Of a stretch of 64,000 bases of DNA, positions 1 to 64,000 are shown one piece after another. Positions within the stretch are counted from its first letter, which is position 1. Every line of letters begins with the position of its first letter. The stretch is taken from contig CP085323.1 of the NCBI GenBank assembly GCA_022870745.1, forward strand, positions 4,526,001 to 4,590,000. Reading direction: 5' to 3'. Below the pieces are notes generated by a model. The model searched no databases and was not told where the DNA came from. It saw only the letters and a program-made list of their open reading frames with translations. Both the position numbers and the translations under genes were made by a program. Source of the DNA: Silvibacterium acidisoli (GTDB lineage Bacteria; Acidobacteriota; Terriglobia; Terriglobales; Acidobacteriaceae).

Positions 1-901
1 TACGCACCCAGGTGTTGGCGTTCAGGTCCGGGTTCTGAAGGTACTCGTAAAGCGATCCGTGGAAGTCGTTGCTCCCGGAGCGTGTCGTGATGCGAATCTG
101 ACCACCGATGGAGCGGCCGTATTCAGGAGCATAGTTGGCTGAGAGAACCTGCACCTCCTGAACATTTTCCATGTCGATGACGCCGACCGAGTCACCCGAT
201 GCGCGGATGCGCACGGCATTGGCTCCGTCATAGGTGATCAGGTTGTCGCGGTCGCGAGCGCCGTTGATCTGGATAGCTCCCTGGCCGGTACTGAACTGGA
301 AGGTGGAGAGATTGCTGCCCGCGGCTGAGCCGTTCGACCCTACGGCGCTTGTGGGGCCTGACGTGATGCCTGCCTTGGTCAGCGCGACCATAATAGGGTT
401 GCGACCGTTCACCGGGAGGCTGTCGATCTGCTTTGCATCGATGACTCGACCGAGCGTGGCGCTATCCGCCTCGAGCGCGGCGGAGTTTGCCTCCACTTTT
501 ACCTCCTGGGAGGCTGAGCCCAGGCTGACAGCGAGATTCTTGGTCGTGGTGACTGCTGCGTCAAGATTATTGCCGGTGAGAACGAGCCGCTGGAATCCCG
601 AAGCCTCCACTGTGATGGTGTAACGGCCGGGTGCGACTCCGGATATCGTGTAGAGACCAGAGGCGTTGGTTAGGCTCTTGTGAACCGCGCCGGTCGATTC
701 ACTGGTCAGAATCACTTGAGCGCTCGGGACGACTGCTCCGGTCGGATCGGTAACTGTGCCGGATATGGACGCCAGATCTGACTGCGCGGGAGCCGTCGCT
801 GTGACTCCCATAAAAGCCAGAAAAAGCAAAAACAACGCGAAGAAGCCAGGCCGGCGAGTTCGATGAACCGGAGCAACTGGCTGGATGAGGAACGGTAGCA
901 T
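1..901 (-). CDS. Oar-like TonB-dependent receptor, N-terminal part (cut by window edge)
   Basis: Translating the minus strand from the ATG at 899-901 gives about 300 residues that run off the left edge. A signal peptide (hydrophobic FALFLLFLAFMG, ending near APAQ) is followed by a carboxypeptidase-regulatory-like beta-sandwich (ISGTVTDPTGAVVPSA, about residues 45-130) and then a plug-like segment with LPVNGRNP, YDGANA and PEYGRSIGGQ, as in Oar-type outer-membrane receptors of Acidobacteriota. The start has GGAGA seven bases upstream. Such proteins are thought to import large substrates across the outer membrane, but the ligand cannot be read from the sequence. The C-terminal barrel is outside the window. 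It diverges from the membrane-anchored regulator-like gene at 1174, with a palindrome between them. Confidence 0.88.
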   Translation of the reverse strand, partial: MLPFLIQPVAPVHRTRRPGFFALFLLFLAFMGVTATAPAQSDLASISGTVTDPTGAVVPSAQVILTSESTGAVHKSLTNASGLYTISGVAPGRYTITVEASGFQRLVLTGNNLDAAVTTTKNLAVSLGSASQEVKVEANSAALEADSATLGRVIDAKQIDSLPVNGRNPIMVALTKAGITSGPTSAVGSNGSAAGSNLSTFQFSTGQGAIQINGARDRDNLITYDGANAVRIRASGDSVGVIDMENVQEVQVLSANYAPEYGRSIGGQIRITTRSGSNDFHGSLYEYLQNPDLNANTWVR

Positions 902-1010
902 ACGGTCTCCAAAGCGTTCAGTTGAGGCGGTCGCCGCAAAACTGGGTGCTTGCGGCCGTACCGGTCTCTGGCTTGCAGTATCTGAGCGTTTTCGGTGACG
1001 AAGCTACGGG

Positions 1011-1025
1011 TTTACACGGTGTAAA
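1011..1025. promoter_or_regulatory. Perfect palindrome, candidate operator
   Basis: TTTACAC-G-GTGTAAA is a perfect 7-1-7 inverted repeat in the 272-bp gap between the divergent receptor (starts 901) and the regulator-like gene (starts 1174). The position and symmetry suit a dimeric repressor or activator. Which protein binds is not known. The regulator-like neighbour is an obvious candidate, by inference only. Confidence 0.5.
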
Positions 1026-1173
1026 GGGGTCGTGGAATGGAGGTGCATGGTGTGCACGTTGCAGATAATAAATGCTTTAGCCGGACGTGAAATTCTGTTG
1101 ACTCACCTCGCACCCGCTGGTCTCCCGGATGTCGTTGATGCCCTTGTAACGTGCCGATTTTAGAGTTGACTGC

Positions 1174-2610
1174 ATGCCCCCGAGCAAAAATGAAAGCAGA
1201 GTTCTGTCGCGAACGGACGCTCCGAGGGGGGCGCGCGCGCTCGAACGGAGACGGCCGCTCGAGACGGTGGGGCCAGACCCCGACGGACCGGAATGGGAGC
1301 TGGTTCTTCGTATTACTACAGCCGAGCGCTTTCAGCGTTCTGCTCTGCTGACAGACTTTTTGCTCTATATCACCCGGCAGGCGCTCACGGGAAATTCTGC
1401 GAGGATCAACGAACACCAGATCGGCATCCAGGTCTTCGGGAGGGAAGAGAAGTTCAATCGCTCGGACGATAATATTGTCCGCAACTACGCTCGCATCCTG
1501 CGATCAAGGCTGGATGAATACTTTCAGCGCGAAGGGGCACAGGAAAGCCTTCGTCTCCACATTCCGCGTGGGGGTTATCTGCCCGTCTTTTCGCCGGTAG
1601 CGGAGGCAGATGTAGAAGCTCCGGGCGAGCTTCCGGTGCGGAGGGCCATTTCCGAGAATTTACCTCCGCCAGCTGCGATTGTGCCGCCAACACCTGCGCG
1701 CCGTGTTCTGCCAGCAGGTGTCGTTTTAGCCTTGGGATGCCTGCTCGGTTTTGTGATCGCCTTTGCGCAGCCATGGAACTGGCACAGACTATTTTCTCCA
1801 ACGGCACATCGCAGCCATCTGTTCTGGCGGTCGATCTTCAATCCTGACCAGGATTCACTCTTAGTACCGAGCGATAACGGTCTTGTCACGTTGCGCCGCT
1901 TCGTGGGGCAACCGATTACGCTAAGGGACTACGTTAGCGGCACCTATATCAGCCCGGACGGTATCGATGAAGGATTGCATCAGCTATTGCACACCTCCGA
2001 CCGGCCTGATCTTTCTGTGCTTGGCGCCAAGATCCAGAAGGCCAGCAATAGCCTCTCTACGAACATTGAGGATCTCGATCTTGTCGTTCGGCTGAGCAGT
2101 ATTGCGGAAGTTGTTCCGGGCAGGCTGAGGGTTCGCGCGACCCGCAAGATCCAGGTGGACGACTTAAAGAACAGCAATGCTGTATTGATCGGCTCTCTCG
2201 ACGCGAACCCCTGGGTTTCTCTCTTTCAACCGCAGCTGAATTTCCAGTTCACGCCGGGCGGCCCATTCGGTAATTCGGCGGTCATCATGAATCGAGATCC
2301 CCGGCCCGGAGAAGCGAAAACATACGCCTCGATCACCGGCGACCCGGCGCTGCGTACTTACGGAGTAATCGCCTATGTGCCTAATCTTTCCGGCAATGGT
2401 CACGTACTCCTGATCGAGGGCATCAACGTTGCTGGTACGCAAGCCGCGGGAGAATTTCTGCTGGACCCTGCTCGCATGGCGGGCATTCTGAAGCGGGCCA
2501 GTACGCCAACTGGCCAGATTCGGCCATTCGAGGTGCTCCTGGGAACCTCAAGCGTTGGTACAAACTCTTCTGAAATCCGGATTTTGGGCGAGCGAATTTC
2601 GTCAGGTTGA
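1174..2610 (+). CDS. Membrane-anchored regulator-like protein
   Basis: The 478-aa product has an N-terminal domain (about residues 45-135) with the pattern FQRSALLTDFLLYI, INEHQIGIQVFGR, DNIVRNYARILRSRLDEYF and LHIPRGGYLPVF. This domain recurs at the N-terminus of bacterial signalling proteins, often next to TPR or cyclase-like modules, and resembles a winged-helix fold with its terminal hairpin. A proline-rich linker and one transmembrane helix follow (about 177-200, VVLALGCLLGFVIAFA). About 270 residues would then lie in the periplasm, with no motif I recognise. The layout suggests a one-component membrane sensor that may control the divergent receptor. DNA binding and ligand are inference. 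The start has no strong ribosome site, so the first 20 residues are uncertain. Confidence 0.8.
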   Translation: MPPSKNESRVLSRTDAPRGARALERRRPLETVGPDPDGPEWELVLRITTAERFQRSALLTDFLLYITRQALTGNSARINEHQIGIQVFGREEKFNRSDDNIVRNYARILRSRLDEYFQREGAQESLRLHIPRGGYLPVFSPVAEADVEAPGELPVRRAISENLPPPAAIVPPTPARRVLPAGVVLALGCLLGFVIAFAQPWNWHRLFSPTAHRSHLFWRSIFNPDQDSLLVPSDNGLVTLRRFVGQPITLRDYVSGTYISPDGIDEGLHQLLHTSDRPDLSVLGAKIQKASNSLSTNIEDLDLVVRLSSIAEVVPGRLRVRATRKIQVDDLKNSNAVLIGSLDANPWVSLFQPQLNFQFTPGGPFGNSAVIMNRDPRPGEAKTYASITGDPALRTYGVIAYVPNLSGNGHVLLIEGINVAGTQAAGEFLLDPARMAGILKRASTPTGQIRPFEVLLGTSSVGTNSSEIRILGERISSG

Positions 2611-2723
2611 AATCGGGAGAGAACACTTTATATAAGCATCTATAAGGATGCGGCGGCACACGCTTAAAGCTAATCTTCATTCCATCTGGGAAATTTCAGA
2701 TAGTGGGTTTAAGCTTGTGTTGC

Positions 2724-2954
2724 ATGCACGTGCGTTCTCGCAGCACTTCCTCGGCAGAGATCTTACAAGATTGCCTGGCTCGGGTCGAACACGCTCGCGT
2801 TTTAATCTCCGAGGCTTACGATGCGCTCTGTAAGAGCAAGCAGCTGATCGGCGAGACGCAACGCCGTCTTGCTGCGCCTCTTCCAGGAATGAATGCCGAG
2901 ATAAAGGCCGAACCGCTGCCGAAATTCGAGGGGATTGAGCGAGTCGCCAGCTAG
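2724..2954 (+). CDS. Small hypothetical helical protein
   Basis: This is a short reading frame of about 76 aa (83 aa if the GTG at 2703 is used). The middle looks like one amphipathic helix: ILQDCLARVEHARVLISEAY, then DALCKSKQLIGETQRRL. The end is polar and proline-rich. No family is recognised. The helical heptad-like pattern and the lack of a better frame argue for a real gene, but neither start has a clear ribosome site and an antisense frame of similar length overlaps it. Confidence 0.42.
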   Translation: MHVRSRSTSSAEILQDCLARVEHARVLISEAYDALCKSKQLIGETQRRLAAPLPGMNAEIKAEPLPKFEGIERVAS

Positions 2955-3006
2955 AGTGGGAAGACCGCAGCACGATGCAAATCAGCCGCGTAGAATTCTG
3001 AGGACG

Positions 3007-3056
3007 CACCCGCCTGGGCGATTGACGCTTCGGCGGGTGTAATCGTTTCGCCCAGG
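3007..3056. repeat. Two overlapping, mutually exclusive hairpins
   Basis: CACCCGCC (3007-3014) pairs with GGCGGGTG (3032-3039), and CCTGGGCGA (3013-3021) pairs with TCGCCCAGG (3048-3056). The two left arms overlap, so only one stem can form at a time. The site lies between the convergent ends of the small gene at 2954 and the sulfatase at 3089. The simplest reading is a terminator region for both. There is no U-run. Confidence 0.45.
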
Positions 3057-3088
3057 GCGCGCCCTGCTGCCTGTCACACGGTAGGGTA

Positions 3089-4642
3089 TTACCAGGGCGT
3101 GTGGCGTACCGGCAGCGGGTCGGTTGTCTCGATCATCCGCGCGACAAGTTGCTGTAAGAGCATTTGCTGCGTGTCTCTGTGATGCGGGTCATCCCAGAGG
3201 TTTGTAAACTCGCCAGGGTCGTTTTGCAGGTCGTAGAGCTCGCCGCTTCGAGGTTTATCGACCAGGCTGAGCTTCCAGCGGTCTGTCCGGATCCCCGTCA
3301 GCATTGGCGGAATGGGGTAGGTTGAGTTTGCGTCGAGGAACTCCATGTAAACAGAGTCGCGGTGCTCCTTCGTGCTTCCATTCAGCAGCGGTATGAGTGA
3401 GCGGCCCTGCATTCCGGCCTCTGGAGGAATGCCTGCTGCTTCCAGCAGCGTTGGAGCCAGGTCGACCAGTTCGACCAAGGCATCGACTTTGATTCCGGCC
3501 TTGAAGCGTCCCGGCCAGCGGATGATCAACGGCACACGCGTCAGGCAATCGTAGAAGTATGGCCCCTTCAGATAAATGCCGTGATCGCCCAGCATCTCAC
3601 CGTGATCGCTCATAAAGATCACGATTGTGTTGTCGGCTTGCCCGGATTCTTCCAACACCTGCAGCATGCGGCCTACTTCGGCATCGACCTGCTCGATCAT
3701 CGCGTAGTAAGCGGCGGTAATCTGCCGGTGTTGCTCGGCGCTGGTCTTCGTGAAGGAAAGGTCATGGCCGCCGTATGCGGACTGATGATCTTCCTGCTGG
3801 AAGACGTTCTTATGATCGAGTTCACCCTCCCTGTAAGCCGGATCGGGCATCTTCGAAGGATCATAGTGTTCCAGGTATTGCTCGGTTGGATAGAAAGGAT
3901 GATGTGGCTGGAAGATATTCACCGACATCAGCCAGGGATTGAATTCTCTCTGCTGCCGCATGAAGTTGCAGGCGACATCGGCACACCATGCAGTCTGCGT
4001 GTACTTCGGATCAATCGGCATCCCCCAGACCGGGCCAGCGGGAGCCTTTGGGATTTTCACTCCCTGGCGGTCCAGCCATACGTACCATTGGTTGTGCAAA
4101 GGCCAGCTGTCGCCGATGTCGTGCGACCACTCGAATACCTGGTATCCGTCGTCGATACGGTCTTCAACGCGGCCACCGTAGCAGGGCGATAGATGCAGCT
4201 TGCCGGAGAGCCCGCAAGTGTAGCCGTTATCTGCAAGAATGCGAGTCACGAGCCGCTCCGATTCACGGATACGTTGTCCGTTCGCGCGTAGCCCCGTGAC
4301 ATGGGGATATCGTCCCGATAAGAAACTCCCACGCGATGGTGAGCAAATCGGTGTCTGGCAGAAAGTATTCGTGAAAGTTACAGATTCATCCGTAAGACGC
4401 TTCAGGTTCGGAGTATGGATCAGGGAATTGCTCAGCCCCTGGATCGTGTCGAAACGCTGCTGGTCAGTACAGATCCAGAGGATGTTCGGCATTGGTTCGC
4501 CACGGCTGTCACGCGCACGCGCGGGATATTGTTCGCGTTGCTGTTTGCTCGCGGCATTGGAGGTCTGCTGCGCTCCCGCCAGGTCGGCGCCGAGCGCTCC
4601 CGCGCTCAGCACCGCATTTCGGATCAGTTCACGACGATTCAT
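3089..4642 (-). CDS. Sulfatase, Tat-exported, Cys-type
   Basis: The 517-aa protein belongs to the arylsulfatase/alkaline-phosphatase superfamily. It starts with a Tat-like signal (NRRELIRNAVLSAGALGA). The sulfatase signature CSPSRGSFLSG places the residue converted to formylglycine at Cys100, with Arg104 at the CxPxR position. Metal-binding elements are seen at CTDQQR (Asp60) and FMSDHGEMLGDHG. Members hydrolyse sulfate esters, and maturation needs a formylglycine-generating enzyme that is not in this window. The gene lies 57 bp downstream of a large TonB-dependent receptor on the same strand. Import of a sulfated polymer fragment and periplasmic desulfation is therefore plausible. The substrate is unknown. 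Confidence 0.93.
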   Translation of the reverse strand: MNRRELIRNAVLSAGALGADLAGAQQTSNAASKQQREQYPARARDSRGEPMPNILWICTDQQRFDTIQGLSNSLIHTPNLKRLTDESVTFTNTFCQTPICSPSRGSFLSGRYPHVTGLRANGQRIRESERLVTRILADNGYTCGLSGKLHLSPCYGGRVEDRIDDGYQVFEWSHDIGDSWPLHNQWYVWLDRQGVKIPKAPAGPVWGMPIDPKYTQTAWCADVACNFMRQQREFNPWLMSVNIFQPHHPFYPTEQYLEHYDPSKMPDPAYREGELDHKNVFQQEDHQSAYGGHDLSFTKTSAEQHRQITAAYYAMIEQVDAEVGRMLQVLEESGQADNTIVIFMSDHGEMLGDHGIYLKGPYFYDCLTRVPLIIRWPGRFKAGIKVDALVELVDLAPTLLEAAGIPPEAGMQGRSLIPLLNGSTKEHRDSVYMEFLDANSTYPIPPMLTGIRTDRWKLSLVDKPRSGELYDLQNDPGEFTNLWDDPHHRDTQQMLLQQLVARMIETTDPLPVRHTPW

Positions 4643-4699
4643 GGGGCCTCATCTTGTTCGTGCGGAAGAGTTCATATTATTCGCAATGCTGGTCCGATG

Positions 4700-7600
4700 C
4701 TAGAACAGCAGCTTCAGTGCGAACTGCATTTCTCTTCCTGGAGGTGCGGTCAGGTCGGACGTAATCACGCCAAAGTTGCTTCCATCGATGACCATACCCG
4801 GAGGAGCAAAGTGAGGCGTGTTCGATACGTTGAACATTTCGGCGTGAAACTCTGTGTTCAGGTGATCGTTGACTCGTGTTGTCTTGATGAGCGAGAAATC
4901 AAGGTTCTCGAGTCCTGGCTTTCGAACATCGGTAGTGGTGCGGCGCTCCGTGCCATAGGTGTAATTCGTAGGCACAGTAAAGGCCGCCGGGTTGAACCAT
5001 TCTTTGATTCGCTGTGTGTTGGAACGATCGCCGTGAATCTTCGGGCTCACCCCCGGCACGCGGTCGACCCTGTTCGCGCCCCAGCTAACGGAACCAGCGG
5101 ACAGGGTGAGAGGGAATCCGTCCTGGGCCATGAAGATGCCATTTGCTGCCCAGCCACCCGCAACGGCATTTGCGATGCCACCGCGATTGAGGAGGGCCTT
5201 ACCTTTACCGAAGGGCAGCTCCGCATTCACGCTTGCCATGAAGTTATTGGGGATATCCATCTCAGATACAGACCGTTCAGCCTTGAGATTGCCCCAGTCC
5301 TGCGGAGTAGTGCTCTGGTTAACGTTTCCAATCGGCGCGTCCTGAGCGTTGACATTCGACATGTCCTTGGACCACACATAGGAAACCAGCATGGTGACTC
5401 CATGCGCGGAGCGCAGCTCGAACTTCGTTACAAGCGAGTTGTAGCTGTTCGAGCCGAAGGTCGCATTGTCTTCCATCACCGATGTGAATTGCGGAAACGG
5501 AAGCAGCAACTGCTTTTGCGCAACGGTTGCCTGTGACAGCGTTCCGATTGAAATGTATGGCGCAAACGGATTCGCGACCTGTGTATTGATCCCCGATTTC
5601 AGAGCGTACAGCGTCGACTTCGGCAGGTAGTCGAGCTGCAGCGGACTTGTCAGGTGAACCGCGTGAGAACCGATATATGCAATCTCGAACAATGCCCTAG
5701 AAGAAACCTGCTGCTGAATATCGAATGAGTACTGCTGGTTATATGGTGTCCGAGGGTGATGTTGCCAGACAGTGATGGTCTGTCCCAACTGTGTAGCGGC
5801 GCCCTGCGAGCTGCCCGCGACCTGTATCAGTCCGGAGGGATACGGGTTTGAAAGCAGGTTTACCGGAACGAGTCCGTTGGCAACGCTCGAGCCCGCAGTT
5901 ATACCCGTGTTCCAGTTTGTCGTTGAACTATATCCCTGATTTGGCACGGTTCCCACGCCGTTACTGGTCAGCTCAAGAGGTGAGTAAACGATGGCGTATC
6001 CGCCTCGCACTGACGTGGTTGAGGATGCCGCATAGGCAAAGCCGATGCGTGGAGCGATGTTGTCGTGATCACGCGTGTAGACCGCCCGACCATGACCATC
6101 CGTGTTCGCGAACACAAGTCCGCCGGTAAGGTTGGGGAACGAAGGGTTGGCGGCCGGACTGGTGACCGTCGGGTCGAAGTAGTTCAGTGCGTCACGTCGA
6201 TCGAGAAATGGCGACTCGCCATCGTAGCGAATGCCGAGATTGAGCGTTAGACGTGGCGTGACCTTGTAATCATCCTGCGCATACAGGGCGCCGTAAAAGT
6301 CCTGCATCTCGTCGCCGTTTGCAATGATGGCTGATCCGCTGGAGCCTGTGCCAAGCAGAAAGCTGGCGAATGCATTACCGTTACTGCTGGCCACGTTGTT
6401 CTGGCGCGTGAACTGCTGCGTGAACGCGAATACACCGGCTGGATTCGCGTTGTTATAGAAGTTGATGCGATGCATTCTGCCGTCTGCGCCGAGACTAAGG
6501 GTGCTGCGACCGGAAACGTGTGTGAACTGAGCGATGATCGCGTGGGAGTCGTTGCCGTTATTGAAGTAGGACTGCCCAGCGAAGCTGCCATAGCCTGTGA
6601 GGTTTACAGCAGGGAACATGTTGATCTGAATATCGTTGGTGAACGAAGACGCGAAGCCCAGCGAAGCAGGCTGGAAGCCATAACTAAGCGTGGTGCGTAA
6701 CTGATGCCATCGCGCGAATCCATAGCTCACGCTCAGCAGGTTGTTCTCGTTGAAGGCGTATGTGTTGCCGAACGAGAACGACTGTGTCCGAAAGTGCGTT
6801 GTGCCAACCGATCCGGCGTTGTCTGCGATGTTGCCGTACTCATTGGGTTGGGTCAGTGCGGTTGTTGTAGCGGAGTAGCGGCCGAAGAGACGATAGCGAG
6901 AGGTGACCTGCTGGTCGACGCGGCCGCTGTATGTGTCCTGATTGACGATGACCGGGGCTGAATTGGTGTAGTTGTTCGTAAGACCGGCGCCGGCGATGTT
7001 TGGTTCAGGATAGTACTTGGCGATGTTTACCGCTGCGGGATCAAGAAGTCCGCTTGGAATCTTGTTTCCGGCAAAGGCAGCACGATTGCCATTCGACGTG
7101 TCGTAGGAAAACGGGTTGTAGATAGTTACGCCAGCAGCGGAAAAGTCGCCGGAACGCTCGGCATCCGTTGGCACTGTGGTGGTGTAGGGTGTGCCTTTCG
7201 CACGGCGCGTCCCCTGGTAGCTGAAGAAGAAGAAAGTCTTCCCTTTGCCGTTATACAAGTGTGGGAGCACGACCGGCGCGCCCACTGTTCCGCCGAACTG
7301 GTTCATGCGGAAGATTGGCTTGGGCTTGCCGTTGTAATCGTTGAACCAGTCGTTCGCATCGAAGACCGAGTTGCGTAGAAACTCGAAGACATCGCCGTGA
7401 ATCTGATCGGTGCCTGACTTCGTCGATACGTTGATCACGCCACCGGCGAATCTTCCGTAGGTCGCGGCCAGGTTGGTGCTCTCTACTTTGAATTCCTGTG
7501 TTTCATCGGGCATGGGAATGGTGGTTGGCTGGTTGTACCACTCAGTCGATGCAGGAACTCCGTCGATCAGGAATTCGTTTGAAGACGCGCGTCCGCCGTT

Positions 7601-8167
7601 GATGCGAAAGTTTGCGTCGAATGTCGTGTTTACCGGAACGTCGCCGAATTGTCCGAAGCCGCCGTTGGAGAAGACAACGCCGGGCGTGAACAGGATCAGC
7701 CGGAATGTGCTTCGGCCATTGAGTGGAAGGCTGCGGATTGTTTGCTCTGCAAGCACCTGGCCCTGCGATACGGTTTCTGTATCGAGCAAAGGCTGCTGCG
7801 AGGTGATGACGACTGATTCGGATACGGTGCCCGGACTCAGAGCGATGTTTACCGTAGCCTCCTGCGCTACCTGGAGTGAGAGGTCATGCTGCGAGGTCGT
7901 TGCAAAGCCTTCTGCCGTGACCGTCAGGGTGTAGTGATCGTCAGGCGGCAGCAGGGCGATTGTGTATTGCCCGGACTGGTTCGTTCGGGTGCTTTGGTTA
8001 ATGCCACGGGATGGATCTGTAATGGTGACTACGGCTCCAGCGACGACCGCTCCGGAACGATCTGTGATCTGACCGGAAAGCGTCGCGCTCTGCTGTTGGG
8101 CGCTCGCAGCGGAAGAGAATATGAAGACAGAAAAGATTAGAACGAGGGACAGATAAAAACTGCGCAT
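4700..8167 (-). CDS. Oar-like TonB-dependent receptor
   Basis: The 1155-aa protein has a signal peptide (residues 1-23, ending SAASAQQ), a carboxypeptidase-regulatory-like domain (about 28-115, LSGQITDRSGAVVAGA), a plug region (LPLNGRSTFRL, FLIDGVPAS, YGRFAGGVINVSTKSG) and a long beta-barrel ending in a hydrophobic strand with terminal Phe (MQFALKLLF). The length is usual for acidobacterial Oar-like receptors. The sulfatase follows at 57 bp, so the pair forms a likely operon for sulfated substrates. No SusD-like partner is present, unlike in Bacteroidota. GGAGG lies eight bases before the ATG. The unusual leader upstream (8168-8652) suggests control by cysteine or sulfur supply. Confidence 0.93.
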   Translation of the reverse strand: MRSFYLSLVLIFSVFIFSSAASAQQQSATLSGQITDRSGAVVAGAVVTITDPSRGINQSTRTNQSGQYTIALLPPDDHYTLTVTAEGFATTSQHDLSLQVAQEATVNIALSPGTVSESVVITSQQPLLDTETVSQGQVLAEQTIRSLPLNGRSTFRLILFTPGVVFSNGGFGQFGDVPVNTTFDANFRINGGRASSNEFLIDGVPASTEWYNQPTTIPMPDETQEFKVESTNLAATYGRFAGGVINVSTKSGTDQIHGDVFEFLRNSVFDANDWFNDYNGKPKPIFRMNQFGGTVGAPVVLPHLYNGKGKTFFFFSYQGTRRAKGTPYTTTVPTDAERSGDFSAAGVTIYNPFSYDTSNGNRAAFAGNKIPSGLLDPAAVNIAKYYPEPNIAGAGLTNNYTNSAPVIVNQDTYSGRVDQQVTSRYRLFGRYSATTTALTQPNEYGNIADNAGSVGTTHFRTQSFSFGNTYAFNENNLLSVSYGFARWHQLRTTLSYGFQPASLGFASSFTNDIQINMFPAVNLTGYGSFAGQSYFNNGNDSHAIIAQFTHVSGRSTLSLGADGRMHRINFYNNANPAGVFAFTQQFTRQNNVASSNGNAFASFLLGTGSSGSAIIANGDEMQDFYGALYAQDDYKVTPRLTLNLGIRYDGESPFLDRRDALNYFDPTVTSPAANPSFPNLTGGLVFANTDGHGRAVYTRDHDNIAPRIGFAYAASSTTSVRGGYAIVYSPLELTSNGVGTVPNQGYSSTTNWNTGITAGSSVANGLVPVNLLSNPYPSGLIQVAGSSQGAATQLGQTITVWQHHPRTPYNQQYSFDIQQQVSSRALFEIAYIGSHAVHLTSPLQLDYLPKSTLYALKSGINTQVANPFAPYISIGTLSQATVAQKQLLLPFPQFTSVMEDNATFGSNSYNSLVTKFELRSAHGVTMLVSYVWSKDMSNVNAQDAPIGNVNQSTTPQDWGNLKAERSVSEMDIPNNFMASVNAELPFGKGKALLNRGGIANAVAGGWAANGIFMAQDGFPLTLSAGSVSWGANRVDRVPGVSPKIHGDRSNTQRIKEWFNPAAFTVPTNYTYGTERRTTTDVRKPGLENLDFSLIKTTRVNDHLNTEFHAEMFNVSNTPHFAPPGMVIDGSNFGVITSDLTAPPGREMQFALKLLF

Positions 8168-8193
8168 GGTGCGAGCCTCCGAATGAAAACAAT

Positions 8194-8213
8194 GGCGACA
8201 AAAAATTGTTGCC
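8194..8213 (-). terminator. Attenuator-like hairpin before the receptor gene
   Basis: On the minus strand GGCAACAA and TTGTCGCC form an 8-position stem with one mismatch and a loop of four T. The U-rich stretch ATTGTTTTCATT follows directly. The hairpin sits about 70 nt after the stop of the second Cys-containing short ORF and 27 nt before the receptor ATG, where a conditional terminator of an attenuation system would be expected. Confidence 0.45.
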
Positions 8214-8282
8214 GATCGCGTCTGGGTCTCAGCGAGTGAGCGGATCGAACTTGAGATGGAAACGGCGATCTGGCGGCGGTTG

Positions 8283-8417
8283 TTATTCGCGAGCGTCTGG
8301 AGAGATGCCCGCTACATCCGGGCGACAACAGGAGCGTGCGCCATGACGGAGCTGCGAGCGTACTGCCTGGTAGGCAGGTATGAGAAAAAAGCCTTCAACG
8401 AAGGACATGCAACGCAT
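8283..8417 (-). CDS. Short ORF with a Cys-Cys run, candidate leader peptide
   Basis: This is a 44-aa frame with CAGGAG six bases before its ATG, a good ribosome site. It begins MRCMSFVEG and carries RSCCRPD near its C-terminus, where consecutive TGT TGT codons lie just before a GCCCG/CGGGC hairpin. The frame is open further upstream to 8498. It lies in the long leader of the receptor-sulfatase operon. The consecutive Cys codons, the downstream hairpins and the sulfur-linked operon fit a ribosome-stalling leader. This is inference, because the peptide matches no family that I can name. Confidence 0.45.
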   Translation of the reverse strand: MRCMSFVEGFFLIPAYQAVRSQLRHGARSCCRPDVAGISPDARE

Positions 8418-8532
8418 GAGGAACTCCTGGCAACGAGTGGAGGGACCTGTAGGCAAGGGAGTTCCGAACGCGTCGAACGCATACAGAAATCCCTGCATAC
8501 GTTACGAGCGGCTTTTCTTTACTGAATGAGTT

Positions 8533-8616
8533 TCAGGAAAGGAGAGAGACGGCATCGCAAGTACGCGCCTGCGGGAGGCGGCGACAACAACAAGCGAATG
8601 CGTCCTTGCGAAACAT
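8533..8616 (-). CDS. Leaderless poly-Cys short ORF, candidate cysteine attenuator
   Basis: This 27-codon frame begins MFRKDAFACCCRRL and has three consecutive TGT codons and a fourth Cys (RTCD). Its ATG lies only six bases after the -10 element of a good promoter (8623-8652). The transcript should therefore start at or next to the ATG, which makes the ORF leaderless. Poly-cysteine leaderless ORFs are established cysteine-responsive attenuators in mycobacteria. Here the ORF heads the leader of a receptor-sulfatase operon. Function is inferred by analogy and not proven. Confidence 0.45.
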   Translation of the reverse strand: MFRKDAFACCCRRLPQARTCDAVSLLS

Positions 8617-8622
8617 GAGCGT

Positions 8623-8652
8623 ATGCTACTGGCCTTTGGCGGCAGCAGTCAA
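8623..8652 (-). promoter_or_regulatory. Sigma-70-type promoter of the receptor-sulfatase operon
   Basis: On the minus strand TTGACT (8647-8652) and TAGCAT (8623-8628) are separated by 18 bases. The predicted start point falls at the ATG of the poly-Cys ORF at 8616. This gives a leader of about 450 nt before the receptor gene. Confidence 0.5.
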
Positions 8653-8779
8653 GCGCGGGCAAGGAACAGCGCTATCCTCTTTACGATTTTCCGTGGGCGG
8701 AATCGGGCACACTGGGCGCAGTCTGAGGCGGCCTCGACTGCGCCTGCCGGCCTTACAGTCAGAGGCCTGCTAGCGCTGT

Positions 8780-8989
8780 TCAGCTAAGTTCGGAGGGACC
8801 GAATTCATCTGATATCAGGTTATCTAACGCGACGATACGGACAGGCGCTATCTCACCGTTCAGATGCCCACCCACTGCGTGCACTCTCGCCTTATGTGTG
8901 TCTGGAAAGATACGATCAACCAGATACCATTCGTTCTCGGGTCTATCTTTTATACGTACGAGTTCCATAACAGATATCGGGCTGGCCAT
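8780..8989 (-). CDS. Small hypothetical protein
   Basis: This is a 69-aa reading frame starting MASPISVMELVRIKDRPENE. The ATG at 8987-8989 is chosen over the upstream one at 9055 because AGGGAGG lies five bases before it. The sequence (WYLVDRIFPDTHKARVHAVGG, then GEIAPVRIVALDNL) looks like a small all-beta domain of the kind used to bind nucleic acid or cofactors. I recognise no family. It is a monocistronic candidate on the same strand as the receptor-sulfatase operon but upstream of its promoter. Confidence 0.6.
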   Translation of the reverse strand: MASPISVMELVRIKDRPENEWYLVDRIFPDTHKARVHAVGGHLNGEIAPVRIVALDNLISDEFGPSELS

Positions 8990-9273
8990 AGCATCCTCCC
9001 TGGAGGGTCCGTCGATAGTGGACCTATAGAACACTACGGGATGCATCTCAGTCAACGATTAATTCTCACCGCAGGATCGAACTTCGGCGACAGAGTTCCT
9101 GGGTGCCCGGGCGCGGCCGTTGTAAGTCGCTGTGCCAGCTTAAACTTATTGTTTCGAACGTCACCCTTGATCTTCGTATTGCCCCACGCCTTGCGGATGC
9201 GCCGTCTTGGCCGTCGTCAGATTCTCGCGGAACCTTCGGAATGGTGTAAGCGTTTTTCCAGAAGAGTTATTGG

Positions 9274-9632
9274 CTATCTTCCCAACTCGTAACGCATTGC
9301 CATCGCGCCCGAGGCAAACTCCAGGCGGCTCTGATCAGCCTCAGATCGAGAGGCTTCGTCAGTCCGGCGAGCAGCGTTGCGCCATGTCCCGCTATCCTGG
9401 GTTGAAATCTCCACGCGGTAGCTCTGCGTTTCAATCAACTTTGTCCATGGTGCTCGACACCACATACTTCCTGATTGCATCGATCGTTAGGGAGAATAGT
9501 TTTATCCACGCGGTCCTCGCTTTGGGCGACACTTTCGGTCGCATGACGATGCAGTTCTTCGGCCGAAATCATCGCGCGGTGGACGCAGCAGCAGTCCAAT
9601 GTGACGTTGATGATGTATCGAAGAGGTCGCAC
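9274..9632 (-). pseudogene. RibD-C / dihydrofolate-reductase-family pseudogene
   Basis: Pieces of one family appear in order in different minus-strand frames. A GTG start at 9632 gives VRPLRYIINVTLD and EELHRHATESVAQSED. A second frame gives AIRKYVVSSTMDKVD, a TGA where a Trp codon is expected, and then NAELPRGD. A third gives GHGATLLAGLTKPLDL. The end (SRLEFASGAMAMRYE) is in another frame. These match the YyaP/YwjB-like RibD C-terminal domain proteins, which are about 180 aa long. At least one nonsense change, frameshifts and an internal loss of roughly 45 residues have inactivated it. The identification is from memory of the family pattern. Confidence 0.7.
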
Positions 9633-9697
9633 CCCGGAAGCGCATCGCCGATGGAAGGCTTGCGCAGGAGAGACTGCTTTCGACCAAGCAGCACCGA

Positions 9698-9727
9698 TTG
9701 ACAGATCTCATCGGCCGCTGCTATTTC
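9698..9727 (+). promoter_or_regulatory. Candidate promoter of the chimeric permease gene
   Basis: A consensus TTGACA (9698-9703) is followed after 18 bases by TATTTC (9722-9727), a weak -10. It lies about 80 bases before the ATG at 9805. The fused gene may have inherited it from an Oar-type receptor gene together with the signal-peptide segment. Confidence 0.35.
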
Positions 9728-9804
9728 TCTAGCCCTGTATAAACGGCTATACAAGCTCCGTAGGATAGTTGGCACGAAAGCCGGCTCGACATTTCGGAGG
9801 CGGT

Positions 9805-11991
9805 ATGAAGCAAACTCACCCCAGCAACCTGTGGAAGCCGTGGGGGCGTCCGCTGTTCGTATTGCTGACTTTCCTCGTTTCCACAATGGCCCTCGCTCAG
9901 TACGGCGGATCGATTCGCGGCAATGTGACCGATCAGACAGGCGCACTTATTCCCGGTGCGACGGCGAATGGGGCATCGTTCACTGACACGGTTCCGGCCC
10001 CGGCAATCTGGCTGGACCGGCTGCATGGAGATCCGCATGTGATCGGTAAAACGCTGCAACTCTCAGGAGAGATGCGCACGATCGTGGGGGTGTTGGAACA
10101 AGGGGTTGAGTTTCCGGCGCAGGGGCCTGTGGTGTACGCGCCAATGCAGCCGGCCGGCAAGAGCAAAGGCCTGATGGCCGGAGGCTTTGCGCTTGCACTG
10201 GCACGTCTTAAACCTGGAATTACCGTGCCGCAGGCGCTGACCGATGTACGCGGGTATCTTGAGCATCTTCCGAAAAACGATGGTGTTAGCGGCAAGGATC
10301 TGGTCATTGTGCCGATGGGGCGCTATCTCACCGGAAGCCTGCAGACGCCATTGCTGGCGATGTTGGGAGCGGTGTGTGTGTTGCTGACGATTGCCTGCGC
10401 TAACGCGGCCAGCCTCCAGATCGCGCGAGCCATCGAGCGACTGCCGGAGATGCAGGTGCGCTCGGCTCTGGGCGCGAGCTTTTCCCGGATGCTGCAACAG
10501 TTACTGGTAGAGAGCCTGATTTTGAGTTTTAGCGGAGCGGCGGTAGGCAGCTTGGTCGCCATCGCCGTAGTATCGGCGATGCGTCATGCCTATGCGGGGC
10601 AATTCGCGCGCTTCCAGGAGCTTGCCGTTCATCCGGAAGTGCTGGCGGCGATGGCTGTACTGGCCGTTGTGACTGGGTTGCTGGCATCCCTTGCTCCGGT
10701 CTTCAGTACCCGCCGCAGGACTATGGCTGGCGCAGGGGGCGCACGACGTACGACTACTCCTCGTAACCGCGCTTCCGCAATGCTCGTCACCATCCAGATC
10801 ACACTGACATGCGTGCTGCTGGTGGTGTGCGGCTTGTTTGTGCGCACATTTCTAGCGCTGCGGCAGGTACCTCTGGGCTTCGATCCGCATCATGTGACGA
10901 CGCTGGTAACGATGCCTAAAAGCTCCGGGCAGTCGCCAGAGGCTTTGCGCCAGGCCAGCACGCTGCTTCTGCATCGGCTTGAGGCGCTTCCAGGCGTGGA
11001 GGCTGCAGCGATGCAGACCTCGATCCCGTTCTCCAATTTTTACTACTACCTGAACGGTACAACAGACATCAGCGGACGCGCGTATCAGAAGAACGATGCG
11101 GCTTTCTACAGTGTGGTCAGCTCGAGCTTTGTACGCGCCAGCGGTATTCAACTGCTCAAGGGGCGCGGCTTTCTGCCGGAGGACGACAGCACGGCCGACA
11201 TGGTTGCGCTGGTCAACCAGGCTTTTGTAGACAAGTTTCTCGGGCAGCGCAACCCACTCGGAGTTTCGATGAAGATGCATCGCGACCCTGGCGACAAAGA
11301 CTCCGATGTTCCGGTGACGCAAAGCTACACTATCGTCGGCGTCGTGCAGAATGAACTGCAGGGAAGCGATATAGCGTCGGCCTTCCAGCCGATGATCTAC
11401 CTGGACGATCTGCAGCTTCCCAGGGATTCGCAGCTTCTCGAGATCTACAACATGGTGAGCGAGTTTGCTATCCGTTCGTCGCTGTCGCAGGCTGTGCTGG
11501 AGAAAGAGATTCGCGGGGGGATGAAGCAGGCAGCCCCGGAAATGGCCGAGATGGAGTTGCATCCTATGGAGCAGGATATTGAGGCGTCCCTTGAACAGCG
11601 GAGGCTGGCGTTGCGGCTGATCTCGGGTTTCGGCGCAACGGCATTGGTACTCGCCGCCATCGGCATCTATGGCATGCTGGCTTACACCGTCAATTCGCGG
11701 CGACGAGAGATCGGCGTGCGCATGGCGCTGGGTTCCTCGCGCACCGGCGTATCGCAATTAGTCCTGCGACAGGCGGCGCGTATGGTGGCCTGGGGGCTGA
11801 TACCGGGGATTGCAGGAGCGTGGGCAGCCGAACACTGGGTACGATCATTTCTCTTTGGCGTAAAGCCGCTCGATCCGCTCGCGGTGACACTTTCCGCGGC
11901 GATATTGGGACTGACGGCGGCGATAGCTGCTGCAGTGCCGGCGTGGCGTGCGGCGAAGGTCGATCCGATGGAGATCCTTCGCGTCGAGTAA
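9805..11991 (+). CDS. Chimeric ABC permease (ADOP/MacB-FtsX type) with an Oar receptor leader
   Basis: From the ATG at 9805 (GGAGG at 9796-9800) the product is 728 aa. Residues 1-50 are an Oar-receptor beginning: a signal peptide (PLFVLLTFLVSTMALAQ) and the first strands of a carboxypeptidase-regulatory-like domain (GSIRGNVTDQTGALIPGAT). The sequence then switches to a MacB-like periplasmic domain (RLHGDPHVIGKTLQLSG), an FtsX block (about 180-300), a second periplasmic domain (about 345-590) and a C-terminal FtsX block with RRREIGVRMALGSS. This is the duplicated layout of acidobacterial orphan permeases. The normal first membrane helix and the start of the first periplasmic domain are missing. 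The long intact frame suggests the signal peptide may stand in for that helix. No ATPase gene is adjacent. Confidence 0.85.
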   Translation: MKQTHPSNLWKPWGRPLFVLLTFLVSTMALAQYGGSIRGNVTDQTGALIPGATANGASFTDTVPAPAIWLDRLHGDPHVIGKTLQLSGEMRTIVGVLEQGVEFPAQGPVVYAPMQPAGKSKGLMAGGFALALARLKPGITVPQALTDVRGYLEHLPKNDGVSGKDLVIVPMGRYLTGSLQTPLLAMLGAVCVLLTIACANAASLQIARAIERLPEMQVRSALGASFSRMLQQLLVESLILSFSGAAVGSLVAIAVVSAMRHAYAGQFARFQELAVHPEVLAAMAVLAVVTGLLASLAPVFSTRRRTMAGAGGARRTTTPRNRASAMLVTIQITLTCVLLVVCGLFVRTFLALRQVPLGFDPHHVTTLVTMPKSSGQSPEALRQASTLLLHRLEALPGVEAAAMQTSIPFSNFYYYLNGTTDISGRAYQKNDAAFYSVVSSSFVRASGIQLLKGRGFLPEDDSTADMVALVNQAFVDKFLGQRNPLGVSMKMHRDPGDKDSDVPVTQSYTIVGVVQNELQGSDIASAFQPMIYLDDLQLPRDSQLLEIYNMVSEFAIRSSLSQAVLEKEIRGGMKQAAPEMAEMELHPMEQDIEASLEQRRLALRLISGFGATALVLAAIGIYGMLAYTVNSRRREIGVRMALGSSRTGVSQLVLRQAARMVAWGLIPGIAGAWAAEHWVRSFLFGVKPLDPLAVTLSAAILGLTAAIAAAVPAWRAAKVDPMEILRVE

Positions 11992-12100
11992 GAAGCCTGC
12001 TATCAGTCCGGTCCGAAGCCGCCATCATGTCAGATACAAGTGGGCTCATAACAGCGCGGGATCTCATGCGGCGCTATCTGGCGGTAGAACTCGTCGCTCG

Positions 12101-13510
12101 TCAAACCTGTGTCAATGCTTTGTCTGTTGTGCGGGCCTGTGGCGGAATGTTCTGATTTGAGCGGAAGAAATTTTCAGGATCGTATTTCGCCTTAATCTCT
12201 GCCAGCCGTTCGAAGTTACCCTGATATGTTGCGCGAATGCGTTCGTCTCCTTCCTCGTCCATCATGAAGTTGATGTAAGCGCCGCCCGCGCTGCAGGGAT
12301 GTAACGCTTCCCAGTAGCTTCGAGCCCATGCTGTAATGCGAGCCCTGTTGGCCGGGTCAGGATCGACGCCTACGATGACTGAGCTCCAGGTCGACTTGCG
12401 ATAGCTCCACGGTGTTTCGTCCTGACCCGGTCTATGTGCAGCCCCGTTGATCGGATACAGGTGCATTGTCGAATGCAGGGTGGGGAGCTGCGGGCCATGT
12501 TCAAGATGGAGGGCGATCGCCTCGTCGCTCAGTTCGTTGACGAAGTCCGCTTTCCAGTACCACTGCAGCCCCGGCGGATAGAGCCCGTCGAACATGGACT
12601 GCAGCATGGGAAAGGGCATAGGGGAGAAGAATTCAAATGCGGGCTGGTGAAGAGTGCGCAGCGGGCGCAGGATCTCTTCGGCCTGTTCGAGTTTTCCGTT
12701 GAAGCACCATACGATACCGCACATCTTCCGGAAATGCAGATCGCCGGGAAATGGCGGCGCTGGCGGGACGGTGAGAAACGCAAAGAATCCGTTGAGTTCT
12801 TCGGGTGCCTGAACGATGAATTGCCGGTACCACTTCATGATCGCCGGGGCCTGGTCCATCTCCCACAGCATGGGGCCTGCACACACAATGGATACCGGAT
12901 GCGCTCGAAACAGGAAGGAAGTGACCACGCCGAAGTTCCCGCCGCCGCCTCGAATCGCCCAGAAGAGATCGTGGTTTTCGTTCGCGCTTGCAGTAACAAA
13001 TCTGCTATCTGCAAGAACGATATCTGCAGCAAGAAGATTATCGATTGTTAGTCCGTACTGCCTCGTCAGGTAGCCGAGACCCCCACCCAAAGTGAGCCCA
13101 CCCACTCCTGTTGTAGAGATGATTCCAGAAGGGACAGCCAGTCCGAAGGCATGAGTGGCATGGTCGACATCGCCCCAGATCGAACCGCCGCCGGTGCGGA
13201 CAGTGCGTTCAAGCGGGTCGACGTGTACAAACCTGATTCGCGAAAGGTCTATGACGAGACCGTCGTTACAGATGCCGAGACCTCCGGCATTGTGGCCCCC
13301 ACCCCTGACCGATACCGGAAGATGATTTTCTCGCGCGAAGCGAATCGCAGCGACAACATCGGCAGTGTCGACGCAGTACGCGATAAGATGTGGTCGCCGG
13401 TCGATCATGCCGTTGTACACCTTGCGCGATTCGTCATAGCGGCTGTCGGTTGACTGAATCAATTCTCCACGAAGTTGACTCGCAAAGTCTGTGATCGAGT
13501 GCTGGTTCAT
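12101..13510 (-). CDS. FAD-linked oxidase, berberine-bridge-enzyme type
   Basis: The 469-aa protein has the FAD_binding_4 (PCMH) fold with VRGGGHNAGG, where His73 is the usual covalent FAD attachment residue, followed by VGGLTLGGGLGYLTRQYGL and the WAIRGGGGNFGVVTSF motif. The C-terminal BBE segment YQGNFERLAEIKAKYDPENF with NQNI is intact. I do not see the second, Cys, attachment motif of bicovalent members. Family members oxidise sugars, alkaloid-like or phenolic compounds with oxygen. The substrate here is unknown. There is no signal peptide, so it is probably cytoplasmic. It is monocistronic and converges with the chimeric permease gene. Confidence 0.9.
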   Translation of the reverse strand: MNQHSITDFASQLRGELIQSTDSRYDESRKVYNGMIDRRPHLIAYCVDTADVVAAIRFARENHLPVSVRGGGHNAGGLGICNDGLVIDLSRIRFVHVDPLERTVRTGGGSIWGDVDHATHAFGLAVPSGIISTTGVGGLTLGGGLGYLTRQYGLTIDNLLAADIVLADSRFVTASANENHDLFWAIRGGGGNFGVVTSFLFRAHPVSIVCAGPMLWEMDQAPAIMKWYRQFIVQAPEELNGFFAFLTVPPAPPFPGDLHFRKMCGIVWCFNGKLEQAEEILRPLRTLHQPAFEFFSPMPFPMLQSMFDGLYPPGLQWYWKADFVNELSDEAIALHLEHGPQLPTLHSTMHLYPINGAAHRPGQDETPWSYRKSTWSSVIVGVDPDPANRARITAWARSYWEALHPCSAGGAYINFMMDEEGDERIRATYQGNFERLAEIKAKYDPENFFRSNQNIPPQARTTDKALTQV

Positions 13511-14161
13511 AAGCTCCTCCTACCCTGGGAGTACAGTTGGCCGAGAAGCTCTCTTTATCGAGAGCGCTTGAAACGCATTCTGCCGGTGCCTCAGATTAAG
13601 GCCACTCTAGAAGCACGGCTCGGCTTACAGCGGGAGAGTATGGATATGACTTCACCGTGCTCTACAGGAACTCATCCGGACAGGGTGCATCCCGGAAAGA
13701 GTATGCACCGTGAATCGCAAGCCATCCTCGTTGTGCAAGGGAATGCCGGCATCCGGACCGTCAGCTGGAACGATGAGTGAGTGGAGGAAAGTTCCAGAAA
13801 AAGCGGCGCTGGTTGAACAGCGCATTGGGTCGGGGCAAATGGCCGCACGGGACCGATCCACAACTGCCCGGAATGGTATCAGAGGAGTTCCGCAAAGCAA
13901 ATAGCGTTTCGAGGAGGGTTCAGGCGTAACGGATTTCAGACGGCTGCTTGAATGAAACGCGGGCGAAGCAGAGTCAGATCGGCCTTGATGGCCGTGGAAC
14001 GAACATCGGAAAAAGTCCCACTCCTTATGCGGCCTGTTGCACTACGGCTAGTGCATGTCTTTGGTCGCGGGATCGAATTTAACCGGTGTATCCGTCACGT
14101 TATGCGTATCTTGCCCGCTTTTCCTCGCCGATAGCAGGTAAGCTCAAGCAGAGACCGTTTC
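13511..14161. other. Intergenic region without a supported gene
   Basis: This 651-bp stretch separates the divergent FAD oxidase and tex. Several short frames exist on both strands, such as 13652-13900 minus and 13785-13929 plus (VSGGKFQKKRRWLNSALGRG), but none has a ribosome site or a recognisable family. It may hold the remains of a lost gene. A dyad at 14038-14055 is listed separately. Confidence 0.5.
14038..14055. repeat. Inverted repeat upstream of tex
   Basis: TGCACTA-CGGC-TAGTGCA forms 7-bp perfect arms about 105 bp before the tex start. It could be an operator or a small hairpin in the leader. Nothing else identifies it. Confidence 0.35.
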
Positions 14162-16420
14162 ATGACCGAGTTGAAAACCCTTCCCCCTGACATTCTTGTT
14201 CACATCGCCCAGGCCCTCAACATCTCTATGAACAGCCTTGTCGCTGTCGTCGAACTTCTCGACGAAGGCGGCACCGTTCCGTTCATCGCTCGCTATCGCA
14301 AGGAAGCTACCGGCAATCTGGACGAAGTCCAGATTCGCGATATCGAAGAGAAGCTGTCCTACTTCCGCGAATTAGTTTCAAGGCGCGAAACCATCCTGGC
14401 CTCCATTGCCGAGCAGGGTAAGCTGACCGACGAACTGAAAGCACGTATTGAGAAGACGCTCGATCGGAACGAGCTCGAGGATCTCTACCTGCCTTATAAG
14501 CCGAAGCGGCGCACCAAGGCTACTGTCGCACGCGAACGGGGATTAGAGCCGCTTGCGCAGTACCTGTGGGCACAGCAAGTCGTGGACAAGCCGCTGCAGG
14601 TCTTTGCAGAGGAGTTCGTAAGCGCTGAAAGGGAAGTCAACAGTTTGGACGAGGCGCTCGAAGGCGCGCGCCATATTGTTGCCGAGTGGATCAGTGAAGA
14701 TGCCAATCTGCGCAAGGGACTGCGTCAGCTTATGTTCGATGAGGGAGTGATCTCCAGCCGCAAGGTCATGGACGCCGTCGATGAGCAGGAAAAGTTCAAG
14801 ATGTACTACGAATATCGCGAGCCGGTAAAGACCATCCCGTCGCATCGCATGCTCGCAATTCGTCGTGGTGAGAGCGAAAACATTCTCTATTTCCTGATCG
14901 AGCTCGACAGTGTTCGCGCGCTGTCCCTGTTGCGGGGCAGTGTGCAGAAGTTCGAAGGGGATTGGACGCCGCAACTTGACCTGGCCATTACGGATGCATG
15001 GTCGCGCCTGCTCAACTCGTCTATACAAGGCGAGATTCGCCTGGAGTTGAAGAAGCAGTCCGACACAGAAGCCATCGGCGTCTTCCGCGATAACCTGCAT
15101 CATCTTTTGCTCTCTCCGCCCGCCGGACCGATCTCGGTGCTTGGCATCGATCCCGGCTTGCGCACTGGCTGCAAAGTCGCCGTGGTGGACGAGACCGGAA
15201 AGTTCCTCGCGCACGAAGTGTTGTACCTTCACACCTCGAAGGGCGCGGCAGATGGCGCAGGCAGAACTCTCGAAAGGCTTCTGAAAGAACATAACGTTCG
15301 TGCCATCGCGATTGGCAACGGTACTGCTTCGCGTGAGACCGATGCATTCGTGCGCGAATTCCTTCGCGATCGCAAGCTGGATGGTATCTTCTCCGTTACA
15401 GTGAGCGAGTCCGGGGCGAGCGTCTATTCTGCGTCAGATATTGCGCGGCAGGAGTTTCCCGATCTCGACCTCACTGTGCGTGGAGCGATCTCCATTGCAC
15501 GCCGCTTGCAGGATCCACTCTCGGAGTTGGTGAAGGTTGATCCGAAGTCGATCGGCGTAGGCCAGTACCAGCATGATGTGGATCAGCGCCAGCTGCAGCA
15601 GTCCCTGGAGAATGTGATCGAGACCTGCGTGAACCGCGTCGGCGTTGATCTGAATACATCCTCATGGGCCTTGCTGCGTTACGTTGCTGGTATCTCTGAA
15701 CGCACGGCTCTTAACATCGTTAACTATCGCGATACGAACGGGCGCTTCCGCTCTCGTCTCCAATTGAAGGAAGTCCCTGGTATCGGCCCGAAGACCTTTG
15801 AGCAGGCCGCAGGCTTTCTGCGCATCCGTGATGGAGAGAACCCGCTTGATATGACGGCAGTACACCCGGAGTCGTATCCGGTGGTAGAACAGATCGCAGT
15901 TTCTTTGAGCGCACCGGTCGAGACACTCATCCGCACGCCCCAACTGCTTGAGAAGATCGACCGAAGCAAGCTCGAAGCGGGCAGCTACACACTGAACGAC
16001 ATCCTCGAGGAGCTGCGCAAGCCCGGCCGCGATCCACGCGACAAGTTCGTCGCGCCGTCATTTAACGAACAGGTCCGCGAGATCACCGATGTAGAACCTG
16101 GCATGGTCCTCGAAGGCGTTGTGACCAACGTGACCAAGTTTGGGGCGTTCGTAGATATCGGCGTTCACCAGGATGGGCTTGTTCACATCAGCGAGCTTTC
16201 GCATCGCTTCATCAAGGACCCCTCGGAGGCGGTCAAGGCGGGGCAGATCGTCAAGGTGAAGGTGATCAGCGCAGATGCAAAGACAAAGCGCATCGCGCTC
16301 TCGATCAAGGCGCTGACGGGCGCACCGCAACGCAATCCCGGCATGAAGACCCAGGTGAAGGTTGAGGTATCGATGCAGGATAAGCTTGCCGCGCTCTCCA
16401 ACAAGTGGAAGGTGCGCTAG
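14162..16420 (+). CDS. tex: Tex-family transcription accessory protein
   Basis: The 752-aa product matches Tex along its full length. It has an N-terminal helical region with TVPFIARYRKEATG and LEDLYLPYKPKRRTKA (about 35-125), a YqgF/RNase-H-like domain beginning VLGIDPGLRTGCKVAV (about 324), helix-hairpin-helix repeats (VPGIGPKTFEQAAGFLRI, about 535-555) and a C-terminal S1 domain (about 645-715, GAFVDIGVHQDGLVHISELS). Tex is a cytoplasmic nucleic-acid-binding protein linked to RNA polymerase function and stress tolerance. The start follows directly after an A/G-rich segment and matches the usual N-terminus. A strong hairpin follows the stop. Confidence 0.96.
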   Translation: MTELKTLPPDILVHIAQALNISMNSLVAVVELLDEGGTVPFIARYRKEATGNLDEVQIRDIEEKLSYFRELVSRRETILASIAEQGKLTDELKARIEKTLDRNELEDLYLPYKPKRRTKATVARERGLEPLAQYLWAQQVVDKPLQVFAEEFVSAEREVNSLDEALEGARHIVAEWISEDANLRKGLRQLMFDEGVISSRKVMDAVDEQEKFKMYYEYREPVKTIPSHRMLAIRRGESENILYFLIELDSVRALSLLRGSVQKFEGDWTPQLDLAITDAWSRLLNSSIQGEIRLELKKQSDTEAIGVFRDNLHHLLLSPPAGPISVLGIDPGLRTGCKVAVVDETGKFLAHEVLYLHTSKGAADGAGRTLERLLKEHNVRAIAIGNGTASRETDAFVREFLRDRKLDGIFSVTVSESGASVYSASDIARQEFPDLDLTVRGAISIARRLQDPLSELVKVDPKSIGVGQYQHDVDQRQLQQSLENVIETCVNRVGVDLNTSSWALLRYVAGISERTALNIVNYRDTNGRFRSRLQLKEVPGIGPKTFEQAAGFLRIRDGENPLDMTAVHPESYPVVEQIAVSLSAPVETLIRTPQLLEKIDRSKLEAGSYTLNDILEELRKPGRDPRDKFVAPSFNEQVREITDVEPGMVLEGVVTNVTKFGAFVDIGVHQDGLVHISELSHRFIKDPSEAVKAGQIVKVKVISADAKTKRIALSIKALTGAPQRNPGMKTQVKVEVSMQDKLAALSNKWKVR

Positions 16421-16428
16421 ACGGAAAA

Positions 16429-16455
16429 GCCAGCGGAGGGAATCCCTCCGCTGGC
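16429..16455. terminator. Bidirectional terminator hairpin
   Basis: Perfect 12-bp arms GCCAGCGGAGGG and CCCTCCGCTGGC enclose a 3-base loop between the convergent ends of tex (16420) and the MscS gene (16471). On the plus strand a short T-rich run follows. Confidence 0.75.
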
Positions 16456-16470
16456 AATATTCCTTTGTAC

Positions 16471-18372
16471 CTACTGTTTGACCGCGGCGCGCAACTTGGG
16501 CAGACCCACCACTGCCGCTTTGATGGCGGCATCTTCCTCGACTGCAACCGCCAGCGCGCGTGAAATCTGATCGTCCACATCGGAAAGATGCTGAAGCGAA
16601 ACCGGGTAACGCACCACCGCTTCAAGTCCTACGTCGGTAAACTGCAACAGGCCCTTCGGTACGGGAGCCTGCATGTTGATCTCGATACGCCGTTCAACCT
16701 CGCCATGCTGCCGCTCCAGGTCGCTGCGGTAGTGCTTGAACGCGTCTGTAACCACAGCCAGCAGCTTCTCCTCCACGCCTTTTAGATCGCTCTGCGGGTT
16801 CACCTGCAATGCAACCTCATGCCATGCGTACTCCGTTCCAGGTACCTGCTTGAAGAGCGGAGTTGTGGCGGTGAACAGAATCGCATTCGAAAAAACAACG
16901 AGTCTGCCAGTGGGGTACATATCGATGCCGGTGCCGGCCAGTTCCATCAGGTAGAAGCGAACGAGTCCGACATCTGCAACATCGCCGGTCACGCCTGAGA
17001 TCGTGATGCGATCCCCTACGCGGATGCCGTAACGGCCGACGAGGAAGAAGTAGGCTGCAACCGACAGAAGAATTGTCTGCAGACCGACGGCGAGACCAGC
17101 AGTGATAAAGCCGGCGAAAGTTGCAAGCGAACTCAATTCGCTCACGAATCCCAGCACCACTACCAGCCCCATCAAAAAAGTGATGACGATGCGGCGAATC
17201 AGCAGGAACTGGCGGCGCCGGCGCAGATCGCGCACATAGCGGAAGGTCACACGCTTCCATAGCTCAGACAGAGCGAGGAGGATCGCGATAACGATCGCAA
17301 TTCCGCCCACGCGAGTAAGAACGGCTCTCAACCTGCGGCCATACTCATGCGAGATGGAATCACGCCACTCAGTCATGTTGGCCTTACTCTGGTCGAGAAG
17401 GATCAGCTCCTTGCTCAGTGGGAGCTCGGCGGCCGCAACATGGTCGAACTGCTTCGAGATGTTGTTGAAGTCTGCTTCGCTTGGCAGCGGCTGGCCAGGT
17501 TGGGCGCCGTCTACCGCGGCGGCAAGGGTCTGGCTTTGTTTTACAGCGCCCTTCAACTCGTTGAGCAGTGGCGTGCGGAGCTGCCTGGCTGCGTCCTCGA
17601 GCTTCGAAGTCTGCTCGATCATTTCGCTCAGCTGGCGCATGACTTCGCCCTGATCGTAGAGGGTGATTGACTGTCCGATCAGGCCGGAAGAATGCTGCAA
17701 TGCATTGGCATTACTCGCAACTGTAGTTGCCTTTGCCGTGGATCCGCTTACCAGTTCCGGAACACTCTGCTGCAGCTTGCGTATACCCGCAGCAAGGCTG
17801 CTACCGCCGCCCTGCTCGTTCTGATCAACAAAAGATACGATCTGGCTGACCGACTTATTCATCGTCTGGTCGAGATTGAGCTCGCCTTCAAGACGATCGC
17901 GCTGCTGTCTGAGTGCGGCAGCTTTGCTACCCGAGGTCGTGGCGATCTGTTGGTTCAGCTGATTGAGCTGCGATTGAAGCGACGACGTGGAGCTCTTGAG
18001 TTGATCGGAAAGGGCCTGAAGATTCCGGACATTTGCAGGAGACTGCTGTTCCTTCGCATCGCTCTTTTCAGCAGCGGCTTCCAGCGCTGCCTGCGCCAAA
18101 GCCGACTGGAATGCCTGCTGAACTGCTTCCGCCGCCAGGCTTTGCATATTGCCCTGAAAGATGGTGTCAGTCGGCAGGCCCGTAGGCTGTACTTTGTCTT
18201 TCGTCGCTCGATACCAGGTGATCGCGAGACTCAGGTGATTGAGGATCGCCTTATCTGTACTGGCCGCGTCTCTTGATGGGTTCGGGGATGGCTGGGGGCT
18301 TTGTGCGAACAGTGTCGTACAAACCATCAGGCAAACAAGACGGGGCAGTGAATGACTTTTAAGGAACTTCAT
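16471..18372 (-). CDS. MscS-family mechanosensitive channel with long periplasmic domain
   Basis: The 633-aa protein has a cleavable signal peptide (LVCLMVCTTLFAQS) and a Q/S-rich, coiled-coil-prone periplasmic region (about 30-340, including SLQSQLNQLNQQI). Three or more membrane helices (about 350-460) follow, then the MscS core with RYGIRVGDRITISGVTGDV and a beta domain (VGLVRFYLMELAGTG). The pore-lining helix lies near AGLAVGLQTILLSVAAYFFL. Such MscK- or YnaI-like channels release solutes on hypo-osmotic shock. The core family is clear; the role of the extended domain is unknown. It is monocistronic. Confidence 0.9.
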   Translation of the reverse strand: MKFLKSHSLPRLVCLMVCTTLFAQSPQPSPNPSRDAASTDKAILNHLSLAITWYRATKDKVQPTGLPTDTIFQGNMQSLAAEAVQQAFQSALAQAALEAAAEKSDAKEQQSPANVRNLQALSDQLKSSTSSLQSQLNQLNQQIATTSGSKAAALRQQRDRLEGELNLDQTMNKSVSQIVSFVDQNEQGGGSSLAAGIRKLQQSVPELVSGSTAKATTVASNANALQHSSGLIGQSITLYDQGEVMRQLSEMIEQTSKLEDAARQLRTPLLNELKGAVKQSQTLAAAVDGAQPGQPLPSEADFNNISKQFDHVAAAELPLSKELILLDQSKANMTEWRDSISHEYGRRLRAVLTRVGGIAIVIAILLALSELWKRVTFRYVRDLRRRRQFLLIRRIVITFLMGLVVVLGFVSELSSLATFAGFITAGLAVGLQTILLSVAAYFFLVGRYGIRVGDRITISGVTGDVADVGLVRFYLMELAGTGIDMYPTGRLVVFSNAILFTATTPLFKQVPGTEYAWHEVALQVNPQSDLKGVEEKLLAVVTDAFKHYRSDLERQHGEVERRIEINMQAPVPKGLLQFTDVGLEAVVRYPVSLQHLSDVDDQISRALAVAVEEDAAIKAAVVGLPKLRAAVKQ

Positions 18373-18424
18373 CTCAAGTAAAAGACGCGCCGGCTCAGGT
18401 AATCGTTGCGTTATCTCGGTGAAA

Positions 18425-19714
18425 TCACGCCATCGCCTGCTGCAATCCCTCTTCCCGCAAGGATTTTCGGATAAAGTATTCCGAACCGGCGAGCTGAAGT
18501 AACAGGCTGATCAATGCCACGTAAACACCCGATAACAAGACACCGTGCAGCGTTGACAGGTTCAGCATGGTGAAGGTGAAGACCTGCGTGATGATCGTGG
18601 CTGTAATGCCGAAATAAGCAGGCACGACCCAGCCGCGGCTCATATTCATAGCAAGTGCGCCCCCCTGCAACGACCAGATCGCATAAAGAAAGACACAGAG
18701 GAAAAGATCAGGACGGATATCGTTGTACTGGCTTCCAAGCAGGCGAATCACAAGGTCGGGTTTCGCAAAAACAGGCAGCGAGCACACGATAGTGAAGAGC
18801 ACGAAACCCACGAACACCTGCCAGTAAAGACCACGTAGCTTATGGCTGTCCCTGCAGCGAGACAGTCGAGGCGTAAGGATCACGTTCAGTACCTGCGGAA
18901 TCACCGCAAAGATCAGACTCACGCGAGATACAGCGCCGAGATCGGCGACCTTGCTTGCATTGCCGAAGATCGTAATCAGCCACAGACTAATCTGCCCCTG
19001 CACAATGCCATATAGTTCGTACGGCAGCTGCAGCTTCACAATCTTCCAGATGCGAGAGCGCGTATCGGGACTCGGCTGTGCGCTCATATCGATGAACTTC
19101 TTCGACCACCGGTTCAGAATCATTACCTGCACCACGTTGGCTGCCAGCAGCGCAAACAGTGCAATGGTCAAAGACATGTGCATGAAATAAGCAGGCACAA
19201 GAATGAGCATACGAGCGATGACCGATGCTCCGCTGACCCATTGCAGCAGGCCGGTCTTTCCGCGCAGCTTCGGTACCGCGCTCAGCACGCTGATCATCAA
19301 TTGAAACTGGGTCGTTAAAATCACCATGACCAGCACTTCGAGAATCACGGCGATGCGTGCGCCTGACTTCCAAAGCATGTATGGAATGAATGGAAGCACC
19401 AGTGCGATCGCAAGAAAGTACATGCGCCGCCGCATGCTTACACCGGTCTTGACCAGTTCTCCCATGCGGTGGTCATCGTCATGGAATGGTCCGCCGATGG
19501 CTTGTACGCCCGCGGCCAATCCGCTATCGGAGAGAGCAAGAATGGTGCTCAGCAGTCCGTTTGCAATGGTGTAGTAGGCGTATTCCGCCTTGGGCATGCT
19601 GCGAACCATCATCAGGCTCACCAACATGCCGGCAAGCATCACGCCAATCTGCACTAACGTGAATTGAACAAACCGGCTGGCAAAACGGACAAGCTTCTCT
19701 CTGCGTGCGCTCAA
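18425..19714 (-). CDS. Polysaccharide flippase-like membrane protein (Wzx/MATE type)
   Basis: The 429-aa product has about 12 predicted membrane helices, beginning with FVQFTLVQIGVMLAGMLVSL and the RSMPKAEYAYYTIANGLLS region. That is the usual start of oligosaccharide flippases (GxxxYG-like after helix 1). These proteins move lipid-linked oligosaccharides across the inner membrane. The gene stands divergently to a glycosyltransferase gene in a locus with three glycosyltransferases, which supports a surface-polysaccharide role. No polymerase or ligase was seen nearby. Confidence 0.82.
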   Translation of the reverse strand: MSARREKLVRFASRFVQFTLVQIGVMLAGMLVSLMMVRSMPKAEYAYYTIANGLLSTILALSDSGLAAGVQAIGGPFHDDDHRMGELVKTGVSMRRRMYFLAIALVLPFIPYMLWKSGARIAVILEVLVMVILTTQFQLMISVLSAVPKLRGKTGLLQWVSGASVIARMLILVPAYFMHMSLTIALFALLAANVVQVMILNRWSKKFIDMSAQPSPDTRSRIWKIVKLQLPYELYGIVQGQISLWLITIFGNASKVADLGAVSRVSLIFAVIPQVLNVILTPRLSRCRDSHKLRGLYWQVFVGFVLFTIVCSLPVFAKPDLVIRLLGSQYNDIRPDLFLCVFLYAIWSLQGGALAMNMSRGWVVPAYFGITATIITQVFTFTMLNLSTLHGVLLSGVYVALISLLLQLAGSEYFIRKSLREEGLQQAMA

Positions 19715-19913
19715 AAATGCTCCACAAAAGGACTAAGGATGTATTGATTCAAACGGTGTCGCTGCTGTGGTGAAAATCCTTGGCGCACGGGCAGCTCCGC
19801 GTGCTTGCGCTCTACCTGAGTATAACGTGCCGGCGCTTGGTTTCTATGTTTCAAATGCTTTAGAATGAATCCAAAGCAGCCATCTTCAACACAGCAAACG
19901 TCGAAGGAGTCAT

Positions 19914-20978
19914 GTGAAAGTTGCATTTCTTGTGCCCATGATGTCCGGGCGAGGCGGCACGGAGTCTGCTTTGAAAGGCCTCGGAACGGGGTTGCAACAA
20001 CTCGGCCACGACGTTCGCTTCTATCTCTTTGGCGGTGCTTCGACAGATCCTACATGGATGCAAGGCTTGCCTTATACCATCCTTGGGGAGCGTAACGACA
20101 GCCGTCTGGCGCGCTTCCGCAAATACTCATTCGGGTTGGCCAGCGAATTTCGCAGCTATAAGCCCGATGCAGTGATCGCTCTAGACACCTTCCGCCTGAT
20201 GAAGGGGCGATTCGCTCTGCGGCTTGCGGGCATCAATGCCCCGCTTGTTTCCTGGATTCACTTTCCTGTTGATCGCATCAAGCATTTCCGGATTCTCAAG
20301 ATGGCCGACGGGCACCTTGCTATCAGCGAGGGCGTCGCCGAACAGCTTCGCGCCTTGCTTGGATCGAAGTCGCGTGGAGAAGTGTTGACCATCTACAACG
20401 CGATTGATGTGAATCTGCCCTCGGTTCCGCGCCCCGAAGATCATATCGAGTTCCTTCACATCGGCAGGCTTGAATACGAAGGGCAGAAGCGCGTAGCCGA
20501 TCTTTTGCAGGCAGCCGCCAGGCTGCGCGGCAGTTATCATTTGACGATCATCGGCGATGGTAATGATCGTGCACGGCTTGAAGAGCTCTCCACTTCGCTG
20601 GGTATCGCGAACCGCATCGCATGGCTGGGCTGGAAAGATAAGCCGTGGGATTCTGTAACGATGGCCAGCACACTTATCCTGACGTCTTCCTTCGAAGGCC
20701 TGGGAATGATCCTGATTGAAGCGCTGGCACGCGGCATTCCGTGCATCAGCTCTGACTGTAAGGTTGGCCCATCAGAGATTGTTACACCCGGAAACAACGG
20801 CTGGCTTTACCCGGTTGCAGATGTCGATAAACTGAGCGCGTACATGCAGGAAATTCTCGATACCCCTGGCGTCCTGCCTAGCCAGAACACGGCTGCCTTA
20901 TCGGCACAGAAGTTCAGCTATGAAGCCGTAGCAAACCGTACACTCGATGCACTGCACCGCTTCGGAGCGAAGGGATGA
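19914..20978 (+). CDS. Glycosyltransferase family 4
   Basis: The 354-aa GT-B enzyme has an N-terminal VPMMSGRGGTESALKGL motif, a linker, and the C-terminal nucleotide-sugar domain with HIGRLEYEGQKRVADLL and the EX7E-like segment SSFEGLGMILIEALARGIPC (Glu and Glu for phosphate and sugar binding), then CKVGPSEIV. It transfers a sugar from a nucleotide donor with retention, presumably to a lipid-linked saccharide at the inner face of the membrane. Its stop overlaps the start of the next gene (ATGA), so the two are translationally coupled. Confidence 0.9.
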   Translation: MKVAFLVPMMSGRGGTESALKGLGTGLQQLGHDVRFYLFGGASTDPTWMQGLPYTILGERNDSRLARFRKYSFGLASEFRSYKPDAVIALDTFRLMKGRFALRLAGINAPLVSWIHFPVDRIKHFRILKMADGHLAISEGVAEQLRALLGSKSRGEVLTIYNAIDVNLPSVPRPEDHIEFLHIGRLEYEGQKRVADLLQAAARLRGSYHLTIIGDGNDRARLEELSTSLGIANRIAWLGWKDKPWDSVTMASTLILTSSFEGLGMILIEALARGIPCISSDCKVGPSEIVTPGNNGWLYPVADVDKLSAYMQEILDTPGVLPSQNTAALSAQKFSYEAVANRTLDALHRFGAKG

Positions 20979-21796
20979 CAAATCAGGAGTTTCCTCAGGT
21001 CTCGGTATTGTTCGTAACCTACAAGCGTTTCGAACTGCTGAAGGCCACAGTCGAAAGCTTCATCCGGAATACCGATTACCCGAACCTGCAGCTTGTAATT
21101 GCTGACGATGGAAGCGGCCCCGAGATTCAATCGCAGATCCGTGCCTTGCCTGCCAACGATTTCTCCTTGCCCGCAAAAAACCGCGGTCTTGGAGCGAACA
21201 ACAATAGTGGGCTCAAACTGTGCACCGGTAAGTACATCCTGATGATCCAGGATGACTGGGCCTGCCACGGCCCGTCAGACTACCTGCGGCAAACTGTATC
21301 CGTCATGGAAGCAAATCCAACGGTAGGCATCATTAATTTTGCCAGCGTTCTTCATCCGCCTGATTTGAGCCGGAGACTTCCAGGCAGCACCGAGCCATGC
21401 TACGTCACGCCGAAACCATATGAAGACGGACGTAAAGAATACTTTCTCTATGCCGATCAGCCCCACATCCGCTCTCGTGCCGCGCTCGACTACGTCGGAC
21501 CGTACATTGAAGATCGCGACATGGAGAAGTGCGAGATCGATTACAACCATCGCTGGAAGGACCAGACGAAGTTCCTGACAGCTGTTTTCCCCGGTTATCA
21601 CCTGAAGGTCTTCAGCAATGAAGGCGTTGCAAACCAGATGAGTTTCCGCACCGGGCGCTTTCGCTACAAGGTAGCTGCGGCATTGCAGCCGCTGAAGCCC
21701 TTCTTGCAGAAATACGCGAACCCATTGTTTGTCGCCGGCAAGGCATCCGTGCAGGGAACACTCAAGCTGCTCGAAAAGATGCGCATCGTTCGCTGA
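20975..21796 (+). CDS. Glycosyltransferase family 2
   Basis: The 273-aa GT-A protein opens with VSVLFVTYKRFELLKATVES and has LVIADDGSGPE for UDP binding and MIQDDWACHG in the DxD position (QDDW). It is likely an inverting sugar transferase acting after or with the GT4 encoded by the overlapping upstream gene. The C-terminal part (after about residue 180) is unusual and lacks membrane helices. It ends convergently with the next GT4 gene, one base apart. Confidence 0.88.
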   Translation: MTNQEFPQVSVLFVTYKRFELLKATVESFIRNTDYPNLQLVIADDGSGPEIQSQIRALPANDFSLPAKNRGLGANNNSGLKLCTGKYILMIQDDWACHGPSDYLRQTVSVMEANPTVGIINFASVLHPPDLSRRLPGSTEPCYVTPKPYEDGRKEYFLYADQPHIRSRAALDYVGPYIEDRDMEKCEIDYNHRWKDQTKFLTAVFPGYHLKVFSNEGVANQMSFRTGRFRYKVAAALQPLKPFLQKYANPLFVAGKASVQGTLKLLEKMRIVR

Positions 21797-21797
21797 T

Positions 21798-22955
21798 TCA
21801 AGCCTCGCCGGTTAGCTTCAGCAGCAGGTCGCTGTACTGCTGACCGTAGTCGCTCCAGCCGCCAAAGGAACGCACCTTGCGCAGGGCGGCTTCACGCATC
21901 CGTTGCTGCAGATCCCAATCGCCTGCTATCTGCTCGAGGTAGCCGGCAATGGCATCGACTGAGCGGATCGGCACAACAAATCCGTCAACGCCATCCGTGA
22001 CAAGGTCGGGCCCACCGCTGTTCTCGGAGGCGATCACCGGGCATCCACACGCCATAGCCTGCGCCATGACCAGTCCAAAGCCGTCTTCAATAGAGGGCAG
22101 AACGAGAACGTGGCTGGTGTTCATATACTCGGCAAGCTTTGGCTGTGGTACAGAGCCCACAACCTCCACATCTGTCAGATCCATCCTGTTTAGCAACTCG
22201 CGCATGCGGGAGTCGGCCGACCCGACCAGCCTGAGTTTCTTTTTTGGGTGGCGAACCTTCTGAAAGGCTTCAACGAGATAAGCGATGCCTTTGCGCACGC
22301 TGACCTGCCCCGCAAACAGAACCTCAAAGGTGTCCCTCGACGGATCGGCTGTTCTTGCAAAGCGGTCGAGCCTCACGCCATAGGCAATTTTGTAAATCTT
22401 CTCGGCAGGAACACCCATGGCGACAAAGCTGCGCCGTGCAAATTCCGATGCAATCGTGATCGCGTCCGCCTTCGCGTACTCGGCTTCTTCGCGGTCTATC
22501 ATGCGCGGATCGCAAGCCTGGAAGGAAAATCCCCAGCGCGCATACTCGTCATTCAGGATCGAGTCCTGATAGCGAATGTGCGAAGATCCGCGGTCGCATA
22601 GATATTTACCGCCACGGCCTTGCACAACAGATCCTGTTTTCAGCCCTGAACCGGAGAGCGCAACGAAGGCATCGCATTCCTCGATCTGTTTCGCAATCCA
22701 GTTGTCGAAGAGACGGAAGTTGGCATATTGCAGATTGCGCGAAAGCGACACCGGCAACTGCCGAAAGCGCCCCGCAACCATAAGCGGAGGCTGTATCCAG
22801 GGAAAACGGCGTACCTTGTCCGAGGGCAAGCCCTCGCGCTGCAGACGCTTCCACGGAAAAGTGGAATAAATCCTTTTCAGGTATCCACGGGATTCAAGTT
22901 CCCGCGCCAGGTCGAAGTGATGGAATACACCGTTGACGGCTTGCACAACTTGCAT
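21798..22955 (-). CDS. Glycosyltransferase family 4
   Basis: The 385-aa protein is a GT-B glycosyltransferase. The C-terminal domain has VLFAGQVSVRKGIAYLVEAF, HVLVLPSIEDGFGLVMAQAM and ACGCPVIASENSGGPDLV, with the two Glu residues of the EX7E motif replaced in part (EDGFGLVMAQA). The N-terminal domain includes LSGSGLKTG and YLCDRGSSHIRYQ. It faces the previous two genes. The shared locus suggests one polysaccharide pathway, although it must be transcribed separately. Confidence 0.88.
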   Translation of the reverse strand: MQVVQAVNGVFHHFDLARELESRGYLKRIYSTFPWKRLQREGLPSDKVRRFPWIQPPLMVAGRFRQLPVSLSRNLQYANFRLFDNWIAKQIEECDAFVALSGSGLKTGSVVQGRGGKYLCDRGSSHIRYQDSILNDEYARWGFSFQACDPRMIDREEAEYAKADAITIASEFARRSFVAMGVPAEKIYKIAYGVRLDRFARTADPSRDTFEVLFAGQVSVRKGIAYLVEAFQKVRHPKKKLRLVGSADSRMRELLNRMDLTDVEVVGSVPQPKLAEYMNTSHVLVLPSIEDGFGLVMAQAMACGCPVIASENSGGPDLVTDGVDGFVVPIRSVDAIAGYLEQIAGDWDLQQRMREAALRKVRSFGGWSDYGQQYSDLLLKLTGEA

Positions 22956-23117
22956 AAGGGATGGGGGCTCCAGGCTGGTGAGTCGATTTTACATGAAGCC
23001 CACGGATCATTTGACGAATGGGGCCGCGCATACTGCAGCCCGTGTGCGGCCCCGCGAGCCGTCTCGTGTCAGCTCTGCCATAACAAACTTGACTCGTAAG
23101 ACGGCCCGCTTCGCCTT

Positions 23118-23420
23118 CTACATTCCTGGCCTCGGACCACCGTGCAGGAATGCGTCATATCCATGACGGAAACCCTGGCGATAGTCTTCAAACGCCGGAG
23201 GCGGCACTGGTGGCCTCCGGAAACGTGGATGACGTGCCGGGTCAGGAGGGAGTCCTGCGCTGGCGTCACGTCGCGCGGCCTGAAATCCATCGTGGTAGCC
23301 CTGAGCGGCAATCTGGCTGTATGCCGGCGGCGGAGGAGGATAGTAGACCGGTTTGGGATGGGAGCATCCTGCCAGGACAAGTGGCAGCAGGAGAAGAGAA
23401 AAGCGAAGACATCGAGTCAT
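23118..23420 (-). CDS. Small proline-rich lipoprotein
   Basis: The 100-aa product has a lipoprotein signal (FSLLLLPLVLAGC, lipobox LAGC, Cys19), then a proline-rich stretch (YYPPPPP) and two related segments, YHDGFQAARRDA and YRQGFRHGYDAF. This pair resembles YxxGfxxGxxda helices found in small envelope proteins. It would be anchored to a membrane by its acylated Cys. No specific function is recognised. Confidence 0.75.
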   Translation of the reverse strand: MTRCLRFSLLLLPLVLAGCSHPKPVYYPPPPPAYSQIAAQGYHDGFQAARRDASAGLPPDPARHPRFRRPPVPPPAFEDYRQGFRHGYDAFLHGGPRPGM

Positions 23421-23525
23421 TACATATCTGCCTGTGAGTTGGATTTATCTTTCACCGTTGAACATAAAGACCCTGACCTGCATAAAAGTTGCGGGCCCCG
23501 GATAATCAGGGCGAATAAAACATGA

Positions 23526-23553
23526 TTGACAGTTAATCGGAATCCGATATATT
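23526..23553 (+). promoter_or_regulatory. Strong promoter with embedded operator, nearly leaderless
   Basis: TTGACA (23526-23531) and TATATT (23548-23553) are 16 bases apart. The spacer holds a perfect dyad, ATCGGA-A-TCCGAT (23536-23548), running into the -10. The ABC gene ATG is at 23566, only 12 bases after the -10, so the transcript would begin about five bases before the start codon. A repressor bound to the dyad would block the polymerase directly. Confidence 0.65.
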
Positions 23554-23565
23554 GTTTTCCGAATA

Positions 23566-24336
23566 ATGCTGATCGCTGATTCCTTAACCAAGCTGTATCG
23601 AGGCGTAGACGCCGTTAGGAACGTTAGTTTCACGGTGGATGCAGGCGAGATCGTGGGCTTTCTTGGGCCGAATGGTGCAGGGAAGTCCACGACCGTGAAG
23701 ATGATCACCGGGGTGGTTCGTCCTACCAGCGGCCGTGTGCAGTTTCGAGGGCATTCCATCTTCGACGATCTCAATGCATTCCGCACACTTCTTGGATACG
23801 TGCCGGAGGAAGCCCATCTATACACGCATCTGTCAGGATTCGAGCATCTACGGCTTATAGGCAGGCTCCGCGAGATGCCGGAAGCAATCGTAACCCGAAG
23901 GTCGATGCTCTTTCTGGAAAGGCTGGGCATTGCGTCGTTTGCCCATGTGGCCATCTCGAACTACTCGAAGGGCATGAAGCAGCGAGTTTTGCTGGCATCC
24001 GCACTTCTGCACGACCCGCAACTGATCGTGCTCGACGAACCTCTTTCCGGGCTTGACGTCACTACCGCTCGCCTCTTCCGCGACATCCTGCTGGAGCTTG
24101 CAGCGGAGGGAAAGTCGATCCTTTACATCTCTCATGTCCTCGAAGTTGTAGAGAAGATCTGCGACCGCGTCGTCATTCTCGCGAGCGGGATGGTGAGCGC
24201 CCAGGGAAGTCCGGCAGCGTTATGCGCAGACTTTAACGCCAGAGATCTGCAGGAAGTATTTGCAATAACCGCCGGCGAGCCGGACACCCGCTCTCTGGCA
24301 CGCTCTATCGTGGAGACCATGCATGAGCAGGCCTAG
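23566..24336 (+). CDS. ABC transporter ATP-binding protein
   Basis: The 256-aa ATPase has Walker A GPNGAGKST (about residues 35-43), Q-loop region YVPEEAHLY, a signature NYSKGMKQR in place of LSGGQ, Walker B LIVLDEPLSGLD and the H-loop SHVLE. The layout matches ABC-2 type exporters (drug, polysaccharide or Nod-factor type). It overlaps the membrane-protein gene downstream by 14 bases, so they form one transporter. The ribosome site is missing, which agrees with the leaderless promoter. Confidence 0.93.
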   Translation: MLIADSLTKLYRGVDAVRNVSFTVDAGEIVGFLGPNGAGKSTTVKMITGVVRPTSGRVQFRGHSIFDDLNAFRTLLGYVPEEAHLYTHLSGFEHLRLIGRLREMPEAIVTRRSMLFLERLGIASFAHVAISNYSKGMKQRVLLASALLHDPQLIVLDEPLSGLDVTTARLFRDILLELAAEGKSILYISHVLEVVEKICDRVVILASGMVSAQGSPAALCADFNARDLQEVFAITAGEPDTRSLARSIVETMHEQA

Positions 24337-25933
24337 CCGGAAATCGCGTAACAGCTTCACTGTACTGGTTCTGCATCTACTCGGCTCGTTCGTTGGCGGT
24401 GATCTCGCCACCATGAGGCTGCTGCAGTTGTCAGTTGCGCTGGTGTTGCCGCCATTGCTTTACGTGCTGTTTGCGTTGCCGTCATACAGCGGTCTTATGC
24501 CCATGTTCAAGCTGAGGCCGATGCGAATGCAGGTTGGCGATCATTTTGTGCTCATCACCTACGCATTTAGCGTATGTGGCCTTGCAACGCTACTGGCCTG
24601 GGAGAGATTTTTCCCGACGATTCAGGATCTGCGCATCATCGGCATACTGCCCATCACGCGGAAGCGATTGTTTGTGGCTCGCCTCTGTGCATCGGTGATC
24701 TTTCTGGCCCTGCTTCTCATCGTTCCAAACACCTTTCCGGGTTTGCTGCTCGCGGGCGGAGCCGGCTCGAAACACCCTTTCCTGCAGCTTGTGGCTCATG
24801 CTTTCTCGCTCACACTCGCCGGCCTCTTTGCTTCCTCTTTTGTGCTGATCCTTCTTGTGTTGAGCCGTATCCATGCCTTACTGGAGGCTTGCATGCAGGC
24901 CTTTCTGACGGCGGCTTATATCTTTATGCTTCTATTCAGCCCCGTTTTGTCGGTTCAAGCGATGGACTTCATCCATTCGCCATCCACAATCAGTCGCTGG
25001 CTGCCGCAGGTGTGGTTCACAGCACTTTACGAGGCAGTCTGGCAGGCTGGGAAAGCCGCCGGTTCTACATCGACGCTGGCACGAATCGGCGTGATTGCGA
25101 CTGCACTTTCGATTGCGTTTGCCCTCCTGCTTTATCCAATCGCTTATTGGTATCAGGAGCGCAGACTCATGGAAGGGAGGGAGGCAATTCCATTGCATAG
25201 CGGCCGGTTTTTCGTCATGCCGGAGCGCATATGGCGCATGTTCCTTCCTCGGCCGCAGCAGCGTGCCGGCTTTGCCCTCGCAGCTACCACGATCCTGCGT
25301 GTACGGGCATTCAGAGCATGCATCATTCTGATGCTCAGCGCTGCCGCTGCACTGGCCTGCTCGTTTCACCGCCAGGGAACCTTGCTGCCTGAGGCGCCGA
25401 TGCTCGGGATACTCTCCGTATGCCTGATGGCCACCGGCGTCTTAGCCATCTTTGCGTCGCAGTACCAGCCGCGTGCCGCCTGGATATTTGAAACATCAAC
25501 CGATGAAGCACGCCATGGAGTCTTCCAGGGAGCGCGTTTCCTGCTGGTTATGGCGACACAGTCCGGCGCAGTCTTCAATCTGGTTCTGCTCCTTTGCGTG
25601 AGCCGATTTCATTTTGCAATGGGGCTTATAGCCGCATTTGGACTGGTCCCGCCAGCCGCTTTCCTGGCTGCGCATTTCCTGTTCCACCACAACGAGTTCG
25701 TTCCGTTCACTCAGGAACGCCTGCTTCGTCAACAAACGCTTCTCAGGCTGCTGATGCTTCTGGTCATCTTGATGCCGCTAGGCATTGCCGCTTTGCATCG
25801 TTGGCGCATTGCGATCGTATTCATAGTTGTTATAGCCCTCTATATCTTCCATTCCCGGTTTGACGTCGGATACGAAGATATTCCCGAGCAGGAAGGACCT
25901 CAACGGCTGAATCTGGACGGCATGAGTCTCTGA
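24323..25933 (+). CDS. ABC-2-like membrane permease
   Basis: The 536-aa protein has 12 or so hydrophobic segments, including LQLSVALVLPPLLYVLFALP, LLVLSRIHALLEACMQAF and MGLIAAFGLVPPAAFLAAHF, and no signal peptide. It is translated from an ATG inside the end of the ATPase gene. This coupling marks it as the permease of the same transporter. I do not recognise the exact family or the cargo. Similar large single permeases sit beside such ATPases in Acidobacteriota. Confidence 0.78.
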   Translation: MSRPSRKSRNSFTVLVLHLLGSFVGGDLATMRLLQLSVALVLPPLLYVLFALPSYSGLMPMFKLRPMRMQVGDHFVLITYAFSVCGLATLLAWERFFPTIQDLRIIGILPITRKRLFVARLCASVIFLALLLIVPNTFPGLLLAGGAGSKHPFLQLVAHAFSLTLAGLFASSFVLILLVLSRIHALLEACMQAFLTAAYIFMLLFSPVLSVQAMDFIHSPSTISRWLPQVWFTALYEAVWQAGKAAGSTSTLARIGVIATALSIAFALLLYPIAYWYQERRLMEGREAIPLHSGRFFVMPERIWRMFLPRPQQRAGFALAATTILRVRAFRACIILMLSAAAALACSFHRQGTLLPEAPMLGILSVCLMATGVLAIFASQYQPRAAWIFETSTDEARHGVFQGARFLLVMATQSGAVFNLVLLLCVSRFHFAMGLIAAFGLVPPAAFLAAHFLFHHNEFVPFTQERLLRQQTLLRLLMLLVILMPLGIAALHRWRIAIVFIVVIALYIFHSRFDVGYEDIPEQEGPQRLNLDGMSL

Positions 25934-25954
25934 CTGTAGGAAAATAGTCAGAGA
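25927..25954 (+). promoter_or_regulatory. Hairpin over permease stop and acetyltransferase ribosome site
   Basis: TCTCTGACT (25927-25935) and AGTCAGAGA (25946-25954) are perfect 9-bp arms with a 10-base loop. The left arm holds the permease stop codon, and the right arm touches the GAGGAAG ribosome site of the GNAT gene. Ribosomes finishing the permease would melt it, which suggests translational coupling. It could also act as a weak terminator. Confidence 0.45.
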
Positions 25955-25962
25955 GGAAGATA

Positions 25963-26463
25963 ATGATCATTCGTCCGGCAATGGAAGCCGATATGCCCGA
26001 AATCACTGAGATTTACAACGACGTCATTCGTACTTCGACTGCAATCTATCGTGACGATCCTGCCACTCTCGAAGAACGGGTGCAATGGTTCCGCGTACAG
26101 CAGGAAAAGGGCTATGCAGTGATCGTTGCCGAAGAGGAAGGGGACATCACGGGTTTTGCTTCATATGGTGACTTTCGCGCCTGGCCCGGCTATCGTTTCA
26201 CCGTGGAGGGAACTATCCATCTGGGTGAAAAATCAAGACGCCAGGGAACCGGGACGCAATTGCTGGACGCATTGACTGCGCATGCGCGAGCTGCAGGGAA
26301 GCATGTTCTCATGGCGGGTGTCGACTCTGAGAATGTCGCGTCGCGGCGGTTTCTTGAAAAGCACGGCGCTGAACAGACCGGACATCTGAAAGAAGTTGGC
26401 TACAAGTTCGGACGGTATCTTGATCTTGTCTTCTATCAGTTCAGGCTGTCTTCGCCTGAATAA
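25963..26463 (+). CDS. GNAT N-acetyltransferase (phosphinothricin/methionine-sulfoximine type)
   Basis: The 166-aa protein carries the GNAT fold: start IIRPAMEADMPEITEIYNDV, the typical GFASYGDFRAWPGYRFTVEG segment, the acetyl-CoA loop RRQGTGTQLL (about 92-101) and the end VASRRFLEKHGAEQTGHLKE VGYKFGR split across strands 6 and 7. These residues match the PAT/MnaT group, which acetylates phosphinothricin or methionine sulfoximine. The natural substrate is uncertain. The gene follows the transporter after 29 bases and may be cotranscribed. Confidence 0.9.
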   Translation: MIIRPAMEADMPEITEIYNDVIRTSTAIYRDDPATLEERVQWFRVQQEKGYAVIVAEEEGDITGFASYGDFRAWPGYRFTVEGTIHLGEKSRRQGTGTQLLDALTAHARAAGKHVLMAGVDSENVASRRFLEKHGAEQTGHLKEVGYKFGRYLDLVFYQFRLSSPE

Positions 26464-26519
26464 GCTTTATCGCAGCGAGGGCTCGAGTAGGAGCGTTGAC
26501 AGAAGCAATGTTCGGGTCG

Positions 26520-26768
26520 TCATCGGATCTTCAGACCGGAGAGCCCAATAAATTCCCGGTGGTCAACTACAACCAACCCCACCGGGATAAAAGATAACAA
26601 CATCTCTGCCAGTGGCAAGCGATCTTCTCGCCTCAGGCTGTCGATTTTCAGCAGGCCGCAGAGTAGTGCAAGCAGCAGGAACAACATACCGACAATCGCT
26701 CCGGGAACCGGCAAGGAAAGCAAGTGGCCACACCGCTCTCCCGGCGCCGAGAAACCAAGCATGATCAC
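26520..26768 (-). pseudogene. LrgA/CidA-like remnant
   Basis: The 82-aa frame has the LrgA core SLPVPGAIVGMLFLLLALL and FIPVGLVVVDHREFI, which match helices 2 and 3 of CidA/LrgA membrane proteins (about 120 aa). The family's last helix is missing. It appears instead just downstream in another frame as TLLLSTLLLE, so a frameshift is likely. Upstream the frame stays open (FFFASSSLLIDFLQIV) without a good start. No lrgB partner is present. I read this as a decayed gene. A short functional protein is less likely. Confidence 0.6.
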
Positions 26769-26903
26769 GATCTGCAGAAAATCGATGAGCAGGGAAGATG
26801 ATGCGAAGAAGAAGCGCTCATAGCAGAAATGTGAGTGTCGCTTCGTAAAGCGAACGCCTGTAACTATCTACTCACATCTGCCTACTCTCTCAGCACGTAT
26901 GTT

Positions 26904-26919
26904 CCGAACCGTTGTTCGG
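26904..26919. promoter_or_regulatory. Dyad upstream of LysR gene
   Basis: CCGAAC-CGTT-GTTCGG is a perfect 6-bp inverted repeat 30 bases before the LysR-type gene. LysR regulators commonly bind such dyads near their own promoters, so autoregulation is likely. It could also affect the LrgA remnant on the other strand. Confidence 0.5.
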
Positions 26920-26949
26920 TAAAACCGAAGGTTCTCTTACAATGAGAGA

Positions 26950-27843
26950 ATGGAATTGCGGCATCTTCGATATTTTCTATCGGTCGCGGAGAACGGCGGC
27001 ATAGGAGTGAGCGCACGCCGATTACATATTTCTCCTTCAGCGATCAGCGAAACGATTCGCGACCTCGAAGAGGAACTGGGCGTCAATCTTTTCGAGCGGA
27101 AAAACCGGCGGATGCTTTTGAGTGATGCCGGGACCTCATTCCTGCAGGATGCCAGGGCCACGCTGGCGCTCGCGGACAAAGCCGTTGACAATGTCAGGCG
27201 CTTCAATCTGGGCGAGAGCGGAACGTTGACCATCGGTTTCTTTGCGGGCGGCTTCGGTTCCTTCGCGCCGAAACTGATCGGCCGGTTTCGGCGCAAGTTT
27301 AAGGACGTGAAGATTTCGTTGATCGAGATGGTGCCGAGTCTTCAGATGAAAGCCTTGCAGGCGGGCACCATTGACATCGGCTTCACGCGTCCCTTTTCCG
27401 GCCCGCATTCTCTATCGCTGCGATCCGAGCATTTTCAAACGGAACGGCTTTATGCGGTGCTTCCACGCAAACACCGGCTTGCTCAGAAAAAAGAGATTCA
27501 CATCAAAGAACTGGCGAACGACGTATTTGTGTTGAACGACCGCAGGTACTCGCCTGCTATCTTCGATCGCATTATCGAGTTGTGCGCGAAGGCCAGGTTC
27601 TCGCCGACCATCGCTGCAACTTCCAGCGTGGCCTCGGGAGTCGTTGCGCTGGTGGAGGCTGGCGAGGGAATAGCCATCCTGTCGGAGGCCGTTCGCACGC
27701 TAAGCAGCAGCCTCAGTTTTGTTCCGATCAGTGACAGTGCCGCGAAGATCGATATTGTCGTCGCCTGGTCGCCGCAACGTGAAACAGCTGTGCTCCGATC
27801 CTTTCTCGAGCACATCCGCAGCAGCAGGCGGGCAAAGCAGTAG
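26950..27843 (+). CDS. LysR-type transcriptional regulator
   Basis: The 297-aa protein has the usual winged helix-turn-helix (MELRHLRYFLSVAENGGI, ARRLHISPSAISETIRDLEE, LGVNLFERKNRR) and a substrate-binding-protein-like effector domain from about residue 90 (LTIGFFAGGFGSFAPKLIGR). Effector and targets are unknown. The divergent neighbour is an LrgA remnant, and LrgA/CidA genes are often controlled by LysR proteins. The regulator may be a leftover of that unit. Confidence 0.92.
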   Translation: MELRHLRYFLSVAENGGIGVSARRLHISPSAISETIRDLEEELGVNLFERKNRRMLLSDAGTSFLQDARATLALADKAVDNVRRFNLGESGTLTIGFFAGGFGSFAPKLIGRFRRKFKDVKISLIEMVPSLQMKALQAGTIDIGFTRPFSGPHSLSLRSEHFQTERLYAVLPRKHRLAQKKEIHIKELANDVFVLNDRRYSPAIFDRIIELCAKARFSPTIAATSSVASGVVALVEAGEGIAILSEAVRTLSSSLSFVPISDSAAKIDIVVAWSPQRETAVLRSFLEHIRSSRRAKQ

Positions 27844-27851
27844 ACATCCCT

Positions 27852-28958
27852 TTAGGTATTCAACACGGCAGCCCGCTGTTTCGAGCGGAGATAACGTCGT
27901 AGCGGAAGGTCATAAAACTTCATTACCAGGTACGCAAATCCGACCATGGTGATAACGCCGCACGTCACAACGACTGCCAGGTGCGTCATGTCGGGCTTGT
28001 AGGTCGAATAATAGTTTCCAAAGATCCAGATCACAGCGTAGTGCGTCATATACAGCGGGTAAGACATGTCTCCGGCAAATGTACAAAGCTTCTCCGACAG
28101 TGGAGTCAGTTTTGCACCGGCCCCGAGCGCGACAAGCAGCGGAAAGTAAAACAGGACAACCACCGCTTCACGTATCCAGCCGTGTTTCACATAAGGCATG
28201 ACAAAAGCGAGCAGAAGAAGAATGGACAGGACTCCGAATCCAAGCCGCGAACGAATGATCCAGCGCGAGCGATAGACGAGAAGGCCTGCGAGAAAGGAAT
28301 AGGCCACGCGCGCGCCTCCATCCCAGAAGTTGCGCCCGCTCCACCCACCCGATAAGGCGCCGGAGTGATAGCCCACCAGGCAAAGCGTGATAGCAGCGAC
28401 GGCGGTCAATAACGCAAGCCATTGTTTGTTGATGCGGACGAGCACAATCGCAAAGACGATGTTTGCAATGTACTCCCAGAAAAGCGACCAGGCCGGGGCG
28501 TTCAGGCTGAAGTTATTAAAGCCGCGTTCCTGCATCGCGGGATAGGGAATCATGAGAATCGAGGCAAGGAACATCAGAACTACTTTTCCGGTGCTGTAGC
28601 CGGGCGGCCCCTTCACAAACGGATCCGCAAAGAGGGCAATCAACCCCAGTACAGAGCCGAAGATCACCAACGGGTGTAGACGAATCAAGCGCGATGTGAA
28701 GAACTCCTTAAGCCCCATTCTGCGCACGCGATCGTCGTAAGCATACCCGACCACGAAACCGGAGAGGCAGAAGAAGAAATCTACAGCCAGGAAGCCATGC
28801 CCGATAAAGAGCTTGCTGTAGTTGTAGATTGCCATTTCCATGAAGTGGAAGGTTACAACGGCCAGGGCGGCCACTCCACGGAGCCCATCCAGGGCCTTAA
28901 AGTGCTGCTTCGTCTTCAGCAGTTCTGCAGCTGTGGCACCCGAATTGTCGATGGTCAA
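27852..28958 (-). CDS. Acyltransferase family 3 membrane protein
   Basis: The 368-aa protein begins HFKALDGLRGVAALAVVTFH, the diagnostic start of OafA/YrhL-type acyltransferases with the catalytic His in VVTFHF. It contains about ten membrane helices, including FGSVLGLIALFA and GFGVLSILLLLAFVMPYV, and the FFFCLSGFVVGYAY segment. These enzymes transfer acyl groups, often acetyl, to cell-surface sugars. It could modify products of either polysaccharide locus in the window. It is monocistronic. Confidence 0.9.
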   Translation of the reverse strand: MTIDNSGATAAELLKTKQHFKALDGLRGVAALAVVTFHFMEMAIYNYSKLFIGHGFLAVDFFFCLSGFVVGYAYDDRVRRMGLKEFFTSRLIRLHPLVIFGSVLGLIALFADPFVKGPPGYSTGKVVLMFLASILMIPYPAMQERGFNNFSLNAPAWSLFWEYIANIVFAIVLVRINKQWLALLTAVAAITLCLVGYHSGALSGGWSGRNFWDGGARVAYSFLAGLLVYRSRWIIRSRLGFGVLSILLLLAFVMPYVKHGWIREAVVVLFYFPLLVALGAGAKLTPLSEKLCTFAGDMSYPLYMTHYAVIWIFGNYYSTYKPDMTHLAVVVTCGVITMVGFAYLVMKFYDLPLRRYLRSKQRAAVLNT

Positions 28959-29103
28959 CCTGGTCTCCTAAATGGCCCTGCAATTTTCCGCGCTTTCCGG
29001 AAACTCTGAGCTCGCATTCTCTGGTTGGAATGTGTTCAAGCTTACCAGCGCTGTTGCGTCGGAACCAGTGCGATCTTCATTCTGACTAAGAGGCTTTGCA
29101 GGA

Positions 29104-30852
29104 TTATTTCCAGCCACGATTTGCAACGATGCCGACGGTTTCCTTTATCGTGTAGAGCCGGTCTGCTTGTAACCCGGCGATGGTCTGTCGTTTTCCATCG
29201 GGCCAGCGAATGGTGATATCGGCAACCGCTGCGTTGCCCAACCCAAAGTGCTGGCGGAAATCATTGCAGGAGACAAAGCTGGATTGGCTCAAGACCTCCT
29301 TCACCTGTTTCCGGCCTCCGGCAGCTACTTCGATGCGCGCTCCGATGCCGCTGCGGTTCGACACGGTACCCTCCGCCCTGATCTTGATCCAATGATTCTT
29401 ACTGGCTACGTCGTTGCGAAAAAGGGAGGGCGGTTCGCCAAGGTTCACGACGAGCATATCGATGTCGCCATCATTGTCAAAGTCTCCAAATGCAACTCCT
29501 CTACTGGAATGTGGCTTGAGAATGGCACTCCCCGCTTCGTCGAAGAGCTCTTCGAAATGGCCCTGGCCGAGATTGCGATAGAGCAGAAGGGGACTCTTGT
29601 ATGGCGCGTCAGGATACCGGCGCTCGAGTTCCGGATAGACGTGCCCGGTGGCAATGGCAATGTCCTGCCATCCATCATTGTCGAAATCCTCCAGTCCCGT
29701 TCCCCAGCAGACGAACCTGTTATCGACCGCCAGTCCGCTTGCGCGTGTCGCGTCTTCGAAACTCGCGCCGCCTAGGTTGCGATAGAGAACAGGAAGGTCT
29801 TCGGCAAAATTTGTTTTAAGGATGTCGAGACGGCCATCTCCATCGTAGTCACCGACCGCAACTCCCATGCCCGCTTGCTCCTGCCCATCATTGCTATAGG
29901 CCACACCGCGTATTGCACCCTCCTCGCTGAAGGTTCCGTCATGCTGATTCATAAAGAGCAGGGCCGGGCTCGAGTCGCACGCAACATAGATGTCCTGCCA
30001 GCCGTCGTCATCGAAGTCGGCAGCCACCACGGTAAGCCCGTAGTTGTTCCGCGCTTTAGAAATCCCTGAGGCTTCGCTCACATCAGTGAAGGTTCCGTTG
30101 CCGTTGTTGCGGTAGAGACTGTGTCTGCCGAATGGCAAACCGCGTGGGCCGCAGTTAACAGGCATGTTCATGAAGTAACAATAAGGCTTGTCGCCGGGTA
30201 GGGGAGTCTTGCCTTCTTCGACAACAGCGTAATTGGATACGAAGAGGTCGAGGTTCCCATCGCGGTTGTAGTCCAGAAAGGTACATCCTGCACCGTAACG
30301 ATTTGCAACGTTCAGCAATCCGGCGTCACGTGTTACATCGGAAAAGGTTCCATTGCCGTTATTGCGATAGAGAACATTCTGTCCCCAGTAAGAGAGAAAG
30401 ATATCGTCAAAACCGTCATTGTTATAGTCGCCAACACACACACCGCAGGCCCAGCCTTTTTTAGTGAGCCCCGCTTCAAGGGTCACGTCTCTAAAAGTGC
30501 CATCGCGATTGTTGCGATAAAGGCGATTGGTTATACCCGGCTCTGGTGTGGAGAAGCTGCTTCCACCCAGGACCAGGATGTCGATCCATCCATCATTGTC
30601 GTAGTCAAGGAAAGCGCATCCGCAGCCAACTGATTCAACAACATATTTCTTCGATTCGGATGAGCCGTACCACACAGGATTAGCGATGCCAGCGCCACGG
30701 GCTGTATCCACGAAAGCCGCACCGTATGGAATACCCGATCGCTTGCCCCTGGGAAGCGTCGCGCCCCTGTGCGGTGTGATGCCCTGGCCCAGCGCTGCCG
30801 CCGCAGTGACGCTCAATGTAGCCGATAAAAAGCTTCGCCGTGATTGTCGCAT
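29104..30852 (-). CDS. CRTAC1-family protein with FG-GAP/VCBS repeats and ASPIC/UnbV domain
   Basis: The 582-aa protein has a Tat signal (SRRSFLSATLSVTAAAALG), then at least six repeats of the GDYNNDGxxDI type (GVCVGDYNNDGFDDIFLS, AVGDYDGDGRLDILKT, GDFDNDGDIDMLVV), which form a calcium-binding beta propeller. The C-terminal ASPIC/UnbV domain follows (about 510-575, RQHFGLGNAAVADITIRWPDG). Such proteins are secreted in many Acidobacteriota and Planctomycetota and usually sit beside TPR proteins and Oar receptors, as here. Their biochemical role is not established. The TPR gene is divergent. Confidence 0.9.
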   Translation of the reverse strand: MRQSRRSFLSATLSVTAAAALGQGITPHRGATLPRGKRSGIPYGAAFVDTARGAGIANPVWYGSSESKKYVVESVGCGCAFLDYDNDGWIDILVLGGSSFSTPEPGITNRLYRNNRDGTFRDVTLEAGLTKKGWACGVCVGDYNNDGFDDIFLSYWGQNVLYRNNGNGTFSDVTRDAGLLNVANRYGAGCTFLDYNRDGNLDLFVSNYAVVEEGKTPLPGDKPYCYFMNMPVNCGPRGLPFGRHSLYRNNGNGTFTDVSEASGISKARNNYGLTVVAADFDDDGWQDIYVACDSSPALLFMNQHDGTFSEEGAIRGVAYSNDGQEQAGMGVAVGDYDGDGRLDILKTNFAEDLPVLYRNLGGASFEDATRASGLAVDNRFVCWGTGLEDFDNDGWQDIAIATGHVYPELERRYPDAPYKSPLLLYRNLGQGHFEELFDEAGSAILKPHSSRGVAFGDFDNDGDIDMLVVNLGEPPSLFRNDVASKNHWIKIRAEGTVSNRSGIGARIEVAAGGRKQVKEVLSQSSFVSCNDFRQHFGLGNAAVADITIRWPDGKRQTIAGLQADRLYTIKETVGIVANRGWK

Positions 30853-30873
30853 CCCTCTTCCAGTCGCGGTGGT

Positions 30874-30927
30874 GAAACGCGCTTAACGTTTCCGGTGGCA
30901 AGGTTAACATGCGCGTTAAGTAACGCG
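30874..30927. promoter_or_regulatory. Two neighbouring dyads between CRTAC1 and TPR genes
   Basis: GAAACG and CGTTTC at 30874-30892 have a 7-base gap, and CGCGTTA-AG-TAACGCG lies at 30912-30927. Both share the core CGCGTTAA/TTAACG and lie just upstream of the CRTAC1 start. They may be a pair of sites for one regulator controlling the divergent genes. Confidence 0.4.
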
Positions 30928-31072
30928 TGTGACCTCCTCATTACACGCAGAAGATTACTTTTTGTTCCCTTGACATACTTCATCCTGCGGAGCAATGTTA
31001 TGGGTCTCGATTTAGTAGAAGAGCTAAGTTTCGCTATCCAGGACCGATAGCGGGGAAGACGAGGTTACAGGT

Positions 31073-32425
31073 GTGAGACCCTCCGTGGGACATCTTGTCG
31101 CATCGTTTTTGCGTACCGGTCGGGTACGAGATTTATGGATTATTCCGTTGTCGTTGCTGACGTTCGTCTGTGTCTGGGGACAACAGTCATCAGAACCGCA
31201 GGCGGCTCGCCAGGCGATGGAGGACAAGAATTACACGGCCGCGGAACGAATTTATCGCAAGGTGCTGGCTGAGAATCCATCGTCTGCTGAAGTGCTGACA
31301 GATCTGGGTCTCAGCCTGCAGATGCAGGGGCGATCTGCCGAGGCGATGCAGGATTACAACATCGCTCTGAAACAAAGGTACGTCCCCGAAACCTACGCGC
31401 TCCTGGCACAGGAAAAGTGCCGCATGGGGGAACTCGCGAGCCTGCGGCCTATGCTGGAAAAAATCTACCGGGAAGAGCAGGAGAACATCAGGGTAATTTC
31501 TGCTGTTGCTCCCTGCTATCTCGACATCGATGAGCCAATCGAGTCGGCGATTGTCTACCGCGTGCTTCTCGACAGTAAACAGTACCCACCCGACCTCGCC
31601 ATGGTTCAACTAGCCAAGTCGTACATTCGAACCGGACAATTCTTCGCGGCGAAGTTGAGCAAGTCACCGGATGGTCAAGCATTCCTTGCGGCATTGCGAC
31701 AGGCGCCGGATGCAGGTTCAGAGGGCGCTCGCAGTGCATTTCCTCTGGCGAAGCGGACTTCAGCGCACTTCCGTTCCGGCCTCGACTGGAAGCAGGCACT
31801 CGCTGTATGGCGCCGTTATCCGCAGGATGCCGCGTTGCTCTATCTGCTCGCAGTGCTTTCCGCGGAAGAGGGCATGCGGCAGATTCAACAATGTGAAGAA
31901 CAGTTTCCGTCGTCACCCTATCTGGAACAGTTCTACGCCGACGTTCTGGCGGATCAAGGACATGCTGACGAAGCCGTGGCTGAGTACGAGGAGTTGATTC
32001 GCCAACATCCAGATCTATCTGATATCCACTACAATCTGGGGCTGCTTCATGAGAAGAGAGGAGAATGGCCAGCCGCAGCTGACGCATTCCGCGGTCAGCT
32101 GGCAGCGTATCCAGCGGATGAACGTGCGGCAGCACATCTGAGCACCTGCATGTTGCAGATGGAGCAGTATGCGGCGCTGCGTGATTTTCTGGAGCCAAGG
32201 GTTCGTGCAAGCGCGCCTCCTCAGTGGGCGAGTGTGAACCTGGCTGAAGCTGAGCAGAAGCTCGGCCATCGCGACGAGGCCATCCGCATCCTTGTGGCCG
32301 CGGAGCAATACCCGAATACTGACAAGCTTGTGCACTACCGGTTGATGCATCTTTACACGTTGTCTGGCCGTCCGGCCGATGCGAAGCGTGAATACGCGCT
32401 CTTTCAGGCTGCGACAGGGCAGTAA
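31073..32425 (+). CDS. TPR-repeat protein, exported
   Basis: The 450-aa product starts with GTG. It has an uncleaved or cleavable signal segment (LWIIPLSLLTFVCVWG) and several tetratricopeptide repeats, for example AARQAMEDKNYTAAERIYRK, ADQGHADEAVAEYEELIRQ, IHYNLGLLHEKRGEWPAAAD and KLGHRDEAIRILVAAEQ. TPR proteins serve as assembly scaffolds, and this one would be periplasmic or membrane-attached. The Oar-like receptor gene follows after 151 bases, and the CRTAC1 protein is divergent. This trio is a recurring acidobacterial module. Confidence 0.85.
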   Translation: MRPSVGHLVASFLRTGRVRDLWIIPLSLLTFVCVWGQQSSEPQAARQAMEDKNYTAAERIYRKVLAENPSSAEVLTDLGLSLQMQGRSAEAMQDYNIALKQRYVPETYALLAQEKCRMGELASLRPMLEKIYREEQENIRVISAVAPCYLDIDEPIESAIVYRVLLDSKQYPPDLAMVQLAKSYIRTGQFFAAKLSKSPDGQAFLAALRQAPDAGSEGARSAFPLAKRTSAHFRSGLDWKQALAVWRRYPQDAALLYLLAVLSAEEGMRQIQQCEEQFPSSPYLEQFYADVLADQGHADEAVAEYEELIRQHPDLSDIHYNLGLLHEKRGEWPAAADAFRGQLAAYPADERAAAHLSTCMLQMEQYAALRDFLEPRVRASAPPQWASVNLAEAEQKLGHRDEAIRILVAAEQYPNTDKLVHYRLMHLYTLSGRPADAKREYALFQAATGQ

Positions 32426-32576
32426 GCAGATGTTCGTTGCTTCATGTGTTCTTACCGGGAGAACAGGAAGGTGGTTTCCTCGGTTAAGAACGCTGCATTC
32501 TATAAAACCTGTCTTGTGTCCTCGTATGACTTAACGTTCAGGGCCCCTTTACGTTGCAAGGCTTATCGGAGGCACT

Positions 32577-35500
32577 ATGGAAAATTGCGAAAGAGGTCAA
32601 TCAGGGCGCTTCATCGCGCACATCCTGTTCATTCTGTATCTGCTTTGGTCTTGTCCCGTTTTGTTACGGGCGCAGTCGACCTATGGCTCGCTAACCGGCG
32701 CGGTAACAGATTCGAGCGGAGCAGCGGTAGCAGGTGCAAGCGTCACGCTCATCAACACAGCCACTGCAGAGAAACAAACACAGACCACCTCTGAGGGTGG
32801 TCTTTATTCGTTTGTAAATCTCAACTCGGGCGACTACCGCCTGGAGATTGAAAAGCAGGGATTCAAACACGTAAACCGTGAGAATGTGGTCATACAGGTT
32901 CAGCAAACAACGCGTCTGGATGTAAGCCTGACGGTAGGACGCGCCACCGAAACCGTTACCGTGACATCCGAAGTTCCGCTGCTGCAGTCAGAAACATCAT
33001 CGTTAGGTCAGGTTGTTGAAGAGCGCAACGCCAATGAGCTTCCACTGAACGGGAGAAATGTGTTCAGCCTGGTCGAGGTCGCGCCTTCGGTGGTCATGCA
33101 GGGGCAGGCCGGCGCTACAGCAACCGGCCAGAATCCTTTCTCTTGGGGTAACTTCCAGATAGGGGGAGCCTTCGCAAATCAAAGCGCGGAATATCTTGAC
33201 GGCCAACCGCTTAACATTGGTTACATCAATCTTCCCATCCTGATCCCAACACAGGACTCCATCGGGGAATTCAAAGTCCAGACGAATAACATAGGCCCGG
33301 AATGGGGGAAAGTCGCGGGGGGCGTGCTGAACCTGAGTACGAAGTCAGGAAGCAACACGTTTCACGGAGAAGTCTATGAGTACATTCGCAACAAGGTACT
33401 CAATGCGAATGACTGGTTCTCGAACAACAGCGGTCTCGCCCGGCCCCCATTTACGCAGAACCAGTTCGGCGGCAATATTGGCGGACGAGTCTTCACTGAC
33501 AGAACATTCTTTTTCTACAGCTATGAAGGCTTCCGCCTACGCCAGGGGCTTACCTTCACCTCCACCGTTCCAACTGCGGCAGAGCAGGCAGGAGACCTTA
33601 GTGCGCTGGCAGCTGCTTCCGGGGTTCCGCAACTGATCGACCCCTGTGGTGGTGCACCTACCTGCACGACTTACACCCCCGTGCCTTTTGCCGGCAACGT
33701 CATTCCCACATCGCGTATCAGTCCAACGGCAAAAGCGCTTCTCGATCTATGGCCGGCCCCGACCAATGCCAATATATTGAATAACTATGTAACCAACTAT
33801 GGCGCTGGTGGCAATCAGAACCAGAACCTTTTCCGTGCCGACCAGAAGATTACCGACGCACAGCATCTGTTTGTGCGCTTCAGTCAGTGGAACAACCTGA
33901 ATCTTCCGGCCGATCCGCTCGGCACAGGTCTGTGCGTCGATCGCTGCACGGAGACGATGACGTCGAAGAGCATAGCTATCGGTTACAACCGTGTCTTTAC
34001 GCCGAACTTTATCGGCAATCTCGATGTGTCGGCAAGCCGCTTCAATTACCTGCGCACCCCGAAAAACTCGGGCTTCGATTTCACGAAGATAGGCTGGCCC
34101 GCATCGTTCAATGCGCAGATCCCATCATCCCTCAGAACCCCGCCTACACCGGACGTGCTTGGGATGTCTGACAACGCAATGTCCACGCAAGGGCAAAGCT
34201 ACATCGTGGATCACGATACCCAGTACTGGATTTCTCCATACGTCACGCTGGTGCGCGGGCGGCACACCATTCAGCTCGGCTTCCAGTATGAGATAACGCT
34301 GGATAACTATGCCCAGAGCAACATCGTGAGTGGTTCGCTTGGATTCAACGGGTCCTACACGCAAGACTACGACACCGGAACCAATCCAAATCAGAACTCG
34401 CTGGCCTTTGCAGACTTCCTGCTGGGGTGGGCGCAGAATCCGAGCAATATCGGCAACCATTTCTTCGGCGATGCCGTGATTCCGAACCTCGTCGCGGGTA
34501 AACAGAATGTCTACGCGGTATACGGAAACGATACCTACAAGATCACAAATAAGCTCACGTTCAACCTCGGGCTCCGCTATGAGTACCAGACGCCGTGGAC
34601 GGAGCGATTTGACCGGCAGTCCTACTTCGATCCCAATGCCGTCAATCAACTGGCGACGGCTGGTTCAGGCTCTACGGTGCGGGGGGCAATCGAACTCGTT
34701 GCAACGAAGGGCGGACGCGGCAGCCGGTATAACCTGAACCCGAACTATGAAGCCCTGGCCCCGCGTGTGGGCTTCGCTTATAGTGTCGATCCGAACACCG
34801 TCGTTCGCGGTGGCTACGGCTTGTTCTGGATTCCTCTTGACGCGAATTGGGCCACGAACCCATTGAATGATCCTGTCAATTCAATTCAGACGCAATACAC
34901 GGGTAACAACGGCAATGTAAGGGTGCCGACGAACACCATCGCTACACCTTGGCCAGCCTTTATCCAGCCGCCAGGCCGCGACCCTTCGTTCGCGCAGGCT
35001 CTTGAAGGGCAAACCATTTCAGGTGTGGATATTCCACAGTACAACTACGGATACATGCAGCAGTGGAACTTCGATATCCAGCGCACTCTCCCCTTCGGTT
35101 TCTTCGCGGACATCGCATACGCCGCGAATAAGGGTACCCATCTGCCCCAGTACACACAGCAGGTAGACCAGCTGGACGATAAGTATCTGGCGCAGGCCGC
35201 AGCCCAGGCCGCTGCAGGGCAGACAGTGACGATCGCCCAGCAGGTGCCGAATCCCTTTGCAAGCAGTTCGTATCCCGGCAGCGCTTTGTCGTCTCCCACC
35301 ATTAACGAGGGGCAGTTGCTTCGCCGCTTCCCGCAGTACAACGGCGTTCAGTATGCAGGACAGGGAAGTTTTGGGAGCATTTATCACTCGCTGCAGGCTA
35401 GCCTGCAAAAACGCTTCAAGGGAGGCGGCACACTGCTGGCGGCTTACACATGGTCCAAGCTTCTCAGCAATACGGACACGATCACTTCGTGGCTTGAGAC

Positions 35501-36155
35501 GGGGGGCACCGGAGCGATTCAGGACTGGAATAACCTCCGCGCCGAGAAATCCCTGTCCTCGCAGGATGTTCCACAGCACCTCATCGTCAGCTATGTTCTC
35601 GATCTGCCATTTGGCAAAGATCAGAGATATCTCAGCGGCTTGCCACGCGTTGCCGATAAGTTCGTCGGCGGATGGGGCGTCGATGGAGTGACCTCGCTCC
35701 TCAGTGGTTTTCCCGTTAACATCGGGGCGGCAACCAGTAACGGAGTGGGAACCTACGGTGCCGGTCTGCGTCCGAATGTAGTCACCGGATGCAGGAAAGC
35801 GAACAGCGGCAGTGCCGACGCCCGCGTTCACGATGGACTGGCTGGTGGCGATGGCTGGATCAACTCTACATGCTTCACGCAGCCTTCGGCCTATACCTTC
35901 GGGAACGAACCACGCGTAGATCCGACCCTCCGGGCTCAGGGCATAGACAACTGGGACTTCGCCGTTTTCAAGCACACCAAGTTTGGACCGGGAGAGAAAT
36001 TGGGATTCGAGTTTCGAACCGAATTTTTCAACCTCTTTAATCACGTCCAGTTCGCTCCGCCCGCAGGCTCCGCCGGTGCTTCATCCTTCGGGCAGATCAC
36101 CAGCCAGTTAAACAATCCGCGCCTGATTCAATTTGCAGGCAAGGTCGTTTTCTAG
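32577..36155 (+). CDS. Oar-like TonB-dependent receptor
   Basis: The 1192-aa protein has an N-terminal signal peptide (FILYLLWSCPVLLRAQ), a carboxypeptidase-regulatory-like domain (about 38-125, GSLTGAVTDSSGAAVAGASV), a plug with LPLNGRNVFSL and GGVLNLSTKSGSNTFHG, and a barrel ending in a Phe-terminated strand (RLIQFAGKVVF). A TCGGAGG ribosome site precedes the ATG by six bases. It is the largest receptor in the window and lies downstream of the TPR gene. Its ligand is unknown. Confidence 0.93.
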   Translation: MENCERGQSGRFIAHILFILYLLWSCPVLLRAQSTYGSLTGAVTDSSGAAVAGASVTLINTATAEKQTQTTSEGGLYSFVNLNSGDYRLEIEKQGFKHVNRENVVIQVQQTTRLDVSLTVGRATETVTVTSEVPLLQSETSSLGQVVEERNANELPLNGRNVFSLVEVAPSVVMQGQAGATATGQNPFSWGNFQIGGAFANQSAEYLDGQPLNIGYINLPILIPTQDSIGEFKVQTNNIGPEWGKVAGGVLNLSTKSGSNTFHGEVYEYIRNKVLNANDWFSNNSGLARPPFTQNQFGGNIGGRVFTDRTFFFYSYEGFRLRQGLTFTSTVPTAAEQAGDLSALAAASGVPQLIDPCGGAPTCTTYTPVPFAGNVIPTSRISPTAKALLDLWPAPTNANILNNYVTNYGAGGNQNQNLFRADQKITDAQHLFVRFSQWNNLNLPADPLGTGLCVDRCTETMTSKSIAIGYNRVFTPNFIGNLDVSASRFNYLRTPKNSGFDFTKIGWPASFNAQIPSSLRTPPTPDVLGMSDNAMSTQGQSYIVDHDTQYWISPYVTLVRGRHTIQLGFQYEITLDNYAQSNIVSGSLGFNGSYTQDYDTGTNPNQNSLAFADFLLGWAQNPSNIGNHFFGDAVIPNLVAGKQNVYAVYGNDTYKITNKLTFNLGLRYEYQTPWTERFDRQSYFDPNAVNQLATAGSGSTVRGAIELVATKGGRGSRYNLNPNYEALAPRVGFAYSVDPNTVVRGGYGLFWIPLDANWATNPLNDPVNSIQTQYTGNNGNVRVPTNTIATPWPAFIQPPGRDPSFAQALEGQTISGVDIPQYNYGYMQQWNFDIQRTLPFGFFADIAYAANKGTHLPQYTQQVDQLDDKYLAQAAAQAAAGQTVTIAQQVPNPFASSSYPGSALSSPTINEGQLLRRFPQYNGVQYAGQGSFGSIYHSLQASLQKRFKGGGTLLAAYTWSKLLSNTDTITSWLETGGTGAIQDWNNLRAEKSLSSQDVPQHLIVSYVLDLPFGKDQRYLSGLPRVADKFVGGWGVDGVTSLLSGFPVNIGAATSNGVGTYGAGLRPNVVTGCRKANSGSADARVHDGLAGGDGWINSTCFTQPSAYTFGNEPRVDPTLRAQGIDNWDFAVFKHTKFGPGEKLGFEFRTEFFNLFNHVQFAPPAGSAGASSFGQITSQLNNPRLIQFAGKVVF

Positions 36156-36518
36156 AGGATCTTTTGCAGTCATGAGGGAATTGGCTCTTCGAAAGACGGG
36201 GAGCCATGTCCCTCGCAGACAGTTCCTTTGCAGTGCATATGCAAGAAGTCTCCTAGTGTGAACCGCTTTTACTTCTCATGCACTGGCTGTGAATCCGGTT
36301 TTGTAGTTTAAGAAAAGTGTCGCAACTGACACATAAGTAGACGCTTAAGCGCTCTCCGCAGGCGGCAGGCGGAGTCATTCCGTCTGCGGTTCAGTTTGGT
36401 CGTCCACGTGCTAAAAAGCAGCCGGAAACAGCAGGGTCTCAATCAGAATCCCTGCTATTTACCTAATCGATTGTGGGTTACGAGCGGTTCTTCTGCGGGC
36501 TCGTCACGGGGAGCATCT
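36156..36518. other. Intergenic region with a possible Tat-leader fragment
   Basis: No complete gene is supported here. A 29-codon frame at about 36171 (MRELALRKTGS, then RRQFLCSAYARSLL) looks like the start of a Tat-exported protein cut short by a stop, perhaps the remnant of a gene once following the receptor. A hairpin with arms CCGCAG and CTGCGG lies near 36356-36390. Confidence 0.35.
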
Positions 36519-37475
36519 TTGAGCGGCAAAACGATTCTCATCACCGGTGGAACTGGATTTCTTGGCAAGAGACTCGGACTCGCATTGAAATCCGACTATA
36601 AGGTTATTCTCGCGGGCCGCAACAATAAACTCGCAAAGCAGGCACAGGATTTCACCGGATGCAAAGCTGTGCCGCTCGATGTAACGAATATCGAATCGGT
36701 GCGCGACATCGTGGTGTCGGCTCGCCCGGATATCATCATCCACGCAGCGGCGACCAAGTTCGTCGACAATGCGGAACACCAGCCAATGGAGTGCATCGAT
36801 GTAAACGTTCTCGGGTCACGAAACGTCGCGCGGGTCGCCATGGAACGCGGCGTGGAAACCGTGATCGGTGTCTCTACGGACAAGGCATCGCCTCCTGTGC
36901 GAAACACCTATGGCATGTCCAAGGCTCTTATGGAGCGAATCTTCTGCTCATGCGATCGCATGACTGTGACTAAGTTCGTATGTGTGCGATTCGGTAATGT
37001 CGTCTGGTCCACCGGTTCAGTCTTTCCCCTCTGGAGAAGCATGCACGAGAGGACTGGAGTGATCGGTACAACCGGCCCCGAGATGCGACGGATGTTTTTC
37101 ACGGTAGATGAATCCGTTCAACTCGTTCTTGCAGCGTTAAAACACGCTGAGTGCTTTCAGGGCAAGGTTCTGTGCCGCAAGATGAAGGCTGCGCAGATCG
37201 AGGACATCCTCAGCGTCTGGTGTGGCCATAAAGGCGGCAGCTGGGAGAAGATCGCAGGACGTCCCGGCGAACGCGACGACGAATTCCTGGTCGGCGAAAT
37301 CGAGATTCCTTATACCACTCAGCTGGAATTGGATGGCGTCACGCACTACCTGATCTCCTTCAATGAGAAGGCGGAAAAGCCGGTGTCCTATGGGCTATCG
37401 TCGGCCAACACCGACCGCCTCACGCATGCTGAGATCCTGGACTTGATTAGCAACCCACCACTCGAGGAGGCGTAG
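36519..37475 (+). CDS. NAD-dependent sugar epimerase/dehydratase (Polysacc_synt_2 type SDR)
   Basis: From the TTG at 36519 (GGGGAG eight bases upstream) the product is 318 aa. It begins LSGKTILITGGTGFLGKRLG, the Rossmann GGxGxxG motif. The frame is open upstream to a GTG at 36396, but the extra 41 residues are unlike any domain. The family triad appears as VSTDKA and YGMSK (YxxxK), with DVTNIESV and IIHAAATKFVDNAEHQP typical of PseB/CapD/FlaA1 dehydratases. It probably converts a UDP- or other NDP-sugar for surface glycans. It is the first gene of a three-gene operon. Confidence 0.88.
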   Translation: MSGKTILITGGTGFLGKRLGLALKSDYKVILAGRNNKLAKQAQDFTGCKAVPLDVTNIESVRDIVVSARPDIIIHAAATKFVDNAEHQPMECIDVNVLGSRNVARVAMERGVETVIGVSTDKASPPVRNTYGMSKALMERIFCSCDRMTVTKFVCVRFGNVVWSTGSVFPLWRSMHERTGVIGTTGPEMRRMFFTVDESVQLVLAALKHAECFQGKVLCRKMKAAQIEDILSVWCGHKGGSWEKIAGRPGERDDEFLVGEIEIPYTTQLELDGVTHYLISFNEKAEKPVSYGLSSANTDRLTHAEILDLISNPPLEEA

Positions 37476-37478
37476 AGT

Positions 37479-38165
37479 ATGGCGCGCATCCGGCACGCAC
37501 TCATCATGGCAGCGGGGCGCGGCGCACGTATGATGCCGTTGACCGCTGTTATTCCGAAACCGATGGCGCCATTCCTGGGGTCGACTCTCATCGCCGATGG
37601 CATCCGCCGGATTCGCAAGCATGTCGATGTAATTCATATCACTGTCGGTTACAAAGGGCCGAAGCTCGCCGAGCACGTAATCGAACTGGGTGTCGACTGT
37701 GTCTACAACACCAGCGGCAAGGGCAACGCCTGGTGGATCTACAACACAATGCTCAAGTATCTGGACGAGCCACTTCTCGTATTGACCTGCGACAACGTTG
37801 TCGATCTCGATCTTGAACAGCTGGAGCGGGAATACGCCAGGCACAACAGCCCCGCATGCATGGTGGTTCCCGTTGCCCCCGTTCCCGGATTGGAAGGAGA
37901 CTACATATTTCACGAGAAGGATATTGTCACCCGGCTGGACCGGCATGTCCCATCTGACAGGTACTGCTCCGGAATCCAGGTGCTGAACCCCACGGTAATC
38001 AATCGCATCACTGAACGCCAGGAAGACTTCTACGCTGTCTGGCAGCAGCTCATCTCCGATCGCCAAGTCTGTTGTTCATCCATCTATCCCAAGCGCTGGT
38101 TTGCCGTGGACACCTTCGAACAGCTCTCGTCCATCAATGAAATGGCAATGACGTACGTGTCGTAA
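37479..38165 (+). CDS. Sugar-phosphate nucleotidyltransferase
   Basis: The 228-aa enzyme has the NTP-transferase signature MAAGRGARMMPLT with PKPM (about residues 10-27), a metal-binding LTCDNVVDLD segment and a C-terminal EDFYAVWQQLI region. It should make an NDP-sugar from a sugar phosphate and an NTP. Three bases separate it from the upstream SDR gene. The two enzymes probably act in the same activated-sugar pathway. The sugar cannot be assigned. Confidence 0.88.
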   Translation: MARIRHALIMAAGRGARMMPLTAVIPKPMAPFLGSTLIADGIRRIRKHVDVIHITVGYKGPKLAEHVIELGVDCVYNTSGKGNAWWIYNTMLKYLDEPLLVLTCDNVVDLDLEQLEREYARHNSPACMVVPVAPVPGLEGDYIFHEKDIVTRLDRHVPSDRYCSGIQVLNPTVINRITERQEDFYAVWQQLISDRQVCCSSIYPKRWFAVDTFEQLSSINEMAMTYVS

Positions 38166-38199
38166 TTGAACAGGTATTCGAACGAAAGTTGGCCTCGAC

Positions 38200-39189
38200 A
38201 TGCAGGAGCCGGCAGTATCTGTAGTCATTCTTACCCACAACCGCAAGGATCTTTTGCGCCAGTCATTAAGCAGTTGCCTCAAGCTGACCTGGCCCGAGCT
38301 GGAGATCATCATTGTCGACAATGTCTCGACTGACGGAACCATCGAGATGCTCGAAGAGGAGTTCGGATCGCAGGTGCGCGTCATCCGCCGAACAGTGGAT
38401 TCTCCTACCGCCGGCCGGAACGAAGGGTTTCGCTCCGCGAAGGGAGAATTCATTCTTTCCCTGGACAACGACATGGTCGTCCTGGATCCCGAAAGCATAC
38501 AAAAGGCCGTAGCTCTCTTTCAGCAATTCCCAAGGGTCGGGCTCCTCACGCTGCGGATCTCAGGAGTAGAGGACCCGAGCAGTCCACTCCGCGAGCACTG
38601 GTGGCATCCGGTTCCTTTCGAAAGCGGAAAAGATCATTTCTGCTACACCGACTACTTCAGCGAAGGCGCGCTGTTTTTAAGAGCCTCGACCTTCCGCGAT
38701 ACCGGCGGTTACGACGACGACTATTTCGCCTGCTTCGAGAGTGTGGATCTTGCATTTCGCATTCTGCAGGCTGGATACGACATCCTCTATGTGCCAACCA
38801 TTGGAACAGTGGAGCTGCACGTAAGCCGGCACGAGAGAAAGACTCGCAGCCAGCGCAACTACTATTTTCTGCGAAACAAGATCTGGACAGCCTGGAAGAA
38901 CTGCACGTTGCTACGCGCGATCGGCTTTATTGGACCGCGTGTTTTGAAAGATGGCATGCTGTCGATGCAGAATGGCTGGTTCGATCTGTGGTTTCGTGCC
39001 GTAAGCGAGGGAATCGCCGCTCCATCTGTAATCCGCCGCAAGCGAAAACCACTGCCTTCATCCACGTGGAAGCGCATTCAGCAGATACGCGAAGGCCACA
39101 CGTGGGAACTGGACAGAACATCTTCAGTAGCGCTGCAATCGGAGTTGCTCATTCCTGCCGAGACGACATTGGGTTCTGTCGGCTCTTAA
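38200..39189 (+). CDS. Glycosyltransferase family 2
   Basis: The 329-aa GT-A protein has VSVVILTHNRKDLLRQSLSS, IIIVDNVSTDGT for nucleotide binding, ILSLDNDMVVLD as the DxD element and GGYDDDYFACFESVDLAFRI, which is typical of rhamnosyl- or galactofuranosyl-transferase-like GT2 enzymes. It follows the nucleotidyltransferase by 34 bases and completes the operon. It probably transfers the sugar that the two upstream enzymes make. Confidence 0.9.
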   Translation: MQEPAVSVVILTHNRKDLLRQSLSSCLKLTWPELEIIIVDNVSTDGTIEMLEEEFGSQVRVIRRTVDSPTAGRNEGFRSAKGEFILSLDNDMVVLDPESIQKAVALFQQFPRVGLLTLRISGVEDPSSPLREHWWHPVPFESGKDHFCYTDYFSEGALFLRASTFRDTGGYDDDYFACFESVDLAFRILQAGYDILYVPTIGTVELHVSRHERKTRSQRNYYFLRNKIWTAWKNCTLLRAIGFIGPRVLKDGMLSMQNGWFDLWFRAVSEGIAAPSVIRRKRKPLPSSTWKRIQQIREGHTWELDRTSSVALQSELLIPAETTLGSVGS

Positions 39190-39200
39190 GCGAAGAGCCG
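39180..39200 (+). terminator. Hairpin over the GT2 stop codon
   Basis: CGGCTCTT-AAGCG-AAGAGCCG is a perfect 8-bp stem that includes the end of the glycosyltransferase gene (stop at 39187-39189). It lacks a U-run, so it may stabilise the 3' end without terminating transcription efficiently. Confidence 0.45.
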
Positions 39201-39312
39201 GAAGAAAACCGGATGAGTTCGACATCCGAAGTTGCAATCAGACTCTTCGTCCCGGCCTCGGTGGCGAATTCATTCATGCAGATCGATGCTTCAAGGAAAG
39301 GGCGTTTACACT

Positions 39313-39690
39313 TCATGCGGATGCTCGAGCAAGGGCTGATCCAGCCGCGACCGCTATAAGACCGACGACCAGGCTGACTGCCACATAGAGCATCCCCACC
39401 CAGAATGCACCGTGGGTGAAGTCCATCCACGTCTCCCATTCGAAGGTGGAGAAGGTTGAATAGCCACCTACGAATCCAACCGGAATGAGAAAGCGCCATG
39501 CTGGATTAATGTCGGTATGACGGTTCAGGAATTCAACGGAGAACCCAATGATGAGACACGCACTGATGTTGATGAAAAGCGTGCCCACGGGGAAACGTGG
39601 GCCGAATCGTTGCGCCGCCTGCGCTCCAATGAAATACCGCAGCATAGAGCCGATAGCCCCGCCGATTGCAATCAATAGGTATCGGTGCAA
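39313..39690 (-). CDS. crcB: CrcB/Fluc fluoride channel
   Basis: The 125-aa protein has four predicted membrane helices and the family's landmarks: GGAIGSMLRYF (10-20), GTLFINISACLIIGF with Asn41, and GGYSTFSTFEWE (75-86) with the Phe residues of the fluoride path. CrcB/Fluc forms dual-topology dimers that let fluoride leave the cell. It starts with TTG at 39690, with GGAGG in the overlapping end of the upstream small ORF, whose stop is two bases earlier. The operon is headed by a fluoride riboswitch. Confidence 0.96.
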   Translation of the reverse strand: MHRYLLIAIGGAIGSMLRYFIGAQAAQRFGPRFPVGTLFINISACLIIGFSVEFLNRHTDINPAWRFLIPVGFVGGYSTFSTFEWETWMDFTHGAFWVGMLYVAVSLVVGLIAVAAGSALARASA

Positions 39691-39691
39691 G

Positions 39692-39901
39692 TTACTCTCC
39701 TCCGGTTAGCGGCGTCGCAGCCATGTTTTGCAACTCAAGAATATCCTCTGCTGTATGTGCTTCCGGGAGATACGAATCCACGATTCGCCGTCCCGGCATC
39801 TGCCATGACCCAGCGGAAGATTCGAAGAGCGGTGCGGCCTCATCGGGCATTTCGCCAGCCCCGCACATTTCACAGGGGCGCATCAACAGATAGTTCTGCA
39901 T
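39692..39901 (-). CDS. Small CxxC protein in the fluoride operon, unknown function
   Basis: The 69-aa product begins MQNYLLMRPCEMCGAGEMPD and has one CxxC pair (Cys10, Cys13), as in a zinc or redox site, followed by an acidic region (SYLPEAHTAEDILELQNM). It lies between the fluoride riboswitch and crcB and ends two bases before the crcB start codon, so translation is probably coupled. The position makes it a fluoride-induced gene. I recognise no family, and it does not resemble the DUF190 proteins that often accompany crcB. Confidence 0.68.
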   Translation of the reverse strand: MQNYLLMRPCEMCGAGEMPDEAAPLFESSAGSWQMPGRRIVDSYLPEAHTAEDILELQNMAATPLTGGE

Positions 39902-39930
39902 GCGTGCTTACCTTTTTCTTGTGCAGGAGT

Positions 39931-39964
39931 AAAAACAGACACTCCTACACGAATGTGTAGGAGT
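39931..39964 (-). terminator. Intrinsic terminator of the fluoride riboswitch
   Basis: On the minus strand CTCCTACAC-ATTC-GTGTAGGAG is a 9-bp stem (39942-39963) followed by TGTCTGTTTTT. Its left arm overlaps the 3' half of aptamer helix P1. Fluoride binding to the aptamer should therefore prevent terminator formation and allow transcription of the CxxC gene and crcB. Confidence 0.88.
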
Positions 39965-40009
39965 CATTAGCGTCCCTTGCGGACGCGGTTAGGGCGAACT
40001 CCATCGCCC
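39957..40009 (-). promoter_or_regulatory. Fluoride riboswitch aptamer (crcB motif), minus strand
   Basis: On the minus strand the aptamer reads GGGCGATGGAGTTCGCCC, then TAACC, a hairpin GCGTCC/GGACGC, and TAATGACTCCTAC. GGGCG pairs with CGCCC as the pseudoknot and GGAGT with ACTCC as P1. These match the crcB RNA consensus (GATGG, UAACC and the AUGA before the 3' P1 strand). It precedes crcB, and the overlapping terminator shows transcriptional control. Confidence 0.92.
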
Positions 40010-40063
40010 ACAGCAGAAAGACATGCTTTGCTGAAAGGATGCAGCCCGCAGATGGCAGGATGC

Positions 40064-40092
40064 TTGACGCAAAAGCACAGCTCAGTTATAGC
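40064..40092 (+). promoter_or_regulatory. Promoter of the CLC-F gene
   Basis: TTGACG (40064-40069) and TATAGC (40087-40092) lie 17 bases apart. The start point would fall near 40099, ten bases before the plus-strand fluoride aptamer, which is ideal spacing for a riboswitch leader. Confidence 0.6.
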
Positions 40093-40108
40093 TTAGAACA
40101 TACCTTTT

Positions 40109-40169
40109 CGGTGATGGATTCCACCGTTAACCGCACGTGGGTATACCCACGCATGCTGATGACTCCTAC
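40109..40169 (+). promoter_or_regulatory. Fluoride riboswitch aptamer (crcB motif), plus strand
   Basis: The aptamer starts CGGTGATGGATTCCACCG, then TTAACC, a long hairpin with GTGGG and CCCAC arms, and GCTGATGACTCCTAC. The pseudoknot is CGGTG/CACCG. P1 (GGATTC with GACTCC) has one mismatch. The arrangement is the same as in the divergent aptamer 100 bases away, and the crcB-motif core bases are conserved. It lies directly upstream of the CLC-F-type gene. Confidence 0.92.
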
Positions 40170-40183
40170 AACTCTGTAGGAGG
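40163..40183 (+). promoter_or_regulatory. Ribosome-site-sequestering hairpin of the fluoride riboswitch
   Basis: CTCCTACA (40163-40170) pairs perfectly with TGTAGGAG (40175-40182) and hides the AGGAGG ribosome site (40178-40183) of the gene starting TTG at 40188. The left arm overlaps the 3' strand of P1. Fluoride should stabilise P1 and free the ribosome site, giving translational control. Confidence 0.85.
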
Positions 40184-40187
40184 CACT

Positions 40188-41984
40188 TTGCCCGAAATCT
40201 CGATTCGAAAGTCTTTCCAGGAACAGTTCCGGCTGCTCGTTGAGCTCGTGCGCTGGATTCCTGTCGCATCTCTGGCCGGTGTCATGGGAGGCGCTGCCTC
40301 TGCAGTCCTTCTCGCGTCGCTTACGTTAGCGACTGCACTTCGCGAACGCCATGTCTGGCTCGTCTTCTTCCTCGCTCCAGCAGGCTGGCTTGTTGGCCTG
40401 ATGTACAGGCACTTCGGCAAGTCCGTTGAAGGCGGAAACAACCTCATCCTTGAGCAGGTCCACGATCCGCAGGACGTTATTCCTGTACGCATGACGCCGC
40501 TCATTCTGATCGGTACCTTCGTCAGCCACCTCTTCGGTGGTTCAGCCGGACGCGAAGGAACCGCGATTCAAACCGGCGCTTCTCTTGCCGATCAGATGAC
40601 CCGGCCACTGCGCATGTCTCCAAGGGATCGCCGGCTGCTCCTCATGGCTGGCATCAGTGCAGGATTTGGATCCGTCTTTGGTGTGCCTATTGCCGGAGCA
40701 GTATTTGGCATCGAAGTCCTCGCCATCGGCAAGCTTAGTTATGACGCGATCGCTCCATGTTTTCTCTCCAGCTTCATCGGAGATCTCACCACTCGCTACA
40801 TCGCGCGCTATCTTCCGGGCGTACATCACGCCACCTATCGAGTGAGCGATATCGCTCCCATGAGCCTTGCAACGATCCTTTACGCCGGCCTCGCTGGCAT
40901 CGCATTCGGACTTGTGGGGATGGGATTCGCAAAGCTGACACATACTATCTCGCACACTGCCCGAAGATTCATTTCGCGCTCCGAACTGAGGCCTTTCGCT
41001 GGGGGCGCCATCGTCACCTGCGCGGTCTTCGGTTTCGGTGTTTCCCATACAGCGAAGTACATCGGCCTGGGCCTGCCTACGATTGCCGCAGCCTTCGAGA
41101 GCAAGCTGCCGTTCTACGATTTCATCTGCAAGTTTCTCTTTACCTCGGTCACGCTGGGGACTGGCTTCAAGGGCGGGGAAGTCACGCCACTCTTTTACAT
41201 CGGCTCAACGCTCGGTAATGCGTTATCCCAGGTCCTGCCCCTGTCTCCCTCTTTGCTTGCCGGGATGGGACTGGTCGCAGTCTTCGCCGGCGCAGCAAAT
41301 ACTCCTCTGGCCTCGACATTCATGGCATTCGAGCTATTTGGTGCGGAAGCGGGAGCCTATGCCGGCATCGCTTGTGTCGTGAGCTATCTTTTTTCCGGAC
41401 ATGCAGGCATTTACAACGCTCAACGGGTTGGAAAGAGCAAGCACATCGCCGCCGCCGCCGAAGAAGGTTTGTCTCTCGCTCTGGTCGCGAAATTACGGCA
41501 GGGTCCACAGGATACTTTCGTTGATGACCTCAATGTGTATGGCTATCTGGAGGGCAGTGATATGGAACACCTCAGCGTGTTGCGACTCTACTTTTCGGCT
41601 TCTGAAATGCGCCGTGCCGATTCCTGGTGGAGGCGGTTGGCTCCGCAATCTCTCGGCAGTTACCTGTTGCATCAGGCAAAGGAGCACGGTATTGAGCAGG
41701 CGCTGCTGCATCGCGTCATCGGTGGATATCTCAAGAATCAGGATCTGGCCCTCGATACCGGAGAAATTCCACCCTCGCGTCTCCCCCAGTGCCTCGAGCT
41801 CGTGGGCGGCGAAGAGGATCTGCAATCCTTCCTGAAGCACAATCGCGACCACCTTGGAAAAGTGCGCTCTGTCTTTCTCAGGGGCGAAGAAGCGCGGTAT
41901 GAAGCAGAGATCGAACGTGAGGAGCTCGAAGAGGCGCTGAAGATCGAGCACGATCCGCATTTTGCGGATACAGACGAAGATTAG
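40188..41984 (+). CDS. CLC-F-type fluoride/proton antiporter with DUF190-like C-terminal domain
   Basis: From the TTG at 40188 the product is 598 aa. The upstream GTG at 40137 is rejected because it lies inside the riboswitch. The membrane part (about 20-425) is a CLC transporter with GGNNLILEQVHDP (82-94) in place of the chloride-type GSGIP and with GREGTAIQTGASL, where Glu123 is the gating Glu. These are marks of the fluoride-specific CLC-F clade. Instead of CBS domains the C-terminus (about 462-568) has VLRLYFSASE, AKEHGIEQALLHRVIGGY and LPQCLELVGGEEDLQSFL, which fit a DUF190 domain. DUF190 genes often neighbour crcB. A charged tail ends the protein. Confidence 0.92.
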   Translation: MPEISIRKSFQEQFRLLVELVRWIPVASLAGVMGGAASAVLLASLTLATALRERHVWLVFFLAPAGWLVGLMYRHFGKSVEGGNNLILEQVHDPQDVIPVRMTPLILIGTFVSHLFGGSAGREGTAIQTGASLADQMTRPLRMSPRDRRLLLMAGISAGFGSVFGVPIAGAVFGIEVLAIGKLSYDAIAPCFLSSFIGDLTTRYIARYLPGVHHATYRVSDIAPMSLATILYAGLAGIAFGLVGMGFAKLTHTISHTARRFISRSELRPFAGGAIVTCAVFGFGVSHTAKYIGLGLPTIAAAFESKLPFYDFICKFLFTSVTLGTGFKGGEVTPLFYIGSTLGNALSQVLPLSPSLLAGMGLVAVFAGAANTPLASTFMAFELFGAEAGAYAGIACVVSYLFSGHAGIYNAQRVGKSKHIAAAAEEGLSLALVAKLRQGPQDTFVDDLNVYGYLEGSDMEHLSVLRLYFSASEMRRADSWWRRLAPQSLGSYLLHQAKEHGIEQALLHRVIGGYLKNQDLALDTGEIPPSRLPQCLELVGGEEDLQSFLKHNRDHLGKVRSVFLRGEEARYEAEIEREELEEALKIEHDPHFADTDED

Positions 41985-42102
41985 ATACTAAAAACGACCC
42001 GTGAAACGATGGCGGGTGCTTCGAGCTTAGGCTCTTCAACAAGCAAGAGATCTACGATAGCGAACAATTCAAATCTGACCGAAACAGGGAAGGGATCGAC
42101 GC

Positions 42103-42894
42103 ATGCAGTGGAAGGGTAATTGTTGGTGTGGCCTGGTTGTACTCGGAATCATGTCGTCCTCGTTCAGCGCAAAAGCTCAGTCCGTGCCGGCTCCGGCCAG
42201 CAATCTGCCGCAAACCGTAACCCTACCCGCGCAGGAGGTCGACCGCATGCGGCATCAGCTTGCAGACTGGCCTAATCTCGGCCGTTATCGCGACGAAAAC
42301 GCAACCCTGGCGCCTCCGGCGCAGGGAGAAGAGCGCGTTGTTTTCATGGGTGACTCGATCACTGACAACTGGGGCCGCCGCGCGGGGAAATTCTTTCCTG
42401 GAAAGCCATACGTGAATCGCGGCATCGGTGGGCAGACGACACCGCAGATGCTGATCCGCTTCCGGCAGGACGTAGTCGCTCTTCATCCAGCGGCCGTGAT
42501 CATTCTCGCCGGTATCAACGACATTGCAGGCAATACAGGGCCGGAGACGATGTCTGACATCGAGAACAACTTTCGCTCCATGGTCGATATAGCGAAGCGC
42601 GAGCATATCCGCGTTATTCTTTCCTCGACTCTCCCAGCCTCGGCCCTTGGATGGCGGCCAGCTCTTAAACCCGCCGGCCAGGTGCGTGAGCTGAACGCAT
42701 GGCTCCAGAACTACGCGCAGCAGGAGAATCTGGTCTATTGCAACTACTACCCGGCCCTGGAAGACGGCAATGGCGGCATGCGGCCTGAGCTCGCGATGGA
42801 CAAGCTGGTTCATCCGAATGATGCAGGCTATGCGATTATGTCGCCAATCGCCGAAGCAGCCATCGAGAAGGCTCTCGCCGCGCCGAGGCCGTAA
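42103..42894 (+). CDS. SGNH/GDSL hydrolase, exported
   Basis: The 263-aa protein has a signal peptide (GLVVLGIMSSSFSAKAQ). The SGNH blocks are VFMGDSITDNWG (Ser85), GIGGQTTPQML (Gly), LAGINDIAG (Asn) and DKLVHPNDAGY (Asp and His). It should be a secreted esterase or lipase, and acidobacterial relatives often de-acetylate polysaccharides. Substrate is inference. A strong hairpin follows the stop. Confidence 0.92.
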   Translation: MQWKGNCWCGLVVLGIMSSSFSAKAQSVPAPASNLPQTVTLPAQEVDRMRHQLADWPNLGRYRDENATLAPPAQGEERVVFMGDSITDNWGRRAGKFFPGKPYVNRGIGGQTTPQMLIRFRQDVVALHPAAVIILAGINDIAGNTGPETMSDIENNFRSMVDIAKREHIRVILSSTLPASALGWRPALKPAGQVRELNAWLQNYAQQENLVYCNYYPALEDGNGGMRPELAMDKLVHPNDAGYAIMSPIAEAAIEKALAAPRP

Positions 42895-42907
42895 GCGTCA
42901 GGCCATC

Positions 42908-42939
42908 CGCGTTATCGGTTGAACGCAACCGATAACGCG
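42908..42939. terminator. Hairpin between convergent genes
   Basis: CGCGTTATCGGTTG-AACG-CAACCGATAACGCG is a perfect 14-bp stem, 13 bases after the SGNH gene and 44 bases before the end of the DUF2062 gene. It can serve both strands. There is no U-run. Confidence 0.65.
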
Positions 42940-42983
42940 TTCAGGCGGCTCGCCGCGCCGATTCAGCAGACCGGCGTAAGGCA

Positions 42984-43553
42984 TCAATTGAAGGGAACTG
43001 ACTGGTCGACGGGCTTCGATTTCATAAGCGTCCGATGTTTTCTCAGAAACACGATAAGCGCTCGGCGCAGGTACATTGCCAGGTAGGGCGTGACGACCGC
43101 CGCAACCATAAACCAGACAATGAGAGCATGCCACTCCCATAACCAGATGTCGTGCAGCATCCGCCATGGATGCTTGCTCAGATGGGCAAGCTGTTGGCGG
43201 TCCATGGGTAGCTTTCGTGAGTGGAACAGGTAAACACCGAGCTCAATGAAGGGAAGGAAAAGCAGCAGATGCAGTGGTGTCACTACATGGACGCCGATCA
43301 GTGAAGCGAGCCTGCTCAGGCCGAACATCCAGGCCAGAAGCACGACAAACAGAGTCGCCAGCCCGATCGATGGATTGATTCCGACAACCATACCCAGGGC
43401 CAGGCTCCATGCCAGCCGGCGCGGCGTAATGCCGCCACGCAGAACACGCAGCAATGGTCGAAGTAGATGGCAACGCAGCCATTCTCGAATCGATTCTGGC
43501 ACCAGCACACTTGCTTGGACGCCGTCCGGCCATGTCGTGGCAAATGAAAACAT
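42984..43553 (-). CDS. DUF2062 membrane protein
   Basis: The 189-aa product has the DUF2062 pattern: a positively charged start, ITPRRLAWSLALGMVVGINP with the conserved A..LG..(I/V)G..P, and helices ATLFVVLLAWMF, IGVHVVTPLHLLLFLPFIEL and WFMVAAVVTPYLAMYL. These inner-membrane proteins have no agreed function. It is monocistronic. Confidence 0.85.
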   Translation of the reverse strand: MFSFATTWPDGVQASVLVPESIREWLRCHLLRPLLRVLRGGITPRRLAWSLALGMVVGINPSIGLATLFVVLLAWMFGLSRLASLIGVHVVTPLHLLLFLPFIELGVYLFHSRKLPMDRQQLAHLSKHPWRMLHDIWLWEWHALIVWFMVAAVVTPYLAMYLRRALIVFLRKHRTLMKSKPVDQSVPFN

Positions 43554-43868
43554 TCAACAGCCGAAAGTCAGTTTCTGTGTCGAGCCATTGAGATTTCGTC
43601 GCGGCGGCAGCTGACCCAGTGCGATGATAAAATCTGCTCGTGAATAAGTTTAAGCCAAGTATTTACATGATTTTACAGGGTAAACTGAACGTAGCAGGTA
43701 AAGTAATTGCGCGCAGATCCAACCCTTCCACCCCGGTATGAAACGGGCGGACAGAACTTGATGCGGTCAGCTTCTTGTGCTAGTGAACCCTCAAGGGCAA
43801 GTAATGACCTCACTTGCCCTTAAGGGAAACGTGTATCGAGTGCCGGAGAGTTCAGCGAAAGACCGGCG
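43554..43868. other. Intergenic region, no gene seen
   Basis: These 315 bases hold the promoter side of the DUF2062 gene and the 3' end of the RND operon. A hairpin near 43788-43826 is the only structure found. Confidence 0.6.
43788..43826 (-). terminator. Terminator-like hairpin of the RND operon
   Basis: AAGGGCAAGT (43793-43802) and ACTTGCCCTT (43812-43821) pair perfectly, and the outer CCCT/AGGG extend the stem. It lies 43 bases downstream of the outer-membrane-factor gene. A U-run is missing. Confidence 0.5.
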
Positions 43869-45308
43869 TTAAGGTTTAGGAGTACCAAATGTCTGCGGCT
43901 GACGTTGCGGCCACCCGCCGGCCATCGACTTGTAAAGCATGACCGCGTCGGCAGCACTATCGAGGTGACTTGTTGCGTAAGCGTCTTCGGCCTGTAGTTC
44001 GACGCGCTGCGCGTCCAGCAGGTCAAGCAGCCCTGTCGCACCTTCCTTGTATCGGAGGCTCGCCAGGTCTGCAGCGCGCTTGCTGTCGAAGGCGGCCTGT
44101 CGAAGTGCGGCATCCTCCTCGCGCGAACGCGCGTATCTTACGAGCGCATTATCGACCTCTTCAAGCGCCAGCAGGACGGTTTGCTGATATTGAGCGAGTT
44201 GAGCGTCCCCATCGGCGCGACTCGCTGCGATGCGCGCCTTCACTCTGCCGCGGTCGAGGAAGGACCAGTCGATGTTAAGAGCCGCCAGGTTCGCGGGGCT
44301 GACGCCATCAAACGGCGAATCGGCATGGTACTCCATCATCCCCAGAAGTCCCGCGAAGTTCACACGTGGAAACAGGTCGGCTGTGTTGATGCCGATCTGC
44401 TCCGTAGCCGCGTGGAGACGCTCTTCTGATGCACTGATGTCCGGACGGCGCCGAACAAGATCGGCCGGTGTTCCAGGATCGATGCTCTCGGGAAGATCAG
44501 GCAGAGGCTTCTGCACATCGAGTTCGCTGACAAGTGTATCGGGAGACTTGCCACATAAAACCGCGAGCCGGTGTTCGTCGAGCGCGATGGCGGACTGCAG
44601 CGCAGGAATACGCGAGGTCGTGCTTTCATACAGCGCGCGAGCCCGGGCAGTATCGAACTGCGTTCCCCGGCCAGCGGAGTACGTAGCCTCCACCAGCTTC
44701 ACCGTTCGCTGCTCGTTCTCCGCATTCTGTTGAGCCACCCGGAGACGTTCCTGCTGTCCGCGAAGGTCGATGTACGTCGAGGCCACCTCGCCCACAATCG
44801 CAACCTGCATGGCGGCAAGATCATTGCCGCTCGCAAGAAGCTGTTGATGCTGAGCCTCGATGTTATGGCGGATACGTCCATAGAAATCGAGCTCCCAGCT
44901 GGCATTGATGGTGGACGTGGAGTAGCGATTATTCCGTGGATATCCGAACGCCTGGTTTGCCGCCAGCTTCTGGCGGCCAACATCCTCGCTGGCCGTCACT
45001 GTCGGGTATCTGTCAAATTTGCTCAATCGCCAGAGGGCAGCTGCAGCGTCATAGTGAGCAAGTGCCGAGCGCAGATCGTTGTTGGCCGTCAGCGACTGCT
45101 CCACAAGACCGGTCAGCTCAGGATCATGGAAACTGCGCCAGAACTCCGGGTCATCTGGTGCTGCCTTTGCATCAGTGGACCCGGTCGCCTGCGGAGCAGT
45201 GAACTGAGCCGGCAGAGATGCATCCGGCCTTTTATAGTGGGGGCCAACTGAGCAGCCTATGCTGCCCAGAAGCACGACCGTTGCAAGCAGGACATTAGAC
45301 ATGCGCAT
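43869..45308 (-). CDS. RND outer-membrane factor, NodT-type lipoprotein
   Basis: From the ATG at 45306-45308 the product is 479 aa and begins with a lipoprotein signal (LLATVVLLGSIGC, lipobox SIGC). The frame stays open 19 codons further up, but this ATG has AGAGG upstream and overlaps the pump gene by only 14 bases. The two OEP repeats are seen, with FWRSFHDPELTGLVEQSL, SWELDFYGRIRHNIEA and RRRPDISASEERLHAA typical of NodT/OprM. It forms the outer-membrane exit duct of the efflux pump. Confidence 0.93.
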   Translation of the reverse strand: MRMSNVLLATVVLLGSIGCSVGPHYKRPDASLPAQFTAPQATGSTDAKAAPDDPEFWRSFHDPELTGLVEQSLTANNDLRSALAHYDAAAALWRLSKFDRYPTVTASEDVGRQKLAANQAFGYPRNNRYSTSTINASWELDFYGRIRHNIEAQHQQLLASGNDLAAMQVAIVGEVASTYIDLRGQQERLRVAQQNAENEQRTVKLVEATYSAGRGTQFDTARARALYESTTSRIPALQSAIALDEHRLAVLCGKSPDTLVSELDVQKPLPDLPESIDPGTPADLVRRRPDISASEERLHAATEQIGINTADLFPRVNFAGLLGMMEYHADSPFDGVSPANLAALNIDWSFLDRGRVKARIAASRADGDAQLAQYQQTVLLALEEVDNALVRYARSREEDAALRQAAFDSKRAADLASLRYKEGATGLLDLLDAQRVELQAEDAYATSHLDSAADAVMLYKSMAGGWPQRQPQTFGTPKP

Positions 45309-48300
45309 GGTTGACCTCTGCCTCTTCTTCGAAGCTCTCTTCGTTGTGACCGTGAAGCGTCGCACCGCTCAACTTGCGCAGTGCCACGTAGAAAACCGGC
45401 GTCAGGAACAACCCGAACAGCGTGACCCCCAGCATTCCCGAAAAGACCGTAATGCCTGTCACCTTTCTGACCTCACTGCCCGCACCATGGCTGAGGAGCA
45501 AGGGAACTGAGCCGGCAATAAAAGCGATCGAGGTCATGATGATGGGACGAAGACGCAGGTGGCATGCTTCGAGAGCAGCCTCTATCGTTGTCCTGCCTTG
45601 CATCTCAAGCTCGCGAGCGAACTCCACGATCAGGATCGCGTTCTTGCAGGCGAGCCCCATCAGCACTACCAGACCAACCTGGACGAAGATATTGTTATCG
45701 CCGCCCGTAAGCCATACTCCGAAGAGCGCAGCGAAGATGCAAATGGGAACGATGAGGATCACAGCGAACGGCAGCGTCCAGCTCTCGTAAAGCGAAGCGA
45801 GTACGAGAAAGACGAGCAGGATTGCCAGCGGAAATACGATTGCAGCCGAATGGTTCTGTGTCGCTTGTTGATAGCTCAGGTCGGTATATTCGAGAACCAT
45901 CCCCGGAGGCAGCGTCTTCTTCGCAATTTCGTTCAGCTTGTCGATGACCTGTCCCGACGAGAGGACACGGGGATCGGCATCGCCGATTAAATCAGCGGCA
46001 GGATAGCCGTTGTAACGCATGACCGGATCAGGGCCGTACGTCTGGGTAACGGTAGCGACGGATCCAATCGGAACCATCTCCCCATTCCCATTCTTCACGC
46101 GAAGGTTCGTAATGTCCTCAGGGCGCTGACGATATTGAGCATCCGCCTGCACCATCACGCGATAGACACGGCCGAAGGTATTGAAGTCGTTGACGTATAC
46201 CGAGCCGAGATAGGTTTGAAGTGTGTTGAAGAGATCCGTGAGCGAAATACCCTGGGCCTTGGCCTTCTCTCTATCTACCTGAACTTCCAGCTGGGGAATA
46301 TTCGACTGGTACGAAGAGACTGGATAGGTCATGCCAGGGGTTTGCGCAACAGTGGCCTGGAATGCTGCCAGCCCGTTCTGCAAAGCACCATAGCCAAGTC
46401 CTGCCCGGTCCTCGATATAAAGCGAATAGCCCGATCCATTGCCAAGACCCTGGATCGGAGGCGGCATCAACGCGAAAGCAATGGCGCCGGGGATATGAGC
46501 GTATTTCTGGTTAAGCTCATTCAGGATTTGCTGGGCCGTCTCATGACGGTCTTTAAAGTCCTTGAGGCGAATGTATGAGGTTGCCAGGTTTGGCGTGTTT
46601 GCTGTCTGCAGCGCGTTGTAACCTGACATGGCCGGCAACATCTCTACGCCATCCACTTCATGCGCCGCCCGTACCATCTGCTTCAGAACATCGTCTGTAC
46701 GGGCAAGGGAAGCGCCTTCAGGCAGCTTGGCTCCTCCAAACAGGTAGAGCTCATCCTGCGTCGGAATAAAGCCGCCAGGCACATGGTTGAACAATGCGAA
46801 GATCGATCCGATCAGCACGACGTAGAGAAGAAAGACGCCGCCGCGGAAACGAAAACTTCTCCCCACCACACGCTGATATGCTTCAGAGCTGTTCTTGAAA
46901 AGCCGGTTGAAGGGGCGGAAGAACCATCCAAGGGAGCGATCGATAGCGCGTGCAAGCCAGTCCTTTGGAGCATCCGGCCTGCGTAGAAGCTTTGCCGCAA
47001 GGGCCGGCGAAAGGGTGAGCGAGTTGATCGCGGAGATAACCGTGGAGATTGCAATCGTCACCGCGAACTGCTTATAGAACTGTCCAGTGATTCCCGTAAG
47101 GAACGACATCGGAACGAAAACAGCACAGAGCACGAGCGCGATGGCGACGATCGGGCCTGATACCTCCTTCATCGCATGATGCGCAGCCTCGCGCGGAGAA
47201 AGCCCATGCTCGATGAATCGCTCGACGTTCTCAACCACAACGATGGCGTCGTCGACGACGATGCCAATCGCCAGAACCATACCGAAGAGGGTCAGGGTGT
47301 TGATGGAGTATCCGAGCAGGTAGAGCCACGCGAACGTTCCGACAATAGAGACAGGCACAGCGATCAGCGGAATGATCGATGCTCTCCATGTCTGAAGAAA
47401 CACGATGACGACAATGACCACAAGGACGACCGCTTCGATCAGCGTATGCTGGACTGCTTCGATCGAATCCCGAATAAACTCTGTGGGATCCCAGATAACC
47501 CTGTAGTCGAGATCGTCAGGGAAGGATTTCGACAGTTCTTTCAGCTTGGCATAAACATCCTTGGCGACACCGAGCGCATTGGCCCCTGGAGTCAAAAAGA
47601 TGCCGACAATGGCGGTGTCCTGCGTGTCGATGTAAGTGTGAAGTGTGTAGTCGCTCGATCCGAGCTCGACGCGCGCCACATCCGACAGGTGGACCACCTG
47701 GCCATTGGGTCCGGACTTCAGCACAATATTGCTGAACTCCTCGGGCGATGTGAGACGCCCGCGAACATTGATTGAGGTAAGAAAGTCCGGCTTGTTCGGC
47801 GACGGCTCCGCACCCAGCTCGCCGGCCGACACCTGCACGTTTTGCTCGCGAATCGCGTTGATCACATCGTCCGCGGTAAGGTTGCGAGAGGCCAGCCGGT
47901 TAGGATCGAGCCATACTCGCATGGAGTAGTCGCCGGAGCCCAGCAGCTGTACATCACCGATGCCGTTCAGTCGCGACAGTTCATCCTTCACATGAAGGAC
48001 GCCATAGTTACGTAGATAGAGGGCATCGTGATGCCCGTGCTTTGAGAGCAGCCCGACATACATCAATGGCGTAGGCGATTGCTTCTGCGTAGTCACGCCG
48101 TACTGGCGCACTTCATCCGGCAGTCGCGACAGGGCTTCGCTGACACGGTTCTGCACGCGGACCGCGGCAGTATCAGGATCGACGCCTGGGCGGAAGGTCA
48201 CGATGACCTGAAGACTGCCGTCAGAGCCGGCGACAGACTTCATATACATGATGCCTTCCACCCCGTTGATCGCCTCTTCGAGCGGTTCAGCGACTGTCTC

Positions 48301-48480
48301 TGCGATTGCCTTGGGGTTCGCTCCAGGGTAGTTCGTGCGAACGACTACGCTCGGCGGCACAACTTCGGGATACTGCCCCGAAGGAAGAATCGGAATCGCA
48401 ATCAGGCCAAGGCAAAAAATAATGATGGAAAGAACGATCGCAAAAATAGGACGCTCAATGAAGAACTTGGAGATATTCAT
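45295..48480 (-). CDS. RND multidrug efflux permease, HAE1 type
   Basis: The 1061-aa inner-membrane pump starts MNISKFFIERPIFAIVLSII and has the full AcrB/MexF layout: two periplasmic halves, twelve helices and the proton-relay segment AIGIVVDDAIVVVENVER in helix 4, with VGLVVLMGLACKNAILIVEF in the second half. It exports hydrophobic compounds using the proton gradient together with the neighbouring adaptor and outer-membrane factor. The substrate range is unknown. It lies 12 bases downstream of the adaptor gene. Confidence 0.96.
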   Translation of the reverse strand: MNISKFFIERPIFAIVLSIIIFCLGLIAIPILPSGQYPEVVPPSVVVRTNYPGANPKAIAETVAEPLEEAINGVEGIMYMKSVAGSDGSLQVIVTFRPGVDPDTAAVRVQNRVSEALSRLPDEVRQYGVTTQKQSPTPLMYVGLLSKHGHHDALYLRNYGVLHVKDELSRLNGIGDVQLLGSGDYSMRVWLDPNRLASRNLTADDVINAIREQNVQVSAGELGAEPSPNKPDFLTSINVRGRLTSPEEFSNIVLKSGPNGQVVHLSDVARVELGSSDYTLHTYIDTQDTAIVGIFLTPGANALGVAKDVYAKLKELSKSFPDDLDYRVIWDPTEFIRDSIEAVQHTLIEAVVLVVIVVIVFLQTWRASIIPLIAVPVSIVGTFAWLYLLGYSINTLTLFGMVLAIGIVVDDAIVVVENVERFIEHGLSPREAAHHAMKEVSGPIVAIALVLCAVFVPMSFLTGITGQFYKQFAVTIAISTVISAINSLTLSPALAAKLLRRPDAPKDWLARAIDRSLGWFFRPFNRLFKNSSEAYQRVVGRSFRFRGGVFLLYVVLIGSIFALFNHVPGGFIPTQDELYLFGGAKLPEGASLARTDDVLKQMVRAAHEVDGVEMLPAMSGYNALQTANTPNLATSYIRLKDFKDRHETAQQILNELNQKYAHIPGAIAFALMPPPIQGLGNGSGYSLYIEDRAGLGYGALQNGLAAFQATVAQTPGMTYPVSSYQSNIPQLEVQVDREKAKAQGISLTDLFNTLQTYLGSVYVNDFNTFGRVYRVMVQADAQYRQRPEDITNLRVKNGNGEMVPIGSVATVTQTYGPDPVMRYNGYPAADLIGDADPRVLSSGQVIDKLNEIAKKTLPPGMVLEYTDLSYQQATQNHSAAIVFPLAILLVFLVLASLYESWTLPFAVILIVPICIFAALFGVWLTGGDNNIFVQVGLVVLMGLACKNAILIVEFARELEMQGRTTIEAALEACHLRLRPIIMTSIAFIAGSVPLLLSHGAGSEVRKVTGITVFSGMLGVTLFGLFLTPVFYVALRKLSGATLHGHNEESFEEEAEVNHAHV

Positions 48481-48492
48481 GACCGTGGCCTC

Positions 48493-49695
48493 TTATTTCT
48501 TTTCCGGCGCGGTCGCGCTGTTCAGGCCGCGCGCGTAGGATTCCATGCTGATCTCAGTCGGCGCGATGGGAGCACCCGGGAAGTAGATCAATTGAAGCCC
48601 CCCGACAACGACTCGATCCTGGGAGGTAAGGCCGGACTTGACGATGCGCAGCCCGTCGCTCATGCCGCTCAGAACGATGTCCTTACGCTGCGCTGTGTTT
48701 CCCGGTCCGACTACGTAGACGTACTTCCGGTCCTGGTCCGTGAGAATAGCTTTGTCGTCAATCAGGATCGCCTGCTGAGGAATAGAGCTCTGCAGCTGAA
48801 CACGCGCAAACAGGCCTGGCGTGAGTGTGCGTTCCGGATTCGCAACCACGACACGAGCACGAATGGTGCCTGTGTTGGGATTGAGCTGGTTGTCGACGAA
48901 GTCGATGTGGCCCGCATGCGGAAAGCCCTGTTCGTTAGCCAAAGCGACATGGACAGGGTTCTCTGAGCTCACACCGCTTCCGCGATGCGAACTCTGCTGA
49001 AAGCGCAGATAGCTCTGTTCATCGCAGTCGAAGTAGACGTAGACCGGATCTACAGAAACAACAGTGGTAAGCACCGTCTGATCTGCCTGTGCAAGATTTC
49101 CCAGCGTCAGCAGGGTGCGGCTGATTCGTCCATCAATAGGCGAGCGTACTTCGGTATAGGAAAGATTCAGCTGGGCCGAGGCCAACGCTGCCTCTGCAGC
49201 CTTTACACGCGCCCCACTCTGCAGAAGATCGGAATCGCGATTTTGTAATTCTTCCTGCGATACTGCGTCCGACTGCTTCAGTCGCTGCGCACGCTCCTCC
49301 TGGATCTTTGCAAAGTCGGCTGCCGCGCGTTCGCGCTCGAGTCCAGCCTGTGCGCTGTCTGCCGAGTCTTTGTAGGGGCGAGGATCGATAATGTAGAGCA
49401 AATCTCCCTTGTGAACGATCTGTCCTTCACGGAACGCGATGCGGTCGATGTAGCCGGTCACTCGTGGCCGGATGTCTACGGAGTCTGTCGCCCACACGCG
49501 CCCATTGAATTCGTCGGAGACGCGAACATCCCTGGTGATGACCTGCGCTGAATCAACCGGCGCAGGCGCCATTTTGGGTTTTGCTTCAACTGTCTGCTTG
49601 TTGCAACCGGTTCCGGTAAAGGTAAGAGCGCACAAAACAACTAAACACATCCCTGTGCGCACCAGTGATGATCCCCGCTGGGGAATGACTTTCAT
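48493..49695 (-). CDS. RND periplasmic adaptor (membrane-fusion protein), lipoprotein
   Basis: The 400-aa protein has a lipoprotein signal (LVVLCALTFTGTGC), the lipoyl-like GRVWATDSVDIRPRVTGYID and REGQIVHKGDLLYIIDPRPY, a coiled-coil hairpin with ERAAADFAKIQEERAQRLKQ, and a C-terminal beta domain (VVVGGLQLIYFPGAPI). It bridges pump and outer-membrane factor. It is the first gene of a three-gene operon that diverges from a TetR gene. Confidence 0.94.
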   Translation of the reverse strand: MKVIPQRGSSLVRTGMCLVVLCALTFTGTGCNKQTVEAKPKMAPAPVDSAQVITRDVRVSDEFNGRVWATDSVDIRPRVTGYIDRIAFREGQIVHKGDLLYIIDPRPYKDSADSAQAGLERERAAADFAKIQEERAQRLKQSDAVSQEELQNRDSDLLQSGARVKAAEAALASAQLNLSYTEVRSPIDGRISRTLLTLGNLAQADQTVLTTVVSVDPVYVYFDCDEQSYLRFQQSSHRGSGVSSENPVHVALANEQGFPHAGHIDFVDNQLNPNTGTIRARVVVANPERTLTPGLFARVQLQSSIPQQAILIDDKAILTDQDRKYVYVVGPGNTAQRKDIVLSGMSDGLRIVKSGLTSQDRVVVGGLQLIYFPGAPIAPTEISMESYARGLNSATAPEKK

Positions 49696-49820
49696 GTGTT
49701 TCCTCCGAAATCGCGCTCCATCGCCCGCCTCTCGCCTGACATGAGGGAGATTTTTAGAACGATCGTGTCAAAATAGATGAACGAGAGGTTCGCGTGGATT
49801 CGAGAGGCTGCAACTTTTTT

Positions 49821-49838
49821 TTGGAACGTGTACTCCAA
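49821..49838. promoter_or_regulatory. Dyad, probable TetR operator of the RND locus
   Basis: TTGGA and TCCAA flank eight bases (ACGTGTAC) in the gap between the divergent RND operon and TetR gene, 19 bases before the TetR ATG at 49858. The spacing and symmetry suit a TetR dimer repressing both directions. Confidence 0.5.
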
Positions 49839-49857
49839 TAAGACAGAGGCAAGGGCT

Positions 49858-50523
49858 ATGAACCAACGTGGGCGTCCGAAGACTTTCGAAAGAGAGACCG
49901 CACTCGATGCGGCCATGTTGTTGTTTTGGACCCGCGGATTCGAGCAGACTTCGGTCGACGATCTAGCTGCCGCAATGGGCATCCGGACTTCAAGTCTCTA
50001 CTCATCCTTCGGGGATAAAGAGGCGCTGTTTCTCGAAGCGGTAGAGCACTATCGAACAGGCAGGGGCAGGGTCTATGACGATGCCGTGCGGACGGGCAAG
50101 ACAGCAAAAGAGGGAGTTAAGAATCTGTTTGCGGTGACGGCCGAGGAGCTTACCCGCAAGGATCAGCCTCACAGTTGCATGCTTTGTCTCGCATTGCCCA
50201 CGTGTTCTCCTAAATACGATCATCTGAAGAAGGAGTTGGACCGGCTGAGGGCTCTTTCTGACACGGTGCTGCTGGAGCGCCTGGAAGAGGGAGTGCGGAA
50301 CAAAGAGATTCCCGAATCGACAGACCTGCATTTGCTGGTCTCGTTTTTTAGAACGGCACTCTGGGGAATGTCTCTGCAAGCCCAGGCCGGAGCCACCAAG
50401 GAAAAGCTGCTGGATATCGGTAAGCTGGCGCTTCAGGTTTGGCCATCCCGCTCGCACCAGAATTCCTGCCTTTCTCTGGAAGGGGAGAGATCGAGTAGTT
50501 CAGCCGCAAACGTCGCTCTCTGA
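49858..50523 (+). CDS. TetR-family repressor of the RND operon
   Basis: From the ATG at 49858 the product is 221 aa and begins MNQRGRPKTFERETALDAAM, the usual TetR start. An upstream ATG at 49777 would place the operator inside the gene. The helix-turn-helix is TSVDDLAAAMGIRTSSLYSSF. The C-terminal domain (CMLCLALPTCSPKYDHLKKE) resembles the group of TetR_C proteins with Cys residues that may sense ligands. It probably represses the divergent efflux operon and itself. Confidence 0.9.
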   Translation: MNQRGRPKTFERETALDAAMLLFWTRGFEQTSVDDLAAAMGIRTSSLYSSFGDKEALFLEAVEHYRTGRGRVYDDAVRTGKTAKEGVKNLFAVTAEELTRKDQPHSCMLCLALPTCSPKYDHLKKELDRLRALSDTVLLERLEEGVRNKEIPESTDLHLLVSFFRTALWGMSLQAQAGATKEKLLDIGKLALQVWPSRSHQNSCLSLEGERSSSSAANVAL

Positions 50524-50601
50524 TCCGCATCAGGCTGATTCCGTCGAATTCAGATAGCTGACGGCGCGGTTTTGCGCCTGCTGTCGATGCGCCACTTGTT
50601 G

Positions 50602-50630
50602 TTTACAGAATATACGTTATCAGACATAAA
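50602..50630 (+). promoter_or_regulatory. Candidate promoter of purU
   Basis: TTTACA (50602-50607) and CATAAA (50625-50630) are 17 bases apart in an AT-rich stretch. The start would fall near 50637, about 75 bases before the preferred purU ATG. Confidence 0.45.
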
Positions 50631-50713
50631 ATAAGCGACTACACCTTCTGGCTGTGGCTGCCGATCTATCAACCAGCCCCGCTGTATCGGCGATACTAGG
50701 TGTTGGTAACCCT

Positions 50714-51568
50714 ATGACAAATGCTGTGTTGCTGCTGGAATGCCCTGACCGTAAGGGGCTGGTCGCCGCCATTATGAACTTTTTGGTTGCGGAGTATGAC
50801 GCGAACATCCTGCACGCCGGACAACATCAGGATGCGGAGCTGGGCCGTTTCTTTATGCGCGTCGAGTTCGAATGCGCCGAGTCTCTTCTCCGGGAACGCA
50901 TCTTCCATGAGCGTTTCAACCGGATAGCCTCCGAATACCAGATGCGGTGGCAGCTGGCTGAGCCGAGCAAGCGCCTGCGCGTGTGCCTGTTTGTCTCGCA
51001 GCATCTCCATTGCCTGGCGGATCTCCTGCAGCGTCACGAAGCCGGCGAGCTCGACTGCGATATTCCCCTGATTATCGGAAATCATCGCGATGGCGAGCGC
51101 CTTGCTACCTTCTACGGGGTTCCGTTCCACTACACGCCGATCCAGAGCGGCAACAAGCACTTGATCGAAGCCCAGCAGATGCAGCTGCTGCGCGAGCACA
51201 ATATCGACCTCGTGGTGCTTGCGCGTTACATGCAGATCCTTTCCACCAGCTTCGTCGAAAGCTGGAAGACGCAGATCATCAACGTACACCACTCGTTTCT
51301 GCCCGCGTTTATCGGACCGAAGCCTTATCACGCAGCCTTTAAACGAGGCGTCAAGCTGATCGGCGCTACCAGTCATTACGTGACCGCCGATCTCGACGAA
51401 GGGCCAATCATCGACCAGGACGTTACCCGGGTCACGCAGGGCGACACCATTCCGGATCTCGTTCGTAAGGGGCGCGACCTGGAACGGGTGGTCTTGTCGC
51501 GCGCCGTCATCTGGCACCTTGAGCATCGCATTCTGCACTACGAAAACAAGACGGTGATCTTCGACTAA
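50714..51568 (+). CDS. purU: Formyltetrahydrofolate deformylase
   Basis: The 284-aa enzyme hydrolyses 10-formyl-THF to formate and THF, which supplies formate for purine synthesis and balances one-carbon units. An N-terminal ACT domain (LLECPDRKGLVAAIMNFLVA, about 5-80) precedes the formyltransferase domain with DLVVLARYMQILS, INVHHSFLPAFIGPKPYHAA and the GATSHYVTADLDEGPIIDQ end. The catalytic Asn, His and Asp lie in these segments. The ATG at 50714 gives the usual family length. The frame is open to a GTG at 50654. Confidence 0.95.
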   Translation: MTNAVLLLECPDRKGLVAAIMNFLVAEYDANILHAGQHQDAELGRFFMRVEFECAESLLRERIFHERFNRIASEYQMRWQLAEPSKRLRVCLFVSQHLHCLADLLQRHEAGELDCDIPLIIGNHRDGERLATFYGVPFHYTPIQSGNKHLIEAQQMQLLREHNIDLVVLARYMQILSTSFVESWKTQIINVHHSFLPAFIGPKPYHAAFKRGVKLIGATSHYVTADLDEGPIIDQDVTRVTQGDTIPDLVRKGRDLERVVLSRAVIWHLEHRILHYENKTVIFD

Positions 51569-51575
51569 GATCGTT

Positions 51576-51626
51576 CAGAAAAAACGCCGCCAGGGCGCAA
51601 CACTGGCGGCGTTTCTTGTTTTGTTT
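51576..51626. terminator. Bidirectional intrinsic terminator
   Basis: AAACGCCGCCAG (51582-51593) pairs with CTGGCGGCGTTT (51603-51614). On the plus strand CTTGTTTTGTTT follows; on the minus strand the stem is followed by TTTTTTCTG. It ends both purU and the convergent siderophore-receptor gene. Confidence 0.9.
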
Positions 51627-51632
51627 GCCGGA

Positions 51633-54104
51633 TTAGAAGCTGAACTCCAGCGAGGTTGAAAGCGTGCGTGGCGAGGCCATGTGGGCCACGTTGCTGCTCG
51701 CGTTCGTACCGGTAATGTCTCCAGCCGCAATCGTTGAGTAGTAATGCGCATCCCCGATGTTCTGGCAGTTAAGGCGTAGAGTTGCCATCTTCCGGAAGAG
51801 CGGATGTGCGTACCGGAAGCCAAGATCGAACTCGTTGCTGCCCGCAGTGGTGTGCAGGTTTTCATCATCCTGCGGACGCACGCCAATAAACTCCCACGCG
51901 CCTGTAATGCTCAGGTGATCGACGCCTGGAACAAGATATTCGCTGTACAGGCCGGAGCGATACTCCGGGATGCCTACAAAACGTTTACCGTCGGTCGCTG
52001 CGATCTGGGTGTCGTTAAGGCGCGCATTGATCGCGGTGAAACCGCCATCGATCAGCAGGCGATGGAAGAGTGTTCCCTGCGCCTGCAGTTCGGCTCCATA
52101 GTTCACCTGGTTGCCGACGATCCTGAAGATATTCTCGGTCGTGCTGCCGTTGTACGAAACGGTGTTAGCAAACGGCCGCTGCAGACGATAGAGATCCGCA
52201 GTGAATGCAATCGGGTGCGCATCGGTCTTGAACCCAAGCTCCCACTCCTTGCTGCGGTATGGAGCCAGGGACTGGCCAGCATTCACGACGTTTGCGGAGC
52301 TGGGCGCGATGTCGCCCTGCTGCAGGCTGCTGGCAAAGGTTGCGTATGCGGTCATCCAGCTCTTCGGTTTGTACATCAGGCTGGCCGACGGGCTGATGCC
52401 ATTCTTGTTCGATCCCGAACTCCATGCCGGAACCAGCGTCTTGGTGTTCAGTGTGTAGTTGTCCGCGCCGATCCAGTCCTGGCTGGCGGCGAGACGCAGA
52501 ACGAACTTCTTCGGCAGCCAGATCATGTCGCCAAGATTGAAGCCCTGTTGATGCACGACCGCAGACTGGTAGATATTCACATTCTTCGGCAGCCCCGCAG
52601 CAGGCGGTGCGAAGATCTTCGGAGCATCCACATTCGCTGTTCCGAGCAGAACATTGGCCGCAACGGGCGCCGTGTATCCGTACTGGTTGAAGCGATAGCC
52701 CTCGCTTGCCACGACAATATCCTGTCGGAGACCCCACTTGTCGTAAGTACCGGTGATGTAGCCAAGGTCGCTCTCCACTCCAAAACGCGGAGCAAAGCCG
52801 GTCGCAAGCGATGCCTTGTAATCCCCTGCATTGCTCGTCAGCACATTGACCTGGGTATCGATAAAGCGATCGAGACGTTGCGCAAGTCCACCGGCTGCCG
52901 CGTGCCAGTTGGGAGAGAAATCATGCAACAAGCGCACGCTGCCTGTCTGCGTGGTCAGGTTCACGCCCGCGTAGGACTGTCCGAATCCGCGAACGGTCGG
53001 GTCTGGTGCGGAAGGAAGAATAAAGTCAGGCGAAGGATCCTGCGTGCTTCCCTTCACCGCCGTGTTTTCCCCGTAGGTAAACCATCCCGGATAGCCGCGC
53101 TGCACAATGTCGTAAGCGCTGTAGTGTCCGTCGATTGTGGTCCTGTCCGTGGCACGAACATCGAAAGCGAACATTGCGAGCCGGCGGCGAAGCTCGCTGC
53201 CATCCACAAACTGCGCGCCATCGCCATATAACAGGTTTGTGCGATAGCCAAAGATCTTATGCGGTCCGACACGTCCGCCTGCATCGAGCCATGCTGTACC
53301 TACAGTGCTTGAATCCTGCTCGAGATACAGGTTGGCAAAGCGATCATCGGTCGGACGTTTCAGAACGAAGTCGAACATGCCCGATGGGTTCGCCGGTCCA
53401 TACATCGACGCGCCCAGGCCATTCTCCACCTGCAGGGTCTGGTACTGTTCCATCGGATTGCCGCCGGTGATCGCCATGGCCATGCCGTCCATGCGCGTAT
53501 TCTGCGCAATGCTGCCCTGCATGCCGCGTGTCGCGGGGCGAAGAATCTCCGGCCCCTGCTGCTCGGTGAACTGCACCAGCGGCAGATACTTCAACGCATC
53601 GCGAAGATTTTTTACCTGCGTATTTGCGATCTGGTCAGCAGGCAGCAGGGTAATGGTAAAGGGCTGGTCCGCCACCGGCGCACTCCCCATTACGCCGCGA
53701 TCGACCGCGCCGACAAAATATCCGGTTGCGGCCGTGCCTGTCGATACACCCTGGACCGTCACACTCGTGGACGTGTTGACGCGAAGGAAGCTCAGGTCGG
53801 CGGAAGTATTCACGCCGGGCCGAACGGTCAGGTTCATCGTCGCGGAATCGAATCCGTTTTTCTTTGCGGTTAGCACATACCTGCCCGCTGCGGAGAGTGT
53901 GATCGCGTAGTGTCCCGAGCCGTCGGTAGTGGTCTCCAGGTGGCCCGCTGCACCGTCGAGCATCACGCTCGCATCTGGAACGACGAGCTGACCGGGGTCG
54001 CGAATGACGCCGCTCACCGACGTGGCTTGTGCACTCGCGGCAACCATGCTGGAAACATAAAGGAGAGGAACAAGAACGAGGGAGCGATATACGAGCCTGA
54101 GCAA
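51633..54104 (-). CDS. TonB-dependent siderophore receptor
   Basis: The 823-aa protein starts with TTG (AGGAG six bases before) and has a signal peptide (LVPLLYVSSMVAASAQ). A carboxypeptidase-regulatory-like domain (about 28-110) precedes a plug of the FhuE/FecA-like siderophore class (QPFTITLLPADQI, LRPATRGMQGS and NGLGASMYGPANPSG). The barrel ends in STSLEFSF. Its family differs from the Oar-like receptors, and it probably imports ferric chelates. A Dps gene lies upstream on the same strand, which supports an iron theme. Regulation by Fur is plausible, but no clear Fur box was found. Confidence 0.92.
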   Translation of the reverse strand: MLRLVYRSLVLVPLLYVSSMVAASAQATSVSGVIRDPGQLVVPDASVMLDGAAGHLETTTDGSGHYAITLSAAGRYVLTAKKNGFDSATMNLTVRPGVNTSADLSFLRVNTSTSVTVQGVSTGTAATGYFVGAVDRGVMGSAPVADQPFTITLLPADQIANTQVKNLRDALKYLPLVQFTEQQGPEILRPATRGMQGSIAQNTRMDGMAMAITGGNPMEQYQTLQVENGLGASMYGPANPSGMFDFVLKRPTDDRFANLYLEQDSSTVGTAWLDAGGRVGPHKIFGYRTNLLYGDGAQFVDGSELRRRLAMFAFDVRATDRTTIDGHYSAYDIVQRGYPGWFTYGENTAVKGSTQDPSPDFILPSAPDPTVRGFGQSYAGVNLTTQTGSVRLLHDFSPNWHAAAGGLAQRLDRFIDTQVNVLTSNAGDYKASLATGFAPRFGVESDLGYITGTYDKWGLRQDIVVASEGYRFNQYGYTAPVAANVLLGTANVDAPKIFAPPAAGLPKNVNIYQSAVVHQQGFNLGDMIWLPKKFVLRLAASQDWIGADNYTLNTKTLVPAWSSGSNKNGISPSASLMYKPKSWMTAYATFASSLQQGDIAPSSANVVNAGQSLAPYRSKEWELGFKTDAHPIAFTADLYRLQRPFANTVSYNGSTTENIFRIVGNQVNYGAELQAQGTLFHRLLIDGGFTAINARLNDTQIAATDGKRFVGIPEYRSGLYSEYLVPGVDHLSITGAWEFIGVRPQDDENLHTTAGSNEFDLGFRYAHPLFRKMATLRLNCQNIGDAHYYSTIAAGDITGTNASSNVAHMASPRTLSTSLEFSF

Positions 54105-54179
54105 TGGATCTCCTGTAAAACGGGCCGGTGCAACAAAACTGAGGTCTGAAACAGGCGAAATAGAAATACGCCTTCAGAT

Positions 54180-54200
54180 ATCGATTCTAAACGTATCGAT
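54180..54200. promoter_or_regulatory. Paired ATCGAT motifs upstream of the siderophore receptor
   Basis: Two ATCGAT hexamers, both part of AATCGAT on the minus strand, are separated by nine bases, 76-96 bases before the receptor start. Each is itself palindromic, so the pair could form an operator. It does not match the Fur consensus. Confidence 0.35.
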
Positions 54201-54254
54201 TCGCAGTGGCCGGGAGCCTGTTCAGGTGAGGCGGGTTTCTTTCAGCAGCGGAAA

Positions 54255-54301
54255 AGCAGAAGGCCCGGGCTTCGAGAAGATCGAGGTCCGGGCCTTCTGC
54301 T
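54255..54301 (-). terminator. Terminator after dps
   Basis: AGCAGAAGGCCCGG and CCGGGCCTTCTGCT are perfect 14-bp arms with an 18-base loop. On the minus strand TTTCC follows. It lies 18 bases after the dps stop codon. Confidence 0.8.
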
Positions 54302-54318
54302 TGGGATGTTGCAGGGAT

Positions 54319-54834
54319 TTAGCGGCGGGTGGTTTCGAAGAGGAACCATGCACGGCGCTGGGTCTGGTCGATCCAGTTTTCGAGCAGGCTGGCCGTGGCC
54401 ACGTCGCCCGCTTCGTCGCAGACTTCGTGGCAGGCGCGCATGCTCAGCACCATGGCTTTTTCGTCTTCGTGCAGTTCCGCCAGCATGTCTTCCGGCGTTA
54501 CGTACTCGGCATCGTTGTCCTTGATGCGCTGCAGCTTGGCAACTTCGCCGATGGAGTGGACGGTAAGTCCACCGATCTTGCGCACGCGTTCGGCAATGTC
54601 GTCCGTCATGGCAAAGATCTGGTCAGCGTGGTCGTCCAGCAGAAGATGATAGTCACGGAAGTGCGGACCGCTCATGTGCCAATGGAAGTTCTTCGTCTTC
54701 AGATAAAGTGCGAAGGTATCGGCAAGCAGCGCATTCAGGGCGCCACTGATCTCTTTGCGGGCAGCGCCCGTGATGTCAGAGTTCGTGGTCAGGGGTGCCT
54801 TCTGTCGTTCTACAAGTTCAGCTTTCGTCGTCAT
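54319..54834 (-). CDS. dps: Dps-family DNA-protecting ferritin
   Basis: The 171-aa protein carries the Dps signature KNFHWHMSGPHFRDYHLLLDD and HADQIFAMTDDIAERVRKIGG. The ferroxidase His and Asp/Glu residues lie across the dimer interface. Dps dodecamers oxidise and store iron and shield DNA during starvation or oxidative stress. AAAGGAG lies eight bases before the ATG. It is flanked by terminators, so it is likely a single-gene unit beside the siderophore receptor. Confidence 0.95.
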   Translation of the reverse strand: MTTKAELVERQKAPLTTNSDITGAARKEISGALNALLADTFALYLKTKNFHWHMSGPHFRDYHLLLDDHADQIFAMTDDIAERVRKIGGLTVHSIGEVAKLQRIKDNDAEYVTPEDMLAELHEDEKAMVLSMRACHEVCDEAGDVATASLLENWIDQTQRRAWFLFETTRR

Positions 54835-54931
54835 GATCTTGCTCCTTTCAACATGTTATGCCCAATCACTGATTTATGCAGTGTCTATCCGATGCGGCGC
54901 GGCACGCCATCGAAGCGGCTTTATTGACTTT

Positions 54932-55402
54932 TCACAGACCTAAGGCGCTCAGCCCCGGATGATCATCCGGGCGGCGTCCCTGCGGCCAACGAAACAGGCG
55001 ATCTTCTTCTATGATGCGGACATCGTTGATGCTGGCGTACCGGTGATGCATCAGACCCTCGGCGTTGAAGATCCAGTTTTCATTACCGTAAGCGCGATAC
55101 CACTGTCCGTTGTCGTCACGAAATTCGTAGGCAAAGCGCACGCCGATGCGATCTTCGTTGAATGCGAACAATTCTTTGATCAGCCGGTAGTCCAATTCCC
55201 GGTTCCACTTGCGGGTGAGAAACCGGACAATCTCTTCACGCCCATGAATGAACTCCGAGCGATTCCGCCAGACGCTGTCAAGCGTATAAACCTTCGACAC
55301 CTGTTCCGGGTTGCGCGTATTCCACGCGTCCTCTGCCTTTCGGACTTTTTCCGTGGCGGTCTCGAAGGTGAAGGGGGGAATCAGTGAATTCGCAGCGGCC
55401 AT
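54932..55402 (-). CDS. NTF2-like protein, DUF1348 family
   Basis: The 156-aa product is read from the ATG at 55400-55402, preceded by AAGGAGG. The sequence [40 protein letters not shown] and [20 protein letters not shown] is typical of the nuclear-transport-factor-2-like DUF1348 proteins. The fold binds small molecules. The reaction is not known. A frame extending upstream to 55678 is a shadow. Confidence 0.92.
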
Positions 55403-55494
55403 GTATGCCTCCTTACGTTTTTGCCGGGGGAGATTGAACCTCGGCGTGAGATTGTCCGGCACCGATGCGGCGAACGGTGCCGGGTGGAACCGGT

Positions 55495-56055
55495 TTACTG
55501 CTCCGTCAGTAGCCCCGGAATGACACGCATTGTGCGCTCGAATACCGCCGTATCTTCGAGAACCCGCGACAGCACGAGCGCACCCTCGATGCGAAGCACT
55601 GCTTCTTCCGCGCGTTCTCTCGCCAGCGTCAGAGGCATGCCGCTTTCGCGAGCGAGTTCCTGAAAGGCCTCGATCCATCTTTCTACCGCCGTCCGGAGTG
55701 CTGCCCGCAATGTATCGGGCCCCCCCGGGAGCGAAAGCACATCGACGACGCAGGACTTCTTACCATCTCCATACAGCGTCTGGATATTTCGCACCACGGT
55801 GGCAGTACGCTCCTGTATGGGGGCTTCGCTCTTCAAAACCTCAAAGACGTTTTCCTCGAACCAGTTCCCGACTCCCTGTGCCACAGCCATTGCGATCTCG
55901 TCTTTTCCCCCCGGATAGCGGTAATACATGCTCGCCTTTTCCAGACTCGTCGCATCCGCCAGTTGCTTCAGGCTCACACCGTCAAAGCCGTACGTGCGAA
56001 ACAGGTCGAGCGCGATAGCAAGAAAATCCTGATCGCTGACAATACGATGTGCCAT
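55495..56055 (-). CDS. TetR-family transcriptional regulator
   Basis: The 186-aa protein has the N-terminal helix-turn-helix [20 protein letters not shown] with [20 protein letters not shown], as in the YxAF/TetR_C LmrA-like group. It lies 33 bases downstream of a PNPOx-fold gene on the same strand. A TetR-type operator lies upstream of that gene (57059-57074), which suggests autoregulation of a two-gene operon. Confidence 0.92.
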
Positions 56056-56088
56056 AGGTCTCCCAACATCCTATCGAGGGTCTGTTTT

Positions 56089-56991
56089 TCAGGGGTTAAA
56101 CGGAGAGTAATCGGACAAGCGTGAAGCCGCGGAGGGGAAAGCTGTCTCTTCCCACCTTGAAACATTTACCTCGACCATTCGGGGACCGCTGCCGGTTGTC
56201 AATTCTTTCTGGGAGACGAACTTTACCTCCGCCGTTCCCGTCAGGCGAAGCGCGATGCGGCGCTTAAGATCCGGTACAAGCAAGCCGATGCGATGATCCA
56301 CCAGCAGGTTACCGAGGCTGTTGAACAGGCTGTTGCCCGGATAATCCGGAAAGCGAAGCGATTTCTCGTCCACCACCGTAATGAAGCCTGGATTGCCGCC
56401 GCGATGAGAGGCGTCCGGACCGCGCTCCGGATGATTCGTAGCCATAAAGAAAATGTCTGACTGCCGCAGGGTTGAGATCTGTTCCGCGCCCAGTTCCCTC
56501 CCGCCCTTTGCCGGATCGGCATGTCCAGGCTCGGGCATCCACTCAATCGAGCGTCGAGTGATGTACTTGGGGCAGTTGCCGAAGGCCTCCCTTACACGGA
56601 TTTCAAGCTGCCCGTCGTCCGCACGTGCGAGCACCCCGTTCACGCGGTATCTCCTGCGTGTCTCAGGATCGAGGTAAATGCTGCCTGCCGGCTCGAGATC
56701 GGCAGCCGCCTGGAGCAATGTGCGATCGGCGTCCATGTAAAGCTGACTGGTGTCGAACCGCACGCGGGAGGGGTCTGGCACACCGATGAATCCAGGCCGG
56801 CCGATCAGGGGCGCGCACCAGATCTCCTCTTGATACTCGTAGCCCAATACTGCAAGCGATTGGGACGCAAGAAACGGAATGGCTGCCCTCATCACCCGAG
56901 GCATGATCATGGGCGCATTCATCTCTGCGGAAAGAACTTCTCCCGTCAGCATCTGCATCCGGAGCTCCCCTTCATGAAAGACAGCGTCCAT
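56089..56991 (-). CDS. Pyridoxamine-5'-phosphate-oxidase-fold (flavin-nucleotide-binding) protein
   Basis: From the ATG at 56989-56991 (GGGAGGG upstream) the product is 300 aa. The C-terminal half has the split-barrel flavin-binding pattern: SDIFFMATNHPERGPDASHR, GGNPGFITVVDEKSLRFPDY and GNSLFNSLGNLLVDHRIGLL. The N-terminal half repeats part of the fold (FLASQSLAVLGYE, GRPGFIGVPDPSRVRFD). Such proteins bind FMN or F420 and are often redox enzymes of unknown substrate. It is the first gene of an operon with a TetR regulator. Confidence 0.88.
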   Translation of the reverse strand: MDAVFHEGELRMQMLTGEVLSAEMNAPMIMPRVMRAAIPFLASQSLAVLGYEYQEEIWCAPLIGRPGFIGVPDPSRVRFDTSQLYMDADRTLLQAAADLEPAGSIYLDPETRRRYRVNGVLARADDGQLEIRVREAFGNCPKYITRRSIEWMPEPGHADPAKGGRELGAEQISTLRQSDIFFMATNHPERGPDASHRGGNPGFITVVDEKSLRFPDYPGNSLFNSLGNLLVDHRIGLLVPDLKRRIALRLTGTAEVKFVSQKELTTGSGPRMVEVNVSRWEETAFPSAASRLSDYSPFNP

Positions 56992-57058
56992 TCTTCCCTC
57001 CCCAGGTCCACGGATCGCCCACTGTAATGAGCATGCAACCACGTACCTCTATCTTAGA

Positions 57059-57074
57059 TACCGACCGATCGGTA
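57059..57074. promoter_or_regulatory. TetR-type operator
   Basis: TACCGA-CCGA-TCGGTA has perfect 6-bp arms and resembles the ACCGACCGNTCGGT sites of many TetR repressors. It lies 68 bases before the PNPOx-fold gene, the first gene of the operon that encodes a TetR protein, and 85 bases from the alpha/beta hydrolase end. Confidence 0.65.
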
Positions 57075-57158
57075 AAGTTGCAATTTCAGGTGCGCCGTCA
57101 AGTAAAATGCGCACGCCACAACTTTCGCCATGACATGCGCATTGTTCTTTGCAGATAT

Positions 57159-57980
57159 TTAGCTATGGAGGAGGAAGTCCAGCAACACCTGGTTCACAAG
57201 GTCCTGGTGAGTTGCGGTCAGCCCGTGCGGTGCGCCCGGAACATAGTGTGTTTTTACGTCCTTCACCAGTTTTTCGGACTTGTGGGCCGAATCCTCGATC
57301 GGAACGATCTGGTCTGCTTCGCCGTGAATCAGGAGAGTTGGGACATCGATCTTTTTCAGGTCTTCGGTCATGTCGGTCTCGGAGAAAGCCCTGATCGATT
57401 CATACGCTCCGAGCAATCCGCACTGCATACCCCAGAGCCAGAACTGATCGATAAGCCCCTGCGACACTGCGGTTCCCTTGTTCTTGCCGTAGAAGCTGAC
57501 CGCCAGCTCTTTCCAGAATTGCGAACGATCGTCGAAGACTGCTTTGCGGATCCCGTCGAATACGCTCAGAGGCAGACCTTCAGGATTTGACTCGCTCTTT
57601 ACCATCACCGGCGGAACAGCGCCGATCAGTACAGCTTTTCTGACGCGGCTGGTGCCGTGACGGCCGATATACCGCGCCACTTCTCCCCCGCCCGTGGAGT
57701 GGCCGACCAGCGTGGCATCCTTAAGGTCGAGAGCCTCAATGACCGCTGCCAGGTCATCGGCGTATCCATTCATGTCGTTGTTGGTCGCAGGCTGGCTCGA
57801 ACGGCCGTGTCCGCGGCGATCGTGCGCCACGACGCGGAATCCATTCTGCACAAGGAACAGCATCTGGCCGTCCCAGGCATCGGCGTTCAACGGCCATCCG
57901 TGAGAAAAAGTGACAACCGGGCCGGTTCCCCAGTCCTTGTAATAGATTGATGTGCCGTCTTTGGTCGTAATGTAGCTCAT
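57159..57980 (-). CDS. Alpha/beta hydrolase, chloroperoxidase/esterase-like
   Basis: The 273-aa protein has the fold's hallmarks: oxyanion HGWP (27-30), DRRGHGRSS, the nucleophile elbow GHSTGGGE (Ser95), acid [11 protein letters not shown] and His in [10 protein letters not shown]. It matches the cofactor-free haloperoxidase/arylesterase group, where the physiological substrate is usually unknown. No signal peptide is present, so it is likely cytoplasmic. It is transcribed alone. Confidence 0.92.
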
Positions 57981-58190
57981 GCACTCAACTCCTGATCGTG
58001 ATGCGGGCGCGACAACGCCACGCGTTGTGTCTCAAACCGGCCCCAGCAACCGCAAAAGCCGGTTTCATCTGTCTTTGCGTGGCTGGATGATAGCACCGCA
58101 CCTGTAACAGTTTGTTGCACATGCGGTTTCGCACAAACGGAGGAAGCCCTGGAGTTGTGGGAAGGAATCGTGCTGAGGCGAGAAAGTTAA

Positions 58191-58218
58191 CGGCTGCCGA
58201 ACACGGGTCCGGCAGCCG
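58191..58218 (-). terminator. Hairpin after the Oar-like receptor gene
   Basis: CGGCTGCCG (58191-58199) and CGGCAGCCG (58210-58218) form a 9-bp stem directly after the receptor stop at 58225. On the minus strand a weak TTAACTTTCT follows. Confidence 0.6.
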
Positions 58219-58224
58219 GTTAGG

Positions 58225-61200
58225 TTAGAAGTCGTAGTGCAGAGAGAATTGCAGGTGACGCTCGACTGAGCGAATTGCCTGAATCTGTGCGATGTAACCG
58301 AACTGCGTGCTGTTTACGCTGGTGTTCGGGTTGCCGTAGCTCACCAGGTTGAAGGCGTTGAAGGCATCGAAACGGAAACCGATTAGCTGCTCTTTGTAGG
58401 TGTGGAAGTCTTTGAAAGCCGACATGTCGACATTCTTGAAGTCCGGAGCACGCAGTGAACCATTGCGTGCTGTTCCAAAGAGTGTGCCACCCTGACCGTT
58501 CGATGCAGGAAATCCGAAGGCGCAGGTGCCGTCATCGACGCCGGCCTGGCAGACGTCGGTGGCGGATGGATCGGTTCCGAACCAGTGTTCGATCGAGCGA
58601 TTGCGGATCTTGATCTTGCGGTACTGGTTAGGGCGAGAGTTGCCGTAGCTGTTGGAGTTGTTGCCTGGGCCGGTTGCCGTTGCAGGGAAACCCGACCATA
58701 TGACGCCGACGGCGGAAAGCTTCCATCCACCGATGGCTTCGTCGACCCAGCGATTTACGCCGTTGCCAAATTGTTTGCCTCGCCCGATCGGCAGTGCGTA
58801 GACCGGCGTGAAGGACAGATTGTGGGTGGCGTCATAACCGGCCAGGCCGTAGTCGGCTCCGCCGTCGTAGTAATTTTGGAAACCAGTCGAGCCGTAACCG
58901 CTCGTATTTACGCCATAGTTGCCTACGGCGTTGGTCATGGCTTTGCTGTACGTGTAGTTCACGCTAAACTCCAGGCCGTGATTGAGGCGCTGGCGCAGCA
59001 CTGCCTGCATCGCGTTGTAGTTCATCATCGCGCGCGATTCGGTGATGAGCAGTGGAGACGATCCGATTGATACCGATGGATCGATGGCGTTAACGCCAAG
59101 GTACTGGTTGTTGTAAAACGGCGCGCTGGTTGGGTCGCCGTTCACCAGGTACTGGTTGACGTTGCCGTAATCCTCAATGTGCTGTCCTTGCTCGCCGATG
59201 TATCCAACCTGCAGTGACAGGGTGTGGGTCAGCGCATACTCGGTGGTCAGGCTCCACTCCTGGATATACGCCGGCTGAATGTCCTGAGGATAGACATTGA
59301 AGGTGCCGCCATACTGCGCGACGCCCCCGCTGAAACCCTGTTCTGCGCTCCGCGGAGGGCCACCTGCATTACCCGCCGTGGGTGCTACGGTGGTGGCATT
59401 CACAGCCTGGATAAAAGGTGTGATCGAGGTCAGGCGCTGGTTGGATGAGTTGCCCTCGTAAAAGCTGGTTGCGCCGTAACCGCCACGCACGACGAAGCGG
59501 TCGGTCGCCTGCCAGGCAAACCCGAGGCGCGGCATCCACTGTTTGTAATTCGGCTTATAGCAGCCTGCGTATTTGCAGACACCGGACCCGGCAGGCGCGC
59601 CCACTGGAACATGGTTTTCGTACTGTACCTGGCCTGTGGTGAGGTCGATATTTCCGGTCTTATCGTTTTCTTCTATCCAGGGCTGGTCGAACTCCCAGCG
59701 AAGACCGATGTTGAGGGTCAACCTTGGGGTAGCCTTCCAGTCATCCTGGACGTACCCCGCGACGCGCCACTGGCGCTGGCCGACATTCACGCTGCCGAGT
59801 GTTGCGGCGGCCTGGGCAACGCGGTCGAGTACAAAGTCCGCCGGAGCCCAACCCTGGCCATCGGTTGCGGAAAGATTGTTGGTGTAGGCACCGCTGTAGG
59901 TCAGCGTTCCAAGGTAGCCGTTATTGTTCGACGTGGGATAGTTGTTCTGGTAGCGCTCGCCCTGGATACCCATGGTGATGGTGTGGAGGCCGCGCTGCCA
60001 GGTCAGGTCATCGATATACGTATAGGTGTTGTCCGTCAACCCGTTATTGTTTTGTGCCGGATTACCCAGGCCGCTTACGATGCTCCCCATCGACTGATAA
60101 GAGAAGCCCTGGTACGACTGGTTTGGAAATGAGATACCGACGACCTGGTCGCCGTTCGTACCGAAGAGTCCGGTGCTATCGATCGGAAGTCCCTCGATCC
60201 AGACGATCCGAGTAAAGCCAACATGGGCGGAGTTGACCAACTGCGGTGAGAAGGTATGAACCCAGTTTGTGCCGAACATCTTGGTCGGGAAGATGTTTTC
60301 ACCCGGGAATGTAATCAGGAGTACAGGACTTGAGCCGTCATAGGCGGTTCCCATCGAGTAGAAGCCTGTGATTTTATCTGCCGCGCGGGGATCGTATTCG
60401 ATTTTGATATCGCCCTGGTTGTTTGCCTTGAAAGATCTCTGCGGCGCCGCGTAGTTGTTTGCCAACAGGTTGTCGGTAGGCTTCGCGTTAGGCAGCGGAT
60501 AGAGGGCGGTGTTCGAGAACAGGTACTTCGCCACCGGGTTTAACACCGGGACAACGTTCCCGGCATAAGGTGCGAAATTGTTTTCCGGATCGTAAAGCTG
60601 CACGCCGTAGCCAGTGCTGGCAGGGAGAATATCGGAGAAGTCGCCGGTTCTTTCCTGGGCGGTAAGCACGCTCGCATGTCCGATACCGCCCGTGTGGTAA
60701 CGGGAACCCAGGTAATCGACAAAGAAGAAGAGCTTGTCGCGCTTGATAGGTCCGCCAAATGTGCCTCCGAACTGCGCTTGCGAGAACGGATTGATAGCGG
60801 TACCGGATTGATTGTTCTGCCACGAGTTCGCATTCAGCCGATAATCCTGCACTAAACCATAGGCTGAACCATGAAACTGATTGGTGCCGCTCTTGAGTAC
60901 GGTCACCACGTCGCCGCCGTTAACGTTTCCGTAGGCTGCCGGGGCGTTGGCCGTCATGACCTGGATCTGATCGAGTGCCTGTGGAGCCGGGCTGTAGGCG
61001 ATCAGGTTGTTAAAGGTCTCGTTCATGTCGATACCGTCGAGCGTGTAGTTGTTCGCCTGGGAACGGTTACCGTTCATATTCGGAACGTCACTGTTGTAGG
61101 TGCTGCGCTCGATGCCGGTCGTACCGGACGTTCCGGACGTGCTGATCGAGCCGGGCATGTACAACGTGATCGCTGAGAAGTCCTGGCCGTTCAGCGGGAA

Positions 61201-61638
61201 GCTCGAAATGATGTTCGATGTGAAGGTCGAACTGATTGTCGGATCGCTGGTGTTAAGAATGGGAGCAGCGGCTTCGACATTAACGGTAGTGGCGGACGAG
61301 CCGATCTGAAGCGTCACGTTAAATGTCGGCGTCTGGTGGATTTCCAGCGAAAAGGGCGGCAGAGCTGCCTTCACGAAGCCACTCGCGGTCACCGAGACCG
61401 AGTAGTGCCCGATGGGCAGGTATTCGATGCGGTAGAAGCCGCTCTGATTGGTCTTGGTGGGCGTGTCGACGCCGGTGTCGAGATTGTGAGCAATGATTTG
61501 CGCACCGGGAATAACTGCCCCGCTGGGATCTGTCACCTGGCCTGTAATGGATTGGTTAACTGTCTGAGCAAATCCTGTGACTGCGAACAGGCATGCCCAA
61601 AGACAGCACAGCACCTGATAGAGCTGCTTGCTTCTCAT
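58225..61638 (-). CDS. Oar-like TonB-dependent receptor
   Basis: From the ATG at 61636-61638 (AGGAGA six bases before) the product is 1137 aa. An upstream in-frame ATG at 61701 is less likely. A signal peptide (LCCLWACLFAVTGFAQ) is followed by a carboxypeptidase-regulatory-like domain (SITGQVTDPSGAVIPGA), a plug (FPLNGQDFSAITLY, YTLDGIDMNETFNNLIAYSP, YGNVNGGDVVTVLKSGTNQF) and a barrel ending LQFSLHYDF. It is the nearest receptor to the GH31 glycosidase on the same strand, so a glycan ligand is possible. Confidence 0.93.
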   Translation of the reverse strand: MRSKQLYQVLCCLWACLFAVTGFAQTVNQSITGQVTDPSGAVIPGAQIIAHNLDTGVDTPTKTNQSGFYRIEYLPIGHYSVSVTASGFVKAALPPFSLEIHQTPTFNVTLQIGSSATTVNVEAAAPILNTSDPTISSTFTSNIISSFPLNGQDFSAITLYMPGSISTSGTSGTTGIERSTYNSDVPNMNGNRSQANNYTLDGIDMNETFNNLIAYSPAPQALDQIQVMTANAPAAYGNVNGGDVVTVLKSGTNQFHGSAYGLVQDYRLNANSWQNNQSGTAINPFSQAQFGGTFGGPIKRDKLFFFVDYLGSRYHTGGIGHASVLTAQERTGDFSDILPASTGYGVQLYDPENNFAPYAGNVVPVLNPVAKYLFSNTALYPLPNAKPTDNLLANNYAAPQRSFKANNQGDIKIEYDPRAADKITGFYSMGTAYDGSSPVLLITFPGENIFPTKMFGTNWVHTFSPQLVNSAHVGFTRIVWIEGLPIDSTGLFGTNGDQVVGISFPNQSYQGFSYQSMGSIVSGLGNPAQNNNGLTDNTYTYIDDLTWQRGLHTITMGIQGERYQNNYPTSNNNGYLGTLTYSGAYTNNLSATDGQGWAPADFVLDRVAQAAATLGSVNVGQRQWRVAGYVQDDWKATPRLTLNIGLRWEFDQPWIEENDKTGNIDLTTGQVQYENHVPVGAPAGSGVCKYAGCYKPNYKQWMPRLGFAWQATDRFVVRGGYGATSFYEGNSSNQRLTSITPFIQAVNATTVAPTAGNAGGPPRSAEQGFSGGVAQYGGTFNVYPQDIQPAYIQEWSLTTEYALTHTLSLQVGYIGEQGQHIEDYGNVNQYLVNGDPTSAPFYNNQYLGVNAIDPSVSIGSSPLLITESRAMMNYNAMQAVLRQRLNHGLEFSVNYTYSKAMTNAVGNYGVNTSGYGSTGFQNYYDGGADYGLAGYDATHNLSFTPVYALPIGRGKQFGNGVNRWVDEAIGGWKLSAVGVIWSGFPATATGPGNNSNSYGNSRPNQYRKIKIRNRSIEHWFGTDPSATDVCQAGVDDGTCAFGFPASNGQGGTLFGTARNGSLRAPDFKNVDMSAFKDFHTYKEQLIGFRFDAFNAFNLVSYGNPNTSVNSTQFGYIAQIQAIRSVERHLQFSLHYDF

Positions 61639-62217
61639 GGTCTCTCCTAATAGTTGTGCATCTGCGCCGATCCGTCTCTCCCCACTTACGGGGGCTCTCA
61701 CGGAAAAACTCGGCTTCTTCGTTCCCTCGGGGCACCCGATTTACGGAAGCGTCCAGAGGGTACGGAAACATACGGTACTATGCGCTGGATTTAACTGTCC
61801 ATCCAGCGGATTTTCACCAGGCTTGCGCTGGGTCTGCTGGGCCCTGCGGTCACCTCGCCCTGTCCAGAAAGTGGGACAAGAGCAATCATCAGCATACACC
61901 GGAACACAGGTGCAATTGCGCTGCCAACCTATGCCATGAATCTGCCTGGACATGAGGCCGCCGCCCGGCCCAAGCTGCCGTCGGAGATATTTCCCTTTTC
62001 CCAGTAGCCAAGGTAGAAGCCTGCCGACACACGGAAGATCGTCAGAATGGCGGAGAACTTTAAACAGCCGATGAGCGCCTGCGCCAGAGGGGCATACGAT
62101 TCACTGCCCTCACCCGGCTTCAGCGGCCGAGTGGAGCCATGATGGAACCATCCGTTTATAAAGGCGCATGCTGCGTCCTTGATATCAACCAGCACGATGG
62201 TCGAATCTAAAGAGCCC
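61639..62217. other. Intergenic region with an unassigned open frame
   Basis: The 579 bases between the GH31 stop and the receptor start hold no recognised gene. On the minus strand a frame running from the GH31 end to 61929 reads STIVLVDIKDAACAFINGWF and ALIGCLKFSAILTIF, with one membrane-helix-like stretch. It has no own start with a ribosome site. It might be a remnant. Confidence 0.35.
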
Positions 62218-64000
62218 CTACCCCATCTGCTGCCAACCCGAAATTCTGATCCTGCTACCCTGCTGCTGGAGGCTTCCCTTCTTTGACGAGGCGTCCCAGC
62301 CAATGGTGATACCTTCTCCGGTCCATGGAAGGCTACCGTCGCCGTACACCTGCACCGTCCAATCTTTCGCTTCGGCGTCGCCTGTTGAACCGGTAATAGC
62401 GGCCATCGGAATCACTGATCCTGCCTTTACGAAGACAGGAATGTTCTCCGTCGATGCAGGAATCTCGATGGCTTGTCCTGCCGCGACTCGCTTTCCTGTC
62501 CAGAAATCGTGCCATTCTCCACGAGGCAGCGTAAGCTTTCTCCCCGGCTCGCCTGCGAACAAAGGTGCTACGAGCATGCGATCGCCCACCATGTATGCGT
62601 CGTCTACTTCTACAACGGTTGCGTCGTTCGGATAATCGAGTATCAGTGCGCGGAACGGTGGCGTGCCGTCGGTGGCATAGCGGCGAAAGGCGGCGGCCAG
62701 GTACGGCAGCAATTGCATGCGCCATCCGATGATCTCGCGACAACGCTCCTCGAGCCTCTGCCAGTTCTCTCCCAGTTGATCGGCGTTGTTCTTTTCGCGA
62801 TCGATCTGCTTCCACGGCGGATTCTTGATGTACCAGGCGTTCACCATGGCCAGCGGCGAGAAAATAACGCCCTGCAGCCTGCGAATGAGGTCTTCCTCGC
62901 TGACAGCATCGCGTACCTCCGGGCACCACAGCAACCCGGAGAAGCCAGAGTTCACTACGCCACGCACAAACTGGCGGTGATCGTAAAGATCGCTGTACAG
63001 AACAAACGGATACGGCGCACTCAGCGCTCCGCTCGAACGGACAAGGTTGAATGTTTCAAGGCCACGTTGCCGAAACTGCTGCCAGATCGCCTGTTGATAC
63101 TTCAGTCCGAAGATGGCATGCATCTGCTCGCCGTCGAGCCCGGAAGGAAACTGGCTGAAATCCGGAAACGACCAGCCGCCGGTGTAGTCGGAGCTGTCGC
63201 ATTCATCCAGCTTGAAACCACTGATGCCGATCTCCACCAGTTCTTTGCCGTGATAGTCGCCGAAGATCTTGCGAGCCGGTTCGCCCGCGAAATCCGGAAC
63301 CAGCCCTTCCCACACTGCGATGTCGCCAGAATATGGAACCAGTTCGCCGAAGACCGGCGACGAGGGATGCGTGTACGCATGCTCCCACAGGTTGACCCTG
63401 TAGCCCTGCTGCGCCGCGCTGCCGATAAACTTCTTCGGATCAGGAAAGCGATGCTTGTCCCACACATAGCTGCACGAGTAGGCATGTGTCTGCCAGCCCG
63501 GCTCAAGTCCGATCACATCGCAGGGTATTCGGCTCTGCCGGAATTCGCGCGCCAGCGCCAGTACTTCTTCCTGCCCGTCATGCATCTCGGGCCGATACCA
63601 GAAGCCGAGCGCCCACTGCGGCGGCATGACACCGCCGCCAGAGAAGAGGATGTAGCGCTTCACCGCATCCAGCATCGATGGACCGGCGAACAGGTAAACA
63701 TCTACGCCTGTTGCGCGCGGCACTTCAATCCGCACTTCGCTTTGCACGTCGATCGTGCGACTCTGCGTGTCACCCGGTGTGTTGACGGCGTCCTGCTCAA
63801 GCGGAATCGCGGTCGTAGGCTTCGGATGAATCTCACCGCAATAGAAATCCGCATGACGCAGTGTATCGACGAGAATGCCGTAGCCGGCTGTGGTCACGTA
63901 AAACGGCGCTGGCGCATGCGAATCGCCGGAGTCACCCTTCGGATCGGCGTTGACGCGAATGATGCGCTTCTTCCCTCTCTGCTGAAAGGACAAAAGCTGC
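62218..64000 (-). CDS. Glycoside hydrolase family 31, C-terminal part (cut by window edge)
   Basis: The frame is open through the right edge; a TTG at 63991-63993 is internal. About 594 residues are visible. After the LSFQQRGKKRIIRVNADP segment come the GH31 barrel with GVMPPQWALGFWYRPEMHDG, the nucleophile region GISGFKLDECDSSDYTG and WGRSxxxx-like SSGALSAPYPFVLYSDLYDH, then the C-terminal beta domains (DRMLVAPLFAGEPGRKLTLP and FVKAGSVIPM). GH31 enzymes are alpha-glucosidases or alpha-xylosidases. This one lacks the usual WSGD after the nucleophile, and its specificity is open. The N-terminal domain and any signal peptide are outside the window. Confidence 0.9.
   Translation of the reverse strand, partial: QLLSFQQRGKKRIIRVNADPKGDSGDSHAPAPFYVTTAGYGILVDTLRHADFYCGEIHPKPTTAIPLEQDAVNTPGDTQSRTIDVQSEVRIEVPRATGVDVYLFAGPSMLDAVKRYILFSGGGVMPPQWALGFWYRPEMHDGQEEVLALAREFRQSRIPCDVIGLEPGWQTHAYSCSYVWDKHRFPDPKKFIGSAAQQGYRVNLWEHAYTHPSSPVFGELVPYSGDIAVWEGLVPDFAGEPARKIFGDYHGKELVEIGISGFKLDECDSSDYTGGWSFPDFSQFPSGLDGEQMHAIFGLKYQQAIWQQFRQRGLETFNLVRSSGALSAPYPFVLYSDLYDHRQFVRGVVNSGFSGLLWCPEVRDAVSEEDLIRRLQGVIFSPLAMVNAWYIKNPPWKQIDREKNNADQLGENWQRLEERCREIIGWRMQLLPYLAAAFRRYATDGTPPFRALILDYPNDATVVEVDDAYMVGDRMLVAPLFAGEPGRKLTLPRGEWHDFWTGKRVAAGQAIEIPASTENIPVFVKAGSVIPMAAITGSTGDAEAKDWTVQVYGDGSLPWTGEGITIGWDASSKKGSLQQQGSRIRISGWQQMG

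Follow-up and report, generated by a model that had tools for sequence, protein, structure and literature searches.

Known fluoride switches and dual-level leaders

Among fluoride riboswitch sequences, 323 of the 1,901 tested switched transcription in vitro, and the available part of the same report also names translational controls (PMC13273304). The accessible text on the crcB RNA motif describes a terminator that overlaps the motif (PMC2864571), and dual expression platforms with the ribosome-binding site inside the terminator are known from the part available of PMC2258182. The locus described here resembles the RF01734 fluoride riboswitches in its aptamers, in a motif-overlapping terminator (PMC2864571) and in the occurrence of transcriptional and translational members (PMC13273304), as far as the available text of both sources goes. 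It differs from them in having two divergent copies with unlike platforms, one of which carries a further strand, strand C, after its U-run.

Four other systems come close; each comparison covers the available part of the cited text. In the platforms with a ribosome-binding site inside the terminator (PMC2258182), as in the ppa leaders described below, one aptamer could act on both termination and read-through translation; in the ppa leaders, however, the Shine-Dalgarno sequence (SD) sits in a separate hairpin past the U-run, and the shared strand C links it to the terminator. The B. subtilis trp leader with TRAP likewise combines termination with a separate SD-masking hairpin, but it is driven by a protein rather than an aptamer and turns expression off (PMC12288461). 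The Enterobacter cloacae FRM fluoride-resistance operon has a fluoride riboswitch ahead of ppaC, together with eno, uspA and crcB, and differs in having one riboswitch, one operon and a manganese-dependent pyrophosphatase (PMC5533749). The S. meliloti metA/metZ SAM-II riboswitches respond to another ligand; alike is that, within one organism, a single ligand is predicted to act on termination for one gene and on translation for the other (PMC9373788).

Our literature search, with subscription papers mostly outside it, returned no report of fluoride leaders with a third strand, of fluoride switches acting at two levels or of fluoride riboswitches in divergent pairs. Each of the two platform types has precedents, and what is new in the divergent pair is how known parts are arranged; the part most worth testing is the strand beyond the U-run.

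Two divergent fluoride aptamers and their exporter genes

The window, a stretch of 64,000 nucleotides from Silvibacterium acidisoli (CP085323.1, positions 4,526,001 to 4,590,000, forward strand), was scanned on both strands with cmscan against RF01734 (gathering score 34). Coordinates of the locus are window-relative.

39951-40017, minus strand: fluoride aptamer (crcB motif) of the crcB transcript (RF01734, 55.1 bits, E 1.5e-12)
40101-40175, plus strand: fluoride aptamer of the CLC transcript (RF01734, 44.6 bits, E 4e-9)
39313-39690, minus strand: crcB (Fluc fluoride channel), TTG start, GGAGGAG upstream (PF02537, 94.1 bits; TIGR00494 over cut-off)
40188-41984, plus strand: CLC-F fluoride/proton antiporter gene, TTG start (PF00654, 238.6 bits; 6d0j, E 5.6e-56)

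A sequence-only reading of this stretch had placed two opposed crcB-motif aptamers at 39957-40009 and 40109-40169. Both lie inside significant RF01734 matches that exceed the gathering score (55.1 bits minus, 44.6 bits plus, versus 34), each covering model positions 1-64, and the scores and E-values rule out a chance origin for both. A genome-wide RF01734 search at E up to 0.001 returned the window's two aptamers as its only matches. Baker et al. in 2012 are said to have named fluoride as the ligand; a fluoride response of both leaders is predicted here from the aptamer match.

The two exporters are unrelated, as had been proposed. CrcB scores 94.1 bits with PF02537 (cut-off 32.9) and 104.4 bits with TIGR00494 (cut-off 80.45) and matches Fluc structures, with 6bx4 as its best solved relative. 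The best solved relatives of the CLC protein are the fluoride/proton antiporters 6d0j, 6d0k and 6d0n (E 5.6e-56 to 6.3e-55), and its best chloride CLC relative is 1kpl (E 1.1e-10). By these solved relatives the window CLC is of the fluoride kind, and fluoride transport is predicted. Its residues 487-556 give a weak C-terminal DUF190 match (21.0 bits versus a cut-off of 23.4, E 4.2e-4). With two exporters, one ligand and two apparent control levels within 250 bases, transcriptional and translational fluoride switching become comparable in one cell.

The crcB leader: terminator, small ORF and strand C

The minus leader is composed of a terminator that shares a strand with the aptamer, a further complementary strand beyond the U-run, and a small open reading frame (ORF) ahead of crcB.

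39941-39964, minus strand: terminator hairpin with arms A (39955-39964, common with the aptamer 3' strand) and B (39941-39950), -15.3 kcal/mol
39931-39940, minus strand: tail GUCUGUUUUU with the U-run (terminator scan)
39921-39930, minus strand: ACUCCUGCAC, strand C, able to pair with arm B as hairpin 39921-39950 (repeat families D3 and I6)
39911-39917, minus strand: probable SD AAAAAGG of the small ORF (read by eye; little masked in the model)
39692-39901, minus strand: 69-codon ORF, ending 1 nt ahead of the crcB start (ORF list; coding-like codon use)

The terminator scan found one terminator-like site in 39850-40250, on the minus strand, where shuffles average 0.3: a stem at 39964-39941 with 10 pairs, a loop of 4 and the tail GTCTGTTTTT. 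The stem shares strand A with the aptamer, and the 69-codon ORF and crcB lie downstream, in agreement with the proposal that the minus aptamer overlaps a terminator with a U-run and precedes a small ORF and crcB. A strand common to aptamer and intrinsic terminator is the mark of a transcriptional switch; here a short run of 5 U follows the stem at a distance of five other bases. The whole leader folds 5.2 standard deviations below its own shuffles (0/200 as good). With bound fluoride approximated by making A and its pseudoknot partner unavailable, pseudoknot energy ignored, the modelled cost of opening the small-ORF SD goes from 1.9-2.0 kcal/mol in the free leader to 0.6-0.7 kcal/mol. In the folding model, the minus leader looks transcriptional.

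The 69-codon ORF might itself be the regulatory target, through its own translation, through coupling to crcB or as a leader peptide, and its position directly before the crcB start speaks for this, as does an in-frame codon-use score of 0.068 (negative in each of the other five frames; 0.080 for crcB; 5th percentile of in-frame windows -0.017). We consider such a role improbable, since the ORF was matched in 1 of the 120 genomes searched, its own, so that a conserved small ORF was not found among them, a search of Pfam and NCBIfam gave 0 matches, and the model leaves its SD almost unmasked.

Strand C, absent from the sequence-only reading, lies 3' of the minus U-run. A single base separates it from strand A (ACUCCUACAC), and it can pair along arm B with one G-U among the pairs. 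The B:C hairpin has -16.4 kcal/mol, against -15.3 for A:B in the same calculation (-15.8 for B:C in the comparison of 30 leaders), and the whole leader is nearly equal in energy with either (-50.2 kcal/mol with A:B, -49.6 with B:C). Once A is made unavailable, the best modelled fold contains B:C. A riboswitch model that ends at the U-run would miss this strand.

The CLC leader: Shine-Dalgarno masking

40064-40092, plus strand: possible promoter TTGACG-17-TATAGC for the CLC transcript (read by eye)
40163-40183, plus strand: SD-masking hairpin, CUCCUAC 40163-40169 with GUAGGAG 40176-40182, including AGGAGG 40178-40183 (fold and repeat family I5)

A rule-based sigma-70 promoter scan returned no promoter, the by-eye candidate of the CLC transcript included. 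The AGGAGG lies 4 nt ahead of the TTG start at 40188 and inside the CUCCUAC/GUAGGAG hairpin, which confirms the earlier description of a plus aptamer overlapping a hairpin that hides the SD of the CLC-F gene. The plus leader folds 3.4 standard deviations below shuffles (1/200 as good). Strand A pairs with the SD, as in a translational switch, and the modelled opening cost goes from 13.2-13.6 kcal/mol in the free leader to 4.5-6.5 kcal/mol with A and the pseudoknot partner unavailable; most of the SD still pairs with nearby sequence in that state. The plus leader looks translational by this model. Since the small-ORF SD is little changed and the CLC SD becomes much cheaper to open, the minus leader is transcriptional and the plus leader translational in appearance; modelled SD accessibility is thereby concordant with the proposed unlike platforms, a terminator on the minus side and SD masking on the plus side. 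The earlier interpretation of the locus, ligand control aside, is supported.

A-B-C-D leaders of ppa genes in Acidobacteriaceae

Strand C occurs at the same place in seven ppa leaders, where it is able to pair also with the gene's own SD (strand D). These seven had been found by RF01734 or a terminator pattern, without reference to C. In them, as in the window's minus leader, the U-run comes before both the SD and the start codon. A covariance model, R1, was built from the seven with the window excluded, and matched in 184 of 398 genomes of Acidobacteriaceae (E up to 0.001). Among the R1 matches listed, 54 exceed 50 bits, including the window's minus leader; matches at or below 50 bits with prior annotation are crcB leaders of the SD type. 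Within the window, R1 gives 59.8 bits for the minus leader, a gain of less than 5 bits over its aptamer score, and 38.0 for the plus leader. Because C:D is part of R1, its hits lean towards leaders with C:D.

From 31 ppa-tagged R1 hits, 29 ppa leaders were kept and joined with the window into a set of 30; the dropped hits were L286:1348, the first aptamer of a tandem, and L316, whose start codon was not found. L315, with no recognised A strand, was untagged as ppa. Compared with 120 terminator leaders listed from a broad contig scan, which are not a random sample, B:C reaches -10 kcal/mol or lower in 28/30 leaders versus 2/120, and z < -1.5 in 26/30 (mean -2.4) versus 16/120. The two comparison leaders with B:C, L196 and L206, are sequence-identical to stretches of the Acidobacteriaceae genomes G228 and G419, and this count excludes B:C as a general trait of fluoride terminators. 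The recurrence of strand C makes its chance origin unlikely.

Masking of the SD is also widespread in the set. The stretch from B to the start codon folds with z < -1.5 in 24/30 leaders, and at least three of five SD bases are paired in 29/29 ppa leaders by a rough script that takes the most AGGAG-like 5-mer, with wrong picks in L283, L303, L318 and L320. (For the window it chose AAGAA, not the likely SD, whose AGG forms a weak fold with CCU.) The SD-masking stem of L318 and L320 includes the U-run.

Alignment of the 29 ppa leaders revealed pairing at 99.1% for A:B, 90.9% for B:C and 85.7% for C:D, against 32-62% in slid versions. Shuffles reached the covariation score in 0/500 cases for A:B, 42/500 for B:C and 10/500 for C:D. 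Matched changes are seen in L303 (B GCAGGGC, C GGCCCCUGC, D GGGCC) and in L293 (C UUUGCC, D GGCAAA).

These figures bear on whether C was selected only for C:D masking, with B:C a by-product of an SD-like B where A is CUCCU and no B:C on-state. A strand C that masks D pairs with B anyway, because B is SD-like owing to the conserved A. Covariation of B:C is weak, its count of doubly changed pairs being reached by 226/500 shuffles; in the flank test, p is 0.10 when any standard pair counts and 0.048 when Watson-Crick pairs alone do, and C:D covariation is somewhat better supported. We nonetheless regard selection for C:D alone as unlikely: most leaders keep the three flank pairs, which lie outside the SD-like core (29/29, 28/29 and 19/29 ppa leaders), the window has a long B:C with little C:D, and without B:C an opener of C:D under fluoride is hard to name.

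The simplest reading, which includes a B:C on-state, has the ppa leaders act in series. Without fluoride, A:B would terminate and C:D would mask the SD of read-through transcripts; with fluoride, the aptamer together with B:C would leave D free, so that both steps are on. If this is true, a single aptamer would govern termination and translation alike by way of a shared strand past the terminator, and the ppa leaders would add such a design.

Proposed mechanism and the place of the window leader

The window's minus leader has the A:B terminator and the B:C complementarity of the ppa type, and its B:C z of -6.6 is the lowest of the 30 leaders. From B to the start codon it folds only weakly (-4.1 kcal/mol, z +1.1) and the SD costs just 1.9-2.0 kcal/mol to open, so C:D masking is slight and the leader is a relative of the ppa type, not a full member. 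The first codons behind it, MQNYL, resemble ppa starts (MTNYL in L281, MVNYL in the ppa of the same genome). That ppa, at 2510455-2510982, is 61% identical to the L272 PPase, and the genome-wide RF01734 search placed no fluoride aptamer with it. We infer that crcB may have captured a leader of the ppa type that has lost its SD-masking step.

The locus is, in our judgement, probably a compact fluoride-detoxification unit with two divergent aptamer-led transcripts, termination for crcB and SD masking for CLC-F, in which the minus leader is kin to the ppa type. On the minus strand without fluoride, A would pair with B to form the intrinsic terminator ahead of the small ORF and crcB. With fluoride, A would be held in the aptamer pseudoknot and RNA polymerase would read through, after which B may pair with the downstream C, barring B from re-invading A. 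The C:D step appears weak, and the leader would act mainly on transcription. On the plus strand, A would pair with the CLC-F SD in the absence of fluoride, and fluoride would free it. The aptamers, the complementary strands, their recurrence and the computed energies are shown by the analysis; the order of folding and the function of B:C are proposed.

A plainer account takes the locus as an ordinary terminator switch on the minus strand and an ordinary SD-masking switch on the plus strand, with the window's strand C a relic or copy of A that has no present role. Both plain platforms are already described (PMC13273304, available part), C:D is weak in the window with the small-ORF SD open in either state, and C is transcribed after the U-run, too late for B:C to influence the usual decision to terminate. 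A functionless relic would be expected to decay, however, and none of the other 29 leaders has a B:C as significant as the window's; we hold the plainer account to be possible yet somewhat doubtful. The wider proposal, that Acidobacteriaceae evolved a serial two-level A-B-C-D switch and that the window's crcB leader is a captured ppa leader beside a translation-only CLC-F switch, has in our view an even chance of being right.

Platforms and divergent pairs in related genomes

A fluoride aptamer is present in 88 of 120 genomes, the window's own included, at E up to 0.001, and in 79/120 over the cut-off. A rough platform rule, applied to the 106 of 138 RF01734 rows above 34 bits, gave 43 SD, 9 terminator, 5 both, 48 neither and 1 without a recognised A strand. 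Terminator-like hits in the same family include ppa leaders in G003, G007, G041 and G047, a crcB leader in G011 (both) and the window's crcB leader.

The SD is hidden in 7/7 aligned CLC leaders (window, G001, G039, G042, G047, G104 and G156). The CLCs of G001, G039, G042, G047 and G104 are related to the window CLC at 4.4e-141 or better; for G156, SD masking was read by eye and the CLC assigned by Pfam. This lineup omits G064, for its weak CLC match (7.1e-12), and three R1 hits, L300, L304 and L311: there the closest long ORF begins more than 200 nt further on, and these leaders may work otherwise.

Divergent aptamer pairs occur in G078, G070 and G007, with RF01734 over the cut-off on both sides, and in G169 and G156, as R1 hits only with aptamer motifs read by eye; these pairs rule out a unique divergent layout. 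A candidate in G071 was dropped, as both hits fell under the cut-off (28.9 and 28.0 bits) and one of them had been misplaced. No second crcB/CLC pair was seen among the annotated relative loci. Among the genes at such pairs, a 42-residue ORF without a Pfam match stands behind a fluoride-type leader at L327 2291-2419 (G156), divergent from the CLC gene. At L034 (G078), the aptamer at 2212 is directly upstream of a dynamin-family gene (2281-4107), opposite the second aptamer.

Several relatives carry many aptamers, by RF01734 matches G007 (11), G003, G041 and G103 (6 each) and G070 (5), and by R1 matches G419 (9), G221 (8) and G259 (7). These aptamers are partly clustered and lie upstream of ppa, enolase, NADH-dehydrogenase-like, MFS and other genes. 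A further group of R1 hits (L300, L311, L314, L317, L324 and L326) has a post-tail CCUACC-like strand that complements the first part of B, GGUAGG; an SD or start codon is not close behind, and several tails are U-poor (by eye).

A protein of ~250 residues recurs behind fluoride leaders or ppa: L308 589-1338 scores 32.7 bits with AAA_16 in Pfam, barely above the cut-off of 32.6, and the proteins of L291, L270, L302, L322 (5759) and L325 (5667) resemble it by eye only. Tandem aptamers on one strand are found at L038 1518 and 1602 (G099), both over the RF01734 cut-off and ahead of a 390-codon ORF, and, as R1 hits, at L286 1348 and 1501 (G409), ahead of ppa.
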